Source: Acidobacteriota bacterium (GTDB taxonomy: Bacteria; Acidobacteriota; Terriglobia; Bryobacterales; Bryobacteraceae). From it: a stretch of DNA of 64,000 nt. A program made the position numbers and the translations under genes. The notes under the pieces are model-generated. The model was given only the letters and a program-made list of their open reading frames with translations. It made no database searches and had not been told where the DNA came from. The stretch is from positions 186,001 to 250,000 of the forward strand of contig JAFKEE010000019.1 of NCBI GenBank assembly GCA_017307505.1, given 5' to 3'. This document shows, in pieces, positions 1-64,000 of this stretch; positions within the stretch are counted from its first letter, which is position 1, and each line of letters begins with the position of its first letter.

Positions 1-1938
1 CCGGTGGATGGCGGTCTTTATCGCCTGGAGAACGAGAAGGCCTCGGCCGTGCGGCTCGATGGGCTGGAACGCGACGTGGTGTACTCCATCGGCGGCGCGC
101 CGGGTGAGATCTGGGTCGGCCGGCAGCGAGGCGGGCTCACCGAGTTGCGCCTGGACCGAGGCGGGATGACCGCCCGGACCTATACAGAGGCCAACGGTCT
201 TGCACAGAACAGCGTCTTCGCCGTCACTCGCTGCCGCGACGGGTCGGTCTGGGCCGGCACGCTCAGCGGAGGGGTGAGCCATCTCAATCAGGGGAAGTTC
301 ACGAACTACACCGTTTCGAGCGGGCTCGCATCCAACACAGTCACCTCCATTCTCGAAGGCTCTGATGGAACCGTGTGGTTTGCCACCCCGCAAGGTCTCA
401 GTTTGTTGTCGCACGGCCGGTGGCGCACCTACACCGTGCAGGACGGCTTGCCCTCGGCGAGCGTGAACAGCCTGGCGGAGGACGGGACGGGGGTACTTTG
501 GATCGGAACCTCGTCCGGACTCGCCTTCCTCCGCGCAGGACGGATCCAGAAGCCGGCCGGCGACCAGGCGGCCCTGCGGGAGCAGATTCTGGGGCTGGCC
601 GTCGACAAAGCCGGTTCGCTTTGGATCTCGACTTCAAACCGGGCGCTGCGGCTGCAGTGCGGCCTCGTCATGAAAGGCACCCCTGTTGGGGAGGCGCTGA
701 GGGAGTTCGGCTGGGCCGATGGCCTGCACGGCGTGGAAGGCGTCAAGCGCCACCGCTCCGTAGCGGCGGACCCGGACGGACGGATCTGGTTCTCGATGAA
801 TCGCGGCCTTTCCGTGGTGGACCCGGGACGGCAAACCATCGTTTCCGCGCCTTCTATCGCCCACATCGAATCGGTACAGGCCGACGGGAATGCAGTGGCG
901 CTGGGAGATTCCATCAGGATCCCCGCCGGGAAGCAGCGCATTACGTTCGGCTTTGCCGGCCTTAGCCTGTCGGTGCCGGAGCGGGTCAAGTTCCGCTACA
1001 CCCTGGACGGCTTTGACCGCGGCTGGAGCGAACCTGTTTCCTCGCGCGAGGCGGTGTATACCAACCTCGGGCCCGGTCCGTACAGGTTCCGTGTGGTCGC
1101 CAGCAATATCGATGGGGCTTGGAACGGCAATGAGGCCATACTGCGTTTCGAGATCGAGCCGGCGGTGTGGCAAACCTGGTGGTTTCAACTGGGTGGTGCC
1201 GCCACCGTCCTCCTCATTGGCGTGGCGCTCTATCGGCTCAGGATGATGCAGCTCACCCGCCAGCTGAATATGCGGTTTGAGGAACGCCTGGCGGAACGGA
1301 CGCGGATCGCGCAGGACCTGCATGACACTCTATTGCAGGGCCTGCTGAGCGCCTCGATGCAACTGCATGTGGCCGCGGACGCGCTGCCGGAAGACTCGGC
1401 CGCCAAACCGAGGCTCGAGCGCATCCTCAGCCTGATGGCGCGGGTAAACGAAGAGGGCCGGAAAGCCGTGCAGGGCCTGCGGTCGCGCCACAGCGACAGC
1501 CGCGATCTGGACCAGGCGTTCTCCAGGATCCAGCAGGAGATGGGCGTCCAGGACGACGTCAACTTCCGGGTAATCGTCCAGGGACGGCCGCAGGCGATGC
1601 ATCCCATTCTGCGGGATGAGGTTTATCGCATCGGCCGGGAGGCGGTCGTCAACGCCTTCCGGCATGCGCAGGCGAAGAGTATTGAAGTGGAGTTGGAGTA
1701 CACATCGAAGCAATTTCGCTTCCTCGTCCGGGACGACGGCCGCGGCATCGATCCGGACGTGTTGAAGCAGGGCCGGGAAGGACACTGGGGCTTGCCGGGC
1801 ATGAGGGAACGCGCCGAATGGATCGGCGCAAAATTGCACGTGTACAGCAGCGCGTCGGCTGGAACGGAAGTGGAACTGTCCGTGCCGAACCACATCGCGT
1901 TCGGCGGCAAACGGGCCGGCCGGACGAATCAGGAATGA
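1..1938 (+). CDS. Propeller-type sensor histidine kinase (5' end outside window)
   Basis: The frame is open from the first base, so the N-terminus lies upstream and the GTG at 4 is probably not the start. The visible part begins with two-component-regulator beta-propeller repeats (blades with GxxWxGT or WFAT motifs, about residues 1-200 of the fragment), then a Y_Y_Y domain (about 300-385, YTLDGFDRGW and YRFRV), one membrane helix (about 393-412), a HisKA_3 dimerisation domain with the phospho-acceptor His440 in RIAQDLHDTLLQG, and a HATPase with NAFRHA, DDGRGID and GLPGMRERA boxes. The order propeller, Y_Y_Y, TM, kinase is that of periplasmic-sensing hybrid-type kinases of the BT4663/AraS class but without a receiver. 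It is followed after 9 bp by a NarL-type regulator, the likely partner. The ligand is unknown; related kinases often sense oligosaccharides. Confidence 0.93.
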   Translation, partial: PVDGGLYRLENEKASAVRLDGLERDVVYSIGGAPGEIWVGRQRGGLTELRLDRGGMTARTYTEANGLAQNSVFAVTRCRDGSVWAGTLSGGVSHLNQGKFTNYTVSSGLASNTVTSILEGSDGTVWFATPQGLSLLSHGRWRTYTVQDGLPSASVNSLAEDGTGVLWIGTSSGLAFLRAGRIQKPAGDQAALREQILGLAVDKAGSLWISTSNRALRLQCGLVMKGTPVGEALREFGWADGLHGVEGVKRHRSVAADPDGRIWFSMNRGLSVVDPGRQTIVSAPSIAHIESVQADGNAVALGDSIRIPAGKQRITFGFAGLSLSVPERVKFRYTLDGFDRGWSEPVSSREAVYTNLGPGPYRFRVVASNIDGAWNGNEAILRFEIEPAVWQTWWFQLGGAATVLLIGVALYRLRMMQLTRQLNMRFEERLAERTRIAQDLHDTLLQGLLSASMQLHVAADALPEDSAAKPRLERILSLMARVNEEGRKAVQGLRSRHSDSRDLDQAFSRIQQEMGVQDDVNFRVIVQGRPQAMHPILRDEVYRIGREAVVNAFRHAQAKSIEVELEYTSKQFRFLVRDDGRGIDPDVLKQGREGHWGLPGMRERAEWIGAKLHVYSSASAGTEVELSVPNHIAFGGKRAGRTNQE

Positions 1939-1947
1939 AGGAGCGGG

Positions 1948-2577
1948 ATGAGCGAAGAGAAACAGATCAGAGTATTTAGCGTGGACGACCATCCACTGCT
2001 GCGCGAAGGCATCGCGACCATCATTAACAGCCAGCCGGACATGGTGCTGGTCGCGGACGCCGCCAGCGGGAGCGATGCCATCCAGGCTTACCGCACCCAT
2101 CAACCGGATGTGACTTTGATGGACCTCCGGCTGCCGGACATGAGCGGAATCGACGCTGTGATTGCGATCAGGACAGAGTTTCCCGAGGCGCGCATCATCA
2201 TGCTGACGACATTTGAAGGAGACGTCGAGATCCAGCGCGCTCTGGCCGCCGGCGCTCGAGGTTATCTGCTGAAGAGCATGCCGCCCAAGGAACTGGTGGA
2301 GGTGATTCGTCAGGTCCATGCCGGCAAAAAGCGGCTGCCGGCCGAAGTGGCGGCCCAACTGGCCGAGCACTTGAGCGACGAGGCGCTCACCGAGAGAGAG
2401 ATTGACGTGCTGCGGCACCTGGCGGGCGGCAACCGGAACCGGGATATCGCCGAGTTGCTGCGAATCTCGGAAGAGACGGTCAAGGTGCACGTGAAGCACT
2501 TAATGGAGAAACTGGGCGCCAGCGATCGCACGCAGGCGGTCGCAATCGCCGTCAGGCGGGGCGTGATCCAGCTCTGA
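1948..2577 (+). CDS. NarL/FixJ-family response regulator
   Basis: 209 aa with a receiver domain at about 8-125 and a LuxR-type helix-turn-helix at about 145-205. The acidic pair is in SVDDHP, the phospho-acceptor is Asp59 (LMDLRLPD), and the conserved Lys is in YLLKSMPP. The HTH contains LTEREIDVLRHLAGG and SEETVKVHVKHLMEKL. The start has a strong Shine-Dalgarno (AAGGAG) a few bases upstream and lies 9 bp after the kinase stop, so the pair is almost certainly cotranscribed and cognate. It resembles the regulator at 3349-4044 along its whole length, which suggests a local duplication. Its DNA targets cannot be read from the sequence. Confidence 0.95.
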   Translation: MSEEKQIRVFSVDDHPLLREGIATIINSQPDMVLVADAASGSDAIQAYRTHQPDVTLMDLRLPDMSGIDAVIAIRTEFPEARIIMLTTFEGDVEIQRALAAGARGYLLKSMPPKELVEVIRQVHAGKKRLPAEVAAQLAEHLSDEALTEREIDVLRHLAGGNRNRDIAELLRISEETVKVHVKHLMEKLGASDRTQAVAIAVRRGVIQL

Positions 2578-2694
2578 GGAGAAGGGGGGCTACCACCATA
2601 GAGTTAGAAGCGGATGCCGAAGTCGAGGGATTCACTTTGCTCCTCCAGCCGCTACCTTACTGTCAGGTGTGCATTTAGCGCACGGTAAGGTTTG

Positions 2695-2700
2695 AAGGAG
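2695..2700 (+). promoter_or_regulatory. Shine-Dalgarno that decides a CTG start
   Basis: AAGGAG lies 7 bp before the CTG at 2708. It fits that codon and not the TTG at 2692 (which would precede it) nor the TTG at 2759 (58 bp away). It is the main argument for the start of the next gene. Confidence 0.6.
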
Positions 2701-2707
2701 ACGCAAG

Positions 2708-3130
2708 CTGCAGAGGCTATTTTCCACGTTTCCGGGCGGGTGGCCCGGAGTAGGCCTGTTGCTGCTTCGCGCCGCGGCTGGCGTGACGGCAGGGATTCAG
2801 GGTGCTGTCTACCTGTCCGGCCATGGCGACGCGGCACTGTGGCTCACACTCGCCGGATTGGTTTGCGTGGCGGCCGGGCTCACCTTGAGCATCGGGTTGA
2901 TGACGCCGGTTTCGGGCGCCCTGGTAGCAGCGGAGGCGGTGAGCGTCTCGATGGCCTGGCTGCCCCCGCCGGACAGGAATCTCTTCAATGCCCCACTTCC
3001 TACGGTCCTGATCGTGATCGTGGTGATTGCGGTGATCTTCCTTGGGCCGGGAGCATTCTCCCTGGATGCGCGACTATTCGGACGTAGAGAGATTATCATC
3101 CCTCACCTGCCGCGAAACCCTAAAATCTGA
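2708..3130 (+). CDS. DoxX-like small membrane protein, CTG start
   Basis: 140 aa if translation begins at CTG 2708. The reading frame upstream of the next possible start (TTG 2759) encodes QRLFSTFPGGWPGVGLLLLR, which is the typical N-terminus of DoxX-like proteins of Acidobacteria (family knowledge), and it is preceded by a well-placed AAGGAG. Starting at 2759 would remove this segment and half of the first membrane helix. Four hydrophobic helices are visible (about 14-32, 42-60, 65-85, 98-118), with a polar C-terminus. DoxX-family proteins are inner-membrane proteins of poorly defined redox-related role. The gene lies alone between two response regulators. The overlapping frame from 2692 is a shadow. 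Confidence 0.72.
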   Translation: MQRLFSTFPGGWPGVGLLLLRAAAGVTAGIQGAVYLSGHGDAALWLTLAGLVCVAAGLTLSIGLMTPVSGALVAAEAVSVSMAWLPPPDRNLFNAPLPTVLIVIVVIAVIFLGPGAFSLDARLFGRREIIIPHLPRNPKI

Positions 3131-3348
3131 CCGCCCCCTCAGGCCCGGCCGTCAGGCGCAAAGCATGGCGGAAGCGCCTATTGGCAATGCACAACAACGG
3201 TTACCCCAATAGTGGTAGTGTGTGATGCCGCTTACAGTGGTAGATAACAATCATTACATATTGGGATAGTTTCATTTCGCGAATGGCGCATATTAGTTAT
3301 GAAGGGTCGAGTCGAGGAACTCACCCTGGATGGAAGGAGACAAGGAAC

Positions 3349-4044
3349 ATGGCGGCGATTGCCAGCTCGATGCCCCAGGCCTCCTGGACAGCCCCCGAGC
3401 TTCGCTGGAGTCTGAGAACCGCGAAAGCTGCGATTCGAGTCCTGACGGTGGACGGACATCCACTGGTGCGGGAAGGTCTCGCGGCGGTGATAAACAAAGC
3501 AGAAGGCATGTCGGTCGTGGCGGAAGCAGCCAGCGGCGAGGAAGCGCTGGAAGTCTTCCGGCGCCTGCGCCCGGATGTGGTTACGCTCGACCTGCAGTTG
3601 CCAGACATGCCCGGAGACTCCGTAGCTCGCCGGATTCTGGAGGAATTCCCCTCGGCCCGAGTCGTTGTGATAACAGGGCTTCAGGGAGATGCTCATATGC
3701 TGCGAGCGCTGGAGGCGGGCGTCCGGGGTCTGGTCCTGAAGGGTATGCCGAATTCGGAGCTGCTCGACGTGATCCGTCAGGTCTACTCCGGCCGCAAGGC
3801 GATTCCGCGCCAGGTTGCGTCGGCTCTGGCCGATCACTTGGGGGAAGAGACTCTGACACCGCGGGAAGTGCAGGTCCTGCGTCTGGTAGCCCGTGGGAAT
3901 CGCAACAAGGAAGTGGCCGCCCACCTCTCCATTGCTGACGAGACCGTCCGGATGCATATGAAAAATATTCTGAGCAAGCTGGCCGCCAATGATCGGACTC
4001 ATGCGGTCACCATTGCATTAACGCGCGGATTCATTGCACTCTGA
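3349..4044 (+). CDS. NarL/FixJ-family response regulator with altered acidic pocket
   Basis: 231 aa from the ATG at 3349, chosen because GGAAGGAGA lies 8-9 bp upstream; the frame is open back to 3283 but without such a site. The receiver spans about 29-145 and has phospho-acceptor Asp81 (LDLQLPD) and the conserved Lys in LVLKGMP. The LuxR HTH spans about 165-228 (LTPREVQVLRLVARG, ADETVRMHMKNILSKL). The acidic pair that normally binds Mg2+ is VDG instead of VDD, so one acidic residue is lost while the acceptor is kept. The 28-residue N-terminal extension is not seen in the paralogue at 1948. No kinase is adjacent on this side; the kinase at 1-1938 may serve both. Confidence 0.93.
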   Translation: MAAIASSMPQASWTAPELRWSLRTAKAAIRVLTVDGHPLVREGLAAVINKAEGMSVVAEAASGEEALEVFRRLRPDVVTLDLQLPDMPGDSVARRILEEFPSARVVVITGLQGDAHMLRALEAGVRGLVLKGMPNSELLDVIRQVYSGRKAIPRQVASALADHLGEETLTPREVQVLRLVARGNRNKEVAAHLSIADETVRMHMKNILSKLAANDRTHAVTIALTRGFIAL

Positions 4045-4207
4045 TTTGAGCTTCGCCGGCTCTGGCGCCACGTAATTAATCCCCCTGGCAGGCCCGGTCC
4101 TCGTCGCGACCCAGTGGCCGTACCAAACTGAACAACCAGAACAATAGACAGTGCTAGTCGCGCCGGTGCCGGCGCGAGCGTGCCGAGAGACCGCGTGAGG
4201 AGCGAAG

Positions 4208-5524
4208 ATGAAGTACCCAATCCGCACCATGGGTGCATTCCGAAGAGGGCCGCAGAAGCCCGGCCGGACGCCGGTGGGTTGGTCCAGCCTGTTGGCGTTG
4301 CTTCTGTTCGCAGGGGCCGCAAGCGGGCAGGAGCAGACCCGGGCCGGACAGATCGAGAAGCAGCGCGCCGAGAAAGCCGCGCGGCTGAAACCCGACGAGG
4401 TGTCGCCAGCGGAGCGCCGGTTGCGCAACTTCCGCGATCAGCACTATATGGAACGGTTTGCCGCGGGTTACCACGGTTTCCGTCCCAAGATCGGCAACAT
4501 GGTCACCAGCGGCGGCTTCGCGATTGGACCGGAGTATTACCGCAATGGCATAGCCGACGGCCTGATGAATATCCGCGCCTCTGCCCAGATCTCGACGCGA
4601 AACTACCACCGGCTGGAAGCAGCCATGAACATGCCGGAGTTGGCCAAGGGGAAGATCGCCTTCGACGCCGTGGCAGTCCACCGCTATTACCCGTCGATTC
4701 AATACTATGGAACGGGCCCCGATACCCGGAAGGAATTTCGGACGAACTTCCTGCTGGAAGACACCAGCGTCGATGGGACCCTGGCGTTGCGGCCCTGGAA
4801 GGGTCTGGTGCTGGGCGAGACCAGCGGCTACCTTTGGACGAACGTCGGACGCGGCCGTGACAGCCGGTTTACTTCCGCCGACGCGGTCTACACGGCAGCC
4901 CAGTCACCGGGCATCGATGTACAGACGAACTACCTGAGGAACGGAGTGTTTGCCCAGTGGGATTACCGGGATAACCCGGCCGGTCCGAAGCAGGGCGGCA
5001 ACTATGTGATGCAGTACAGCTGGTATCACGATAACCGCATCGGTGTGTATAGCTTCCGGCGGCTGGACGTGGACCTCCAACAGTACATTGGATTCCTGAA
5101 CAAAACGAGGGTGATCGCCCTGCGCGCCAAGGCACGCTTGAGCGACTCGGACCGCAATGAACAGATACCGTTCTATATGCAGCCGTTCCTGGGCGGCTCG
5201 GACGACTTGCGGGGCTACCGGCCCTTCCGGTTCAACGATCGCAACTCAATGGTTTTAAACGCGGAATACCGCTGGGAGATCTTTAGTGGACTGGATGGGG
5301 CGATTTTTGCCGATGCCGGTAAAGTCTTCCCGCGCCGGGGCCTGCTGAATTTTCGTGATCTGGAGTCTTCGGTTGGATTCGGTTTGCGTTTCAACGCCAG
5401 AAACCGGACCGCGGTCCGGGTCGATGTCGGATTCAGCCATGAGGGATTCCAGGTCTGGTTCAAGTTCAATGATGTGTTTGCGGCGCGGCGATTCGGCACC
5501 AGCGCCGGGCAGCCCTTGTATTGA
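4208..5524 (+). CDS. Omp85/BamA-type outer-membrane barrel without POTRA domains
   Basis: 438 aa. An N-terminal membrane segment (WSSLLALLLFAGAASG, about residues 26-41) acts as signal peptide after an unusually long basic n-region. The remainder is rich in alternating aromatic and polar strands. The diagnostic loop-6 motif LRGYRPFRF is at about 334-342, followed by FADAGKVF and a C-terminal strand set typical of the Bac_surface_Ag domain. Only about 60 residues lie between the signal and the barrel, too few for even one POTRA domain, so this is not the essential BamA. The start has GAGGAGCGA upstream. The gene ends 12 bp before an exported kinase-like protein; the two probably form one operon. 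Confidence 0.88.
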   Translation: MKYPIRTMGAFRRGPQKPGRTPVGWSSLLALLLFAGAASGQEQTRAGQIEKQRAEKAARLKPDEVSPAERRLRNFRDQHYMERFAAGYHGFRPKIGNMVTSGGFAIGPEYYRNGIADGLMNIRASAQISTRNYHRLEAAMNMPELAKGKIAFDAVAVHRYYPSIQYYGTGPDTRKEFRTNFLLEDTSVDGTLALRPWKGLVLGETSGYLWTNVGRGRDSRFTSADAVYTAAQSPGIDVQTNYLRNGVFAQWDYRDNPAGPKQGGNYVMQYSWYHDNRIGVYSFRRLDVDLQQYIGFLNKTRVIALRAKARLSDSDRNEQIPFYMQPFLGGSDDLRGYRPFRFNDRNSMVLNAEYRWEIFSGLDGAIFADAGKVFPRRGLLNFRDLESSVGFGLRFNARNRTAVRVDVGFSHEGFQVWFKFNDVFAARRFGTSAGQPLY

Positions 5525-5536
5525 GGAGAGATAGCG

Positions 5537-7120
5537 ATGCGTCGACTGATCCTACTCGCATGTTTGGCCGGGCCGCTGGCGGCACAGCGGTTCTATGTGG
5601 ACGATCCTCTGGACAAGGAGCCGCCGCCTCTCTCCGTCGGCGAAATCCTAAGCCGTAAACTCAGTGACTACTACGATTTGTTCTCGAACCAGTTTGGCGA
5701 CGTCGGGGAGCGGCAGCCGCGGAGCGGAACTCCGATAGCCGCGCAGGGTGTGAATACCTTGGGCGAACCGATGGACGGCGGCTGGTACCAGAAACGCCAC
5801 TACTACCGCCGGATGAGCCGCGAGGAGCTGATGCGCGGCCCGGGCTCCGAGAATCCCCCCTCCACAACCGGGCAATGGACGATTGTGGCGGCGAAGTCAG
5901 AGGGCGTGACGCCCGGCTTTGCGATTGTCGATTCCGAGAAACGATTCTATTACGTAAAGTTTGATCCGCCGTCCAATCCTGAGATGGCGACGGCGGCGGA
6001 TTCGATCGGCGCACGTTTCTTCTACGCTCTTGGCTACCACGTGCCGGAAAACTATATCGTCCACTTTAAGGCCGGCCAGCTTCAGCTTGGCCCGGGCGTG
6101 CAGGTGGAAGACGCCACGGGCCGGAAGCGGGCAATGACCAATTCCGACGTAACCAGGCTCCTGGCCAAAGTCTCAGTGGGGCCGGACGGTCAGTACCGGG
6201 CCACGGCCAGCCGTAGCGTACCGGGCAAACCAATCGGTCCGCCACGCTACCACGGGACGCGCACAGACGACCCGAACGACATCGTGCCGCATGAGCACCT
6301 GAGAGCCCTGCGAGGCCTGCAGGTGTTCTGCGCCTGGCTGGATCACGATGATTCCAGGGCCATTAACAATCTGGATACGGTCGTCACGGAAGACGGCGTG
6401 TCGTATGTCCGTCACTACCTGTTGGATTTCGGCTCAGCTTTGGGCAGCGCAACCAACCGGGCAAACAGCCCCCGCTCGGGCGATTATTTCTTCACCTGGA
6501 AGAGCAGCGCGGTCCAACTTCTCACCCTCGGGGCGAAACCGCCTTACTGGGCCTTCGCCCGGTATCCGGATCACCCCTCGGTCGGGTTGTTCGAGTCCAA
6601 GGTCTTCGATCCTGAAAAATGGGTCCCGGAATACCCGAACCCGGCATTCAACAATCGCTTGCCGGATGACGACTTCTGGGCTGCGAAGCAGGTGATGGCG
6701 TTCAGCGATAGCGACATCGACGCCGTCGTGAGCACGGGCCGCCTCAGCGACCCGAAGGCCGCCGCCTATCTCGCACAATGCCTCCGCGAGCGGAGGAACA
6801 AGATCGGGATGGCATATTTCGCCAAAGTACTGCCGTTCGATCGGTTCCGAATTCAATCTGGGCGATTGGATTGGGATGATTTGAGCAAGCAACATGGATT
6901 CGGAGTGGTAGGGAACGTGCATATCCAATGGTCGCGATTCGATAACGAGACTGGGACTCGGACGCCCCTGCCCGACGCAAAGGGAGAAACCGTGCCTCAG
7001 GCAGCCGGCTACCTGGCGGCGGAGTTGAGTGCGCCCTCCCGGCCCAGGCAGACCGTAGTCGTATATTTGCGCCAGAACGGAGGCGGGACCTCCGTGGTGG
7101 GTGTGGACCGGACTTGGTGA
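5537..7120 (+). CDS. Exported protein with kinase-fold catalytic signatures
   Basis: 527 aa with a clear signal peptide (MRRLILLACLAGPLAAQ). Automated annotation would probably call it hypothetical. Three separated motifs match the protein-kinase superfamily: YYVKFDPP with Lys141 (candidate ATP-binding lysine) followed by an acidic helix at 148-165; HDDSRAIN with Asp272 and Asn277, the same spacing as D and N of the kinase catalytic loop; and LLDFGS with Asp297-Gly299 (DFG). The region 110-310 would be the catalytic core. The flanks (1-110 and 380-527) are unassigned. It is translated from AGGAGA and follows the Omp85 gene by 12 bp, so the product probably acts in the periplasm or on the surface. 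Assignment as a HipA/Fam20/CotH-like kinase is inference; activity is unproven. Confidence 0.82.
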   Translation: MRRLILLACLAGPLAAQRFYVDDPLDKEPPPLSVGEILSRKLSDYYDLFSNQFGDVGERQPRSGTPIAAQGVNTLGEPMDGGWYQKRHYYRRMSREELMRGPGSENPPSTTGQWTIVAAKSEGVTPGFAIVDSEKRFYYVKFDPPSNPEMATAADSIGARFFYALGYHVPENYIVHFKAGQLQLGPGVQVEDATGRKRAMTNSDVTRLLAKVSVGPDGQYRATASRSVPGKPIGPPRYHGTRTDDPNDIVPHEHLRALRGLQVFCAWLDHDDSRAINNLDTVVTEDGVSYVRHYLLDFGSALGSATNRANSPRSGDYFFTWKSSAVQLLTLGAKPPYWAFARYPDHPSVGLFESKVFDPEKWVPEYPNPAFNNRLPDDDFWAAKQVMAFSDSDIDAVVSTGRLSDPKAAAYLAQCLRERRNKIGMAYFAKVLPFDRFRIQSGRLDWDDLSKQHGFGVVGNVHIQWSRFDNETGTRTPLPDAKGETVPQAAGYLAAELSAPSRPRQTVVVYLRQNGGGTSVVGVDRTW

Positions 7121-7154
7121 CTGACTGAACGAAAGATCTCAGGAAGGTAACGCT

Positions 7155-7568
7155 ATGATTCGACAACAACTAAATGCGGAGTCCTTGAACGAAATCTATA
7201 CGGTGGCGTTGCTGCTGACGGGCAGCCGGCGCAGGGCCGAAGCATCCGTAACGGAAAGCCTGCGTCAATTGACGGAGAGCGATGTCCGGTGCGAATCGCT
7301 CCAGGCGACGTTCCTGCAGCGGACCGTGTCCGCGGCTCTGGATGGTCCGCAGTACTGGGAACAGGATCTGGGCCTGCCAGCCGAACTGCAGCGGGTGGTG
7401 GCCTTGCCCGTGCGCCTTCGCCACTCGTTTGTCCTTCGTTTTCTTCAGTCTATGCCGCTGGAGCAATGCGCGAAGCTGCTGCGGTTGCGACCGGAGCAGG
7501 TGACGGACAACGCACTGGCGGCGGTGCGTGCGATGGCCGGTGTCATGGTCAGGGAACAGGCCGCTTAA
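7155..7568 (+). CDS. Small sigma-70-like orphan protein
   Basis: 137 aa, start supported by AGGAAGG 9 bp upstream. The C-terminal half (about 80-130) reads like sigma region 4: an LP..L hinge, then RHSFVLRFLQSMPLEQCAKL, an HTH-like stretch (LRLRPEQVTDN) and a helix ALAAVRAM. The N-terminal half (ESLNEIYTVALLLTGSRRRAE) recalls region 2.1 of ECF factors but lacks a recognisable region 2.4. It could be a degenerate ECF sigma factor or an adaptor that kept only the fold. It lies 34 bp after the kinase-like gene and may belong to the same transcript. Confidence 0.7.
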   Translation: MIRQQLNAESLNEIYTVALLLTGSRRRAEASVTESLRQLTESDVRCESLQATFLQRTVSAALDGPQYWEQDLGLPAELQRVVALPVRLRHSFVLRFLQSMPLEQCAKLLRLRPEQVTDNALAAVRAMAGVMVREQAA

Positions 7569-7682
7569 AGTACAGGCATCAACGGCCCGCCCGCCGGTTC
7601 ACGGCGCCAAGGATAAAATACAAACTAATATGGATTCCACCTACACTCGACTGCGGAGGGCGTCCCTGCAAGCGCCAAGTGC

Positions 7683-9341
7683 ATGAAAAAACCCTACATT
7701 TTGGCGATCGACGACGACTCCGCGGTTTTGCGCGCGGTAGAGCGCGACCTTAAATCGAAGTTCTCGCAGGACTACCGCATCATCGCGGTGGATTCCCCCC
7801 AGAAAGCAATCGACGTTGTCCGCCAGTTGACGTCGCGTGGCGACCGGGTGGCACTCTTCCTGGTCGACCAGCGCATGCCGCAGATGAGCGGCACGGAGTT
7901 TCTGCAGGAAGCAATCGCCCTGCAGCCTTCCGCTAAACGCGTACTGTTGACCGCATACGCGGATTCAACCGCGGCGATCGACGCCATCAATAAGGTAAAG
8001 CTGAACCACTACCTGATGAAGCCGTGGGAGCCGCCGGAGCACAATCTGTATCCTGTGCTGGCGGACCAACTGGAGGACTGGCAGGCTTCGAGCCGGGAGG
8101 AGTTCGACGGGGCGATCGTCCTGGGAACCCGCTGGGCCCCTGAAACCCACAAATTAAAAGACTTCCTGGCAAAGAGCCAAGTGCCCTACCGCTGGGTGGA
8201 ACCGGAGGGTCTGGCCGATGCGCGCGTACTCGCGGCATTGGCCGGCAAGACTCCGGCGTTGCCCGCTCTGATCTTTCCCGATGGCAGCACCCTGGAGCAG
8301 CCTGACCTGACGCAGGTGGCGCAGAAGCTCGGCCTGGCGACCGTGCCGAGCCGGAAGTTCTACGACGTCATCGTCATCGGAGCTGGTCCGGCCGGACTGG
8401 CCTGTGCGCTGTACTGCAGTACGGAAGGGTTGAAGACCGTCCTGGTGGAGCGAGAAGCCGCCGGCGGACAGGCGGGGCTGAGTTCGAGGATCGAGAACTA
8501 CCTGGGCTTCCCGTCCGGGCTGAGTGGCGCCGATCTGGCGCGCCGGGGCGTTGCGCAGGTGCGGCGGTTCGGCGTCGAGGTGTTGGCGCCTGCCGATGCT
8601 GTCGGGCTGTCCGTGGAGGGCGAATACCGGGTGGTCCGGCTTTCGAACGGCCAGGAACTCTCCGCACACAGCGTGGTGATCGCGGCGGGAGTCCAATGGC
8701 GACGGTTGGATGTGCCCGGCATGGATCAACTGACGGGCGCGGGGATCTACTATGGGGCGGCCACGACGGAAGCTGCTTCCTGCAGGGACGAAGACGTCTA
8801 CATCGTCGGAGGCGCGAATTCGGCCGGGCAGGCCGCGGTCCACTTCTCAGAGGTGGCGCGCAGCGTGACGATGATCGTGCGCGGCGATGCCTTGTCGAAA
8901 TCGATGTCGCACTATCTGGTCAAGAGGATCGAGACCATCCCGAACATCTCCGTGATGCCGAATGCCGAAGTGGAGTCGGTCTGCGGGGATGGCCGGCTGC
9001 AGCAGATCAGCGTGCGCCACTTTCCGGACAAGCGAGTGGAGAAACTGCCCGCGTCCGCTTTGTTCATCTTCATCGGGGCGGAACCGCATACGGAATGGCT
9101 GGACGGCGTGGTTCGCAGGGACAACAAGGGTTTCCTGCTGACGGGCGCCAATCTACTGGCTGACGGCAAACGGCCGGCAGGTTGGAAGATGGACCGGGAT
9201 CCCTATCTGCTCGAGACCAGCGTGCCGGGCGTGTTTGCCGTGGGCGATGTTCGCGATGGCGCGGTGCGGAGGGTGGCGAACAGCGTTGGTGAGGGATCGA
9301 TCGTGCTGTATTTTATCCGCCAGTACATGCGGAATCGGTAG
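7683..9341 (+). CDS. Receiver domain fused to thioredoxin-reductase-like flavoprotein
   Basis: 552 aa. Residues 5-125 form a CheY-like receiver with acidic residues IDDD, phospho-acceptor Asp62 (LVDQRMPQMSG) and Lys in YLMKPW. Residues about 130-215 are a linker domain with a thioredoxin-like stretch (VLGTRWAPETHKLKDFL). Residues about 225-545 are a pyridine-nucleotide:disulfide oxidoreductase with the FAD motif VIGAGPAGLA, AGGQAGLSSRIENYLGFP, the NAD(P)H motif IVGGANSAGQA and the C-terminal FAD motif FAVGDVRDGAVRRVANSVGEG. The position where thioredoxin reductases carry CxxC reads YYGAATTEAAS and has no cysteine pair, so classical disulfide exchange is not expected. It is followed after 8 bp by a soluble histidine kinase, the probable phosphodonor. 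Confidence 0.92.
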   Translation: MKKPYILAIDDDSAVLRAVERDLKSKFSQDYRIIAVDSPQKAIDVVRQLTSRGDRVALFLVDQRMPQMSGTEFLQEAIALQPSAKRVLLTAYADSTAAIDAINKVKLNHYLMKPWEPPEHNLYPVLADQLEDWQASSREEFDGAIVLGTRWAPETHKLKDFLAKSQVPYRWVEPEGLADARVLAALAGKTPALPALIFPDGSTLEQPDLTQVAQKLGLATVPSRKFYDVIVIGAGPAGLACALYCSTEGLKTVLVEREAAGGQAGLSSRIENYLGFPSGLSGADLARRGVAQVRRFGVEVLAPADAVGLSVEGEYRVVRLSNGQELSAHSVVIAAGVQWRRLDVPGMDQLTGAGIYYGAATTEAASCRDEDVYIVGGANSAGQAAVHFSEVARSVTMIVRGDALSKSMSHYLVKRIETIPNISVMPNAEVESVCGDGRLQQISVRHFPDKRVEKLPASALFIFIGAEPHTEWLDGVVRRDNKGFLLTGANLLADGKRPAGWKMDRDPYLLETSVPGVFAVGDVRDGAVRRVANSVGEGSIVLYFIRQYMRNR

Positions 9342-9349
9342 AGGACCAG

Positions 9350-10765
9350 ATGCCGGACAAGACGTACGAACCCGTTTCCGTGGAAGACCTGATGACCTCC
9401 CCGTTGTTCCAGGATGAGAGCCCGGAGGCGGTGGCCTGGATTGCGCAGCAGATGCACATGCGGCGACTGGACGCCGGAGAGGTGCTGTGGAATCAGGGGG
9501 AGGTGGTGACAGAGTTCCAACTGGTGCTGGAAGGAGAACTCCACTACCGCAGGGATGATGATCCGTATGCCCAGTTCATTGTCGGGACAGCCGGGCATCC
9601 CACCGGAGTCCTTCCGTTTTCCAGGATGAAGAATGCGACGGGCCGCGTCTGGGCGGTTGTGCCGACACGGTTGGCGGCGATGGAAGCATCCCACCTGCGG
9701 GAGTTGGTTTACCGCGCGCCTCTGGTAGCGCAGCGTCTCGTCTCGCAGATGACGGATCGGACGCGCGAAGTCACGCGAATGGAAGAGGGTTCGAGCAGGC
9801 TTCAGGCGCTGGGCAAACTGGCGGCGGGCCTGGCTCATGAGCTCAATAATCCGGCTTCAGCGGCGGTTCGGTCGTCGGCCTTGCTGCGCGATGTGCTGAA
9901 AGAGCGGCGCAAGGCGGCCGTGGCGTTGCACGGAGTTGTCATTCCGGACGGGGTCCGGGAGAGCATGACGCGCATGATCGAGTCGATTGAGGAATGCCTC
10001 AGCACTCCGGGAGACATGGATGCGCTGGAGCGGGCCGATCTGGAGTCCGACCTGTCGGACTGGCTGGACAACGCAGGATTGCCGAGTTCGCTGGCCTCGA
10101 ATCTGGTGGATGCCCGGATTACGCTGGAGGCACTGAAACCATTACCCGCGGCGGTACCGCTGGAGCCGTTGTCGAATTTCCTGAAATTGATTGTGGCGGA
10201 TCACCAGACCCTGTGTCTGACGCGGGAGTTGGAAGAAGCATCCAGACGCATTTCGGAACTTGTGCAGGCGGTGAAGCAGTACTCGTATATGGATCAGAGT
10301 CCTGTCTCCGAAGTGGATGTGGAACAGGGAATTGATCTCACCCTCAGGATGTTCCAGCACCAGTTGAAGCACGGGTTCACGGTGAATCGAAAGCTGGCCA
10401 GCAATTTGCCCAAGGTCCACGCGAATGGAAGTGCACTGAACCAGATCTGGACGAACCTGATCGACAATGCGATCGATGCCATGGAAGGGATGCCCGCGGG
10501 TCAGCCGAAGATCCTCACGGTGCGCACCTGCGTGGAGCCGGAAGGGATCCTGGTGGAGATTGGAGACAATGGCCCGGGGATTCCGCCCGAGGTGCAGAGC
10601 CGGATCTTCGATCCGTTCTTCACGACCAAAGGCGTAGGCGAGGGCACAGGCCTGGGCCTCGATATCGTGCGCCGCATCGTGCGAAGCCACCGTGGCACCA
10701 TCCTGGTGGATTCGGATCCCGGCCGGACGGTCTTTCAGGTGAGGCTGCCGTTGAATCCGGCATGA
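9350..10765 (+). CDS. Soluble histidine kinase with cyclic-nucleotide-binding domain
   Basis: 471 aa without membrane helices. Residues about 15-135 form a Crp/cNMP-binding jelly-roll (LDAGEVLWNQGEVVTEFQLVLEGEL). The HisKA core has His163 in LAAGLAHELNNPASA, followed by a long helical insert, and the HATPase has WTNLIDNAIDAMEG, IGDNGPGIPPE, FDPFFTTKGVGEGTGLGL. The start is 8 bp after the stop of the receiver-flavoprotein fusion, with AGGAC upstream, so the two form an operon. The cNMP domain probably senses a small molecule, and the receiver of the neighbour is the likely acceptor of the phosphate. No output DNA-binding domain is present in either protein. Confidence 0.93.
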   Translation: MPDKTYEPVSVEDLMTSPLFQDESPEAVAWIAQQMHMRRLDAGEVLWNQGEVVTEFQLVLEGELHYRRDDDPYAQFIVGTAGHPTGVLPFSRMKNATGRVWAVVPTRLAAMEASHLRELVYRAPLVAQRLVSQMTDRTREVTRMEEGSSRLQALGKLAAGLAHELNNPASAAVRSSALLRDVLKERRKAAVALHGVVIPDGVRESMTRMIESIEECLSTPGDMDALERADLESDLSDWLDNAGLPSSLASNLVDARITLEALKPLPAAVPLEPLSNFLKLIVADHQTLCLTRELEEASRRISELVQAVKQYSYMDQSPVSEVDVEQGIDLTLRMFQHQLKHGFTVNRKLASNLPKVHANGSALNQIWTNLIDNAIDAMEGMPAGQPKILTVRTCVEPEGILVEIGDNGPGIPPEVQSRIFDPFFTTKGVGEGTGLGLDIVRRIVRSHRGTILVDSDPGRTVFQVRLPLNPA

Positions 10766-10839
10766 GCCGCGGGCCGGGCATGCGACCGGGGTTGAATGCT
10801 CCGGGGCGGGTTGCCTGTGTTGAGACGGCAATAGTGTTC

Positions 10840-10845
10840 TAGAAT
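10840..10845 (+). promoter_or_regulatory. Candidate -10 box of the tRNA-Pro gene
   Basis: TAGAAT matches five of six positions of the -10 consensus and ends 18 bp before the tRNA. The -35 region at normal spacing is poor (TTGAGA at 10820 would give only 14 bp). Confidence 0.35.
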
Positions 10846-10863
10846 TGAAAGGTGTAGTGATGT

Positions 10864-10940
10864 CGGGGCGTAGCGCAGCCTGGTAGCGCACCTGCCTTGG
10901 GCGCAGGGGGTCGGGCGTTCAAATCGCCCCGCCCCGACCA
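10864..10940 (+). tRNA. tRNA-Pro (TGG)
   Basis: A 77-nt cloverleaf can be folded: acceptor CGGGGCG pairs with CGCCCCG (10930-10936), followed by A and an encoded CCA. The anticodon stem CCTGC/GCAGG closes the loop CTTGGGC, giving anticodon TGG. The T arm is GGGCG-TTCAAAT-CGCCC. The D arm contains the conserved AGC..GGTAG. Confidence 0.97.
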
Positions 10941-11334
10941 ATTACTTTCCATCTCTTGCAGACCTATCCTGGCACAACGAGTGTGTGCTGTGCCAAAACG
11001 AGCACATGCTGTTCACGGCGTTTTCGGGGACTGCATCAATACCACGCTCGCTACGACAGGCTCAGATCGTAGTTCGGCGCTTGATGCGATAACGTGGGAC
11101 TGAAGCGTCGAACCCCTGCCTGCAACATCGATCGCTTCGCGCCTATGCCTGTTGAGTGTCCGCCCCGGCTGGACATCACGGGCGCGCATCTCATTTGCTT
11201 GCCAGCACATTCGTCGAATTCAGATGAATATGGCGCACCCGCGGCAGACGGCAATGGGTGGCATCCATCTGCCGAAGGGACGCCGCTCCCTGACGCCAAC
11301 GCCACATCAACAAGCCCACTCTCTCTCAAAACAA
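10941..11334. other. Intergenic stretch, no gene seen
   Basis: Between the tRNA and the end of the leftward receptor gene. Short open frames exist but none has a ribosome binding site, recognisable motif or codon bias like the neighbours. No integrase or att-like duplication of the tRNA 3' end was found in this stretch. Confidence 0.6.
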
Positions 11335-11367
11335 GAAGAGGGAATCTGCCAGGCAGACTCCCTCTTC
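11335..11367 (-). terminator. Intrinsic terminator of the TonB-dependent receptor gene
   Basis: GAAGAGGGAATCTGCC (11335-11350) pairs with GGCAGACTCCCTCTTC (11352-11367), a 16-bp stem with one mismatch and a tight loop. On the minus strand it is followed by TTGTTTTG. It lies 24 bp past the stop codon of the receptor gene. Confidence 0.82.
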
Positions 11368-11391
11368 CCTTCGCGGCTGCAACGAATGGGG

Positions 11392-14300
11392 CTAGAACTC
11401 GAAGCGGGCGCTGATCTGCACACGCCGCCCGGAGGCGGCTCCGGTTACGAGGCCGAAGCTCGAGCTGGAGATGTTCGTACTTGGCGTGTTGAAGTTCGGG
11501 TGATTGAAGGCGTTGTAGAGCTCACAGCGCAGCTGGGCCCGGGCTCGTTCCGCAAAGAGGTAGACGTTCTTGGCGGCAACCAGATTCCAGTTCATGGACC
11601 CCGGACCAACCAGGATGGAGCGGCCGGAGTTGCCATAGTAGCCGCGGCCGGCGGCCGGAATGACGAACGCGCTGCGATCGAAGATTACCTGGTGGTTCTC
11701 AATGCGATCGGTCATCGATCCTCCAATGTTGCCATCGCCGATCCGATCGGGCCGGCCGCTGAACTGGTTGGTGTTGGCCGGGTCGACGCCGGAGAAACTG
11801 GGCGAGCGGAACGGTCCGGACTGGAGCAGCGTAGTGCCTGCCACCTGCCACCCGGCCACAATCTTGTCGAACAGCCCGGAAGCATTGCCCAGCAGGGCCT
11901 TGCCGTGACCGATCGGCAGCTCATAGGTGTAGAAGAAGATGAGCGTGTGACGGCGGATGGCGGGATCGTCCGCACGCTCAAGACGCCGGTTGTACTGGTT
12001 CTGCGCCGGCGCGTTCAGGTAGCCGTTGAGGCCGACCTCGTCCAGCGCCTTCGCCCAGGTGTAGTTGGCGTTGAACGTCAGTCCGCGAGTGATGCGGCGG
12101 TCCGCCTTGATGGTGAGGCCGTGATAAATGGAGGAGGAGCCGGTCTGGTTGTAACCGACGCTGCTGAAGAGGGGGTAGCGCAAGGCCGCCGGATCGAAAG
12201 GCGTCGTACTGGGCCGGGGCAGGTTCAGGTTGTCGTAGAAAGGCAGGTTCTTCGCCTTGGTTCCAACGTAGGCGACATCGAAGCCGGTCTTCCAGAACTG
12301 CCGGCCGAGGGACGCGTTCCATTGCTGAGTCCGTTCGTGAGGAAAGTTGGGCGAGATGGCGTTGATGCTCTGGACGCCATCGAAGCCCTGCACAGTGGAG
12401 CGGAAGGGATTCGGAAAGGTGATGCTGGGCGTGTTGTTGACGATGTACCAGCTCTGGTTGGATTGCCAGGGGCCGCCCGTCGCACCGAGACCGAGCTGGC
12501 CCGGCCACATGGAAGTGAAGAGACCATAGCCCATCCGGAAGACGGTCTTGTCGTCGCCGAAGGGGCGGAAGGCCAGGCCGAGGCGGGGGCTCCAGTTGGC
12601 GGTGTCGGCGTGCATCATGCTGCGGAGGGGGAGTCCCGCTGAAGCGGCGGAAATGATCGGCAGAGTCGCAGCCACGGCGGGCACGAGATCTGTCGGGATG
12701 GTGCTGCCGGCCGTGACGACGCTGCCGGTTTTGAGATCGAACGAGGTCAGGCGGTTGAACTTTTCCACCCACGGCGGCTGGTACTCATACCGCAAGCCAT
12801 AGGTGAGAGTGAGGCGCCGGTTGACCTTGAACTCGTCCTGAATGTAGTAGCCCTGCTGCATGCTGCGGACGTAGGCATTGGGGCGGGCAACGGCGAGGCT
12901 CACATTCGAGGGAAGACCCAGGAGGAAGTTGGCATAGGCGAAGCCGCTGAGCTGATCGTCGAAGGCGATGGATCCGGTGACGTTCTGCGGCTTGTTCTGA
13001 TCGTTCACCTGGTAGCGGCGCAGGTCGAAGCCCGCCTTGATGTGGTGGTTGCCGAGATTCCAGGAGAGGTTGTCGATGAGCTGATAGGTATTCTGGGTCT
13101 GCGAGCTGTAGCCGGCGGAACTGGTCCCCTGGAAGCCGTTGGCTCCATTGATCTGGAGATCGGGCATGGCCGAGAGTGCCGGATCGTTGCCGGGATTGCT
13201 GATGCCCTGCAGGCCAATCTTGCCAACGGCGTCGGCCAGGCTGTTGACACCCCAATAGTCGAAGCTTGTGCTGGAATAGCCAACCTTCAGTTCGTTCACG
13301 AGGGTGGGGCTGAAGATGTGCGTATCGGAAACGACGAAGCTGCGGCCCGGATCGTTGTCGCCTGTACCGCCGTAGCCGCCGAGCAGAGGGCCTGGGTTGG
13401 CGTCCTGGTTGTGGATCGTGAGACCTACGCGAGCGAAGAAGTAGTTCTTGTCGGAGAACTTGTGGTCGATGCGGGTGGAGATGTTGTCGGCATTGAACTG
13501 GGCGCCGGGATCGGTGTAGTAGTTGTTGACCAGGCCCAGGGCGCCTTGCCCCGGCAGGTTGGGGTTGGGGTAGATGAGCGACTGCCAGGCAGTCGCCACC
13601 GGGCTGATCCGGTTGGCAGGAATCTTGTTCCCGGGGAAGGCCTGTCCGGTGAGCGGGTCGAGGATGGGAAGCGCACCGGCGATGGAAGAGAAATCCCCGC
13701 TGCGGAAGGCAGTGGGAGGAACGCTGGTATTGTACCGGGCGCCGGTCCGGTAGCGAGCGCCGCCGTAGGTGAAGAAATAGAAGGTGCGGTCCCGGCCATC
13801 GTAGAGGTGCGGCAGGATGACACGGCCGCCATTCATGGCCGTGAACTGGTTGAAGTTCTCAAAGGCCGGTCCTGTCCTATCCTGCCAGGCTCGTGCGCCG
13901 GTAGCGGAGTTGTAATTGCCCCAGAACAGCCCGCCATGGAAGGTGTTCTCTCCAGACTTGCTGACCGCGGCAAATTGAGCTACCTGGGCGAACTCAGCGG
14001 AGTTGTTGGCCGTGGATACCTTCATTTCCTGGAAGGCCTCGATGTCGCCCGAGAAACCATTGGGCGTCTGGCGGCTGCTGACGATGTCGTTGGCGGAGAT
14101 CCCGTCCGAGGTGAAGTTGTTGGCGGTGTCCCGGGCGCCATTGACCTCCAGGCCGCTGCTGGACTGGACACCCGCGGCCACCTTGGCTACGTTGATCCAG
14201 GCGCGGCCATAGACGCTCATCGGCAGGTCGGCGAAGTCGCGGGCGGTAGAGACCACGGCCTGCGTGGAGGTCTCGGTGTCAATGTGAGCGGCCGCGACGC

Positions 14301-14658
14301 CTTCGACAGTGATCATGCTGCTGACATCGCCCACTTCGAGCGCGGCGTCAACGCGGCGAGTCTGGCTCAGGTCCAACGTGATGCCGCGGGTCGTGTGGGA
14401 TTTGAAGCCGGGGGCTTCCACGGTGACCCTGTAGCGGCCATTGAGGATACCGGAGAACCGGTAGTCGCCGGCGTTGTCTGTGACTTGGACGCGCTCATCA
14501 TTCGACCCCTCATTGACGAGGATGACTTTCGCGCCCGGGACGACGGCGCCGCCGGAATCCCGGACGTTGCCGAGAATGCTGCTTTGAGTCGACTGCGCCA
14601 GCACTGTGGCGATTCCCGCGAGCACCAACAAGACCAACCTTCCAATCGAAGCTCTCAC
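11392..14658 (-). CDS. TonB-dependent receptor, Oar-like, with carboxypeptidase-regulatory domain
   Basis: 1088 aa from the GTG at 14658. This start is preferred over the TTG at 14676 because AAAGGAG lies 8 bp before it and the product then begins with a normal signal peptide (MRASIGRLVLLVLAGIATVLAQ). Residues about 27-115 form a CarboxypepD_reg beta-sandwich (SILGNVRDSGGAVVPGAKVIL), then a plug (about 120-240) and a large outer-membrane barrel ending in the terminal aromatic RVQISARFEF. Acidobacteria use such receptors widely for uptake of oligosaccharides and other polymers. It has its own TTGACA/TATAAG promoter with a TTAGT-T-ACTAA palindrome and its own terminator. It faces the same way as the catabolic operon at 14803-18201. 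Confidence 0.93.
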   Translation of the reverse strand: MRASIGRLVLLVLAGIATVLAQSTQSSILGNVRDSGGAVVPGAKVILVNEGSNDERVQVTDNAGDYRFSGILNGRYRVTVEAPGFKSHTTRGITLDLSQTRRVDAALEVGDVSSMITVEGVAAAHIDTETSTQAVVSTARDFADLPMSVYGRAWINVAKVAAGVQSSSGLEVNGARDTANNFTSDGISANDIVSSRQTPNGFSGDIEAFQEMKVSTANNSAEFAQVAQFAAVSKSGENTFHGGLFWGNYNSATGARAWQDRTGPAFENFNQFTAMNGGRVILPHLYDGRDRTFYFFTYGGARYRTGARYNTSVPPTAFRSGDFSSIAGALPILDPLTGQAFPGNKIPANRISPVATAWQSLIYPNPNLPGQGALGLVNNYYTDPGAQFNADNISTRIDHKFSDKNYFFARVGLTIHNQDANPGPLLGGYGGTGDNDPGRSFVVSDTHIFSPTLVNELKVGYSSTSFDYWGVNSLADAVGKIGLQGISNPGNDPALSAMPDLQINGANGFQGTSSAGYSSQTQNTYQLIDNLSWNLGNHHIKAGFDLRRYQVNDQNKPQNVTGSIAFDDQLSGFAYANFLLGLPSNVSLAVARPNAYVRSMQQGYYIQDEFKVNRRLTLTYGLRYEYQPPWVEKFNRLTSFDLKTGSVVTAGSTIPTDLVPAVAATLPIISAASAGLPLRSMMHADTANWSPRLGLAFRPFGDDKTVFRMGYGLFTSMWPGQLGLGATGGPWQSNQSWYIVNNTPSITFPNPFRSTVQGFDGVQSINAISPNFPHERTQQWNASLGRQFWKTGFDVAYVGTKAKNLPFYDNLNLPRPSTTPFDPAALRYPLFSSVGYNQTGSSSIYHGLTIKADRRITRGLTFNANYTWAKALDEVGLNGYLNAPAQNQYNRRLERADDPAIRRHTLIFFYTYELPIGHGKALLGNASGLFDKIVAGWQVAGTTLLQSGPFRSPSFSGVDPANTNQFSGRPDRIGDGNIGGSMTDRIENHQVIFDRSAFVIPAAGRGYYGNSGRSILVGPGSMNWNLVAAKNVYLFAERARAQLRCELYNAFNHPNFNTPSTNISSSSFGLVTGAASGRRVQISARFEF

Positions 14659-14735
14659 GTGCCTGACTCCTTTCAAGTGCGCCCCTGGTTTTGGGATGGC
14701 CGGTGGAGACGAGTTCTCGTGTCCGCCGTATTTAT

Positions 14736-14746
14736 TTAGTTACTAA
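14736..14746. promoter_or_regulatory. Palindrome TTAGT-T-ACTAA, candidate ROK operator
   Basis: A perfect 5-1-5 inverted repeat within an AT-rich patch of GC-rich DNA. It lies just downstream of the -10 box of the receptor promoter, where a bound repressor would block initiation. On the minus strand AGTAACTAAAT is shared with the promoter at 18216-18244. TTAGT/ACTAA half-sites are reminiscent of operators of ROK repressors; a ROK regulator is encoded at 24316-25554. The link is inference. Confidence 0.5.
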
Positions 14747-14751
14747 CAGAT

Positions 14752-14780
14752 CTTATAAGGTGCCGCAAGCACCTTGTCAA
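14752..14780 (-). promoter_or_regulatory. Sigma-70 promoter of the TonB-dependent receptor
   Basis: On the minus strand TTGACA (14780-14775), a 17-bp spacer and TATAAG (14757-14752) form a near-consensus promoter about 95 bp before the GTG start at 14658. Confidence 0.75.
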
Positions 14781-14802
14781 GACAAAAACGAGCCGTTGCC
14801 GG

Positions 14803-16107
14803 CTAGAGCGGGCTGGGCCAGGTGTAGGGTGGCCGGTTTTGGCGCCCCATCCATGCATTGGCCTCCGCATCACCGGTCCACGCTTGCGCCGCAGGATCCC
14901 AGGTGAGCTTCCGGCCGGCCCTGTAGCTGATGTTTGCGAAATGGCACAGGTCCGCTGAGGCCGCCCCGATGGCAATGTCCGCATGGAGCGAGGTGTGATC
15001 GCGGGTTTTTACCGCATTGAGGAAATTCGCGATGTGCGGAGCCGTGTCGGACCGGGTCTGATCACGGCCTTCTCGAACCAGAACGTGATCCTCGCCCTGG
15101 TAGACGCGATAGGCGGTGTCGTCGAGTTCCATGAACCCGTCGGAGCCGTAGAAGACATTTCCAATACAGTTGCCGCGTGGCGAGCCCATACCGCCCACGC
15201 GTTCAGCGACCAATCCGCGAACTTCAAAGGTGAGCTGTTTGCCTTCAAATTCAAAGGCCGAGACAAGGGTATTGGGCGTCTCCTGGTCGTCGTGGTAGAC
15301 AAGTTTTCCGCCGCTAGCCGTGACACTGCGGAGCGTGCCGTGGTGATCCGGGAGGCCCAGGCCCCAGCGCGCGACGTCCATTTGATGAACGCCCTGATTG
15401 CCCAGATCCCCGTTGCCGGTGTCCCAGAACCAGTGCCAGTTGTACTTAAAGCGCAGTTCGTTGAACGGACGCATGGGCGCAGGACCCAGAAATGCATCCC
15501 AGTCGACGCCCTTCGGCGCAACTGAATCGGCCTTGTGGCCAATGGATTTGCGGCGCTTGTAACAGATGCCCTTGGCGGCGTAAACCTGTCCAATCACGCC
15601 GGACCGCAGAAGAGCTATCGCCTCGATCTTGTGGGGCAGACTCCGGCTTTGCGTGCCCACCTGGAGCATCCGCCCGTGGCGGCGCGCGGCCTCCACCATG
15701 ATTCTGCTTTCGGAGGGGTCGTGGCTTGCGGGTTTCTCGCAATAGACGTCCTTGCCGGAACGCATGGCCCAGACGGCGCCCAGGGCGTGCCAGTGATTCG
15801 GAGTAGCCATCGAGACCGCATGCACATCCTGAAGATCGAAGATGCGCCGCATATCGCTGAACTGGCGTGCGGCTGGCCGGCCGGCCGCCACCAGGCGTCC
15901 CTGGGCTTTCTCGACGGAGACCGGATCCACATCGCAGATTGCAGAGACTTCAACGCCGGCCATGTTGATGAACTCAGTGAGGTGATCGTTGCCCCGGCCC
16001 CCCAGGCCCACCAGTGCGACGCTCACGCGATCGTTGGCACCGAGAATCCGGTGGGCTCCCAGGGAGAGAGCGGCTGCGGAAAGGGGAAGGAAGTTTCGTC
16101 GTCGCAT
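14803..16107 (-). CDS. Gfo/Idh/MocA-family oxidoreductase with Tat-like leader
   Basis: 434 aa from the ATG at 16107, chosen because the product then starts with RRRNFLPLSAAALSLG, a twin-arginine leader; the frame is open further upstream. The NAD(P)-binding Rossmann motif VALVGLGGRGNDHL is at about 30-43 and the family signature EKPASHD near residue 125 carries the usual Lys. The C-terminal GFO_IDH_MocA_C domain follows. Such exported members are frequent in Acidobacteria and Planctomycetes and oxidise or epimerise sugars; the substrate cannot be read from the sequence. It is the last gene of a leftward operon with a DapA-like aldolase (10 bp upstream) and an epimerase. Confidence 0.93.
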   Translation of the reverse strand: MRRRNFLPLSAAALSLGAHRILGANDRVSVALVGLGGRGNDHLTEFINMAGVEVSAICDVDPVSVEKAQGRLVAAGRPAARQFSDMRRIFDLQDVHAVSMATPNHWHALGAVWAMRSGKDVYCEKPASHDPSESRIMVEAARRHGRMLQVGTQSRSLPHKIEAIALLRSGVIGQVYAAKGICYKRRKSIGHKADSVAPKGVDWDAFLGPAPMRPFNELRFKYNWHWFWDTGNGDLGNQGVHQMDVARWGLGLPDHHGTLRSVTASGGKLVYHDDQETPNTLVSAFEFEGKQLTFEVRGLVAERVGGMGSPRGNCIGNVFYGSDGFMELDDTAYRVYQGEDHVLVREGRDQTRSDTAPHIANFLNAVKTRDHTSLHADIAIGAASADLCHFANISYRAGRKLTWDPAAQAWTGDAEANAWMGRQNRPPYTWPSPL

Positions 16108-16117
16108 AGGAGTTCGG

Positions 16118-17146
16118 TTAATTGCCCAACCACTCGCCGATGTGCCGGCGAACAAAGGCGTCATCAGTCAGGTGCGGATAGATGGAACATACCCGGTCGA
16201 TCTCAGCGAGCTGGCCGGGGGAGATGTCTTCATCCGGATCCAGGCAGGTGCGCCCCGCCAGGAATCCTTGGCGCCGGAGGATCTCGTGCAAGCCCGCAAT
16301 GCAGCCGCGAAATCCGTTGGCGGCGTCGAACAGGGCCGCATTGGCGTCAGTCACCTGATGGGCGAGCGTCAGCATCTCCGGCGCGACCGGTTCACCGCTC
16401 TCAATGGCCAGGCGGACACGATCGAAGATCGCCCGGGATGTGTGCGTCCAGACCGACCAGTGCCCCAGCAGGCCGCCGGCGAACCGCAGACGGACACCAT
16501 CGATCTCCGTCGTAGTGAGTAAGTCCATAAGGATGTGGTCGTCGTTGCCAGTGTAGAGGGCAATCTCCCCGCTCCGCCCGGAACCCGCGACGGCACGCAG
16601 AACATCGAGCGTCTGGTAGCGATTGAAGGGGGCCACCTTGATGGCGACTACGGATTCAATGGAAGCCACGGCCCGCCAGAGGTCGAGCGGCAATACCCTG
16701 CCTCCAACGGCCGGTTGCAGATAGAATGCGAAAACCGGCAGGACCTCGCCGACAGCCCGGATGTGCTCCACAAGTTGGGGCACGGTGGCATCGCGGAGCG
16801 CGTCCAAACTCACCAGCCCACAGTGATAGCCCAGTTGCCTGGCGATTCCGGCTTCCTGGACTGCTTGGGCAGTGCGGCCACAAATACCGGCGATTCTCAC
16901 CGCCGCAGAAGCCTTCATCTCCTCCATCGCCAGTTCCAGCACAGGCGAATACAGGCCGGCCTTTGCGTCGCGGATCGCGAACTGCGTAGTGTGGACACCC
17001 ACGGCGATTCCGCCGGCTCCGGCGGCAAGGTAGTAGCGGGTCAGCGCGCGTTGCCTGCGTTCATCCAGGACTCGCTGCGGCGATAGCGCCAATGGATGGG
17101 CCGGAATCATCAATCCCCGGTGGAGGGCGGTGCGCCATTCCATCAT
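16118..17146 (-). CDS. Dihydrodipicolinate-synthase (DapA) family lyase
   Basis: 342 aa from the ATG at 17146, which overlaps the TGA of the preceding epimerase gene by one base (TGATG); a long open extension upstream is antisense to nothing useful and is low-quality sequence. The TIM-barrel family signatures are present: catalytic Tyr142 in FAFYLQP and Schiff-base Lys170 in VVAIKVAPF, with the spacing of DapA. The position makes lysine synthesis unlikely. In loci with Gfo/Idh oxidoreductases and epimerases such members usually cleave or form 2-keto-3-deoxy sugar acids. The substrate is undetermined. Confidence 0.88.
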   Translation of the reverse strand: MMEWRTALHRGLMIPAHPLALSPQRVLDERRQRALTRYYLAAGAGGIAVGVHTTQFAIRDAKAGLYSPVLELAMEEMKASAAVRIAGICGRTAQAVQEAGIARQLGYHCGLVSLDALRDATVPQLVEHIRAVGEVLPVFAFYLQPAVGGRVLPLDLWRAVASIESVVAIKVAPFNRYQTLDVLRAVAGSGRSGEIALYTGNDDHILMDLLTTTEIDGVRLRFAGGLLGHWSVWTHTSRAIFDRVRLAIESGEPVAPEMLTLAHQVTDANAALFDAANGFRGCIAGLHEILRRQGFLAGRTCLDPDEDISPGQLAEIDRVCSIYPHLTDDAFVRRHIGEWLGN

Positions 17147-18201
17147 CAATACCGTCCTTGCCTCTGCTCGAAATGAGTCGGGCGATGGAGGGAGCGTCCA
17201 CCGGCGGCGATCCAGGCAGCGGTGTATTGGACCAACGTCTGAAGTGGGAGAGACGGATAGCCGAAGTGCTCGTGGCACAGGGCGGCATTGCTGAGCAGGG
17301 CGGTGGACGCCTCTTCCCCTTGCAGTTGAGGCTCGCGCTGAAAGAGTTCTCCGAATTGCCGCGCCAACCGTGCTACAGATATGGTCTCCGGCCCGGTGAC
17401 ATTGAGGACGCGGGGCGGGGTGTCCGCGAGCGCGAGGGATCGCAGGCACACGCTGTTTGCATCCCTCTGCCAGATCGCATTCACCGCGCCGGTAGTCAGG
17501 TCCACCGGGCGCCCCTCATACACCTTGCGTGCGATGTCAGGCAGGACTCCATAGCGAAGGTCCACCGCATAGTTCAAACGAAGCAGGGTCACCGGGGTGC
17601 CATGCACGCTGGAGAAAAACTCGAACATCCGCTCGCGAGCCAGTGCGGACTGCGCATACTCGCCCACCGGGCCCACCGGGTGCTGCTCGCTGCATCCGCC
17701 CGTGGCAATAGGGGTCAGCGGGTAGACGTTGCCGGTGGAGAAGGCGACGATGCGCGAATTGGCGAAGCGCTGAGCCACGAGTCCGGGCAAATAGCTGTTG
17801 ATCGCCCAGGTGGTGCCCTCCTGCCCGGCGGTACCGAACTTACGAGCAGCCATGAAGATGACGTTCCGGACGGATGGCAGGGCGGCAAGGGCGTCCTGCT
17901 GCAGCAGATCCGCCTGGATAACCTCGACGCCGGAGGCGCTCAATTCGGCAGCCACAGCCGGATCAGAGAATCGCGCGACACCCAGGATCCGTTTTGAGAC
18001 GCCGGCTTCGTCAGCCGCGCGGCGGGCGAGTCGAGCCAGCGTGGGCCCCATCTTCCCGCCGGCACCTAGAATGAGCAGGTCACCGTCCAAATCGCGTAGG
18101 GCCTGACAGTCCGCCTCACTGGGGCGAGAGAGGAGTTCATCGAGTTCGGCATCGCTTCGCGGAGGTGGTGGGGTACCGGCTGAAGACGTCGTGCGCGTCA
18201 T
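17146..18201 (-). CDS. NAD-dependent epimerase/dehydratase family protein
   Basis: 351 aa extended short-chain dehydrogenase. The dinucleotide motif LILGAGGKMGPTLARLA is at about 43-59, followed by a conserved Asp (VIQADLLQ), FMAARKFG and the Rossmann strand IVAFSTGNVYP with the SSGNVY-like Ser of the active site; the classical YxxxK appears reduced to YAQSALARE. It is the first gene of a three-gene operon with the DapA-like lyase (stop and start overlap) and the Gfo/Idh/MocA oxidoreductase. A TTGACA promoter with an AT-rich box lies upstream. Probable role: epimerisation or dehydrogenation of a sugar acid. Confidence 0.9.
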   Translation of the reverse strand: MTRTTSSAGTPPPPRSDAELDELLSRPSEADCQALRDLDGDLLILGAGGKMGPTLARLARRAADEAGVSKRILGVARFSDPAVAAELSASGVEVIQADLLQQDALAALPSVRNVIFMAARKFGTAGQEGTTWAINSYLPGLVAQRFANSRIVAFSTGNVYPLTPIATGGCSEQHPVGPVGEYAQSALARERMFEFFSSVHGTPVTLLRLNYAVDLRYGVLPDIARKVYEGRPVDLTTGAVNAIWQRDANSVCLRSLALADTPPRVLNVTGPETISVARLARQFGELFQREPQLQGEEASTALLSNAALCHEHFGYPSLPLQTLVQYTAAWIAAGGRSLHRPTHFEQRQGRY

Positions 18202-18215
18202 TGGTGTGTAGGATA

Positions 18216-18244
18216 GTTTTAAATTTAGTTACTGCACTTGTCAA
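18216..18244 (-). promoter_or_regulatory. Promoter with embedded TTAGTTACTGCACT box
   Basis: Minus strand TTGACA (18244-18239), 17-bp spacer, TAAAAC (18221-18216), 15 bp before the ATG of the epimerase gene. The spacer contains AGTAACTAAAT, identical to the palindrome region at 14736-14746, and TTACTGCACT (plus strand 18229-18238) that recurs in the palindrome at 30079-30097. A repressor bound here would cover the promoter. Confidence 0.6.
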
Positions 18245-18317
18245 CTGAAATCTCGGAGCTGCCTTGGCGGAATCATTGGCAATGCATTGGAATTACGCTG
18301 TGCCCCGGCCACGCTTA

Positions 18318-18363
18318 ATTTATTTTCTTACTGTTGACATCCATTAGGAGGCTGCGTTACGAT
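18318..18363 (+). promoter_or_regulatory. Candidate promoter and AT-rich box for the rightward operon
   Basis: TTGACA at 18334-18339, 18-bp spacer and TACGAT at 18358-18363, 29 bp before the ATG at 18393. Immediately upstream, 18318-18335 (ATTTATTTTCTTACTGTT) matches 13 of 18 positions of the box at the receptor promoter (14732-14749). Confidence 0.45.
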
Positions 18364-18392
18364 CCAGGGCGAACGAGCACGGGCCCAACCGC

Positions 18393-19043
18393 ATGGACAC
18401 CGCTTCCAGCAATGCGTTTCGCAGCCTCTACGTGCAGGGGGCAGTTCGGCTCACAACCGATTCCGCTGATCCGTTCTGGTTAGCCGCGCCGCCCCTCAGC
18501 GTGCATCAGAGCCCTTTCGGTGAGAATGTGCGATCCCTGCCGACGATCGTCCGCTCGCGTTGGACCCGGGAACATCTCTATGTCCTCTTCGAATGTTCCT
18601 TTCAGCAGCTCCACCTGAAACCGCAGCCGCGCCGGGACCGGAAGACGTGGGAACTTTGGAACTGGGACGTGGTGGAGTTGTTCCTGGGTGACGACTGGGC
18701 GCACATCGAGCGCTACAAGGAATTCGAGCTATCGCCTCAGGGCGAGTGGCTGGACGTTGAAATCGATCGCACACCACCGGACCTCGAACGCAACCGGGAC
18801 TGGTCGTCCGGCTTTCTCACGGAAGCCCGTGTCGACGCGCCCAGCCGGATCTGGAACGGGGCCATGCGCATTCCGTTCGCGTCCATCACCACGGGACCCG
18901 TAGCTGCCGGGAAGACCTTCCGGGCGAATTTATATCGCATGGAGGGAACGCCCCAAGCCAGGACGTTCTTGGCGTGGAGGGCAACGGGCAGCGAGAGTTT
19001 CCATGTGCCGGCCGCCTTCGGAACCCTGGAACTGATCGCATGA
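18393..19043 (+). CDS. CBM9-like carbohydrate-binding protein
   Basis: 216 aa, no signal peptide visible. The fold signature of family-9-like carbohydrate-binding domains is present: TREHLYVLFECSF, the aromatic-acidic stretch WELWNWDVVELFLGDD, YKEFELSPQGEWLD, and a final FRANLYRMEG and LAWRATG. In family CBM9_1 this domain caps glycosidases or sits alone as in carbohydrate-binding proteins of unknown role. No good Shine-Dalgarno is seen before the ATG. It starts a rightward operon with an esterase (76 bp) and a GH42-like enzyme. Confidence 0.85.
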   Translation: MDTASSNAFRSLYVQGAVRLTTDSADPFWLAAPPLSVHQSPFGENVRSLPTIVRSRWTREHLYVLFECSFQQLHLKPQPRRDRKTWELWNWDVVELFLGDDWAHIERYKEFELSPQGEWLDVEIDRTPPDLERNRDWSSGFLTEARVDAPSRIWNGAMRIPFASITTGPVAAGKTFRANLYRMEGTPQARTFLAWRATGSESFHVPAAFGTLELIA

Positions 19044-19119
19044 CTCAGTCTCCGTGTGTTAGGAATCGTGCTGCCGGTCCAGCCATCCCGGCTGTGATCG
19101 GACGAGAGGAAACAGCTTC

Positions 19120-21144
19120 ATGACTAGACGAGGTCTTCTCACGTTTCTGGCATCGTTGCGGACGGTGGCGCGTACTTCCGCAACGTTCGCCGCCTCAGTC
19201 GCCGAAGTCCCTACCCGGCTTCACACCCCGAAGGAGTTGAGCGAGCAGTTCGACCAGTATCTCCAGCGGAAGGCAGCGGAGATCACAGACAACTCCTTGC
19301 AGAACCTCACTTCACTGGCAGACTGGCAGAAGATGCGTCCCACCGTCCGGGCGCAGGTGCTCTCCATGCTCGGACTGGACCCGCTCCCGTCCCGTACGCC
19401 GCTGAACGCACGGACGACAGGCATTCTGGAGCGCGAGGGCTACCGCGTGGAAAAGGTCGTCTTCGAGAGCATGCCACGGCTGTATGTAACGGCCAATCTC
19501 TACCTGCCCAAGGCGGCAGGACGGGTTCCGGTGGTGCTTTATCTTTGCGGCCATAACCCATCGCCGGCCGGAGCCAAGTATGGATACCAGCATCACGGAG
19601 TCTGGCTGGCCAGGCACGGTTTCGCAGCGCTCCTCGTGGACACGATTGAGTTCGCGGAAGTGCCGGGCATCCACCATGGCCTATACAACCTTGAGATGTG
19701 GCACTGGCTGTCGCTGGGCTACACGCCGGCTGGCCCGGAGGTTTGGAACGGTATGCGGGCGATCGACTACCTGGCTACGCGGGCGGAGGTGGATATTGCC
19801 CAGCTCGGGGTGACCGGAATTTCGGGTGGAGGAATCATCTCCTGGTATCTGCCGGCTGTAGACGAGCGGGTCAAGGTCGTAGCCTCGGTGTGTGGATCCT
19901 GGACGGCGAAAACGCAGCTGTCGTTGAACGCGGTGAAAGAGAACTGCGACTGCGTCTACCTGCCGAACCGGTTCCGGCTCGATCTGCCCGCGGTTGGAGC
20001 CCTCATCGCGCCGCGGCCTTTCAAGATCCTGGGCGCCCTCCGGGACGAGATGTTCCCTACGGCGGGCTACCGCGATGCGTACCAGCGGGTCGGGGCCATC
20101 TACAATCTCTACGGAGCCAAAGACTGCGTGGCTCTCTATGAACACGATGCTCCTCATCAGGACATCCCGGGCTTCCGCAAGGAAGCCGATGAATGGCTCA
20201 GTCTCTGGCTGCGCAAGGACCGGACTCCGTTCAACGAGGGCACAATCCAGCGTGAGTCCCCTGAGGCGCTGACAGTCCTTGACCGCTTCCCCGCAAACGC
20301 AGTGAACGATCACGTGGACCGCGTCTTTCTGCGCGCGCCGGCCTCTCCGGCACCCCAGTCACTCACCGGTTGGAAGCGCCGCCGGGTGGCTCTGGCAGAG
20401 ACGCTGCGGCTTGAGACCTTCGCCGCATTCCCGGTGTCGGCGCCGCCCGCGGATCCGGTGCAGACTCCGGTCCAGGAATGGACCGCCCGCTACGGCGAGG
20501 CGTACCGCATCGAGTTCACTACGGAACCGGGACTGCGCCTTACCGGACATCACTATGTGCCGCGCGGGGCGAAGGGGACGAAGTCTCTGCTTTGGCTGGA
20601 GGGCGATGACGACCTGATCGATCCGATCAACCACGATCGCATCCTGCCGGCCCTGGGCCGCTGCCGGGTGCTCGTGATGCGGCCCCGGGGGGCCGGCTAT
20701 GGCCTGGATCGTCAACGGCTGACGACCATCAAGCGGTCTGCAGCCATTCTGGGTGCGACTCTCGAATCGATGCAGGTTTGGGACGTGATGCGAGCCGTGG
20801 ACCAGCTCGTCGCGCTGCAACCAGCGCCGGCTCAGTCCATCACGCTGTTCGCGAGACAAGGGATGGGGGTGCCGGCCATTTACGCGGCGGCGTACGATGA
20901 GCGCATCGCGAGAGTCGTTCTGGAGGATCCACCGGCCACCCATTGGCACGGACCGGCCATGATGAACATCCTCCGGACAACCGACCTGGCCGAAGTGGCC
21001 GCCATGATCGCGCCCCGCCTGCTGGTCTTCCTCACGCGCCCGGCCTCGCAATTCGACCAGACGCGTGCCATCTACCGTCTCTATGGGCGCGAATCGGCCT
21101 TTCAAATCGCCGGCGGTCTGAGCGAGGCGCTGGAATTGCCATGA
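19120..21144 (+). CDS. Alpha/beta-hydrolase (acetylxylan-esterase-like), Tat-like leader
   Basis: 674 aa. The N-terminus TRRGLLTFLASL resembles a twin-arginine leader. A first alpha/beta-hydrolase domain (about 100-370) has VPVVLYLCGHNPSP, the nucleophile elbow GISGGG with Ser235, and a late histidine in HDAPHQDIPGF. A second, degenerate hydrolase-like half (about 440-670) has MGVPAIYAAA where the nucleophile should be and no serine. This two-domain layout is common for large acetylxylan or glucuronoyl esterase-like proteins of Acidobacteria. It is preceded by GAGAGGA and overlaps the next gene by ATGA, so esterase and glycosidase are translationally coupled. Confidence 0.87.
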   Translation: MTRRGLLTFLASLRTVARTSATFAASVAEVPTRLHTPKELSEQFDQYLQRKAAEITDNSLQNLTSLADWQKMRPTVRAQVLSMLGLDPLPSRTPLNARTTGILEREGYRVEKVVFESMPRLYVTANLYLPKAAGRVPVVLYLCGHNPSPAGAKYGYQHHGVWLARHGFAALLVDTIEFAEVPGIHHGLYNLEMWHWLSLGYTPAGPEVWNGMRAIDYLATRAEVDIAQLGVTGISGGGIISWYLPAVDERVKVVASVCGSWTAKTQLSLNAVKENCDCVYLPNRFRLDLPAVGALIAPRPFKILGALRDEMFPTAGYRDAYQRVGAIYNLYGAKDCVALYEHDAPHQDIPGFRKEADEWLSLWLRKDRTPFNEGTIQRESPEALTVLDRFPANAVNDHVDRVFLRAPASPAPQSLTGWKRRRVALAETLRLETFAAFPVSAPPADPVQTPVQEWTARYGEAYRIEFTTEPGLRLTGHHYVPRGAKGTKSLLWLEGDDDLIDPINHDRILPALGRCRVLVMRPRGAGYGLDRQRLTTIKRSAAILGATLESMQVWDVMRAVDQLVALQPAPAQSITLFARQGMGVPAIYAAAYDERIARVVLEDPPATHWHGPAMMNILRTTDLAEVAAMIAPRLLVFLTRPASQFDQTRAIYRLYGRESAFQIAGGLSEALELP

Positions 21145-24128
21145 GGCGCATCGCATATCTCGCCTGGGGCTTGCTGGGCTCCGTCCCCCTGCTCGCCGCA
21201 ACAGGCAGTGTACGGGTGTTGGACGATTTCGAAACGGCCGCCTCGCTCGGCCGCTGGGAAGGCCCCCTCGTTCTTGCCCATGGGCCGGCGGCCCACGGAA
21301 CTTCCTCCGCCCGCGTCGCGTTCACACCCGGGCATGCCCGATTCAGTTCCCGCCATCTGGGCCGGGACTGGTCTGGCTATGACCTGCTCGCGTTCGACAT
21401 CCGCAGCGATTCCGAGGAACCGAAGGCCATTTCGCTCACCCTGTACGACGAGGTAGGTGGAGACGAGGGCAAGGCCGCAAAGTACGACTACTTCGACGCG
21501 AATCGCAAGCTGCTGCTTCTCCAGGGCTGGAATCACTTTCGTGTGGAACTGCGGCCACTCCGCGCATCCAACACCGTCCGCGACATGGATCTGCGGCGGG
21601 TCGTCCGGCTCAGCTTCTCGGCCGGCCAGGACGTGCTGCCGCTCACCATTCACGTGGATAATCTGCGTCTCGTCACAGGACCGGAGAGCTCGGCCACAGC
21701 CTCGCGAACCATGCCGGCGGACGCGCTGACAACGGTTTCGGGACGGTGGTTCTCAGTCCGGCAGGTTGCCGCTCCGGGAGATCTGCTGGAATCCTCGCAG
21801 GTCATCGAATGGAGAAGACGGGCGGAGGGTGAGGCCGAGAGCCTTCGCAATACGATTCGAGCGGCGAATATGCAGGGGCTCGACACAATCTACAGTGAGC
21901 GCCGCCTGGTGGTGGCCGACCTCGGGCTGCATGTGCGTCCGCTGCTCGCCTGGTTCAACAACGATAGGCAGAAGTTGCGGATGTTCCAGTATGTCGCGGC
22001 CGCCTGCCGGGAAGAACGCCAGGCGCTGCAACGCCTCCTCAACTCGACGTCGCGGCTGGATGAGGCGGACGATACGCAGGCAATCAAGCCTCCAGTCCCA
22101 GTGATGCCGCTGTTGCGAGGCGTCCCATCAACCGGCTGGTTCTTCCGGGACCCCGAGGGTGACCCGCTGATGGTGATCTCGCTTCACTCCTCCAGCGTGC
22201 CGTTGCAGCGGTTCTTCGCCTCTCCGCAACAGCACATCGAGAGCTACTCGGTGGGCGGCGGCTCGCGTTGGACGATCGAAGACTCGCCGGTCTACGCGGC
22301 CTTTCAACAGTACGCCGACGCGCACCGCGTCGGTTGGGACGGCTGGTGCGGTCATCTGGTGAAGGACCTGGACTCGATGGGCGGCACAAAGCGCGAGAAC
22401 GTCGTCATCTGCCTTGAGAGCCGTCATATCCGGGAGGCACTGGAAGAGTACATCCGCATCAATATTCCCAGACTGCGGACCAATCCTAACCTGCTGTATA
22501 ACATCCTGGCCTACGAATTGACCTATATCTGCTATTGCGACGAGAGCCGCCGGATGTTCGCCCGCTGGCTGCATGAGAAGCATGGCAGCATTGTGCAGGC
22601 GAATGCGCTGTGGGGCACCCGCTATGCCTCCTTCGAGGAGGTGGTCCCCCCGCCTACTGCGAACAGCAGGCCCCTGCCGGGCACGAATCGCGCGCTCTGG
22701 TTTGATTGGGCGCGATTCAACCAGGACCGCTTCACCGAGCACCTTCTATGGGTGCGCGACACCGTCCGCAAGGTGGATCCATCCACGCCTCTGGCCGCGG
22801 GAGGGAGTTCCAGTATGTTGTCGGGCCGGGCGGGTGTTGCCGGCATCGACGAGGAGCGGATCGTCAACGAAGTGGATGACGTGATCATCCACGAAGGCGG
22901 TGCTTCCACCCTTGGGCTGGATCTGCAGGTGGCCCTCTCGGAACACGCGAAGCCGATCGCGGATCCGGAGATGAACCTCGAGTCAATATCCAATCTCTGG
23001 CCGCACCTGTTGCATGGCAAGTCCGTGGTGCAGCTCTTCCACTGGCCTGTGCAGCCGCCCAGCGGGTTTGTCAGCACGATCCACAGCTCCCTGGCACACA
23101 GTTGGCAGTACGGGCTGGAGGACATCGACGAGTTGCTGAAAGCCACGCTCGACGCCCGACGCCTGCGCCGGGAGATTGCCGCCTTTGTGGAAGCTCCCGC
23201 CCAGGTGGCCATCCTGTATTCGCAGACGTCCACCTTGCAGATTGCACCCGCGATGTTCAGTTGGGCCCAGACACCTTACCTCTACGAACTCGAGCGCGCC
23301 TACACGGCCAGCCGCTTTCTGGACGCCAAGACAACCTTCATCACCGAACGCCAGATTGCGCAGGGAAGGCTGGCCTCATACCCCGTGCTCATCATTCCGT
23401 CGGCCAATGCACTGCCCGCCGCCATCGCAGAGAAGATCACTGAGTATGTTTCTGCCGGTGGAGTGGTGCTGGCCTCGCCGGACTCGCTGACTGTTGACGA
23501 ATACAACCATCCGCGCGATTACCTTGCCCGCTTCGGGATCCGCCCGGCAGCGGGCGCATCTCCACAAGCCGTCGCTTCCGGAGAGATGCAGCAGGGTTAC
23601 GACCAGACGTTCAGCGAGAGCGTAACGTTCGCCACAACACCCCGGATCGCCTCCACGCCCGAGCCTGGCAGCCCGCTGCGTTCGCTGGACCGGCTCGTCG
23701 TGGAAGGCAGCCATCAGCGGCTGGAGCTTTTCGACAACGCCAAACCGGCATTCCTCTACCCGGACGGTGGCGCCGCGCTGGCCGTCGCCCGGTATGGCAA
23801 GGGTGCGTTCTACTACGCCGCTGGCCGGTTGGAAGAGCACGACTTCTCGCGACTGCTGGACCAGCTCTTCACCGATGCCGGAGTGAAGCGCGATCTCCGC
23901 ACACGAGTCGACCTGCCGGCAAACTGGAAGATCGAAGCCCGTCCGGCTCTGTTGGGCGAGCGCCGCCTGCAGGCGATTACCAACCACAATGCGACGCCGG
24001 CGGCGGTCCGGATCGTGAACGCCCGGGACGAGGCAGTGCCGTGCAAGGAATTGCGCGGCGGGAAGGACCACCCTGACGGCCGGATCTCCCTGGCAATCGG
24101 CGAGACGGTACTGTGCGAACTCCGATGA
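21141..24128 (+). CDS. GH42-like beta-galactosidase family protein
   Basis: 995 aa from ATG 21141, which overlaps the TGA of the esterase gene (ATGA); the frame is open further upstream but there it is only the shadow of the esterase. A signal peptide is present (MRRIAYLAWGLLGSVPLLAA). Residues 20-200 form a galactose-binding-like beta-sandwich. The TIM barrel (about 280-700) has Glu459 in AYELTYICYC as candidate acid/base, the Cys-rich ICYCDESRRMFARWL and WG..Y motifs of GH42. A glutamine-amidotransferase-like trimerisation domain follows (VLIIPSANALP, about 750-930). The domain order is that of GH42; the usual NE pair is altered to YE, so the specificity is open. Confidence 0.82.
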   Translation: MRRIAYLAWGLLGSVPLLAATGSVRVLDDFETAASLGRWEGPLVLAHGPAAHGTSSARVAFTPGHARFSSRHLGRDWSGYDLLAFDIRSDSEEPKAISLTLYDEVGGDEGKAAKYDYFDANRKLLLLQGWNHFRVELRPLRASNTVRDMDLRRVVRLSFSAGQDVLPLTIHVDNLRLVTGPESSATASRTMPADALTTVSGRWFSVRQVAAPGDLLESSQVIEWRRRAEGEAESLRNTIRAANMQGLDTIYSERRLVVADLGLHVRPLLAWFNNDRQKLRMFQYVAAACREERQALQRLLNSTSRLDEADDTQAIKPPVPVMPLLRGVPSTGWFFRDPEGDPLMVISLHSSSVPLQRFFASPQQHIESYSVGGGSRWTIEDSPVYAAFQQYADAHRVGWDGWCGHLVKDLDSMGGTKRENVVICLESRHIREALEEYIRINIPRLRTNPNLLYNILAYELTYICYCDESRRMFARWLHEKHGSIVQANALWGTRYASFEEVVPPPTANSRPLPGTNRALWFDWARFNQDRFTEHLLWVRDTVRKVDPSTPLAAGGSSSMLSGRAGVAGIDEERIVNEVDDVIIHEGGASTLGLDLQVALSEHAKPIADPEMNLESISNLWPHLLHGKSVVQLFHWPVQPPSGFVSTIHSSLAHSWQYGLEDIDELLKATLDARRLRREIAAFVEAPAQVAILYSQTSTLQIAPAMFSWAQTPYLYELERAYTASRFLDAKTTFITERQIAQGRLASYPVLIIPSANALPAAIAEKITEYVSAGGVVLASPDSLTVDEYNHPRDYLARFGIRPAAGASPQAVASGEMQQGYDQTFSESVTFATTPRIASTPEPGSPLRSLDRLVVEGSHQRLELFDNAKPAFLYPDGGAALAVARYGKGAFYYAAGRLEEHDFSRLLDQLFTDAGVKRDLRTRVDLPANWKIEARPALLGERRLQAITNHNATPAAVRIVNARDEAVPCKELRGGKDHPDGRISLAIGETVLCELR

Positions 24129-24177
24129 ACCTCCGCCTGATGCAAATGGGCCTGAACGGGAGTCAGGCACCACTCTA

Positions 24178-24309
24178 AAAGAAGTGGTGGAATTCACGCC
24201 TACCGGGCGGCCGCCGGTACCCGATCAGGAGACACTCGAGATCTTCGAGTTCATGGACGCCGCGCAGAGAAGCGCCCAACGCGGTGGAACTGCGGTCGTC
24301 CTTCCCTGA
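24178..24309 (+). pseudogene. C-terminal remnant of a Gfo/Idh/MocA oxidoreductase
   Basis: Frame 1 between the GH42-like gene and the ROK regulator encodes about 43 residues containing RPPVPDQETLEIFEFMDAA and ending QRGGTAVVLP-stop. This is the characteristic tail of Gfo/Idh/MocA proteins (ETLEIxxFMEAADxSxxxGG, family knowledge). There is no start, no ribosome binding site and no Rossmann domain upstream because the GH42-like gene occupies that DNA in another frame. It looks like the end of a deleted gene that once continued the operon. Confidence 0.65.
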
Positions 24310-24315
24310 AAGGGA

Positions 24316-25554
24316 TCAGGCTTCCTTCATCAGGACAGACCGTTGACGGCCCTTGTCGCCGCCATCTTCGAAGCTGTTAAAGAACCGGCTCAGCACCAGG
24401 GCGACAGCTCCAGCAAGCGGGGCGTCGGCGCGATGGCGGGAAGGCAGGATCCGGATCTCGCTCAGGTAGTACGACGGGACCCGGCTTCGCAGCACGGACC
24501 AAACAGTCTCTTCCATCAAGTCCCAAGCATCCGCAAGGTAATCCCCCACTACGATGAGTTGCGGGTTGAAGGCCATCACCAGATTCACAAAACCCAATCC
24601 GACATTGTGGGCGGTTTCGCGAAGGACCTCCGCCGCCGTGGCATCGCCGGCCCGGACCTTGGCAATGATCTCCTCGGGTTCCATCGGGTGGTCGGGCGCA
24701 ATCTGCGCGCGCTCACAATACAGGCGCGTAAAGGCGAAATCGGAGGCGTACTGTTCCCAGCAACCTGTATTCCCGCAGGAGCACTTGCGGCCACCCGGAA
24801 AGATGGGGATGTGCCCGAACTCCGAGGCACCGAAGGTGGCCCCCTGCAGGATCTCTCCGTTGATGATGACCCCCGTGCCGAGGCCGCCGCGTGCGATCAC
24901 GGAGACAAAGTCCCGCAGCGGCTTGCGCTGTCCGTCGGCGGACCACATCTCGGCCAGCGCCGAGAGCTTTGCGCCGTTTTCGAAGTAGATGGGGATGTCA
25001 ATGTCGCGACGCAGCGCCTCGCCCACTTCGACGCCGAACCATTGCATATTCTCCGCCGCGATGACGCGTCCCGTCGCGCGATCGATGAAGCCCGGCAGTG
25101 CCACGCCAATGCCCAACACCTGGTCGGGCTCATACTGCGCGGCCAGGCCGAGAATCGCCTTGCGGACCTTATCGAGGAAGACGCCGTGGTTGGCATGCCA
25201 TGGCACCGTTTTGCGCGACACAATGGCGTCGCTGAGATCCGCAACCACAATCCGGCCGCCCGCCAGCCCGAGTTCCACCCCGATGCCCACACGGGCATTG
25301 GAGCGCAGCCGGATCGCCGTCGGCAGCCGGCCGACCTGTGACCAGTTCTCAGTCTTGAACTCGCAGATGATATCGTCGGCCTTCAGCCGCTTCACGATGA
25401 ATGTGACAGAACTGGGAGACAGTCCAGTGATACGAACAATGTCGGCTCGTGACAACGAGGGGTTCTGGCGGATCGTGTTCAGCACCAGCCGCTCATTCGC
25501 CTCCCGCAAAGCGGATTTCTTGAGCGCGCCGCTTGTCGTAAAGGTTACCGGCAT
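24316..25554 (-). CDS. ROK-family transcriptional regulator
   Basis: 412 aa. An N-terminal winged HTH (about 20-75, SRADIVRITGLSPSSVTFIVKRL) precedes a ROK domain (about 88-395). The zinc motif is complete (CSCGNTGCWEQ, Cys258, Cys260, Cys265) with His248 in SEFGHIP. The ATP-site signature is DFVSVIARGGLGTGVIINGE. In sugar kinases of this family the catalytic Asp lies in END/NDAN; here the sequence is ENGAKLSALAE with Gly194, so the protein should bind a sugar but not phosphorylate it. It is the last gene of a leftward operon after permease, peptidase and GH123-like genes. Candidate operators are at 14736, 18225 and 30079. Confidence 0.94.
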   Translation of the reverse strand: MPVTFTTSGALKKSALREANERLVLNTIRQNPSLSRADIVRITGLSPSSVTFIVKRLKADDIICEFKTENWSQVGRLPTAIRLRSNARVGIGVELGLAGGRIVVADLSDAIVSRKTVPWHANHGVFLDKVRKAILGLAAQYEPDQVLGIGVALPGFIDRATGRVIAAENMQWFGVEVGEALRRDIDIPIYFENGAKLSALAEMWSADGQRKPLRDFVSVIARGGLGTGVIINGEILQGATFGASEFGHIPIFPGGRKCSCGNTGCWEQYASDFAFTRLYCERAQIAPDHPMEPEEIIAKVRAGDATAAEVLRETAHNVGLGFVNLVMAFNPQLIVVGDYLADAWDLMEETVWSVLRSRVPSYYLSEIRILPSRHRADAPLAGAVALVLSRFFNSFEDGGDKGRQRSVLMKEA

Positions 25555-25592
25555 CCGATTTTCATCCTATCTCAACTTCCGCCAAAATCTGC

Positions 25593-26942
25593 TCAATCGG
25601 TAAAACTCGGCATCGGCACGCTGCTGCGAAAGCCTCGCGTCCTTAGGCCGATGTAGGCAAAGCCCGTGGTGATCCAGACACACCCGATGACCGTGGCCGT
25701 TCTGGAAAGGTTGACGAAGATCAGCAAGCACACCGCGAACCCAAGCGCGGGCAGAACAAGATTGCTGACAAAGCTCCAGCCCGTGCGTTGGTAGTCGCGC
25801 ACATAGAATTGGCTGATGACGCTCAGATTCACGCACATGAATCCGAGCAGTGCCCCGAAGTTGATGGCTTCCGCCGCAAGTTGAAACGACAGCAGGAATG
25901 CGCAGCCCAGCGTCACGGCCCCCATCAGGAGCACACCGTAGGTCGGCGTAGAGTACTTCGGGTGAATGTATGCAAACAGACTCGGCAACAGGCGATCCCG
26001 CCCCATTCCATACAGCAGCCGGGAGGCGCTGGCCTGGCCAGTAACAGCGCTGGCGACACCGGCCACCACCAGTGCGACGGAGACAAAGAGCATCAACTGC
26101 TGGCCCCCGACACTCCGCGCCACGTCCAGAAAAGCGGTCTCTGTATTCGGATACGTGGTGAAGTCCGGCCAGGCCAACTGACCAAGATAGGCCTGCAGTA
26201 TGAAGAGGAATCCACAGCACAGGCAAACCAGCACAGTCGCCCGGCCAATGTCCCGCTTGGGATCCCGCGCATCTTCCGCCAGCGTGCTGATGCCGTCGAA
26301 GCCCAGATAGCTGTAGGCGGCTACAGATGTGGCGCTGAACACACGGGCCATCGAGAACGTGGCGGGGTCGTAGAACGGGCGGGTGGACAACAGGACGCCT
26401 GCGCCGGCCCCGCCCTGCAGCGCGCGCACGGCCATTGCCACAAACCACACGACGACGCCCATCATGATGGCGGTCATCGCAAAGTTCACGCGATTGGCGA
26501 CGCGAAGCCCAAACAGGTTCATCACCGTGATGGAGAGTGAGAACACAATGAGCCAGACGGCCTGCGGCACGGCGGGGAAGAAGCGTTGGGCGGTCAGAGC
26601 CAGATAGATCACACTCATCAACGGGATGAGCACGTAGTCCAGCAGCATGACCCAGCCGGCCAGGAACCCCAGCAGAGGGTGGAGCGTCTGTTGCGCGTAC
26701 GTGTAGGCGGAACCGGCATTGGGAAAAACCGTAGCCATCCGGCCGTAACTGAACGCTGTGAGCGACATGCACACCATGGCCAGCGCATAGGCCAGCGCCA
26801 TGTGGCCGTGGGACATGCTGCTGACGATGCCGAACATCGGGAACGGCGCCGTGGGGCCCACAAAGGTCAGGCCGAACAGGATGAGCAGCCGCAGGTCCAG
26901 AATCCGCTTCAGATGGACGGGCCCGGCGGTTGAGGTGCTCAC
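25593..26942 (-). CDS. APC-family amino-acid permease
   Basis: 449 aa from the GTG at 26942, which overlaps the TGA of the M20 gene (GTGA); a frame extension to 26966 exists. Twelve hydrophobic helices can be placed. The first has LILFGLTFVGPTAPFPMFG, with the small-residue unwound segment typical of APC transporters, and the loop EDARDPKRDIGRATV after helix 6 is a family hallmark. The coupling to an M20 hydrolase suggests uptake of the amino acid or amide that the peptidase releases or consumes. Substrate unknown. Confidence 0.9.
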   Translation of the reverse strand: MSTSTAGPVHLKRILDLRLLILFGLTFVGPTAPFPMFGIVSSMSHGHMALAYALAMVCMSLTAFSYGRMATVFPNAGSAYTYAQQTLHPLLGFLAGWVMLLDYVLIPLMSVIYLALTAQRFFPAVPQAVWLIVFSLSITVMNLFGLRVANRVNFAMTAIMMGVVVWFVAMAVRALQGGAGAGVLLSTRPFYDPATFSMARVFSATSVAAYSYLGFDGISTLAEDARDPKRDIGRATVLVCLCCGFLFILQAYLGQLAWPDFTTYPNTETAFLDVARSVGGQQLMLFVSVALVVAGVASAVTGQASASRLLYGMGRDRLLPSLFAYIHPKYSTPTYGVLLMGAVTLGCAFLLSFQLAAEAINFGALLGFMCVNLSVISQFYVRDYQRTGWSFVSNLVLPALGFAVCLLIFVNLSRTATVIGCVWITTGFAYIGLRTRGFRSSVPMPSFTD

Positions 26943-28279
26943 CGCGCCGGCACCTCGACTCCACACCAGCGGTGCACCATCTGCAACAGCGCGCGCGCCG
27001 CTTGTACCAGAGATTCGATGTCCACGAACTCATCCGCCTGGTGGGCATTCCCGCCACTCGGCCCCCACATCAGCGCCGGCATCTGGAAGCATCGCTGAAA
27101 GATGTACATGTCGCTGGGAGCGTCCAGGCCTTCCACACCGGGAGCCAGTCCAACACTGCGCGCGGCGGCCTCGAGTTCAGTCACCAACGGCTGGTCGGAG
27201 GCCATGGAGGATCCGGGCAGCCAGCGCATGGGCACATGGACCGTGGGCCGGATGCGGAAGAGGTCTGGCCGGGCATCCAAGGTAGCCGACCACCATCGCT
27301 CAAAGTCGGCGTGGGCCTGGTCGCGGGTCTCATCCGGCATCGTCTGGAAGTAGAGTTCGATGCGGCATCGTTCTGCCACGGTGATCGGCTGCGTCCACCC
27401 CCACTTGCCGGTGGCGATATTGGTGACCCACGCGGCGAAGGGCTCTGCACAATCGGCGTAATAAGGATGGATCGCGACGCGGCTCTCCCGCTCCCGGGCA
27501 AATGCCGGAACGGCGGCGAGCAGGTGGGCCAGTTGTTCGGTCACCCGGCCGGAAGTCTCACCCGGGGAGAGCATCCCGCCTGATCCGCGAAGCTCCACAT
27601 GAATCACCTGGCCGCCCCGTTGCGCCGGGCAGATCTTGAGGTGCGTCGGTTCGGTGATGATCGCCGCATCGGCGGTGTAGCCGCGCAGCCTGGCGGCCAA
27701 CGTTCCGTTGACACCGCCGAACTCCTCATCCACGACGGTCTCGAAGATCAGGTCGCCGCCGAGGCTGGCGCCCGCTTCGTGCAGGACGCGAAGCACCATC
27801 AGGTTCATGGCAACGCCCGCCTTCATGTCCCATGAGCCGCGCCCATACAGACGCCCATCCTCGGTGATGGCGCCGAAAGGATTATGCCGCCATTCGACAG
27901 GGGTGTCGGCGGGCACTGTGTCGATGTGGCCGGAAAGGACCAGGGAGCGGCCTCCGCGGCCGCGCAGGACGGCGTTCACATTCGGTCTGTCTGAATAGTC
28001 GCGGTCAGGCCAGTATTCGGGATGGGTTTCCAGCCTGGCGACATCCCGCGGCAGATAGACGTCCGGGGTTAGGCCGAAGCTCTCCAGTTGCCGGGCCACG
28101 TACTGCTGGCACGCCCTTTCATTGCCGTGCGGCGGCAGGTTCTCCGACGGGATGCGGACCAGTTCCTCCAGCGTCTGGATCAGGTAAGGCCGCATGCGCT
28201 GAAACGTGTCGTCGAGGTACTCATGCAGGGCCGGAACGCCATTCTCCGGCTTCCGGGGTTGGGACGTGACATCAAGCAT
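26939..28279 (-). CDS. M20-family metallopeptidase (ArgE/DapE/aminoacylase type)
   Basis: 446 aa from the ATG at 28279, preferred over the GTG at 28303 because a GGAG lies about 8 bp upstream. Metal ligands are visible: His118 and Asp120 in SGHIDTVP, Asp151 in GRGSWDMKAG, the catalytic Glu185/Glu186 in VVDEEFGG, and EPT about 30 residues further. A dimerisation domain occupies about 230-330. The enzyme hydrolyses an N-acyl or peptide bond of a small substrate in the cytoplasm, since no signal peptide is present. It is coupled to the permease gene and lies 32 bp after the GH123-like gene. Confidence 0.92.
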   Translation of the reverse strand: MLDVTSQPRKPENGVPALHEYLDDTFQRMRPYLIQTLEELVRIPSENLPPHGNERACQQYVARQLESFGLTPDVYLPRDVARLETHPEYWPDRDYSDRPNVNAVLRGRGGRSLVLSGHIDTVPADTPVEWRHNPFGAITEDGRLYGRGSWDMKAGVAMNLMVLRVLHEAGASLGGDLIFETVVDEEFGGVNGTLAARLRGYTADAAIITEPTHLKICPAQRGGQVIHVELRGSGGMLSPGETSGRVTEQLAHLLAAVPAFARERESRVAIHPYYADCAEPFAAWVTNIATGKWGWTQPITVAERCRIELYFQTMPDETRDQAHADFERWWSATLDARPDLFRIRPTVHVPMRWLPGSSMASDQPLVTELEAAARSVGLAPGVEGLDAPSDMYIFQRCFQMPALMWGPSGGNAHQADEFVDIESLVQAARALLQMVHRWCGVEVPAR

Positions 28280-28311
28280 ACGATCAGGCTCCGTTAACTT
28301 CACATACTGAA

Positions 28312-30057
28312 CTAATCGCGCCGGGTCGCCTGGCGCGCAGACGGTTTCCCCTGCTCCAGCCTCTGCAACAGCCGCGTGTGCGCGTTGGCGAAGTCCTGGG
28401 GATTCGTATGGTACGACTCGATACTGCCCGCAACTTCCGCCGCCAGTTCATCCGCACGATCCCGCCCGGCCTGGCCCGCCAACTGAGACAGCAGCTCGCT
28501 ATCCTCAAAACCGTCTCGCAGGTTCTCGAAGCGGATGGACGTCAAAGGCTCTCCATTCTCACCCGGATAGAGCAGCCAGCCGTCGCCCCACGGCCATTTG
28601 GTCCGCCGCCACCTGGTCCGCGTTTCGCCCGATCGGAAATTCGCCCAGTCGCGGACTCCGGTGTTCTCCCCCCACTGGTTCAGCCCCCAATACTCGAAGC
28701 CCGAGATCCCGTAGCGGTACGTCAGCCACCCGATGGCGCGTGCGTCCACCGCAGGGTATTCGATGAAGAGGTTGGGATGCTCGTTCGGCCAAACGCAGAC
28801 CGCCCAGATGACCTGCTTGCCGGACTTCCTCACCCCCTCTACGCCCGACGAATCATACTGGCGAATGTACACGTCCAGGATGTCGGCATAGGAGTGCAAC
28901 TGGCTGACGGCCTTCGGCTGATTGAGGCAAAGCCACGTCTTCAGATCCGGAGCAATGCTCTTCACCAGCAGGTGATTGTTTCGAACCGTATCCCATTGGC
29001 CCTCGGGTGGTTCGTCGACGTTATACACATAGGCCGCTTCCCACCGGCCGCGCTTCTTCAGGTGTGCGCCATAGGCCCGGAGAAAGTCCTCCAGTTCGCG
29101 CTTCGCCTCTTCGGTCTGCCCGCTCCACGGCGTTTCCCGATCGAAGATCCCAATTGAGAACTGGTGCATCCCATACTCGCGTCCGAGTTCGTCAAGCGCA
29201 TCCGTCAAGTGGAAATCGTAAGCGCCTGACTGCCCCAGGACAGGCCAGACTAGGTGGCTACCTCGCCGTCCCAGCAGCATGTTGCCCGTTGGACCGAGCG
29301 GCCCCGCCGTAGTATCGGTCCTGATCTGCCCTTGATTCCAGCCCATCATCATGTCGAACGTAGGACCCAGATGTTGAGAGAATGCCTCCCTGGCCCATCG
29401 CTGATAGAGCTCAAAGAACGCGGCGCTCTCCATGCCGCCCGCTGTCTGGTAGTGAGCGAATAAATTGCCGGCGGGCATGAACGCCGCATTTCGCAGTTGC
29501 TGGAGTTTCGGCAGTGTTACGGGGAAGACGCGAACCAGATAGCGGACAGAGGCAAGTGGCCGGCGCCCCTGCCGGACACGCAACAACCCACGATAGAGAC
29601 CGGGGCGCGCGTCCACCGGGGCTTCAATTCGAATCCAGACGGGCTGGGTCTCCCCGGAAGCAACATCGAACGGACGCAGGGGCAGCAGGGGATCCGGCCA
29701 CCAACCGATGCGCAGGGCAGGCTCGCGCTCGGCCCACGGCCTCGGATCGCCCGCCGCCGTGCGGACATAGCCCACCAGGCTCATTTTCGCAACAAGGTTG
29801 GCGGACCCACTCAGCGAGTTCTCTACCGTTAAGCCATGATGATCGCCCCCGTCCGCATGGATGAGAAACTGGAACGACTCCTGTTCGCCTCGCGCCATCG
29901 ATACCGTCCAGTTGGACACAACCGGAGCCGGCAGCGGATCCTCCAGAAAGACCTTTGTCATCGGAGATGCGAACGAGGTGCGGATCGCCCCGAACGAAGG
30001 GGTAGCGGCACAGGAGAACGCCACTAGCCATGCGAGCTGCAACTGGTGCCCGGGCAT
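28312..30057 (-). CDS. Exported DUF4091 / GH123-like glycosidase
   Basis: 581 aa from the ATG at 30057 (a TTG precedes it directly). Signal peptide PGHQLQLAWLVAFSCAATPSFG. Residues about 30-190 form a beta-sandwich (ARGEQESFQFLIHADGG) and about 200-560 a TIM barrel. The Asp-Glu pair expected for substrate-assisted hydrolysis in GH123 is in YVYNVDEPPEG. The late motif GFEYWGLNQWGE is also typical of DUF4091 proteins. GH123 enzymes cleave beta-N-acetylgalactosaminides; whether this protein does is inference. The N-acyl substrate would agree with the M20 hydrolase and ROK regulator downstream. A palindrome at 30079-30097 precedes it. Confidence 0.84.
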   Translation of the reverse strand: MPGHQLQLAWLVAFSCAATPSFGAIRTSFASPMTKVFLEDPLPAPVVSNWTVSMARGEQESFQFLIHADGGDHHGLTVENSLSGSANLVAKMSLVGYVRTAAGDPRPWAEREPALRIGWWPDPLLPLRPFDVASGETQPVWIRIEAPVDARPGLYRGLLRVRQGRRPLASVRYLVRVFPVTLPKLQQLRNAAFMPAGNLFAHYQTAGGMESAAFFELYQRWAREAFSQHLGPTFDMMMGWNQGQIRTDTTAGPLGPTGNMLLGRRGSHLVWPVLGQSGAYDFHLTDALDELGREYGMHQFSIGIFDRETPWSGQTEEAKRELEDFLRAYGAHLKKRGRWEAAYVYNVDEPPEGQWDTVRNNHLLVKSIAPDLKTWLCLNQPKAVSQLHSYADILDVYIRQYDSSGVEGVRKSGKQVIWAVCVWPNEHPNLFIEYPAVDARAIGWLTYRYGISGFEYWGLNQWGENTGVRDWANFRSGETRTRWRRTKWPWGDGWLLYPGENGEPLTSIRFENLRDGFEDSELLSQLAGQAGRDRADELAAEVAGSIESYHTNPQDFANAHTRLLQRLEQGKPSARQATRRD

Positions 30058-30078
30058 CAACCGCCATCATACTTCAAA

Positions 30079-30097
30079 TAGTGCAGTAATTGCACTA
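30079..30097. promoter_or_regulatory. Palindrome TAGTGCA-GTAAT-TGCACTA upstream of the GH123-like operon
   Basis: Perfect 7-5-7 inverted repeat 21 bp before the ATG at 30057. TTACTGCACT (minus strand 30089-30080) is identical to 18229-18238 in the promoter of the epimerase operon. A weak TTGACT lies further upstream on the minus strand. Confidence 0.6.
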
Positions 30098-30300
30098 ATA
30101 CCAAACGATCCCTGCCGAAGGAGTCAAAGGCGGCAATCCAGACCGCTCCCCGTTGAGCGCAACACCACGTCACACCGCACTGGACGTCTCGTAACGCTAG
30201 GGTGAGCACCGCACCCAACGGAAACTCGAATCACCCCGGAGTATCGCACTCCACCCTGGAACCGCCCGCTCCGAATCCACACGCAGACGCCGCACCACCC

Positions 30301-32124
<1,824 letters not shown>

Positions 32125-32125
<1 letters not shown>

Positions 32126-33609
32126 TACGGTTTCCTGAGCAGCCAGCGCTGCTTGTCGCTGGCTGGATCGAACTTGGAAAGCGTTGCGAAACTGCTTCCG
32201 ACGGCCGAAAGCACCAGAGGTTCAGATGTGCCCGGAACGGCTTTCGGCATAATGCGCCACGAGCCATCGGTCAGTTGGTCGATACGCCAGAGTTGTTCGG
32301 GCGCGCCGGTGAACGACGGGACTGTCGTCAACTCGCCCCCGCTGCTCGCGGCCAGCGCCCTGCCCGTGTCCGTGATCGTGATCTTGAAGTAGGGCGAGCC
32401 CGGATACCCGCCTGCGCCGGCCACCGGCGTGACAGTCCATTTCTGCTGTGCCTGGCACAGGTAATTCGCCAGCCGGGTCTCGATCTCGCCGGCGGGCCAT
32501 TTCTGCGAAACCTGGGCCACATCCTGATTCGGAATCGGGACTCCGGTGCCCGCAAACATGCCACCCGGAGGCGGTCCGCCTTGTGGTGGTCCACCGCCTG
32601 GCGGGCGCCCACCCGGCGGAGGTCCCCGTCGTACAGGCCGTCCGCCCACCGGAAATCCTTCAACAGCAAGCTCCAGCGACGTTCCAGTCCGCAACGACTG
32701 AATCTCGTACGTCCCCTCCTGGACATTCTCTCCGGCCACCGGCCACCCATCGCGCCACAGCAGCGGACGGATGTCGAGCACACTGGCGCCGCCCCGGTCC
32801 AGATCGGCCTCATAGTGCAGGGAGAACTTTTGGACCCCATCGCCAACGTCAAGCAACCCGAAGTGCCCCGGGCCAATCATGCGTCCGCTGGACCCGGCGA
32901 ACAGCTTCCCTCCGCCCTGAATCATGTCGACCCCCATGTTGTCCAGGAAAGGACCCGTTACTTTGCGCGCGCGGCCCACCCGGATGTTGTAGCCCGAATC
33001 GGCTCCGCGGCAGCAACTGCCGTGCGTCACCAGCAGGTAATACCAGCCGTCGTGGTAGATCAGGATCGACGCTTCGCTGTTGATGGCGATGTTCACCGGC
33101 TTGTCACCAGGGTGCAGACGCTTGCCGGTCTTCGGATCGAGCTCCACAAGGCGGATGTACCCGAAGTAGGAGCCGTAGGTGAGCCAGAGCCGTTTAGTCG
33201 TGGGATCGAGAAGGATGCCCGGATCGATAGCGTTGGCATCTTCGATACCGTCGGACGAGGCAACCACACCGCCCTCTTCCCACTTGTAGTCCGGCGAAGC
33301 AGGGTCGAGCGTCTTGCTCGAAATCATGTTCACGGCTGCTTTCGGCTGCGCCCCGATGTTGGCGGCGACGTAGACGTAATAGCGGTCGCCGGAAAAGTAG
33401 ATATCGGGAGCAAGGCCACGGCGCGGAAGGGGAGTACCTCGCCGCCAGGTCCAGCCATCGTCGGAAACCAGAGACGTTCCGCCTGTGCCGTAGGTGTAAT
33501 ACTTGCCGCTGCAAAGCACCACGGTCGAGGGATCGTGGATGTTCACCTGTCCGTCGAGCGCAAAAAGCTTCGGCGCAAGCGCGAGCAGAAGCGGGAGAGC
33601 GGCTTTCAT
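32125..33609 (-). CDS. GH43 endo-arabinanase-like enzyme with lectin-like C-terminus
   Basis: 494 aa from ATG 33609, which gives a signal peptide (KAALPLLLALAPKLFA); ATG 33630 is in frame but less good. The five-bladed propeller of GH43 spans about 20-310 with catalytic Asp26 (NIHDPSTVV), the modulating Asp in DANAIDPGIL and the acid Glu in INSEASILI. WRDGWPVAGE closes the domain as in endo-1,5-arabinanases. A Pro/Gly-rich linker of about 30 residues (repeats of PPGG) leads to a C-terminal domain with trefoil-like QKW..W and LWRI/QRWLL repeats, probably a ricin-type sugar-binding domain. Operon with the two genes downstream. Confidence 0.9.
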
Positions 33610-33756
33610 GATGGATACGATGATATCCATGTTTCGGCGGCGTCAGCTTCCAGGCCCGCACTCGGGATCGTCTCGCTGAAAACGGAAACTCCAGCCCCGG
33701 CAACACCTCGGCCGGCCATCGGATCGGGCTCGCAACTCAATGTTTAACGCGTTCGA

Positions 33757-35124
33757 TCACTTAAGCTCTCCGTCGCGGACGATCTGCCTCGCCTTGAGCT
33801 GCTCATCCGTCAATCGGGCCTCGTAAATGGAACGGAACTCTATCGTGCGCGCGACCAGTGTGGCGGTCGCAACACCGGCCAGCAAGGGAAGGATGATCGC
33901 CCGGTCACGCCCGGTAAACTCGATCAGCAGAACGATGGTTGAGATCGGCCCCTGTGTCGTGGCAGCCAGAACAGCGCCCGCGCCCACCAGCGCGCATAGG
34001 CCGAGTGGGGCCCCTGGCCAGAACTGCTGCGTAATCGCTCCAAGCACGGTGCCCAGCAACGCGCCTACGGTCAAAGACGGCGTAAACAATCCTCCGGGCG
34101 CACCGGTTCTCACGCACACGGCCGTGGCAGCAGGCTTCAGCACAAGCAGGACGGCAGCAAGCCAGAACGCCTGGTGCCAGCCGAGAAATGTCGCTTGCGA
34201 AACGTCCCGTCCGTTGCCCAGGATCTGGGGGAACCAGACGGCAGCCAACCCCACGCAGCCCAGTCCGAGTATCGGTGCAACGATCCGGCTGCGCGTAGCC
34301 GGTTTGTTCCGGTCGGCCCAGGAGATCAGGCGGACATAGCCGACCGACACCAGGCCGGCGACAGGACCCATCAACGCGGCCCAAAGCACGGCGCCCGCCG
34401 CGTTCGGGTACTCCGGTATCCGGTAGAGGGGAGCATTCGGAAGCCAGAGCCAGGCGATACCTGTCGCAACTGCGGAGGCGACAAGGCTGGGCAGCACATA
34501 CCGCAGCGCCAGCACGCCCCGCATGACCTCCAGCGAAAACAGCGCCCCGCCGATCGGAACCCCATACGCGGCAGACATTCCGGCGCCGGCTCCGCACGCC
34601 ACCAGCAGCCGGCGCTGTTCGTCCGAGAGGCCGAGTCTGTCACAGAAGAAGTTGGCGAACACGGCGCCGGCTTGCTTCGGCGCGCCTTCGCGTCCAAGAG
34701 AGGCGCCCATCGCCACGATGATGACGGACAGCACCGCGCTGCCCAGCGTTCGAACGGCAGGCAGGCGTCCTGCGTGGAACCAGATCGCGGTAGCCGTGTC
34801 GATGCCATTCGCGCTCGACAGCCGTTTGAGGATCACCTGTCCCGCACCGGTTGCGATCCCCGCCAGCAGCAGCACCAGCAGGAGGTGCCATACCGGAACC
34901 TGCTGCACGGCTTCAAGCAGCCCCGTGCCCGATCCGCCCCAAACCAGCGATTGCACCTCTTCCAGCAGTCGTGTCAGGACAACCGCTCCAAAGCCTGTAC
35001 TCGAGCCGGTCAACAGCACCGCCAGCCAGAACCGGCCGGCCAGCGGGTGCGTCATCGTCGGCGGAACGGTATTGCGGGTTGGGCTCATCGCGGAAGACCA
35101 GGTGACCTCTACCGCCGGTCCCAT
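33757..35124 (-). CDS. ClC-family chloride channel/transporter
   Basis: 455 aa from ATG 35124; ATGs at 35088 and 35205 are alternatives and none has a Shine-Dalgarno. Ten or more hydrophobic helices are visible. The family signatures are MGASLGREGAPKQ (GREGP with Ala for Pro) and GAPGGLFTPSLTVGALLG. The selectivity GSGIP motif is not obvious; the equivalent GTGLL stretch is near the N-terminus. The gating Glu of GREG is kept, which favours an H+/Cl- antiporter. It is separated from the cyanophycin-like genes by about 200 bp and need not be functionally linked. Confidence 0.92.
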   Translation of the reverse strand: MGPAVEVTWSSAMSPTRNTVPPTMTHPLAGRFWLAVLLTGSSTGFGAVVLTRLLEEVQSLVWGGSGTGLLEAVQQVPVWHLLLVLLLAGIATGAGQVILKRLSSANGIDTATAIWFHAGRLPAVRTLGSAVLSVIIVAMGASLGREGAPKQAGAVFANFFCDRLGLSDEQRRLLVACGAGAGMSAAYGVPIGGALFSLEVMRGVLALRYVLPSLVASAVATGIAWLWLPNAPLYRIPEYPNAAGAVLWAALMGPVAGLVSVGYVRLISWADRNKPATRSRIVAPILGLGCVGLAAVWFPQILGNGRDVSQATFLGWHQAFWLAAVLLVLKPAATAVCVRTGAPGGLFTPSLTVGALLGTVLGAITQQFWPGAPLGLCALVGAGAVLAATTQGPISTIVLLIEFTGRDRAIILPLLAGVATATLVARTIEFRSIYEARLTDEQLKARQIVRDGELK

Positions 35125-35322
35125 CAGGAATAAGTCTGCTATCGCCTCGGTCGATTCAATTCCAGCACAGCCCCACGGCCGCCTCCAAGCAAGCGCCGGC
35201 CGCACGCGTCACTCCGCTGGGCACCGGTTTGATCCACGTCGATGCACAGGCTGCCCCGTGCCGCCGGCAATCCCGTACAACCTCAGTCCCAAAAGCAGCG
35301 GACTTACGCCCGCGCGCCATCA

Positions 35323-36987
35323 CTAGCCAAGCCCGGACAACTCCTCGTCCACCATCCGGGCCACCGTCGTCTCCCAACCCGGCCCCGGCGCATAGGTCCG
35401 AACACAAGCCGAACAGAGCGTCGCCAGCTCCGCCCGCCACGGCGCCGAATCCGGCAGTAGAACGAGTCCGCCCGCGCCCACGCAGCCGGCCAGCACCCGC
35501 GCGCCCGGCTCAAAGCATTCCGAGTCCGTCAGCACCAAAACATCACACTGGTCAAACTCGAGACCCCGTTCGAAGAGCCCCTGCTCCGAGAATTCGAACA
35601 GACCCACTGCCTGACGCGGATGCAACAGCAGCGCCCCCGCAACCACTCCGCGGGCCCGCAGCGCAGCGTGAATCTCTCTCGCGACGGTCGCGGCGGACGC
35701 CCCATGCACGGCGGCAATCGGAATCCGGCCATCCGTTCCCTCCGGGTACACCTCGCGGACAATGAGATCGGCCACTGGAATGCCGACGTGCATCGCAAAA
35801 CCCGGCATGGGGTTCACTTCCAGCAGGGCGCCCGCCTGCTCCGGCAACGGCACGGCAATGTCTTCGGCCACCAGATCGATGCCCGCAATATCAAGGCCCA
35901 CGGCTTCAGCGGCCAACACACACAGCCCGGCATTCGCTGGATGAACGTCGCCTGTCACGTCGAGCTTCAGATTCCCGTTGCGCTGGATCAGCGCGCGCTC
36001 ACCCGCAGCCAGGATCGTCTCCGGTGTGAACCCCTGCCGCCCCAATGTGGCCAGCGTAACCTCATCGAATTCCACCGGGTAGAGCGGGCATTCCGGCTCC
36101 ACTCCGCGTGCCGGATCGAGGTTGATCTCATCGACCAGTGCGCGCAGCGAACGCACGCCATCTCCCGTGGCATACAGCGGATCCCCGCGCAGCGCCGCCA
36201 CCACTCGTCCGCCCACCACCAGTACCCGGTGCTCCGCCCCTTGTACGCATCGCTCCACCAGCACCTGCCCGGTCGCCCCTTCCCCTTGCGCGGCTGAGAA
36301 GGCGGCTTCAATCCCGGCCGGATCCGTCAGGTTGAGATACACGCTCCGCCCGTGGTTCGCGCTTTCCGGCTTGATCACCACCGGTCCGCCGAGCTCTGCC
36401 GCCGCCGCCACCGCGTCTGCGGCATCCGACGCCAGCCGACCAGCCGGCACGGGGATTCCGGCACTCCTCAGCATCTCTTTGGCCAGGGGCTTGTCCCAGC
36501 CGATCATCTCGGCAATCGCGGAAGTCCGGTCGCTGCGCGCCCCCCACAGTCTTCGCTGGCGGATACCGTAACCGAGAATCAGCAGGCTGCCGCGTCCCAT
36601 GCGCCTCACAGGGATGGAGCGGCGTCGGGCGGCTTCGGCTAACGCCCGCGTATTGGGACCCAGAACAATCTCGTCCGCCCACTCGCGCAACGGCCCCACT
36701 TTGTCAGCGGGAACCGGACACCCTTCGAGCGCGGCCGAGAAACACCGGCGGGCGACCTCTTCGTCCTCCAACTCCACCACAGCCAGCTGCGTGCCTGGTT
36801 CGCTTCCCTCTGCGCACGATGCTCGCGAGACATGCGCTCCGCACTCCACCTGCAATCGGAGCGTCTCCTGGGCGAGAGCCCCTGCCTCCTCCGGAGTGCC
36901 TCGCACTGCGGCCGCCAGCACCGGCTCGCGCGACCAGAGACTCGGTCCCCGGAAGCACCGGACCCAGAGGACCTGAGCCATGCTCAT
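35323..36987 (-). CDS. Cyanophycin-synthetase-like protein with degenerate Mur-ligase domain
   Basis: 554 aa, against about 870 for the adjacent full-length homologue. The N-terminal domain (1-165) and the ATP-grasp domain (166-415) are complete: Lys206 in VVIKPESANHGRSV, LVERCVQGAEHRVLVV, and the metal ligands in LLEVNPMPGFAMH. The Mur-ligase half starts with GRIPIAAV but the P-loop GTNGKTT is GASAATV (429-435), without the lysine. The rest is shortened to about 120 residues, of which LFEFSEQGLFERGLEFDQCDVLVLTDS still aligns with the corresponding strand of CphA. It should use ATP at the ATP-grasp site only. Its ATG overlaps the stop of the full-length cphA gene (ATGA), so the two are cotranslated. 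Confidence 0.92.
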   Translation of the reverse strand: MSMAQVLWVRCFRGPSLWSREPVLAAAVRGTPEEAGALAQETLRLQVECGAHVSRASCAEGSEPGTQLAVVELEDEEVARRCFSAALEGCPVPADKVGPLREWADEIVLGPNTRALAEAARRRSIPVRRMGRGSLLILGYGIRQRRLWGARSDRTSAIAEMIGWDKPLAKEMLRSAGIPVPAGRLASDAADAVAAAAELGGPVVIKPESANHGRSVYLNLTDPAGIEAAFSAAQGEGATGQVLVERCVQGAEHRVLVVGGRVVAALRGDPLYATGDGVRSLRALVDEINLDPARGVEPECPLYPVEFDEVTLATLGRQGFTPETILAAGERALIQRNGNLKLDVTGDVHPANAGLCVLAAEAVGLDIAGIDLVAEDIAVPLPEQAGALLEVNPMPGFAMHVGIPVADLIVREVYPEGTDGRIPIAAVHGASAATVAREIHAALRARGVVAGALLLHPRQAVGLFEFSEQGLFERGLEFDQCDVLVLTDSECFEPGARVLAGCVGAGGLVLLPDSAPWRAELATLCSACVRTYAPGPGWETTVARMVDEELSGLG

Positions 36988-39596
36988 CTCGCTTCCCGTT
37001 CGCCTACCCGTTCCGGAACCTGGCTCAGGTAAGTGCGCACCAGGGCAATCGCTTCGTCAATGTCGTCGGGCTGCATCACCAGCAGATCGCCGGCCTCGAC
37101 GCGATCCAGCGCGGCCCTCAAGGACTCGGCGGGATTTGGCACGTCCACGATCTCACGGGTTCGCGCTCCGCGCTCGACACCCTGCCGGATCAGCGCCGGA
37201 ATCTCACCCGGGGCGCGGTCTCGGATCGTGTACGGGTCATAAAGGAAGACCGTATCGAACGCATCGCCCAGCAGTTCGCCGACGTGAATGAGATCGGAAT
37301 CCCGCCGGTCGCCGGCCATGGAGTAAACGGCCAATCGGCGGCGATGGGGGAACGCCTCCAGGGCTGCAGTCATCGCGCGCAGGGCCGCGGCGTTGTGGCC
37401 GTAGTCCAGGATCACCGTTCCGCCGCGAATGGAGAACACATTCATGCGGCCCGGAACTTCGTCGATCCCGGTATGGAACGACCTCGCCCGCTCCACCAGC
37501 AGGGGCTTCGGAACGCCCAGCGCCCAGGCCCCGGCCAGTGCGGCCAGCGCGTTCTCGGCTTCAAACTCCACTCTGCCCTGGAAGGTGATCGGAACCTGCT
37601 CCAGGTCCAGCAGGACTTCTTCGGCAGCGCCCTCCGCCAGCACGATCGCCCTGCCTCGCACGAATACGGCCGCGCCCCCGGCCTCCCGGTGCCGCACGAG
37701 GATTGGATTGTGCCCATCCAGGGCGAAATAGACGATGCGGCCCGGACAGTCCGCCGCCATGGCTGCGACCAGCGGATCGGCCGCGTTGAGAACAGCGGCG
37801 CCATCCGGCAACACGGCGCGAACCACCGTGGCCTTCACATGGGCAAGGTCCTCGGCCGTCTCCACGCCACTCTGGCCGAGATGATCGCCATCGGCAATAT
37901 TCGTCACCACGGCCACCCGGCAGCGGTCAAATCCGAGCCCCGCCCGGAGAATCCCGCCGCGCGCGGTTTCGAACACGGCCACGTCCACTTTGGGGTTCAT
38001 CAGGACCAGCCCCGCGCTGATCGGGCCGCTGCAATCGTCCGACGAGATCCGCCGGCCGTCCAGGAAAATGCCGTCTGTACAGGTCATCCCGACGAAGTGA
38101 TCTTTCCCTTTCGCCAGATGCGCCAGGAAACGCGTTACCGTCGTTTTGCCGTTCGTGCCCGTCACGGCGGCGATGGGGATTCGTCCGTTTTCGCCGTTTG
38201 GGAACAGCATCTCCACAATGGCGCCGCCCACATCGCGCGGCGTTCCTTCAGAGGGAGACAGGTGCATCCGAAGTCCGGGCGCGGCATTCACCTCGACGAT
38301 GACGCCGCTCTGCTGCTCGAGAGGCAGCGAAATATCGCCGGTGATCACGTCGATGCCCGCGACATCCAGGCCCACGACGGCGGCCGCCGCCACCGCGTGC
38401 TCGGCGATCTCCGGACACACGCTCTCAGTCACATCCGTCGCAGTGCCGCCCGTGCTCAGGTTTGCATTGCGGCGGATCAGAACCCGTTTTCCGCTCACCG
38501 GCACAGAGTCCGGCGTGTAGCCCTGCTCGCCCAATACCTGCAGGGCGATTTCATCCAGCACCAGTTTGCTGAGCACGGTGGCGTGGGCATCGCCGCGCCG
38601 GGGATCCCGGTTTTTTTCGTCCACCAATGCCCGCACGCTGCTGCGCCCGTCGCCGGTGACATGCGCCGGCTCGCGGCGGGACGCCGCCACCACCTTGCCG
38701 TCCACTACCAGCAGCCGGTAATCCTGGCCCGGCGCGAACTTCTCCACAATGACGTCTTCGCCCTCTTTGCGGGCAGCCTCAAACGCGGCCTTCACCTGCT
38801 CGCAAGTGGATAGATCCGCCGCTACGCCGCGCCCCTGGTTCCCATAGCGCGGTTTCACCACCACCGGCAGCCCGACATACTCTACCGCGGTGTACCAGGC
38901 GTCTTCCGCGTCCGTCACCGTGAACCCTCGCGGAACCGGTACGCCCACTGCCTGCAGCAAGGTCCTCGTTACTTCTTTGTCCTGGGCGATGCCTTCCGCC
39001 GTAGCCAGCGTACGGTCCGTTTCCGCAGCCCGGATGCGATGCTGCGCCCTGCCATGGCCGAGCTGCACCAGCGAACCTTCGTCCAACCGGATCGTCGGAA
39101 TGTTCCGCGCGCGCGCCGCCTGCACGATACTGTTCGTACTCGGCCCCAGCATCTGGCGCCCGGCCGTGGCGCGCAACCGTTCGACGGTGCCCGGCGGGTC
39201 AATCGCCTGCCCGGCCGCGGCCGCCTGCACCATCTCGCACGCGGCATCCAGGCACTCCCGCGCAAGCTGTTCCTCGACATATTCGAAAGCAGCCAGGAAC
39301 ACGCCCGGTTGCCTGGTCTCGACAACTTTGGAAAACGACGCAGGGGCGCCCGCCAGCTTCTGTAGCTCGAGCACGATGTGCGCCAGGTCCCGCACCAGTT
39401 CCGCGTGGCCCCCCGATTTCGTGCCGTTCGGGGAAGGCTTCAGGTCTGGATTCCAGCTTCCGATGTGCCGGCGCAACCAGGCCGAAGCGGCAGTCAGGCT
39501 ATCATCCGATCCCCCGAGGTCTAGCGTCGACTCGATCACCGGGCAGAGCCCCCAGACGTTGGGGCCGGGAACTGTTTTTGTCTTGAGCAGCCGCAT
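36984..39596 (-). CDS. cphA: Cyanophycin synthetase
   Basis: 870 aa from ATG 39596, the usual CphA length; the frame continues upstream to 39785 but enters the divergent gene's leader. Domains in order: N-terminal domain (1-160), ATP-grasp (about 200-450, VVVKPRYGNQGRGV and VIVEVNAAPGLRMHLSP) and Mur-ligase domain (about 470-870) with intact P-loop TGTNGKTT (Lys484), FETARGGILRAGLGFD, the HN box DYGHNAAALRAM and the C-terminal domain. CphA polymerises aspartate and arginine into multi-L-arginyl-poly-L-aspartate, adding Asp with the ATP-grasp site and Arg with the Mur-like site (established). It is the first gene of a leftward pair with the degenerate paralogue and lies back to back with the ABC transporter. 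No cyanophycinase gene is in the window. Confidence 0.94.
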   Translation of the reverse strand: MRLLKTKTVPGPNVWGLCPVIESTLDLGGSDDSLTAASAWLRRHIGSWNPDLKPSPNGTKSGGHAELVRDLAHIVLELQKLAGAPASFSKVVETRQPGVFLAAFEYVEEQLARECLDAACEMVQAAAAGQAIDPPGTVERLRATAGRQMLGPSTNSIVQAARARNIPTIRLDEGSLVQLGHGRAQHRIRAAETDRTLATAEGIAQDKEVTRTLLQAVGVPVPRGFTVTDAEDAWYTAVEYVGLPVVVKPRYGNQGRGVAADLSTCEQVKAAFEAARKEGEDVIVEKFAPGQDYRLLVVDGKVVAASRREPAHVTGDGRSSVRALVDEKNRDPRRGDAHATVLSKLVLDEIALQVLGEQGYTPDSVPVSGKRVLIRRNANLSTGGTATDVTESVCPEIAEHAVAAAAVVGLDVAGIDVITGDISLPLEQQSGVIVEVNAAPGLRMHLSPSEGTPRDVGGAIVEMLFPNGENGRIPIAAVTGTNGKTTVTRFLAHLAKGKDHFVGMTCTDGIFLDGRRISSDDCSGPISAGLVLMNPKVDVAVFETARGGILRAGLGFDRCRVAVVTNIADGDHLGQSGVETAEDLAHVKATVVRAVLPDGAAVLNAADPLVAAMAADCPGRIVYFALDGHNPILVRHREAGGAAVFVRGRAIVLAEGAAEEVLLDLEQVPITFQGRVEFEAENALAALAGAWALGVPKPLLVERARSFHTGIDEVPGRMNVFSIRGGTVILDYGHNAAALRAMTAALEAFPHRRRLAVYSMAGDRRDSDLIHVGELLGDAFDTVFLYDPYTIRDRAPGEIPALIRQGVERGARTREIVDVPNPAESLRAALDRVEAGDLLVMQPDDIDEAIALVRTYLSQVPERVGEREAR

Positions 39597-39637
39597 GCGA
39601 ACTGTTCCCAGCCGCCCGGGCGTAGCGGGTTGGGGCT

Positions 39638-39667
39638 TTGACCTGTGGGTTACGATCAGATTGTAAC
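39638..39667 (+). promoter_or_regulatory. Candidate promoter of the ABC transporter operon
   Basis: TTGACC (39638-39643), 18-bp spacer and TGTAAC (39662-39667) in the 107-bp divergent region between cphA and the transporter gene. The match to consensus is only moderate. Confidence 0.35.
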
Positions 39668-39703
39668 TTTCTTGACTATCCGAATCATAGGCGGAATTGC
39701 CTG

Positions 39704-41989
39704 ATGCCGGCGCTTGACGATAACGCGGATATCCCGCGTTGGGTCGCTTTGTTCCTGCAAGGGCGGCTCCAAAACGGGGAAACACCGCTCGCTGCGTTCG
39801 AACCGGATCTCGACTCGCAGATGCGGTACGCCGCCGGCCTCGTCGTCCTTACTGATCGAAAGATACTGAGCTTTGAGTGGCCGCCCGGCTCCCGCCGCGG
39901 GCCGGACGGAGTCATGGCGGAGGCCACCGCACGCTCGTGGCCGCTCGCGCCGGGAATGGACATTCACGTCCATGAAGAGCGCGGCCTCGGCGTCCTCGAC
40001 CTTCGCGACGGCACAGGCACCATTTCGCGCTGGCGATTTACCAACGCGCGCGCCGCGGGCGCGCATCGCCTGGCCGAATGGCGAACGGCCATGCTCAACG
40101 GTTCCGTGCCGGCCCGCATCACCCCCCACCCCGATGCCGTGGCGGATTGCGAATACTGCGGGTTTCCTGTCGGCCCCGGCGCTGCCGCCTGCGGCGAATG
40201 CGGCACGCCGGTCAGCAAACCGCCCCTCCAGTCGCTGCTGCGGCTGCTTCCTCTGGCGCGGCGCTATTGGAGCCTGTCGCTGCTGGGCTTTGTTCTCACT
40301 CTGGCGGGCACCGCCAGCGGACTGGTGCCGCCGTATCTCACCATGCCGCTGCTGGATGGCGTCCTCGTTCCCTACCAGAGCGGCCAGCAGCCGGACACAG
40401 CCATGGTGAAGTGGTATCTTCTCGGCCTGGCCGGTGCTTCGGTTCTCTCCTGGGCCATCACCTGGGCGCAGATGTATGTGATTTCTTCGGTGAGTGAGCG
40501 CGTCGCCGCGGATCTCCGCCTGATGACTTACTCCCACCTCCAGAAGCTCTCCCTCGAGTACTTCGGGCGCAGGCGGACCGGCGATCTCATCTCGCGCGTT
40601 GGCAGCGACACGGACCGCATCTGCTACTTCCTCTCGGTGCACGCCCTCGATTTCGGCACCAATCTGGTGATGCTGTTGCTCACAGCCATCATTCTGTTCA
40701 GCATCGACGCCGGAATGGCCCTGGTCACTCTTCTGCCCATGCCGTTCATCGCCTTTGCCGTGTTCCGCGTGCAAGGCCGCCTGGGCCGCGGCTTTTCAGT
40801 CGGCAACCGCGCCTGGGCCGAGCTCACCAGCATCCTGGCCGACACAATTCCCGGAATCCGCGTGGTGAAAGCCTTCGCCCAGGAGGAACGCGAAATCCAA
40901 CGCATGCAGCACGCGAATCAGCGTGTCCTGCGCACCAACAACCGCGTGAACCGGATTTGGGCCTACTTCAATGCTGTTGTGGTGTTGCTGACAGAACTGG
41001 GCGTGGTCATCGTCTGGGTCGCCGGCGTCTATCGCGTGTTTCACCATTCCGTCACCGTGGGCGTGCTCGCCGCGTTCGTCGCCTACATCACCCGCTTCTA
41101 CACGCAGCTTGATTCAATGAGCCGCATGGCCTCGGCCACGGAACGCGCCGCCGCCAGCGCGCGCCGCGTGTTTGCGATTCTCGACCGGAAACCGAAGATC
41201 GCCGATTCGCCCGACTCCCTGCCGCCCGGGCGCCTGCAGGGCGCCATCGAGTTGCGGAGCGTCAGCTTCCGTTACGGGTCGAGGCCGGTTCTGCGCAACA
41301 TCGATCTCGCCATCGCGCCCGGAGAGATGATCGGACTGGTGGGCCGCAGCGGGGCGGGCAAAACCACCATCATCAACCTCCTCTGCCGCTTCTACGATGT
41401 CACCGACGGCGCCATTCTCGTCGATGGCGTCGACCTGCGGCGCTATCGCCTCAACGAGTATCGCCACAACGTGGGGCTCGTTCTGCAGGAGCCATTCCTC
41501 TTCTACGGCACCGTAGCGGAAAACATCGCTTACGGCCGTCCCGGCGCCGCCCCGGGCGAGATTATTGAAGCCGCGAAAGCAGCTCACGCGCACGAATTCA
41601 TCCTCCGCCTCCCCAACGGTTACGATTCGCTGGTGGGCGAACGCGGCCAGTTCCTCTCCGGAGGCGAACGCCAGCGCCTCAGCATCGCGCGCGCCCTGCT
41701 CATCGATCCTCGGATTCTCATCCTCGATGAAGCCACATCCTCGGTCGACTCCGAAACCGAACGCGAGATTCAGCTCGCCCTTGAGAACCTCACCCGCGAA
41801 CGCACCACCATCGCCATCGCCCACCGCCTCAGCACCCTCAAGAAGGCAGACCGCCTGGTCGTGCTGGAGCGCGGCGCCATCGTCGAAATCGGTCCCCACG
41901 CGGAGTTGCTGGCAAAGGGCGGCACCTACTCGCGATTCTACAAATCGCAATTGGACGGCCTGCAGTCCGCTCCGGAGGAAGAAGCATGA
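39704..41989 (+). CDS. Cyanophycin-locus ABC exporter with N-terminal PH-like and zinc-ribbon domains
   Basis: 761 aa from ATG 39704; an open extension to 39638 has no start signal. Residues about 10-135 form a PH-like domain (LVVLTDRKILSFEW, GVLDLRDGTGTISRWRF), followed by a zinc ribbon CEYC...CGEC (about 149-166). A six-helix type-1 exporter membrane domain spans about 190-480 and a nucleotide-binding domain about 510-750, with Walker A GRSGAGKTT (about 547-555), signature LSGGERQRL, Walker B ILILDEATS and the His switch AHRLST. To my knowledge ABC transporters of this build are found beside cphA and DUF1854 genes in some proteobacteria. It overlaps the DUF1854 gene by ATGA. Substrate unknown. 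Confidence 0.92.
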   Translation: MPALDDNADIPRWVALFLQGRLQNGETPLAAFEPDLDSQMRYAAGLVVLTDRKILSFEWPPGSRRGPDGVMAEATARSWPLAPGMDIHVHEERGLGVLDLRDGTGTISRWRFTNARAAGAHRLAEWRTAMLNGSVPARITPHPDAVADCEYCGFPVGPGAAACGECGTPVSKPPLQSLLRLLPLARRYWSLSLLGFVLTLAGTASGLVPPYLTMPLLDGVLVPYQSGQQPDTAMVKWYLLGLAGASVLSWAITWAQMYVISSVSERVAADLRLMTYSHLQKLSLEYFGRRRTGDLISRVGSDTDRICYFLSVHALDFGTNLVMLLLTAIILFSIDAGMALVTLLPMPFIAFAVFRVQGRLGRGFSVGNRAWAELTSILADTIPGIRVVKAFAQEEREIQRMQHANQRVLRTNNRVNRIWAYFNAVVVLLTELGVVIVWVAGVYRVFHHSVTVGVLAAFVAYITRFYTQLDSMSRMASATERAAASARRVFAILDRKPKIADSPDSLPPGRLQGAIELRSVSFRYGSRPVLRNIDLAIAPGEMIGLVGRSGAGKTTIINLLCRFYDVTDGAILVDGVDLRRYRLNEYRHNVGLVLQEPFLFYGTVAENIAYGRPGAAPGEIIEAAKAAHAHEFILRLPNGYDSLVGERGQFLSGGERQRLSIARALLIDPRILILDEATSSVDSETEREIQLALENLTRERTTIAIAHRLSTLKKADRLVVLERGAIVEIGPHAELLAKGGTYSRFYKSQLDGLQSAPEEEA

Positions 41990-42447
41990 GCTTTCGTCTC
42001 GAACGCGATACCTTCGGCCGCCTGGTTCTCATCGATGCGGCGGGCGTCCGGCATGTAGACGTCTCGCCGGTGCAGGCATTCCCTCTCTCCGCACCCGGCC
42101 GCCACATTTCGATCCTCGACACCGCCGGCCACGAGGTCCTGTCGCTCGATTCGCTCGCCGGCCTCGATCCGCACGTCCAGGCGGTGCTGGAAGCCGAGCT
42201 CGCCGAGCGCATGTTCGTTCCCGAAATCCTGAAAATTGTGAATTCCCCCTCGGAAATGGAGCCATCCACCTGGACGGTGGAAACCGATCGTGGCCTCGTG
42301 ACGTTCACTGTGGAGGGCGAAGACTCGATCCACCTGCGGGATCGTGGCCGCGTATCGATCGTGGATTCACATGGCATCCGCTACGAGATTCCGGATGCGC
42401 GCAAGCTGGACGCGCACAGCCGCCGGATCCTGGAGCCGTACCTCTAA
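41986..42447 (+). CDS. DUF1854 protein of cyanophycin loci
   Basis: 153 aa with no signal or membrane helix. The family pattern is visible: a start with FRLERDTFGRLVLIDAAG, VRHVDVSPVQAFPLSAPGRHISILD, a central LAERMFVPEILKIVN and a second beta-rich half ending DSHGIRYEIPDARKLDAHSRRILEPYL. DUF1854 has no established biochemical function. Its start overlaps the stop of the ABC transporter (ATGA), which suggests a stoichiometric partner of the transporter. Its stop lies only 6 bp from the stop of the convergent Mur-ligase-like gene. Confidence 0.9.
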   Translation: MSFRLERDTFGRLVLIDAAGVRHVDVSPVQAFPLSAPGRHISILDTAGHEVLSLDSLAGLDPHVQAVLEAELAERMFVPEILKIVNSPSEMEPSTWTVETDRGLVTFTVEGEDSIHLRDRGRVSIVDSHGIRYEIPDARKLDAHSRRILEPYL

Positions 42448-42453
42448 ATAGAA

Positions 42454-44685
42454 CTACGCCAGCCACTGCTTCCGCAGAAACCCCGCGGTGGGATCGGCCA
42501 TGTGCGCCTGCGCAAACAGCAGGTGGCCGGCCTCGATGGTCTTGAGGGCGTAGTCCAGGGCGTTCAGCCCGCCCTGCACTTCCTCGATCCGGCGGGCCCG
42601 CCCGCCCGAGGCCATGCCGCGCCGCAGCAGGGCGATCACCTCTCCCGCGCTGCGGTCGTACAGATCGTCGTCCTCATAAAGGATCACGCGGTCGAACGCC
42701 GAGCCCAGCAGTTCGCCCATGCGGACGATGTCCTCGTCCCTGCGGTCGCCCGCCGACGAGAAAACCGCGGTCCTGTGCGTCTGTGCGAACTGATCGAGGC
42801 TGCGAATCGCCGCACTCAAGGCGTCCGGATTGTGCCCGAAATCCATCACCACGGTGGTTCCCCGGATCTCCAGCACGTTGTAGCGCGCGGGGTTGTGCTC
42901 CAGGTCGGGCGTGAAGTCCTCGGCCTGCCGCTCAATCGACTCCGCCGGGATACCCAGCGCATAAGCCGCGCCCACCGCGGCGAGCAGGTTTTCGATCTGG
43001 AAACTCACACGGCCGCCGAACGTCAGCGGCACGCGCTCCACCCGCAGTATGGGCCGCTCCTGCGCGCCCTCGGCCACCACGGCAAATCCGTCGCGCACGA
43101 AAACCACCGCGCCGCCCTCGGACCGGTGCTGGACGAGGACCGGATGCGCGGGGTCGAGGGCGAAGTACAGAACCCGGCCCCGGCACTGGCTCGCCATCCC
43201 GGCCACAATCGGATCATTGGCGTTCAGCACGGCCGTACCGGCCGGACTCACGGCGCGGATGATTGTCGCCTTCAGCTTCGCCAGATCCTCCACACTCTCG
43301 ATTTCGCCGATGCCCAGGTGATCGCCGCTGCCGATGTTGGTGATCACCGCCACCTGGCACGCGTCGAACGCCAGGCCGGCCCGCAGGATCCCGCCTCGTG
43401 CGGTCTCGAACACGGCCATTTCGGCGCGAGGATCCAGAAGGACTCTCATCGCGCTCGACGGCCCGCTGCAATCGCCGCGCGCCACCCGCCGTCCGCCCAG
43501 ATAAATACCGTCCGTACAGGTCATCCCCACGCACCGTCCGGTAGCCTGCAGAATGTGCGCCAAAAGCCGCGCCACGCTGGTCTTGCCGTTGGCGCCGGTG
43601 ATCGCCACGATCGGAATGCGCCCGTCCTCTGCAGGCGGGAAAAGCATCTCGAGGATGGCCTGCGCCGCCGGATTCGGCGTTGCCTGGTCCGCACCGAGCG
43701 GAGCGAGGTCCGCCCCGGGCTGCAATTTCACAATCGCAGTGTGCTGGCCCTGCAGCGCCGAGCCAATCTGTTCGGCGCGGATGTCGATTGTGGCGATGTC
43801 CCAGGCCAGGGCCGCCGCCACCTCGCCAGCCGCCGCCGCCAGGGCCGGATGGACTTCGCCCGTCACATCGCGCCGCCCGCCATCCAGAACAACGGCCAGG
43901 CGCCCGCCCACCGTAACAAACCGGTATTCGGCGCCCCGGGCTTCGGCTTCGTCCACCGCGGCCAGTTCCAGCGGCACGCCGGCCGCCAGCAGTTGTCGTT
44001 CGAGCAGGTCCCGGTCCTCCGCCACCGAGGCCGCAATGGCGCCCAGGCGGTCCGTCTGCGTCCCCGCGATCCGGCGCTGCCGCGCTCCATAGCCGAGTTG
44101 TACGATCTGCCCATCGCCGGGCCGCAGGGCGGGGATGCTCCGCTGCGCCGCGGCCTCGACCAGGACGCGCGTGTCAGGCGCCAGCAGGTGCCGCGCCGCC
44201 ACATCGCGAAGTTGGCTCACCGTTCCAGGCACGTCAAAAGGAAGATCCAGCGCGGCAGCGAGAAACAACTCGCGCGCCGCCACGCAGCACGCCCGGGCGA
44301 GCGTCTCGTCTTTGTATTTGAAAACGACCCGGTAGACCCGGTCCTGGCTCGTATGGCGTGCCCGGCCATACCAGATCTCCGCCCCGGCCAATCCGTGCAG
44401 CTCGATCACGATGTGCTCGAGAATATGAGCCGGATAGGTGCCGCGCTCCAGGCGGGTGAGGAATCCGCCCCTCACCCCGATGTTGCACCGGTGTTCGATC
44501 AGGCCCGGAAGCCACTGCATCAACCGCTGATTGAAGCCGGGCAGCAACTCGGAGGAAAGATCATTCCAGCCGCCCAACTGGACCCAGCATTCCATAACGG
44601 GCGCGTTGTTCCACTGGTTCGGCCCGCGGAGGGCGCGCATGTGCAGGATTTCCAACTCTTCGGCAGCCGGCAGCGTATCGGACAT
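42454..44685 (-). CDS. Cyanophycin-synthetase-like Mur ligase lacking the ATP-grasp core
   Basis: 743 aa. The CphA N-terminal domain (1-215) is present and well conserved, with GIPN-like RGPNQW and a helix EHIVIELHGLAG. The ATP-grasp region is cut to about 125 residues (238-364) against about 260 in the full-length neighbour. The KPxxGNQGxG loop and the EVN metal motif are gone, while strands GAEYRFVTVGGRLAVVL and the Mur linker remain. The Mur-ligase domain is intact with P-loop GANGKTS (364-370, Lys368), FETARGGILRAGLAFD and MDFGHNPDALSAA. It should keep the amino-acid ligation of the Mur-like site only. Transcribed alone, convergent to the transporter operon. The start has no clear ribosome binding site. 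Confidence 0.92.
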   Translation of the reverse strand: MSDTLPAAEELEILHMRALRGPNQWNNAPVMECWVQLGGWNDLSSELLPGFNQRLMQWLPGLIEHRCNIGVRGGFLTRLERGTYPAHILEHIVIELHGLAGAEIWYGRARHTSQDRVYRVVFKYKDETLARACCVAARELFLAAALDLPFDVPGTVSQLRDVAARHLLAPDTRVLVEAAAQRSIPALRPGDGQIVQLGYGARQRRIAGTQTDRLGAIAASVAEDRDLLERQLLAAGVPLELAAVDEAEARGAEYRFVTVGGRLAVVLDGGRRDVTGEVHPALAAAAGEVAAALAWDIATIDIRAEQIGSALQGQHTAIVKLQPGADLAPLGADQATPNPAAQAILEMLFPPAEDGRIPIVAITGANGKTSVARLLAHILQATGRCVGMTCTDGIYLGGRRVARGDCSGPSSAMRVLLDPRAEMAVFETARGGILRAGLAFDACQVAVITNIGSGDHLGIGEIESVEDLAKLKATIIRAVSPAGTAVLNANDPIVAGMASQCRGRVLYFALDPAHPVLVQHRSEGGAVVFVRDGFAVVAEGAQERPILRVERVPLTFGGRVSFQIENLLAAVGAAYALGIPAESIERQAEDFTPDLEHNPARYNVLEIRGTTVVMDFGHNPDALSAAIRSLDQFAQTHRTAVFSSAGDRRDEDIVRMGELLGSAFDRVILYEDDDLYDRSAGEVIALLRRGMASGGRARRIEEVQGGLNALDYALKTIEAGHLLFAQAHMADPTAGFLRKQWLA

Positions 44686-44816
44686 TCAGTACGGATTTTA
44701 GCCCATGGCCCCACGACCGCACGAAAACGTCATGCGGAGCAGCTCCGCGTCCACAAGCAGTCAGGCACTCTCCAGAACTGGATCGGCAGGCGTCAGTGGC
44801 CAGCCGGTCAGTCCCC

Positions 44817-45402
44817 AGTTTGTGGGGTGGGCTTCAGCCTGCAGAGGGCTTCAGCCCTCCTCTTCGAACCGGATCAACCCAGCAGCCCAACCGCAATCAA
44901 GCCCCACCAGTCCCCTGGGAGCACCGGACCCCGGCATACTCCAGCCTGAAAGTTTGAGCCTGTAGAACAGTCTGTAGCTTAGGAGCAAGCTTCAGTTTGT
45001 GGGGCAGGCTTCAGCCTGCAGAGGGCTTCAGCCCTCCTCTTCGAATCGGATCAACCCAGCAGCACAACCGCAATCAAGCCTCACCAGTCTCCTGGGAGCA
45101 CCGGACCCCGGCACACTCCAGCCTGAGATCTTCAGTTTGGAGAGCAGTCTGCAGCTTAGGAGCAAGCTTCAGTTTGTGGGGCAGGCTTCAGCCTGCAGAG
45201 GGCTTCAGCCCTCCTCCTCGAATCGGATCAACCCAGCAGCACAACCGCAATCAAGCCTCACCAGTCCCCTGGGAGCACCGGACTCCGGCACACTCCAGCC
45301 TGGGATCCTCAGTTTGGAGAGCAGTCTGCAGCTTAGGAGCACCCTTCAGTTTGTGGGGTGGGCTTCAGCCTGCAGAGGGCTTCAGCCCTCCTCTTCGAAC
45401 CG
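44817..45402 (+). repeat. 177-bp tandem repeat with twin hairpins (3 full units and 1 partial)
   Basis: Units begin at 44817, 44994, 45171 and 45348, each 177 bp apart, the last one cut after about 55 bp. Each unit starts AGTTTGTGGGG followed by two adjacent inverted repeats: GCAGGCT-TC-AGCCTGC (perfect in units 2 and 3, one arm changed in 1 and 4) and GAGGGCT-TC-AGCCCTC (perfect in all). Because 177 is divisible by 3, open frames run through the repeats, but they have no start signal and are not considered genes. Confidence 0.9.
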
Positions 45403-45404
45403 AA

Positions 45405-45847
45405 CAACGCAGAGAACCAAGGACAGCCAGCCCGAACGGATTCTGCCTGGGCCCAAGCGCAGCCCACACATGCGCCGACCGGTCGCCCACCGAAGCCGCC
45501 AGCAATGCGCTTCTCGAAACAACCTCCGGCCGCCACACCCGAATCGATCGCCTCAGGCTGCACAAGTCGCCGGATCCCGTGCCATATCCATAAAAAATAC
45601 AAGGCAGTCCAAATTCAGCGCGGACAAACCCCCGTCGAGACGAACCAGGGTCGCCAACCCACCGGGCATCACCCACCCGGCCAGCCACCTGCCCCACCCC
45701 GCCCCCACTTCTCCCCCTTTTCCGCCCCACCCCAAAAATCGGTTCACGACTTCAAAATAAATCGCCGCCCTCGAATCAACAACTTACGCTCCAAATCTCA
45801 GAAACCCCTTTTTTCGCCTTCTACAACTTTGGCCATGGAGAACACCT
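45405..45847. other. Non-coding, C-rich leader region before the next gene
   Basis: No supported gene. The plus strand becomes strongly C-rich and G-poor toward 45740. It contains the G-quadruplex motif listed separately and an A/T-rich end (45770-45815). The promoter of the gene at 45848 probably lies here but no convincing -35/-10 pair was found. Confidence 0.5.
45692..45733 (-). other. Potential G-quadruplex motif
   Basis: On the minus strand six runs of four or five G (plus-strand C runs at 45692-45695, 45697-45700, 45702-45706, 45713-45717, 45725-45728, 45730-45733) are separated by loops of 1-7 bases. This satisfies the usual G4 pattern several times over, 115 bp before the gene at 45848. 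Confidence 0.65.
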
Positions 45848-46321
45848 ATGCAACTTTTTAATAAGACTACGGACGACATGGCACCGTCGCGCCGTTTCCT
45901 GACACCCACCGGCGCCGAGAACACCCTCCTCCTCGGAGACGATTCGGCCAACCTCATCACCTGCATCGAGGACCAGTCCCTCTTCACAGGTCTGCGGGAC
46001 GACGTCCACCAGCACTTCGCCCCGTCCACGCGCTTCGAGCAGCACATGGCCGACTCCATCGCCGAGGAACTCTGGCGCAAGGCCCGCTACGCCCTCCTCG
46101 AAACCACAGCCTTGTCCGCCGCCATCGAGCGCGACTGGGAGGCCGTGAAAAAGGAGTGCCCCAACGCCGATCCCGCCTACCGCACCTACTTCGCCTTCCG
46201 CCAGCTAGGCCCCCGCGATACCGCCTGCGTCCGCACCGGCCAGGACTACGAGTCCCGAGCCTGGCGCCGCAGCCGCGCCGATATCGCCGCCCTCCAGGCC
46301 CTCAGGAGCAAACCACGCTGA
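45848..46321 (+). CDS. Hypothetical protein of acidobacterial type
   Basis: 157 aa, start supported by GGAG 9 bp upstream. I do not recognise a domain. Visible features: a polar N-terminus (KTTDDMAPSRRFLTPTG), a central helix-rich part (AEELWRKARYALLETTALSAAIERDWEAVK) and a basic C-terminus (RAWRRSRADIAALQAL). The codon use is C-rich at third positions, like a real gene in this genome. It is followed after 24 bp by the TGPRTPEGK-motif protein, so the two likely form a unit. Cytoplasmic, no signal peptide. Confidence 0.68.
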   Translation: MQLFNKTTDDMAPSRRFLTPTGAENTLLLGDDSANLITCIEDQSLFTGLRDDVHQHFAPSTRFEQHMADSIAEELWRKARYALLETTALSAAIERDWEAVKKECPNADPAYRTYFAFRQLGPRDTACVRTGQDYESRAWRRSRADIAALQALRSKPR

Positions 46322-46345
46322 TGCCCGGCGCCGGGAACCACCATC

Positions 46346-47380
46346 ATGACGAAGCAACCCATCTCCGAGCGCCGCCTGGCCGCCAATCGCGCCAACGCCC
46401 AGAGATCGACCGGCCCCCGCACGCCCGAAGGCAAGCGCCGCGTCTCTCAGAACGCAAGCCGTCACAACCTATACTCGAAGTTCCACCGCCTGCCCGGGGA
46501 GATCGAGGACCTCCTCTATCGCAAAGCTCTGGAGGAAACCGCGGACATCGCCGACCCGCGTTTCCGCGCCCTCTTCGTCCACCGCCTTATCCTGCGCGGC
46601 CACGAACGCCGTCTCCTCCAGCTCGAAGGCAAGCTCTGGGCCGAAGCCCTTCGTGTCAACAACGGCATCGTCCCTTACGCCTCTCTCTGGATCCGCGAAA
46701 ACCAAGCCGAAGTCATCCAGGCCTTCGGCCGCTATCACGCCTGGATCTGCGTCCGCATCCGCGCCATTCAGAAGTCGATCTTCCCCTACATCATCGGCGA
46801 CACAGCGAATCAGACCGGCATCCCGGCGCGAACTCAAGCCCTCCTCGCCTCCGCCGCCGGCTCCAGCCGCCCCATCACTCTGACAACACAGGCCGCGGCC
46901 GGCGGCCTCGAGGACGCGGCGTTGGCAGCCGGACCTGTGCGTTTGGGTCCGCCGCTGGGCAGTGCCCAACTCCTGTCGGGAGCCAGGGGCGGTTTCCGTG
47001 CCGTTCGTCCCGTCCCGGCGCCCCAGGCGGTCAAGGCGATCCGTCCGCCGGCGGTGCCCGGCCTCAGCCTCCGGTTTCTCAGGCAATCCCGCAATTCCTC
47101 AAAGCCACAGTCCACCCCGGCCGCCAGACCAACCTCGCATTCCACTCTCCGCGAGGCAACAAACCCACTGCGCGAGGCTTCACCCGGCCCGATCGCGGTA
47201 GCGGTCCCGGCGACCACGCGCTGCTGCCCGCCGTGCCGCCCTGGCCCGGCCTCACAATCCACTCAGCCGGAGCGATCAAAGCCAACGCAGGACTCGCCCG
47301 GCTTCCGCCTGGCCTGCTCGGTCGGGATGACCCGGCCCCTCGCGGAGATCACAACGGGACTCCCCCGCCCCTCCTCGTAG
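46346..47380 (+). CDS. Protein with N-terminal ANRANAQRSTGPRTPEGK motif
   Basis: 344 aa. The N-terminus (about 8-42) is the widespread basic motif RRLAANRANAQRSTGPRTPEGKRRVSQNASRHNL (quoted in parts: ANRANAQRSTGPRTPEGK, then SQNASRHNL), found in many copies per genome in Acidobacteria and Planctomycetes and never functionally described to my knowledge. Residues about 45-160 are helical and charged (HERRLLQLEGKLWAEAL). Beyond about 170 the sequence becomes Ala/Pro-rich and without pattern, so the true C-terminus may be shorter or the end may be frameshifted. No ribosome binding site is obvious; coupling to the previous gene is possible. Confidence 0.68.
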   Translation: MTKQPISERRLAANRANAQRSTGPRTPEGKRRVSQNASRHNLYSKFHRLPGEIEDLLYRKALEETADIADPRFRALFVHRLILRGHERRLLQLEGKLWAEALRVNNGIVPYASLWIRENQAEVIQAFGRYHAWICVRIRAIQKSIFPYIIGDTANQTGIPARTQALLASAAGSSRPITLTTQAAAGGLEDAALAAGPVRLGPPLGSAQLLSGARGGFRAVRPVPAPQAVKAIRPPAVPGLSLRFLRQSRNSSKPQSTPAARPTSHSTLREATNPLREASPGPIAVAVPATTRCCPPCRPGPASQSTQPERSKPTQDSPGFRLACSVGMTRPLAEITTGLPRPSS

Positions 47381-47739
47381 CCGGACGAACTCCGCATCAG
47401 GGCCTGACCTGTTCTCAGCCCCGGATCGCCGCCAACACGCGCCCGGACTTGCTCTTTGAAATTCGTACCTTGACTTCATCTCACGCGGATACCCGGTCTC
47501 TGGGGCCATGGCAAGGGCCTCGCTGTCTCCTGTTTCGGAGGAGTGGGGCCCCCGGGGCGTTCTACGATTCGGTCCGCGCCTCGGGAGCGGCTCCCCATGC
47601 GGGTCGGGACTTCCCTTCAAAGTCGCCTGGCTCGCCGGACGCAAGGGCCCGCGTCACCGCCGCGGCTGCCTGTGCGCAATCCTCCTGGGGAATCGCCTCG
47701 CTCGAGGGCCACAGCAACAGCGGTACGACGGCGCTCACG
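47381..47739. other. No gene recognised between convergent genes
   Basis: Open frames run through on both strands because of the high GC content, but none has a ribosome binding site or motif. No terminator-like hairpin with a T-run was found. Confidence 0.5.
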
Positions 47740-48393
47740 TCAGGCGCCCGTTCCGCGCCTGTTCTCCGTCCTGCGCCGGGCGCGAACTTCGGGAAGGAAC
47801 TGCTCCGGTGGCACAAAGAACGGGTTTTGCCTCAGAATGCCGCCGATAATCACATACGGGTGAGTTCGCACGATATCCATCACGGCGTCGCCGCTGAACT
47901 GGCCCAGGTGATACGTGCAGATCACCGCATCGTCGCAGCAGCGCCAGACATCATTGGCGCGCGATTCAAACTCGATCAGGTTGTCGACGTGGGTACGCCC
48001 TTCCGCCGCCCAGTCCATTCGGCAGATCAGGCGGCTGGCAGGGAAGCCGCTTTCCACATTGCGGCGCACCAGCTGCCGGAACACCTCGAGCATCCTGTCC
48101 GGATCGAATTGCCCGTCCTGCAGGTACGTGTCCGTGCTGCTTCGAACCTCCAACTGGCCTTTCTGCTTGGCGGCCTCAATGTCGATACCTGCCCCGGAGA
48201 GGCGCCGGAGGTGGTCCGCCTGCTGCTCCGGGTTCACCACATGCACGGCCTTGTCTCCGCTCACGAGGCCTTCCTGGATGAAGGGCAAAAGCACGCGGTA
48301 CTCTTCCTCGTCGCTGTTAAAGAGGGCACAGACATGCCTCACGTCTGTGAGTTCGGAACCGGCAAGTGAAATCGGTCGCACTGCCCTGGCCAT
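47740..48393 (-). CDS. MEDS-domain sensory protein
   Basis: 217 aa from the ATG at 48393, which has AGGAGGGG 8 bp upstream; the open extension to 48477 is therefore rejected. The whole protein is one MEDS domain (family of the DcmR sensor): an initial DVRHVCALFNSDEEEYRVLLPFIQ, GDKAVHVVNPE, a central FDPDRMLEVFRQLV, CRMDWAAEG and a final VICTYHLGQFSGDAVMDIVRTHPYVIIGG. Many MEDS proteins are fused to histidine kinases or HTH domains; this one stands alone. The His and Cys of HVC near the start are conserved in the family. The ligand is unknown; in DcmR-type proteins it is a small organic compound. Confidence 0.9.
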   Translation of the reverse strand: MARAVRPISLAGSELTDVRHVCALFNSDEEEYRVLLPFIQEGLVSGDKAVHVVNPEQQADHLRRLSGAGIDIEAAKQKGQLEVRSSTDTYLQDGQFDPDRMLEVFRQLVRRNVESGFPASRLICRMDWAAEGRTHVDNLIEFESRANDVWRCCDDAVICTYHLGQFSGDAVMDIVRTHPYVIIGGILRQNPFFVPPEQFLPEVRARRRTENRRGTGA

Positions 48394-48864
48394 AAAGCCC
48401 CTCCTGTCGCACGGGCGGCCCTTCGCACGCATGCTGGCTAATCGATAGGATGCGCTACTCAAACTCTGGTTGTCCACAACACCAGGCAGCGGATTACAGA
48501 CAGAATCCTGTTATTCCCTGGTCCCTTTTTGCCCGGTAGTGTTGACGGTGTCCCAGCCGCATCCGGACTAAACACAGGCACAGGAGGCAGATGCGGCCGG
48601 GTTGCGGCACAAATCATCCGGAACTTCAGCATCCGCTTCCGCCTTTCGCGCTTCGAAACCGCAAAATACCGATCAAAGGATACCGAAGCAATCTCAATAC
48701 TTTCGTCTAATTGTCCGCGCCCCACTCTTCTGGCCTAATCACCTACAGAGGCGGAGGGAGCAACACGGGCCGTCACTGGCGTGCGTGCCCCACGAACCGG
48801 TTGAATCCCTCTGCCCGCCATCGGAGCCTTCACTCAGGCTCACTGCAAGTGGAGAAAGCAGACT
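48394..48864. other. Divergent intergenic region, no gene seen
   Basis: 470 bp between the leftward MEDS gene and the rightward sigma-54 activator gene. Short frames lack ribosome binding sites. No convincing sigma-54 (GG-N10-GC) or sigma-70 promoter could be assigned. Confidence 0.5.
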
Positions 48865-49911
48865 ATGACCAGCAGACCAGCAGGCGTGCTTCGGTTTGGC
48901 GATGGAATTGTTGGGCATTCTGCAGTCTTCCAACATGTCCTGAATCAGGTTCGAAGCGTCGCGCAATGCGATTCCACCACCCTCATCCAGGGCGAAACAG
49001 GCACTGGCAAGGAGTACATCGCCCGGGCCATTCACAACCAAAGCAGTCGGATGAACGGTCCGTTCGTCAAAGTGAACTGCGCCGCAATACCAGCCGCCCT
49101 GCTGGAGAGCGAGTTCTTTGGCCACGAACGCGGCGCCTTCACTGGCGCAATTCAGCAGACGAGAGGGCGCTTCCTGCAGGCAAACCACGGAACACTGTTT
49201 CTGGATGAGATCGGCGACCTGCCGCTCGAATTGCAGCCAAAACTGTTGCGTGCGCTGCAGGAACAGGAATTCGAGCCCCTGGGCAGCGAGCGTACCGTTC
49301 AGGTCGATGTGCGTCTGGTAGCGGCCACGAATCAGGATCTCGCCCGGCTTGTGTCGTTGAAACAGTTTCGTGCTGATCTGTATTACCGGTTGAATGTGAT
49401 CCCGATCTATCTGCCGCCTCTACGCGCGCGGCGGAGCGACATCCCGGATCTGGTGGAGCATTTCATTCAGAAGCTCTCACGCCGCCTGAACAAACAGGTA
49501 GACAGGATCCCTGAGGAAGTAATGGAGTTCCTCATACATCACGATTGGCCGGGCAACATTCGCGAGCTGGAGAATTTCGTCGAACGCACCATCGTGCTCT
49601 CGCCGGGGCCAGTGCTGCGCCCGGCTTTGCAGGACCTGCGGCCGCTTGCCAGGCAGGAGCCGGCGAAACCGTTGCAGACGCTTGCCGCGGCCGAGAGGGA
49701 CCACATCCTGGAGGTGCTGGATGCAACCAGGTGGATGATCGGCGGGCAAAAGGGGGCGGCCGCCCGGCTTGGTCTGCCGAGAACCACGCTGATCCACAAA
49801 ATGCGCAAGCTCGGGATCGAGAGGCGTTCGTCGGGCCGGCAGGACTCAGCCCCAGCGGAACCATCGCTCCTCAACTGCGAGGTCTCGGCAATGGCTGCTG
49901 GAACCTCCTGA
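48865..49911 (+). CDS. Sigma-54-dependent activator without sensory domain
   Basis: 348 aa, start preceded by GGAGA. The AAA+ domain begins almost at the N-terminus (about 15-255): Walker A GETGTGKE (43-50), the sigma-54 contact loop GAFTGA (90-95), Walker B TLFLDEIGDLP, and the arginine-finger region FRADLYYRLNVIPIYLPPLRARRSDI. A Fis-type HTH follows (about 275-320, GGQKGAAARLGLPRTTLIHKMRKLGI). There is no receiver, GAF or PAS domain, so control must come from expression level or a partner protein as in PspF. A polar tail of about 25 residues ends the protein. The crotonase and alcohol-dehydrogenase genes downstream may be targets. Confidence 0.94.
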   Translation: MTSRPAGVLRFGDGIVGHSAVFQHVLNQVRSVAQCDSTTLIQGETGTGKEYIARAIHNQSSRMNGPFVKVNCAAIPAALLESEFFGHERGAFTGAIQQTRGRFLQANHGTLFLDEIGDLPLELQPKLLRALQEQEFEPLGSERTVQVDVRLVAATNQDLARLVSLKQFRADLYYRLNVIPIYLPPLRARRSDIPDLVEHFIQKLSRRLNKQVDRIPEEVMEFLIHHDWPGNIRELENFVERTIVLSPGPVLRPALQDLRPLARQEPAKPLQTLAAAERDHILEVLDATRWMIGGQKGAAARLGLPRTTLIHKMRKLGIERRSSGRQDSAPAEPSLLNCEVSAMAAGTS

Positions 49912-50068
49912 TCGGCACCTCGCCCTTCGCCGGATCGTTCCGCCTTGAGGCTTCCTGCGGAACCCCGGATACACCGCGCCGTGCGGTCGGAAGCTGGTAG
50001 CGCCCGGCGCAATGCACTACAGCTGTTCCCATTCACAACACGGCGCCCAGCGCCAGGAAAGGACCCCC

Positions 50069-50926
50069 ATGGCCACTTCAGTGAAAACAGGTAGAAGCAC
50101 AGAGCAGGTGCTGCTGGCACGCATTTCGCCGCGGTATTGGCGAGTCACCCTCAACCACCCGCCGCTGAACATCTTCGGGCCGGAGACGATTCCTCAGTTC
50201 AATGCGGTCGTCACCGCCCTCGAAGCGGATCAGGAGGTAAGGGTCGTCGTCTTTGACAGCGCGGTGGAAGGATTCTTCCTCACGCACTACGACTTCCTGG
50301 CCCCGCTCGAGGATTCCACAAGCATGCCGCCCGGGCCCACCGGATTGCCTCCACTGCCCGACATGCTGGTGCGGATCAGCCGCGCGCCGGTGGTGTCGAT
50401 TGCTTCCATCCGGGGCCGCGCTACGGGCGTGGGCAGCGAACTTGCCTTGGCCTGCGACATGCGATTCGCAAGCCGCGAGAAAGCGCTCCTGTCGCAATGG
50501 GAACTCGGCGCGGGCCTCGTGCCGGGCGGCGGCCCCATGGCGCGCTTGCCGCGGTTGATCGGGCGGGGACGTGCCTTGGAAGTACTGCTCGGCGCCGACG
50601 ATATGCCCGGAGATCTGGCCGAGCGCTATGGCTATGTCAATCGCGCCCTGCCGGATACCGAACTCGACGGGTTTGTGCATGCCCTGGCTACCCGGATCTC
50701 GAATTTTGACAAGCAGGGCATCGGGGAGATCAAGCGCATGGTCAACATGGCCACCCTGCCTCCAGTCAGCGAGATCGCCCTGGAATGGGACGCCTTCCTG
50801 GCCTCTTTGCAACGGCCGGCCGCACAGGCGCGAATTCAGGAACTGATGAAAAGCGGATTCCATAAGCCGGGGGATGTCGAAACCCGGTTGGGCTATCACG
50901 TCGGACTTCTCGGCCGCGAAGCATGA
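50069..50926 (+). CDS. Enoyl-CoA hydratase/isomerase (crotonase) family protein
   Basis: 285 aa from ATG 50069, with AGGAAAGGA upstream. The crotonase core is visible: VTLNHPPLNIFGPETIPQF, the oxyanion-hole strands FFLTHYDFLAPLED and IASIRGRATGVGSELALACDMRFAS, and SQWELGAGLVPGGG with a Glu at the place of crotonase Glu144. The second catalytic Glu is not evident, which is common in isomerase or decarboxylase members. The C-terminal helices follow. It lies between the sigma-54 activator and an alcohol dehydrogenase (33 bp). The substrate is not predictable. Confidence 0.9.
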   Translation: MATSVKTGRSTEQVLLARISPRYWRVTLNHPPLNIFGPETIPQFNAVVTALEADQEVRVVVFDSAVEGFFLTHYDFLAPLEDSTSMPPGPTGLPPLPDMLVRISRAPVVSIASIRGRATGVGSELALACDMRFASREKALLSQWELGAGLVPGGGPMARLPRLIGRGRALEVLLGADDMPGDLAERYGYVNRALPDTELDGFVHALATRISNFDKQGIGEIKRMVNMATLPPVSEIALEWDAFLASLQRPAAQARIQELMKSGFHKPGDVETRLGYHVGLLGREA

Positions 50927-50959
50927 CCTTGGACACGGTTGACTTCAGAAAGGAATGAG

Positions 50960-52033
50960 ATGCCAAACACAACGCTGACGCAGGAATCGAAAGTAGTGCC
51001 GGTAGGCAGTTCCCCATCGGCGGGCGCCGGATATCGTGCGTGGGTCGCCAGGGCCCCGAAGCAGCCCATGACGGTCGAGAACATCAACCCGGGACCGCTC
51101 GGACCGGAAGAGGTGGAAGTCGCCGTCGAGTACTGTGGTCTCTGCCACTCGGACTTGTCGGTGCTGAACAATGACTGGGGCATTACGCAGTACCCCGCGG
51201 TGCTGGGTCATGAGGCCATCGGCCGCATCACGGCGCTCGGCTCGAGTGCCAAAGGACTGAGCATCGGACAGCGGGTGGGCGTTGGCTGGGCCTCCGACAG
51301 CTGCATGCATTGTTTCCAGTGCATGTCCGGCAGTCACAACCTGTGTCCGGAGGTGCGGTTCACAATCGTGGGCCATCGCGGCGCGTTCGCAAGTCACGTT
51401 CGATCCCATTGGGCCTGGGCCTTCCCGTTGCCCGAGGAATTGAATCATGCCGACGCCGGCCCCCTGCTGTGCGGAGGCGCCACGGTGTTTGCTCCGCTCG
51501 CGATGTATGGGAAGCCGGCTCAGCGCGTAGGCGTGGTTGGAATCGGCGGCTTGGGCCATCTGGCCGTAAAGTTCGCTGCGGCGCTGGGCAGTGAAGTGAC
51601 GGCCTTGACCTCCAGCGAGCGCAAGTTCGAGGAGGCCCGCGGTTTCGGGGCGAAACGGGTTGTCGCCACCTCCGATTCGGCCGGCATTCAGAAGATGGCC
51701 GGGCAACTGGACCTCCTGATCAGCACCGTGAATGTGGCCCTCGACTGGGAGGCGATCATCGGCCTTCTGGCGCCAAACGGCAGGCTTCACGTTGTCGGCG
51801 CGGTACCGGCGGCCATCCCGGTCTCGGTGTTCTCCCTCATGATGAAGCAGCGCTCCATCTCGAGCTCCCCCAGCGCTTCTCCCGCGGTGATCCGAACCAT
51901 GCTTGATTTCGCGGCCAGGCACAACATTGCCCCGCAGACCGAGCACTTCCCGATGAGCAGGATCCACGACGCATTGGCGCGGCTGCAGGCTGGAAAGGCG
52001 CACTACCGCATCGTGCTCGATGCGGACTTCTAG
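50960..52033 (+). CDS. Zinc-dependent alcohol dehydrogenase (YahK/CAD type)
   Basis: 357 aa from ATG 50960, with AAAGGA 5-6 bp upstream. Catalytic zinc ligands: Cys62 in EYCGLCHSDL and His84-Glu85 in GHEAIG. Structural zinc cysteines: Cys115, Cys118, Cys121 and Cys129 (SCMHCFQCMSGSHNLC). The Rossmann motif is GIGGLGHLAVK at about 198-208. The combination with the ISSSPSASPAVIRTML segment places it in the NADP-dependent aldehyde reductase/cinnamyl-alcohol branch of the medium-chain dehydrogenases. Likely role: reduction of an aldehyde. It follows the crotonase gene closely and shares its transcript. Confidence 0.94.
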   Translation: MPNTTLTQESKVVPVGSSPSAGAGYRAWVARAPKQPMTVENINPGPLGPEEVEVAVEYCGLCHSDLSVLNNDWGITQYPAVLGHEAIGRITALGSSAKGLSIGQRVGVGWASDSCMHCFQCMSGSHNLCPEVRFTIVGHRGAFASHVRSHWAWAFPLPEELNHADAGPLLCGGATVFAPLAMYGKPAQRVGVVGIGGLGHLAVKFAAALGSEVTALTSSERKFEEARGFGAKRVVATSDSAGIQKMAGQLDLLISTVNVALDWEAIIGLLAPNGRLHVVGAVPAAIPVSVFSLMMKQRSISSSPSASPAVIRTMLDFAARHNIAPQTEHFPMSRIHDALARLQAGKAHYRIVLDADF

Positions 52034-52127
52034 GGCCTGGCCGGATCCGATTGAAACGCGGTCATCCGTTCTCCACCGCACCCGGCGCAGCGTCCAATTG
52101 GAGGCTGCGCCGTGTGCGGTGTTGTGC

Positions 52128-52817
52128 CTACGCGGCGTGCACCGCCGCCAGCACTTCCATCAGTGCCTTTGCGGCAGCCGTCGATGAGGCGGGATTCTGC
52201 CCCGTTACCAGCCGGCCATCCACCACCGCGAAGCTCTCCCAATCGGGCGCCTTCTCATAGAGTCCGCCGATTCGCTTCAACTCGTCTTCGACAAGAAAGG
52301 GGACAACCTCCGTGAGATGAACGGCGGCCTCCTCCCCATTGGTGAAGCCCGTGACACGCTTGCCCTGGACGAGCGGAGCGCCTTTGTACATCACACGGTG
52401 GAACACCGCCGGCGAATGACAGACAGCGGCAACGGGTTTCCCGGAGTTGTAGAAGGACTCGATCAACGCAATGGAATCCGGATTGTCCACCAGATCCCAC
52501 ATCGGGCCATGGCCGCCCACGTAGAAGATGGTGTCGAAGTCTTTGGATCTCATCTCTGAGAGCTTCCGCGTGCCGGCCAGCGCCCTCTGCGCCTCCGGAT
52601 CCTGCTTGAAACGAGCCATCGCCTCGGTCTGGTTCTCCGGCAGATCACTCTTTGGATCGACCGGAGGCTGTCCTCCTTTTGGCGAAGCCAGTGTCAGATC
52701 GACTCCGGCATCCCTGAAGACGAAGTACGGGGCTGCGAACTCTTCGAGCCAGAACCCGGTCTTCCGGCCGGTATTGCCCAATTGATCATGGGAAGTGAGG
52801 ACCATCAGTATCTTCAT
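52128..52817 (-). CDS. DJ-1/PfpI-family protein (Hsp31-like glyoxalase/amidotransferase class)
   Basis: 229 aa, start with AAGGAG 8 bp upstream. The nucleophile elbow is AAVCHSPAVF with Cys133, next to His134; the conserved Glu25 is in GFWLEEFAAPY, and GGHGPMWDL is the oxyanion loop. The length and the FWLEE motif place it with Hsp31-like type-1 glutamine-amidotransferase-domain proteins, many of which are glutathione-independent glyoxalases or deglycases. With the aldehyde dehydrogenase-type reductase convergent to it, a role in detoxifying reactive carbonyls is plausible. Leftward, 48 bp after the OprB gene start region on the same strand. Confidence 0.93.
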   Translation of the reverse strand: MKILMVLTSHDQLGNTGRKTGFWLEEFAAPYFVFRDAGVDLTLASPKGGQPPVDPKSDLPENQTEAMARFKQDPEAQRALAGTRKLSEMRSKDFDTIFYVGGHGPMWDLVDNPDSIALIESFYNSGKPVAAVCHSPAVFHRVMYKGAPLVQGKRVTGFTNGEEAAVHLTEVVPFLVEDELKRIGGLYEKAPDWESFAVVDGRLVTGQNPASSTAAAKALMEVLAAVHAA

Positions 52818-52865
52818 CGTCGTTCTCCTTTACGGATGGCCCGGCTGTCAACACTCCGGGCCTTT

Positions 52866-54137
52866 CTACAGAACGAAGAGGGTGCGGAAGCCGAAGACCG
52901 CCTGACTGCGCCGTGGGTCCGCCCCCACTCCGAAGTAGTACTCGAACACTGGCTGCAAGGTGAGCCAGCGATTGATGCGCACCGCATAGTTCAACTCGAC
53001 CAGCTTCTCCGCCGCATAAGGGGCGATCCCGGCCTGCGAGAGGGAGCGGTTCAACACTCCACTGGTGCGGCTATAGACAAGCCCCGCGGAAAGTGTGTCC
53101 TGCTCACGATGGGGCAGCACGCCGTGGTAGCGCAGACCGCCCGTGAGCTGCGAAAAGTTCTTCGTGAACTCCTCGGGCGTCCAATTGAGCCCGAAAGCCA
53201 GGTCCAATCCGCGGCGGTCGTCGGACCGTGAGCGGTAGACCTGCTGATTCGCCATGAAATACAGGAGATAGTTGGCCCTGCTCCTCTGCCCGTTGGCGAT
53301 GTTGTTGAACGGCCCCGTATTGATGACAGCCCCGATTGCGTACGAGCCCGCGTAACCCGGCGAGGCAGAAGTCCTCCCCCACTTCGAGAGATAGCCCGCC
53401 TCGGTCGCAATCACCGGCGCATCCTTGAACTTGAAATGCAGGCCGTTCTCGTCGTCATGGAATGGATTGCGATTGCCGGAGAAGATGGCCGACTTTACAT
53501 AGAATTGCCTGGCCGGGGCGTACCGGAGCTCAAAAGCCGGCGTGGCGGCGGGCGCAAACGTCTCATGAACTGCGTCGATGAGGTTCCCGAACGCGTAGCC
53601 GAGCGGTTCATTGATGAATGAGTCACCGTACGGCTGCACTCCGTAGGAGTCGAGCCCCGCAAACTGGCCCGCGCGGACGAAGAGCTTCTCCGGGATCAGT
53701 TCCTGCTCGAACCACCAGGAGTCGAGCCGCGTCAGGTTGATGCTGGCCAGACTGCTGGGATTGGCGATGGTTCCGAGGCGGGCTCCAAGGTTGCCGCCCG
53801 CCTGCCACATCGCGGTGATGTGAAACTTCAGGCCGCGCACCAGCTCCGCTTTGCCGAAGTCGATGTCGAGCGTACCGCGGACGCGGCTCCAGTTGGAAAG
53901 ATCGCGCCGCGAGGGGGAGAGCGAGTCGCTCACATAGATCAGGTTGAAGGTCACGCCTCTGTTTGCGAGGGCCGCCCGACGCCCACCCCAATTGCCGAAC
54001 ATGTAGGGGCTTTCCGTTTCTAGCGCCCTTACCGCGGCCGTCGATTCCTCCGCGGGGGCGGAGACCAGGAGACAGCCGCTCAATAAGGCCAGCGCGGCGG
54101 CCCTCCTGGGGATCGGGGAATCGGTGTGCCTCAACAT
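52866..54137 (-). CDS. OprB-family carbohydrate porin
   Basis: 423 aa from ATG 54137, which gives a signal peptide with an n-region RHTDSPIPRRA and core AALALLSGCLLVSA. The mature part shows the OprB signature: YMFGNWGGRRAALANRGVTFNLIYVSD near residue 45, SWWFEQELIPEKLFVRAGQFAG, FGLNWTPEE and an aromatic C-terminal strand (SQAVFGFRTLFVL) suited to outer-membrane assembly. OprB porins let mono- and oligosaccharides pass. Next gene downstream on the same strand is the PfpI-like gene, so an operon is possible although functions differ. Confidence 0.92.
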   Translation of the reverse strand: MLRHTDSPIPRRAAALALLSGCLLVSAPAEESTAAVRALETESPYMFGNWGGRRAALANRGVTFNLIYVSDSLSPSRRDLSNWSRVRGTLDIDFGKAELVRGLKFHITAMWQAGGNLGARLGTIANPSSLASINLTRLDSWWFEQELIPEKLFVRAGQFAGLDSYGVQPYGDSFINEPLGYAFGNLIDAVHETFAPAATPAFELRYAPARQFYVKSAIFSGNRNPFHDDENGLHFKFKDAPVIATEAGYLSKWGRTSASPGYAGSYAIGAVINTGPFNNIANGQRSRANYLLYFMANQQVYRSRSDDRRGLDLAFGLNWTPEEFTKNFSQLTGGLRYHGVLPHREQDTLSAGLVYSRTSGVLNRSLSQAGIAPYAAEKLVELNYAVRINRWLTLQPVFEYYFGVGADPRRSQAVFGFRTLFVL

Positions 54138-54334
54138 GCTCGGGTACGCACCAGCTGACGAGTGCAAATTGCGGGCCTACGATAACGGGCTGAAACGGTT
54201 GGGGTAGCCGGGGGAGCAGAGCGGCAGATGCCGAGCAGCGGTGTCGAACGGCGGACAGCGTGTGGCCGGGTCAGTGGATCACGGGGAGTCTCCGGCACTC
54301 AGAGGGGGTGGAAGGAAAGGCGCATAATAGCTGA

Positions 54335-55438
54335 ATGCTGATCACGAAAGTTAAGGTGTACCAGGTGGATCTGCCGCTGCACGAAGGCAGCTACAAATGG
54401 TCCGGCGGCAACTCAGTGGAGGTCTTCGACTCCAGCGTCGTGGAGATCCAGACGGATGAGGGCATCAGCGGTTACGGCGAGATCTGCCCGCTGGGGCCCG
54501 CTTACCTGCCCGCCTATGCGGCGGGCGCCCGCACCGGGATTGCCGAGCTTGCGCCACACCTGATCGGCTGCGATCCGACGCAACTCTCGGTGGTCAACCA
54601 GACCATGGATCGGGCCATGCGCGGACATCCTTACGTGAAATCCGCCCTCGACATGGCGTGCTGGGACATTCTGGGAAAGGTGAGCGGACAGCCCGTGGCT
54701 ACTCTTCTCGGCGGGTGTTTTGGTGACGACTTTGCCCTCTACCGTGCGATCTCGCAGGACACGCCGGACGCGATGGCGAAGATGGTTCAGGTCTACCGGG
54801 ACCAGGGCTATACAAAGTTTCAGTTGAAAGTCGGCGGCAACCCCGACACCGACATCCGGCGGATCCAGACCGTGGCGGCTGCGCTGCAACCAGGCGATGT
54901 CCTGGTAGCTGATGCCAACACCGGCTGGACACAGCACCGGGCCGTGCGCATCGCGGATGCGGTCCGCCACGAGGACGTTTATATCGAGCAGCCCTGCTTC
55001 CACTACGAGGAGTGCCTGGCGGTGCGCCAGCACACCAACCGCCCTATGGTCCTGGATGAGGTCATCGATGACGTGATCCAGGTGCTGCGTGGCTACCACG
55101 ACCGGGCGATGGATGTGATCAACCTGAAGATCTCGAAGGTGGGCGGGATCACCAAGGCCCGGCAGATCCGCGATCTGTGTGTGTCTCTGGGCATCGCGAT
55201 GACGATCGAGGACACGTGGGGCGGCGACATCATCACCTCGGCGATCGCGCACCTGGCGCACAGCACCCCGCCCGAATTGCTGTTCTCGTCGACAGACTTC
55301 AACAGCTATGTCACGGTCAGCATCGCCGATGGGGCTCCGCAGCGGAACCATGGCCGTCTTGCCGCTTCGAAGGCGCCGGGGCTAGGCATCACACCTCGTT
55401 TTGAGGTTCTGGGGCGTGCGGTGTTCGAGACGGCATAG
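54335..55438 (+). CDS. Enolase-superfamily dehydratase, cis-3-hydroxy-L-proline dehydratase-like
   Basis: 367 aa. The N-terminal capping domain contains [17 protein letters not shown] and [15 protein letters not shown], a combination I associate with cis-3-hydroxy-L-proline dehydratases and hydroxyproline-betaine epimerases. Catalytic residues of the mandelate-racemase barrel are present: KFQLK (Lys161 and Lys165), metal ligands Asp193 (DANTGW), Glu218 (EQP) and Asp241 (LDEVI), and Lys265/Lys268 in NLKISKVGG. It could let the cell use hydroxyprolines from plant cell walls or collagen. No transporter is adjacent. GGAAGGAAAGG lies about 13 bp upstream of the start. Confidence 0.9.
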
Positions 55439-55557
55439 CCCTGCCAGGCTGCCTGATTAGGCGCCCCGGCGCCGGAGGCGATAGCGAAACGATACTTGAA
55501 CTTGCCCTGGACGAGGCATAGAGTCTACGTGCGGGCGCATGCTCGCGGGAGATTCGC

Positions 55558-58524
55558 ATGGAAGTTACTCGTCGCAAAGTACTGAAGGGCGGCATGACAT
55601 TGCCGGCTATCGCCGCAGCAGGCATTCCGGAGGCTGCTGAGCAAGCGGCAACTGGCCAGGCTCAGGCCCTGCCGAACCAGCGCGGCACTCGCGAACGCCT
55701 GCTGCTCGATTTCGGTTGGCGCTTCCATTTCGGGCACGCCAACGACGCGAGCAAGGATTTCGGCTTCGGCGCCGGCCGATCTGGAGGTTTCCAGAAGACC
55801 GGCGGTTTCCTGGCGCCCAGCCACACCGCGTTCGACGACAGCGGCTGGAAGCCGGTGGATCTTCCGCATGACTGGGCCATCGAACTGCCCTTCAAAAACG
55901 ACCCTGCGCTGGCGAGCAAAGGGTCCTATCCACTAGGGCGCGACTACCCGGAGACGAGCGTGGGGTGGTACCGCCGCGTTTTGGACCTGCCAGCTTCCGA
56001 CGCCGGCCGGCGCATCTCCATCGAATTCGATGGATCGTACCGGGACACCATGGTGGTGTTCAACGGCAACTATATCGGCCGGCATACCGGCGGCTACGAT
56101 CCGTTCAGTTACGACCTGACAGATTTCGCCTTGCCCGGGGGGCCCAACGTGCTGCTGGTCCGCGTCGATGCGACCTTAAGCGACGGATGGTTCTATGAAG
56201 GCGCCGGCATCTACCGCCACGTCTGGCTGGTGAAAACGGCTCCGGTGCATGTGAAGAAGTGGGGCACGTTCGCCACCGCCAAGGTGCAGCCAGGTTCCGC
56301 CACGGTCGCCCTTCAGACCGAAGTGCAGAATCACGGGAAGGGCGAGCAGAACGTGCGTGTAATCTCCACGCTGCTCGACCCAGCCGGGAAGGAAGTGGGG
56401 AAGGCGGCCAGTCAGCCATCCAGTGTGGCGGAGTTTGGCGAGCGCACCTACACGCAGCAGGTGGTGGTAAACCAACCGGCCCTGTGGTCCCTGGAGACAC
56501 GGAACCTTTACAAGCTGGTGACCGAACTCGAGTCCGGCGGGATTGTTACCGACCGTTATGAGACCCGCTTCGGGATCCGGGATCTCAAGTTCGATGCCGG
56601 GAAGGGCTTTCTGCTGAACGGGAAGCCCGTGAAAGTGAAGGGCACCTGCAACCACCAGGACCACGCCGGCCTGGGCGTGGCGCTGCCCGACGCTATGCAG
56701 TATTTCCGTGTGAAGAAGCTGCAGGAGATGGGCTGCAATGCCATCCGCACCTCACACAATCCGCCCACAACAGAACTGCTGGATGCATGCGACGAACTCG
56801 GGATGCTGGTGCTGGACGAAACACGCATGTTGTCTTCGAATCCGGATGGGCTGGCGCAGTTCGAGAACATGATCCGCCGGGACAGAAATCATCCCAGCGT
56901 CTTCGTCTGGTCGATGGGGAACGAGGAGAGTGTTTCGATCACCGAGACTGGTTTGAAGATTCTGACTTCGATGAAGCGGGCCGCGAGAAAACTGGACACC
57001 TCGCGGCCGATCTCGATTGCTCCGCCGCCGGCCGGTGATTACATGGGCAAGGGCGGGCTGGTGGTCTGCGATGTGATGGGCTACAACTACGCCGATCCGC
57101 AAGCCGAAGCCTGGCACAAGAACAATCCGTCGATCCCAATCCTCGGGACAGAAAATGTGAGCGCGGTAGGCACACGCGGGCAATACATCACGGATCGGAC
57201 CAAGGGCTTTGTCGGATCCTACGACCCATACACGACTACCGGCCGTGCGTCGGCCGAAGGGTGGTGGCGCTTTGTCAGCGCGCGGCCCTACATCTCAGGC
57301 GGCTTCATCTGGACCGGGTTCGACTACCGGGGTGAACCTTCGCCTTACCAGTGGCCGAACATCAGCTCGCAGTATGGGGTCATCGACATCTGCGGCTTCC
57401 CGAAGGATTCGTTCTACTACTACCAGTCGTGGTGGACGAACAAGCAGGTGCTCCATCTGTTCCCACATTGGAACTGGCCGGGGCTGGAGGGGCAGGAGAT
57501 CGCGGTGTGGGTCCACTCGAACCTCGACCGCGTCGAGTTGATCCACAACGGCCAGAGCCTGGGCGCGAAAGACGTGCAGAAGGATCAGCACCTGGCCTGG
57601 AATGTGAAGTACGCCCCCGGCACGATGGAGGCGCGAGGCTTCAAGGACGGCAAGCAGGTGATGGTCACGAAACGGGAGACCACGGGCCCGGCAGCGAAAC
57701 TGGTGCTGCGAGCGGACCGCTTGCAGATGTCGGCGGATGGCGAGGATGCCGTGGTGTGCGTGGCGGAGGTCCACGACGCGCAAGGCCGGGTAGTGCCAAT
57801 CACGGAGAACCTGGTGAGTTTCCACGTCTCGGGGCCGGGTGCGGTAGCGGGCACCGGCAACGGGGATCCGACGAATCACGAACCGGATCCCGGTGCTACA
57901 CGGAAGGCGTTCGCCGGTCTGTGTATGGCGATCGTGCAGGCGTCGAAATCACCGGGAGAGGTCCGGGTGGAGGCGACGTCCCCGGGCCTGGCGGGCGCCG
58001 CTGCGACCATCATTTCCAAGGCCGTGCCGTTGCGGCCGCAGGTTCCGGTATGGGAGCGCGAAGTGCCGGCGGGCTCGGGCATCACCGGACTGTGGCGGCC
58101 GGCCGCGGCGCTTGCCGCTTCGACAGGCGGAGATCCGATGGCGCTGGCGGGCGCCAATGTGGACATGGTCTTTACATTCCGACAGGACGGTAGTGCTCTT
58201 GCGGGCTCAGTCGATTCGGCTGCAACGGGCGGCTTCGGCGGCGGTCCGACCGGGGGACCGATCCAGGAGGGCAAGGTGGACGGTGACAGGATTTCGTTCC
58301 GGGCGGGCTCCACAACGTACACCGGCACGATCCAGGGCGACAGGGTTGAGTTGACCCGCAGCGCTCCGCCGCGGAGAGGGGGAGGCAGCATGGCTCCGGC
58401 CACTGGACCGCGTCCGGCCGTCGGACCTCCACCCGATGGAACGGATCCGTCGTTTGGCGCCGGATTCGGGCCTGGGCGCGGCGGCCCGGCAGCACCGTTG
58501 GTGTTGAGGAGGGCGAAGCGGTAG
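55558..58524 (+). CDS. GH2-family glycoside hydrolase with Tat leader
   Basis: 988 aa. Tat leader MEVTRRKVLKGG. Domains: sugar-binding jelly-roll (about 40-230, DLPHDWAIELPF and SDGWFYEGAGIYRHVWL), immunoglobulin-like (230-335), TIM barrel (335-640) and two beta domains. Catalytic acid/base Glu456 is in WSMGNEESV and the nucleophile Glu532 in ILGTENVS. GGFIWTGFDYRGEPSPYQWP closes the barrel. The last about 130 residues hold a small beta domain rich in Gly (GKVDGDRISFRAGSTTYTGT), common at the end of acidobacterial enzymes, and a Pro/Gly tail. Probable beta-galactosidase or related exo-enzyme, exported folded. GGGAGA precedes the start. Confidence 0.93.
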   Translation: MEVTRRKVLKGGMTLPAIAAAGIPEAAEQAATGQAQALPNQRGTRERLLLDFGWRFHFGHANDASKDFGFGAGRSGGFQKTGGFLAPSHTAFDDSGWKPVDLPHDWAIELPFKNDPALASKGSYPLGRDYPETSVGWYRRVLDLPASDAGRRISIEFDGSYRDTMVVFNGNYIGRHTGGYDPFSYDLTDFALPGGPNVLLVRVDATLSDGWFYEGAGIYRHVWLVKTAPVHVKKWGTFATAKVQPGSATVALQTEVQNHGKGEQNVRVISTLLDPAGKEVGKAASQPSSVAEFGERTYTQQVVVNQPALWSLETRNLYKLVTELESGGIVTDRYETRFGIRDLKFDAGKGFLLNGKPVKVKGTCNHQDHAGLGVALPDAMQYFRVKKLQEMGCNAIRTSHNPPTTELLDACDELGMLVLDETRMLSSNPDGLAQFENMIRRDRNHPSVFVWSMGNEESVSITETGLKILTSMKRAARKLDTSRPISIAPPPAGDYMGKGGLVVCDVMGYNYADPQAEAWHKNNPSIPILGTENVSAVGTRGQYITDRTKGFVGSYDPYTTTGRASAEGWWRFVSARPYISGGFIWTGFDYRGEPSPYQWPNISSQYGVIDICGFPKDSFYYYQSWWTNKQVLHLFPHWNWPGLEGQEIAVWVHSNLDRVELIHNGQSLGAKDVQKDQHLAWNVKYAPGTMEARGFKDGKQVMVTKRETTGPAAKLVLRADRLQMSADGEDAVVCVAEVHDAQGRVVPITENLVSFHVSGPGAVAGTGNGDPTNHEPDPGATRKAFAGLCMAIVQASKSPGEVRVEATSPGLAGAAATIISKAVPLRPQVPVWEREVPAGSGITGLWRPAAALAASTGGDPMALAGANVDMVFTFRQDGSALAGSVDSAATGGFGGGPTGGPIQEGKVDGDRISFRAGSTTYTGTIQGDRVELTRSAPPRRGGGSMAPATGPRPAVGPPPDGTDPSFGAGFGPGRGGPAAPLVLRRAKR

Positions 58525-58552
58525 GACGGCGAAGGTTTGCGCGCGGGTGCTG

Positions 58553-59470
58553 CTACCGGGTGGCCCCAAGTTCTTTCCGGAGAAAGACCGTTGCCTGCGG
58601 ATTGTCATTGTAGCGCTCGCAGTCGACGTAACCTCGCTTCCGGTAGAGGGCGATGGCCGCCTTCAGGCCGTCGTAGCTGTCCAGGTAGATCCAGCGCAGT
58701 CCGTGGTCGCGCGCAAACTGCTCCATGGCATCCAGCAGCTTGTCTGCGATGCGATTGCCCCGGGCGGAGGGCCGGACGTAGAGGCGTTTGCATTCGGCGG
58801 CCTGCGGGAACGACGGCAGAGGCTTGAGTGCCACGCAGCCGACCGGTTCACCGTCGAGGTAGGCCAGCCACAAGCCGGAAGCGGCGCCGCTGATCATGGC
58901 CTCAATCGCCTGCGGGGTGTCGCGCTGGACCACGCTGACGGCTTCGTAGTATTCGTGCAGGAGGTTCAGCGCCTCATCACTGGCAGCCGAGATCCGAACC
59001 ACCTTCACCTCACCACCTCTTGCCGGGCTGAGGATCGAGCGGACTTTGGATAGCGACTGGACCAGGAGTTCCCGTTCATCCGAGCCCAGGCGGCTGAGAA
59101 GATCTCGAATCTGCAGGGAATATTGTTCATTGAGCCGGGCCACCGCGGTCTCGCCAGCAGGGGCGAGGGTGAGGAGCCGTTCGCGGCCATCCTGCCGGGA
59201 CGCGGTCTGGCGGATCAATTTCCGTTTCGTCAGTTGGGCCAGGAGACGGCTGAGGTAACCGGCATCGAGGCCGAGCGTGCTGCTCAAGGTGGAAGCAGTG
59301 GTCTTTGGCCTGGTTCCGATCTCGTAGAGGATGCGGGCCTCAGTGAGAGAAAACTCGCCGTCCAGATGCCGTCTTCGCAATAGTCCCAGCCGGGCCGTGT
59401 AGAAGCGATTGAAGTCGCGCACGACGGCAATCTGGTGTGCTTCCTTGCTCGAAGTCGCGGATCTCGCCAT
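58553..59470 (-). CDS. MarR-type regulator fused to GNAT acetyltransferase
   Basis: 305 aa from ATG 59470; the upstream ATG 59506 would place the start inside the palindrome at 59491-59509. Residues about 10-140 form a MarR winged helix (EFSLTEARILYEIG, LDAGYLSRLLAQLTKRKLI, RQDGRERLLTLAPAG). Residues about 150-305 form a GNAT domain with the acetyl-CoA loop LYVRPSARGNRIADKLLDA and the final YRKRGYVDCERYND. This fusion is a known architecture, and the acetyltransferase substrate is unknown. The palindrome just upstream fits autoregulation. Confidence 0.94.
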   Translation of the reverse strand: MARSATSSKEAHQIAVVRDFNRFYTARLGLLRRRHLDGEFSLTEARILYEIGTRPKTTASTLSSTLGLDAGYLSRLLAQLTKRKLIRQTASRQDGRERLLTLAPAGETAVARLNEQYSLQIRDLLSRLGSDERELLVQSLSKVRSILSPARGGEVKVVRISAASDEALNLLHEYYEAVSVVQRDTPQAIEAMISGAASGLWLAYLDGEPVGCVALKPLPSFPQAAECKRLYVRPSARGNRIADKLLDAMEQFARDHGLRWIYLDSYDGLKAAIALYRKRGYVDCERYNDNPQATVFLRKELGATR

Positions 59471-59490
59471 CGAGCCCAGCGTAGCCGAAC

Positions 59491-59509
59491 TAGTTGCTTT
59501 TAGCAACTA
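59491..59509. promoter_or_regulatory. Palindromic operator TAGTTGC-N5-GCAACTA of the MarR-GNAT gene
   Basis: Perfect 7-5-7 inverted repeat (TAGTTGC TTTTA GCAACTA) 20 bp upstream of the preferred start. Size and position match MarR operators that overlap the promoter of their own gene. Confidence 0.75.
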
Positions 59510-59608
59510 CTTTCTGCGATGAGGCATTCCTGTAGACGCCGTGCCCGTCACCCTCACGGCTACTGGCGGGGGTCTGCCGCCTTACAATGAAGCGAGGAGA
59601 ATCACCAT

Positions 59609-60541
59609 ATGGATCGTCGCGAGTTTCTAGGCACCGCGGTAGCCGGCACTTCCACGGCCGCATACGGTGCGACAACTTCTCTCCCCCGCCGGCAGTACAA
59701 GCCGGGCATCGACCTTTCCATCATCGCCTTCGGCGGAATCGTCGTGTGCCATCTGGAGCAGGCGGAAGCGAACCGCCGGGTGGCCCAAGCCTTTGACCGG
59801 GGAGTGAACTACTTCGATTGTGCTCCGTCCTACTTCGACGGAGAGGCGGAGATCAAGCTGGGCGAAGCCCTGCAGCCCTACCGCAGCAAGGTCTTCCTGG
59901 CGGAGAAGACCACGCGGCGCGATGCGAAAGGCGCGCGCCAGGAACTGGAGCAGACCCTCAAGCGTTTCCATACGGATCACGTGGACCTCTATCAGTTCCA
60001 CGCCGTCGGTTCCATGGAGGATGTCGATAAGATCCTGGCTCCGGGCGGCGCGGCGGAGACCTTTGCCGCGGCTCGAAAGGAAGGCAAAGTGCGGCACCTG
60101 GGGTTCTCGGCGCACCATGCTCCGGCGGCGATTCGCCTGATGGATGCGCTGGAACCGGACAGCGTGCTGTTTCCCGTCAACGTGAATGCATGGGAGAACG
60201 GTGGCTTCGGTCCGCAGATCCTGGCTAAGGCGAAGTCAAAGGGGATGGCGCGGATGGCGTTGAAGGCGCTTGCCTTTGGGATGTGGCCGAAGAGCCTGAA
60301 AGAGAGCGATCGCAAGTATCCGAAGTGCTGGTATCAGCCGATTGACGACCGCGAGATGGCACGGCAGGCGCTGCGGTTCACCTTGAACCAGGAGATCACC
60401 GCGGCTGTGCCGCCGGGCGATGAGCGAATCTTTGACCTGGCCATGGACCTGGCGTCAGCGCCCTTGCCGGCCCTGACTGGTGCAGAACTGGCGGAGTTGA
60501 AGGCGAAGGTTTCGACGCTGGATCCTGTGTTTCACGTCTAA
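59609..60541 (+). CDS. Aldo/keto reductase with Tat-like leader
   Basis: 310 aa, start preceded by GAGGAGA. The N-terminus DRREFLGTAVAGTSTAAYG resembles a twin-arginine leader, which is unusual for this cytosolic family but common in acidobacterial paralogues. The TIM barrel has the catalytic set: Asp and Tyr in VNYFDCAPSYFDGEAE, Lys in FLAEKTT, His in LYQFHAV. The C-terminus (ALRFTLNQEITAAVPPGDE) binds the cofactor. It should reduce sugar or aldehyde carbonyls with NADPH. Transcribed alone, divergently from the MarR-GNAT gene. Confidence 0.92.
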   Translation: MDRREFLGTAVAGTSTAAYGATTSLPRRQYKPGIDLSIIAFGGIVVCHLEQAEANRRVAQAFDRGVNYFDCAPSYFDGEAEIKLGEALQPYRSKVFLAEKTTRRDAKGARQELEQTLKRFHTDHVDLYQFHAVGSMEDVDKILAPGGAAETFAAARKEGKVRHLGFSAHHAPAAIRLMDALEPDSVLFPVNVNAWENGGFGPQILAKAKSKGMARMALKALAFGMWPKSLKESDRKYPKCWYQPIDDREMARQALRFTLNQEITAAVPPGDERIFDLAMDLASAPLPALTGAELAELKAKVSTLDPVFHV

Positions 60542-60607
60542 CGGAGGCTGGGGCAGCCTTCCGGGGAAAGCCGCCCCATTCTGTTAGCGATCGGGGCCGG
60601 ATCCGCG

Positions 60608-63601
60608 CTAGAAGCTCAGACGGAATGCGAGCTGCAGACTTCTGGCATTGGATCCAGTGATGTAACCACGGGTTGCGTTGCCCGCGCCGGCACCGGCAAC
60701 TGGTGTGAAGATGCCGTTGGAAACTGTGTAGGCTACGGTATTCACACCGGTGTTGAACTGCGTGTTGAGCAGGTTGTAGGCCTCGAAGACCAGCCGGCCC
60801 GTGAAACGCTCAGTGAACGGAAGCGGACGCGCGAGCCGGGCGTTGACGCTATATTCGTTATCGCCGCGCAGGCTGTTCACGGGCAAAAATGGCACGCGGG
60901 ACCAGCCGCCGGCACCGGTGAGCGAGTTCGCGAAGGCTGAGGGCACACCGGAGAACTGCTGTCCCAGGACGATCGCCATCGCGGTGGCAGGCAGCGGCGA
61001 GGCGAGGGTGGTGATGGAGGAAAGCTCCCAGCCGTTCAACAGGAAGCGGGAGGCAACCGATTCGCTCCTGATCACGCGGGGCTGCCATGTCCAGTCGATC
61101 ACCGCCCTGTGGCGCTGATCGTTCGCGGAGTTGCCCTGATCCGCCCGGAAGTCGTTGGCGGAACTGCCTACGGGCAGGCCACCGGCAATCAGCGGGCTGC
61201 CGACGTCGTCGAGGGCATGCGACCACGTGTAGGAGACGTGAGCAGTGAAGCCATGCGTCATCTTTCTGCTGAGTTCGGCCACCAGGGCGTTGTACCAGGA
61301 GGAGCCGCCGTTGGTCACCTGGTAGACGTGGGCCCTGGTAGTGTCGAGGCGGTAGCGGTAGAAGTAGGGCGAATAGGTGCCCGTCTTGCTGCCGTCTTCA
61401 TCGAGAATCGAGTAAGTGACCTTCTTGGTGGTCGCGGCGATGTTCATCTCCTCCGCGGTCCACAGCTTGATCCCCCGGCTGCTGACATAGCCAAGGTTCA
61501 TGGTGAACCCGAAGCCGAGCGCCTTTTCCAGCGACAGTGTGGCCTGCCGGGTATATGGATTGCTCGGCTTGCCTGATTCATACATCAGATTGCCTGTCCC
61601 ACTGGGTGGCGTCCTGACCGTGAGGCTGTTGGGAAAGTAGGGAGAACCGGTTTGGGTGGGGTACGCCAGAAGGCTCGGCTGATAGGCCCCATTGCCGAGG
61701 AAGAGGGCGTCGAGCAGTTCGCCGCTCTGCATGGAGTGGAACATGCCGAAGCTGGCGCGGAGGACAGTGCGTTCGTTGGCCTTCAGCGCGAAGCCAATGC
61801 GGGGATCGGCGTTGTAGGAAGGTGACTTGATCTGACGAGTCTGGTAGTAGCTGGCGTCCCACGCGGTCGGCTTTGGGATGAACTGCTTGCTGTAGCGAAG
61901 GCCCGCGGTGACCTGGAAGTTCGGAGTGACCTTCCAGACGTCCTGGGCGTACAAGCCCAGCTCGGAACTCGGCAATCGTCTCAGCGAGAGACCGCGCGAC
62001 TGGGTGAACTCGGCGTAGTTCTTCCCTGCTCCGCTTGCCAGATCCTGCGCGAAGGAGGTCAGGGAGTCGTAGTAGTAGGTGCCTTTCGCATTCGGCAGCA
62101 TGTCGATCCAATCACGCGTTCTGGTGATGTCCGTCCCGAACATGAAGGTGTGAGCGCCGACGCTCATCCGGACGTTGTCCACGAACTGGTAACGGCGTTC
62201 CCGCATGATGCCGCTGTCCTGGTTGCTTGCGCCGATGGTGCTTCCCAGCAGGTTGATGCCGATGCCTCCGGTGGAAAGCGAAGAGGCGGCAGGAAGGGTC
62301 GCAATGCGATCCTGGAATACGCCCAGCCGCATTTCATTGGTGGAACTGGTGGTTGGAGCGCTGATCCACTCCAGCCGGGCATACTGCGTATCCTGTTTGG
62401 TGCTGCCGTTGTCCAGCAGTCCGCCGTCGGTACTGACTGCCTGACCCTGCAGACCGAGGGGTGAGCGCGCCTGGGTCGCAAAGACAGAGAGGTTGAAGGT
62501 ATTGCGATCGCTGCGCCGATAGTCCAGCCGCGCGAGTCCGGAGACGGTCCGCTCTGACCGCGGCACAAGCACATTCATCTGGTTCTGGATGAACTGGGTA
62601 GCGGCCGCGCACTGGACTGCGGTGGCAGTGCAGGCGCTGGAATCCACTTGAGTCCCGGTGCTGTCGGTAAGGAGGGGATTCGTGATGCGGTTCAGCCGCT
62701 GCCCGTGGCCGTCGGCCACTTCAAGATTGGTGAAGTAGAACAGCTTGGTGCGGGGCACGTTGCCCCCAAGGTTGAAGCCGAACTGATTGCGCTTGCCGAA
62801 GAGCTGGTTGCCCAGCGCATAGCGGTCAGTAGCATTCAAGCTGTTGTTGCTGAAGTACTCATACAGGCCGCCGTGGAGTTCATTGCTTCCGCCTCGGGTC
62901 ACCACATTCACGGCGCCGCCTTTGCCGTGCCCGAACTCGACCGGAGCGGCGGCGGCGAGGACTTCCATGCCCTGAACCGCATCCTGCGAGACGGGTCCGG
63001 CTGCGATGGAGCGTCTGGCGGAGTAAGTGTTCGTTGTCAGAATGCCGTCGGTGAAATAGGCATTGCCGGCGGAATCCCCGCGGATGGCCGGTGCGTTCTG
63101 CGTCAGATCGTAGTTCGTTACGGGTGAAAGAAGGATCAGGCTATCCCAGCGGCGTTGCTGGGTGGGCAGAAGCCGCAACTGGCGCTGGCTTAGCGCCACG
63201 CCGACAGGCTGCAGAGAGTTGTCCAACTGGACGTCTGCCGGAGTATCTGCGGTAGTGGTGGCCTCGTCCTGCGGCCGCATGGAGATATCAAAAGACGAGG
63301 GCTTGCCGGCCAGCACTTCAAACTCTTTGCTGTCCCAGTCCAGGTAGCGCTGGTGTGTGGCGCGCAAGCGGTAGCCGGTGGCGGGCGGAAGGCCGGTGAT
63401 TTCGAACACACCATCGTCGGTGCTGAGGAAACTGCGGGTCACTCCCAGCGCGGGATTGTCCAGGCTGAGTTCGGCGTCCGGCATGCCGACTCCCTGCTGA
63501 TCGACCACTCGTCCACGGACTACGCCCGAGCCCACAACCGACTGGGCCCAAGCGCCGGCGGAGTATAGACACACGAATAGCATTAGTAGAATTCGATTCA
63601 T
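60608..63601 (-). CDS. TonB-dependent receptor, Oar-like, second copy
   Basis: 997 aa from ATG 63601; the ATG at 63607 is only 2-3 bp from the GAGG ribosome site, whereas 63601 is 8-9 bp away. Signal peptide MNRILLMLFVCLYSAGAWAQ. CarboxypepD_reg domain at about 28-110 (GRVVDQQGVGMPDAELSLDN), plug at about 130-240 (PAIRGDSAGNAYFTDG, QDAVQGMEVLAAAAPVEFGHGKGGAVNVVTRGG) and barrel to the final RSLQLAFRLSF. It is related to the receptor at 11392-14658 in domain order but not closely in sequence. No enzyme operon is directly attached on its visible side. Confidence 0.93.
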   Translation of the reverse strand: MNRILLMLFVCLYSAGAWAQSVVGSGVVRGRVVDQQGVGMPDAELSLDNPALGVTRSFLSTDDGVFEITGLPPATGYRLRATHQRYLDWDSKEFEVLAGKPSSFDISMRPQDEATTTADTPADVQLDNSLQPVGVALSQRQLRLLPTQQRRWDSLILLSPVTNYDLTQNAPAIRGDSAGNAYFTDGILTTNTYSARRSIAAGPVSQDAVQGMEVLAAAAPVEFGHGKGGAVNVVTRGGSNELHGGLYEYFSNNSLNATDRYALGNQLFGKRNQFGFNLGGNVPRTKLFYFTNLEVADGHGQRLNRITNPLLTDSTGTQVDSSACTATAVQCAAATQFIQNQMNVLVPRSERTVSGLARLDYRRSDRNTFNLSVFATQARSPLGLQGQAVSTDGGLLDNGSTKQDTQYARLEWISAPTTSSTNEMRLGVFQDRIATLPAASSLSTGGIGINLLGSTIGASNQDSGIMRERRYQFVDNVRMSVGAHTFMFGTDITRTRDWIDMLPNAKGTYYYDSLTSFAQDLASGAGKNYAEFTQSRGLSLRRLPSSELGLYAQDVWKVTPNFQVTAGLRYSKQFIPKPTAWDASYYQTRQIKSPSYNADPRIGFALKANERTVLRASFGMFHSMQSGELLDALFLGNGAYQPSLLAYPTQTGSPYFPNSLTVRTPPSGTGNLMYESGKPSNPYTRQATLSLEKALGFGFTMNLGYVSSRGIKLWTAEEMNIAATTKKVTYSILDEDGSKTGTYSPYFYRYRLDTTRAHVYQVTNGGSSWYNALVAELSRKMTHGFTAHVSYTWSHALDDVGSPLIAGGLPVGSSANDFRADQGNSANDQRHRAVIDWTWQPRVIRSESVASRFLLNGWELSSITTLASPLPATAMAIVLGQQFSGVPSAFANSLTGAGGWSRVPFLPVNSLRGDNEYSVNARLARPLPFTERFTGRLVFEAYNLLNTQFNTGVNTVAYTVSNGIFTPVAGAGAGNATRGYITGSNARSLQLAFRLSF

Positions 63602-64000
63602 AAACATAACCTCGGAGATGACCTAGTCAACGTATAGAAGTACGCGGGAAACCGGTGGTTTCGTGAGAAAAATGCTATTTACAGTACTTTACATCCGCTT
63701 AGCAATGACGGGATTTGGCCCGGCAGCAGGCGCTATGCCAGGCGGAAATTCACGCTGATGCCTGTGAATCCAGGGGTTTGTGTGGAGCAGCAAGGGACTG
63801 GCGCCTCGACTGAGGCGCTGCAGAATGCTGCATTGAGATGCACTTTATGGAATGGATTGGAGGGTCATTCTTAACAAATTTGACCGCACTTAAATTGACT
63901 TGGTCCTCAAGTACAAGGTAATGGCGCTGGATCGATACCGCCGGAGGGGAGCATTGATTGCGCCAGGCCGTCGTTGAGTTGTCGAGCGAAGGGGATGGGG
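63602..64000. other. Upstream region of the second receptor, no gene seen
   Basis: About 400 bp to the window edge. It is AT-richer than average near 63665-63710 and contains a repeated TTTACA (TTTACA-GTAC-TTTACA, about 63675-63690), possibly part of the receptor's regulatory region. No supported open frame. Confidence 0.4.

Follow-up and report, generated by a model that had tools for sequence, protein, structure and literature searches.

Cyanophycin synthetase CphA1 (TIGR02068; PDB 7wac, 7lg5, 7txv, 7lgm, 7lgn) makes the nitrogen-storage polymer cyanophycin. The ATP-grasp (G) site adds Asp and the Mur-like (M) site adds Arg. A third active site, the N-domain (N) endo-cyanophycinase with the motif Cx19HxxEH, generates primers and is slow (Sharon 2022). 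The motif is present in 83% of an nr70 set of CphA1 sequences, and about one in six therefore lacks it. The source of primers for these enzymes is open, and leftover strands or other cell molecules have been proposed (Sharon 2022). SuCphA1 with an inactivated G site, M site, or both confers primer-independent synthesis on the primer-dependent TmCphA1 in trans, and the N site is the cause, although an N site on the other protomer of SuCphA1 heterodimers was somewhat less effective (Sharon 2022). Cyanobacterial CphA2 (PDB 7ta5, 8fxh, 8fxi) polymerizes beta-Asp-Arg with a single ATP-grasp site and lacks the N motif and the Mur P-loop and lid. CphA' is the second cphA product encoded beside cphA in Burkholderiales and relatives. 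Group 1 cphA clusters contain two cphA copies and an ABC transporter without cphB, and were suggested to form a composite transposon (Farmer et al. 2023, PMC10687191); we found there neither an analysis of active sites nor a proposed division of labor.

The locus analyzed here lies in a window of 64,000 nucleotides of an Acidobacteriota bacterium (contig JAFKEE010000019.1, assembly GCA_017307505.1). Three CphA-family genes flank a CphA-associated ABC transporter and a DUF1854 protein. The original prediction described a full-length CphA, a 554-residue homolog with intact ATP-grasp residues and a degenerate P-loop, and a 743-residue homolog with an intact P-loop that lacks about 135 ATP-grasp residues, and this observation is confirmed. 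It did not register the N-domain metallopeptidase motif, the rebuilt Asp pocket of the 554-residue protein, the 4-bp overlap of the 554-residue protein gene with full-length cphA, or the DUF1854 gene. With the N site included, the full-length protein is N−G+M+, the 743-residue protein N+G−M+, and the 554-residue protein N−G+M−. The main complementarity in this window is therefore N versus G/M, not G versus M.

The full-length CphA (positions 36984–39596, reverse strand) has 870 residues from the Met at 39596, which aligns with Met1 of solved CphA1s. The open frame extends to 39785 and would give 933 residues from a mechanically assigned GTG start. The protein scores 950 bits against TIGR02068 (cut-off 850) and has intact G (KNQG/R/EN) and M (KTEDH) sites in one chain, with the P-loop GTNGKTT. 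The N-domain site (39363–39467, reverse strand) is degenerate and the motif Cx19HxxEH is absent. The ratio omega (NG86) is 0.31 for the N domain, compared to 0.083 for the G and 0.103 for the M domain.

The 743-residue paralog (42454–44685, reverse strand) scores 675 bits against TIGR02068, below the cut-off, and does not combine both synthetase sites in one chain. It retains an intact endo-cyanophycinase motif, C67-x19-H87xxE90H91 (44413–44487, reverse strand), and an intact Mur-type P-loop GANGKTS at residues 364–370 (43576–43596, reverse strand). At the junction (43846–43977, reverse strand), 26 residues (244–270) replace about 161 residues of TeCphA1 (239–400), a deletion of about 135 residues of the ATP-grasp domain. 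The AlphaFold2 model (pLDDT 86.4) has TeCphA1 as its best PDB match (TMq 0.91). The contrast in omega between the retained N domain (0.158 by NG86, 0.122 by YN00) and the G remnant (0.210 and 0.127) is small.

The 554-residue protein (35323–36987, reverse strand) scores 330 bits against TIGR02068 and likewise lacks the combination of both synthetase sites. The N motif is absent, the ATP-grasp catalytic residues are present (KPESANHG, EVN), and the Mur-like domain is reduced, with GASAATV at residues 429–435 in place of the P-loop. Omega (NG86) is 0.105 for the G part and 0.316 for the M remnant. Residues that contact the incoming aspartate in TeCphA1 are changed or deleted (R323G, Ser396 loop deleted, R458A), and the Asp-pocket loop (35956–35982, reverse strand; RNGNLKLDV) lacks five residues, STGG and the next. 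The protein shares with CphA2 the intact ATP-grasp site and the absence of the N motif and of the Mur P-loop and lid. However, it is not cyanobacterial and is closer to CphA1 in sequence (227 bits to 7lgm, 126 bits to CphA2 8fxh) and in its model (best TMq 0.82 versus 0.70); polymerization of beta-Asp-Arg was not assayed. Whether CphA2 carries the same loop deletion was left undecided by our comparison, since the matched ranges of 8fxh and 7ta5 start at the loop and their alignments were not inspected. The altered Asp pocket with retained ATP-grasp catalytic residues is shared with CphA' (67 proteins compared), which in contrast keeps the N motif in 67 of 67. The 554-residue protein groups with CphA' in a G-domain tree calculated without the trait columns (support 97) and in a 62-row tree (support 94). 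The clade was not recovered in a whole-protein tree of 82 rows, in which the rows similar to the 554-residue protein form a long branch of their own. Short fragments and loci L089, L076, and L072/L074 were left out of some trees.

The arrangement is not an assembly artifact or due to chance, since a congeneric genome in two contigs (G105) has the same five genes in the same order, with CphA proteins 81–88% identical, and the same site states. Two outcomes had been named in advance as refuting the original prediction, absence of co-occurrence of the truncated forms in related genomes and loss of ligase activity together with omega near 1. The truncated forms co-occur in the window genome and three related Acidobacteria, G105, G026, and G114 (in G114 the 554-residue type is cut by a contig end), and omega of the two is 0.15–0.18 by NG86, indicating purifying selection, so the prediction passed both tests. 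Of 42 loci examined, 24 showed a CphA-family frame in the stretch inspected and 18 did not, several being short contigs. The relatives also contain stepwise intermediates: two N+G+M+ copies in G138, then N+G+M+ with N+G−M+ in G026 and G114, and then the state of the window.

We next compared the N site among 108 Asp-type G+ proteins from 105 sampled genomes. The N site is lost in the presence of an N-bearing partner in 78, kept with a partner in 4, kept without a partner in 25, and lost without a partner in 0, with one protein unscored. Only about five independent changes underlie this distribution, which is too few for a formal test: independent pairs give 3 agreeing, 0 opposing, and 1 tie (sign test, p 0.25). 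The proteins counted had at least 600 aligned residues, and the G criterion was relaxed to N, S, or H at position 266 and G or A at 268, with K allowed for R323. Genome G605, in which the gene is broken across frames, was entered by hand as having an N+ partner (77 rather than 78 without it), and G845, with a contig end, was left unscored. In 64 of 64 Burkholderiales genomes with both CphA and CphA', CphA lacks and CphA' has the N site. Among the 67 CphA' proteins, the N motif is kept in 67, the G residues KNHGREN in 63, and the M site in 7. Of 98 genomes with two or more CphA-family proteins (at least 350 aligned residues), 92 have exactly one N site, three have two (G026, G114, and G138 carry two N sites), and three have none, namely G605, G845, and G809, which has an odd family. 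The 92 include six Burkholderiales genomes whose second protein is M-only, and G608 and G613, whose second protein has no N site. In Planctomycetota genomes G593, G595, and G596, the N− CphA and its N+ partner lie on different contigs. Of 200 Burkholderiales genomes searched, 79 had a match and 75 of these entered the panel; G606 was handled as locus L068, and G683, G689, and G726 (single hits, E 1e-69 to 1e-95) were not included. The solved CphA1s of Acinetobacter baylyi and T. morbirosei lack the motif, and as we did not look for partners in those genomes, N-less CphA may exist alone. Of 8 plasmid CphAs examined from 20 hits, 7 are N+ and one, from Chryseobacterium, is N−; these were left out of the distribution because the chromosomes were not seen.

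A genuine mirrored split pair, with an intact Asp pocket and no full CphA found, is present in seven Chromatiaceae genomes. The G half carries the N site in seven Chromatiaceae genomes but has lost it in G919, which also has an N+ CphA'. Of 116 Chromatiaceae genomes searched, 45 had a match; nine were read for this comparison in addition to G600 (locus L051). Of the remainder, G956, G982, G915, G926, G887, and G951 match outside profile positions 154–477 and are unclassed, and the rest match that stretch, or close to it, only.

We hypothesize, with moderate confidence, that after gene duplication the three active sites of cyanophycin synthetase were shared out between paralogs. In this view, full-length CphA performs the bulk polymerization with its ATP-grasp (Asp) and Mur-like (Arg) sites, but should be primer-dependent owing to the loss of the N-domain site. 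The 743-residue paralog cannot add Asp, but should cut polymer into short primers for CphA in trans and may arginylate bare Asp side chains. The 554-residue protein would be a shortened CphA' relative that can still activate the C-terminal carboxylate of the chain with ATP, whereas its rebuilt acceptor pocket should take something other than free Asp, most likely beta-Asp-Arg as in CphA2. The presence or absence of the residues of each site, their pattern across the sampled genomes, the purifying selection, and the intermediates in relatives are computed results. In contrast, every catalytic activity, primer-making in trans, physical association of the paralogs, the acceptor of the 554-residue protein, and the cargo of the transporter are inferences, as no biochemistry was done.

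The interpretation offered in the original prediction is partly supported. It proposed that each partial protein keeps one half-reaction, so that the two could work as a split pair, modify polymer ends, or make a different isopeptide. In the strict sense, the 554-residue protein would add Asp and the 743-residue protein Arg, together forming a second, parallel CphA. We accept a strict split pair as the reading for Chromatiaceae, but consider this reading very unlikely for this window, where the Asp pocket is changed, so that the 554-residue protein probably does not perform the Asp half-reaction, and where a full CphA with both sites is present. Decay of non-functional duplicates is the least likely alternative and was rejected on dN/dS and conservation. 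Each copy has lost a domain and the lost-domain remnants show higher omega (0.21–0.32 by NG86), but overall omega is low, the synteny is the same in four genomes, and the motifs are kept across deep divergence.

It is possible, although unlikely, that the N-bearing partner trims or degrades the polymer into oligomers that are recycled or exported by the ABC transporter, rather than making primers. No TIGR02069 cyanophycinase was detected at E 0.001 in the window's genome or G105, and PF03575 gave a sub-cut-off hit in the window's genome, a borderline hit in G105, and none in G114, G138, or 8 Chromatiaceae genomes. The position of the ABC/DUF1854 pair between the cphA genes and the Group 1 clusters without cphB (PMC10687191) are compatible with this reading. 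However, TIGR02069 hits exist in 10 of 25 genomes of this set, over the cut-off in 5, among them G593–G596, whose ABC-locus proteins are N+G−M+. G026, which has the trio, also has hits, and the published N site is slow and primer-generating. Less likely still, the truncated paralogs are structural or regulatory subunits that join CphA oligomers through the conserved G-core and N domains and tune chain length, their remaining active sites mattering little. The superposition of the 743-residue model on whole CphA1 indicates that oligomer surfaces may survive. However, catalytic residues are kept selectively in CphA' at the N and G sites as opposed to the M site, and the G part has the lowest omega in the 554-residue protein.

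If N-bearing paralogs prime CphA in trans, the pattern offers a direct answer to the origin of primers for a large group of N-less enzymes: a partner encoded in the same genome, in Burkholderiales usually next door. It would also give a role to CphA', and it reveals what look like natural split enzymes in which synthesis and cutting could be balanced by expression, which a single-chain enzyme is stated to be unable to do (Sharon 2022). For production of the polymer, it suggests co-expression of the pair. More tentatively, and with low likelihood, we speculate that cyanophycin synthesis can be a distributed, multi-protein assembly line, with primer-cutting, Asp-adding, and Arg-adding on separate proteins, fully so in G919 and in part here. 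A fourth activity, ligation of a non-Asp unit by the rebuilt CphA'-type ATP-grasp site, would be added. Together with the exporter and DUF1854 protein, the cluster would then make and export short, end-modified isopeptide oligomers rather than only store polymer.

Searches for close homologs of the transporter in IMG/VR viral contigs, and in plasmids at 1e-150, returned none. No sigma-70 or terminator patterns were found in the divergent region 39400–39900. The DUF1854 protein (41986–42447, forward strand; PF08909) scores 174 bits against NF052234 (cut-off 150). The ABC exporter (39704–41989, forward strand; open frame from 39638) scores 1055 bits against NF052233 (cut-off 880), and contains a CxxC...CxxC ribbon-like element at 40148–40201.

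The window lies in a 9.39-Mb genome of 75 contigs; two further genomes, G026 and G666, are placed in the same genus. Five genes belong together. A 554-aa CphA homolog (35323-36987, minus strand) has a start that overlaps the stop of full-length cphA (36984-39596, minus strand), which encodes 870 aa counted from the Met that aligns with Met1 of solved CphA1s. A divergent ABC exporter (39704-41989, plus strand) scores over the NF052233 cut-off, and its N-terminal extension carries a CxxC...CxxC ribbon-like element (40148-40201). It is accompanied by a DUF1854 protein (41986-42447, plus strand) over the NF052234 cut-off and by a convergent 743-aa CphA homolog (42454-44685, minus strand). A 177-bp tandem repeat of 3.3 copies with 93% match is located just upstream of the gene of the 743-aa protein (44816-45399). 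The original prediction described intact ATP-grasp residues and a GTNGKTT P-loop in the full-length protein, a reduced Mur half with the P-loop changed to GASAATV in the 554-aa protein, and an intact GANGKTS P-loop with about 135 residues of the ATP-grasp core deleted in the 743-aa protein. These residue-level observations are right.

CphA1 has three active sites: the G domain (ATP-grasp), which adds Asp; the M domain (Mur-like), which adds Arg; and an N-domain metallopeptidase-like site, Cx19HxxEH, which cuts the polymer into primers (Sharon 2022, PMC9262961). The N-domain site was not considered in the original prediction. Scored at these sites, the full-length CphA of the window is N-G+M+, the 743-aa protein is N+G-M+, and the 554-aa protein is N-G+M-. 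The motif of the 743-aa protein is formed by C67, H87, E90, and H91. The same states are found in the congeneric genome G105.

In TeCphA1, the incoming Asp is held by Arg323, Asn394, the space at Ser396 on the G-omega loop, and Arg458 (PMC9427784). In the 554-aa protein, Arg323 is replaced by Gly, the STGG loop is shortened by five residues, and Arg458 is replaced by Ala, whereas the lysine, Asn-His-Gly, Arg309, and Glu/Asn catalytic positions are kept. The proposal that each partial protein retains one half-reaction is therefore only partly supported, as the 554-aa protein is not a simple Asp-adder. The same combination marks CphA', the second cphA of Burkholderiales, in which the Asp pocket is altered in 67 of 67 proteins (the set was chosen by that trait) and KNHGREN is kept in 63 of 67. 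A G-domain tree calculated without those columns places the 554-like proteins and CphA' in one clade (support 97), and a tree of 62 proteins agrees (support 94), but an 82-row whole-protein tree leaves them apart on a long branch. The 554-aa protein should thus activate the chain end and join it to something other than free Asp. By analogy with CphA2, whose domain losses it matches, we speculate that this unit is beta-Asp-Arg, although by sequence and fold the 554-aa protein is closer to CphA1 than to CphA2.

In the tree of 62 proteins, which was built by a quick search with SH-aLRT support only, the acidobacterial 743-type sits with a full N+G+M+ copy from genome G138 (support 94), and the other full copies form a sister clade (support 96). 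Genome G138 has two intact copies, G026 and G114 have N+G+M+ together with N+G-M+, and the window and G105 have N-G+M+ together with N+G-M+. These look like successive stages: duplication, loss of G from one copy, and loss of N from the other. Co-occurrence of the truncated forms in related genomes had been set in advance as a condition for the original prediction to stand, and it was found: of 257 genomes in the order, 10 have a TIGR02068 match at 1e-60, four of which carry the trio (in G114 the 554 type is cut by a contig end), and G138 has two full copies plus the 554 type.

Relaxed selection, with dN/dS near 1, together with a lack of any ligase activity in both truncated forms, had likewise been specified as an outcome that would speak against the prediction; neither truncated form shows omega near 1. 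Between the window and G105, omega calculated by NG86 is 0.15 for the full-length protein, 0.15 for the 743-aa protein, and 0.18 for the 554-aa protein. By domain, the values are 0.31 (N), 0.083 (G), and 0.103 (M) for the full-length protein; 0.158 (N), 0.21 (G remnant), and 0.123 (M) for the 743-aa protein; and 0.24 (N remnant), 0.105 (G), and 0.316 (M remnant) for the 554-aa protein. In the 743-aa protein the contrast between domains is small and nearly vanishes by YN00 (N 0.122, G remnant 0.127), whereas in the full-length and 554-aa proteins the retained sites are clearly the constrained ones.

The distribution of sites between paralogs is a pattern beyond this locus. A scan with DUF1854 gave 42 loci in Acidobacteriota, Planctomycetota, and Pseudomonadota, 24 of them with a CphA-family frame in the stretch examined. 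A search of Burkholderiales found CphA in 79 of 200 genomes, of which 75 were analyzed. In 64 of 64 genomes with both proteins, CphA lacks the N site and CphA' has it; among CphA' proteins, the N motif is present in 67 of 67, and the M site in 7 of 67. Six of seven genomes with CphA but no recognized CphA' keep the N site in CphA, and in the seventh the partner is cut by a contig end. The CphA' gene of Thermomonas sp. S9 (locus L059) is broken across frames in this assembly, while it is open in T. haemolytica (locus L056), which points to a sequencing error or recent decay. In the Planctomycetota genomes G593, G595, and G596, CphA (N-) lies on a different contig than its N+G-M+ partner. Genomes G595 (locus L072) and G596 (locus L074) encode a third CphA-like protein with RDMA in place of GNHG in the ATP-grasp loop, in which EVN and Arg309 are kept.

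In seven Chromatiaceae genomes no full CphA was found (two matches each, at 1e-30 in four genomes and at 1e-60 in three), only N+G+M- with an intact Asp pocket and N-G-M+, which is a real split enzyme by sequence. In an eighth genome, G919, an N+ CphA' is also present and the G half has lost its N site, so that the N, Asp-type G, and M sites sit on three proteins. A separate M-only (Mur-ligase-like) protein accompanies an N+G+M+ CphA at loci L155-L161 (genomes G872, G838, G714, G800, G759, and G786) and at locus L088 (3417-3621); on a plasmid of Ruegeria sp. THAF33, a gene annotated as Mur ligase family follows cphA directly.

Of all 113 genomes scored, 98 have two or more CphA-family proteins; 92 of these have exactly one N site, 3 have two, and 3 have none. 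Of 108 Asp-type proteins in 105 genomes, the N site is lost with an N-bearing partner present in 78 (one set by hand), kept with a partner in 4, kept without a partner in 25, and lost without a partner in 0, with 1 unscored. The counts for the Asp-type proteins reflect few events, namely five changes of each trait and four independent pairs, of which three are in favor, none against, and one is a tie (p 0.25). Many of the genomes are drafts or MAGs, and sampling was by the searches described rather than of all genomes. It is possible that the N-less CphA1s of Acinetobacter and T. morbirosei, and one on a Chryseobacterium plasmid, stand alone; those genomes were not examined for partners. CphA-like proteins with KD or KG in the ATP-grasp loop, most with 720-870 aligned residues, occur in genomes G809 (locus L169), G934 (L207), G878 (L208), G910 (L209), and G608 (L210). 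No N motif was found in them, and they possibly represent another polymer synthetase family.

Structures of the 743-aa and 554-aa proteins predicted by AlphaFold2 have pLDDT values of 86.4 and 85.7, respectively. The predicted structure of the 743-aa protein matches TeCphA1 over its whole length, with a TMq of 0.91. The missing segment is therefore accommodated without loss of the overall frame, which leaves joint oligomers with CphA possible, although their formation was not tested. We favor a mechanism in which CphA polymerizes, the 743-aa protein makes primers with its N site and may arginylate, the 554-aa protein joins a different unit to the chain end, and the transporter may move the product. 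The published rescue of TmCphA1 in trans by SuCphA1 with dead G and M sites shows that the central step is chemically possible. The main alternative is the trimming or export of oligomers, since the genome has no TIGR02069 cyanophycinase match at 0.001 and only a sub-cut-off PF03575 hit.

Clusters of two cphA genes with an ABC transporter have been reported previously (PMC10687191), and the transporter and DUF1854 families are already named in NCBIfam. In the literature we searched, which did not include many subscription papers, we saw no title or abstract about complementation of the N site between CphA paralogs or about a naturally split CphA. The pair of CphA-associated ABC transporter and DUF1854 protein also occurs in Acidobacteriota genomes with no TIGR02068 match at 1e-30, namely G190 (loci L019/L033), G072 (L022/L034), and G161 (L023/L032), so the cargo of the transporter need not be cyanophycin.
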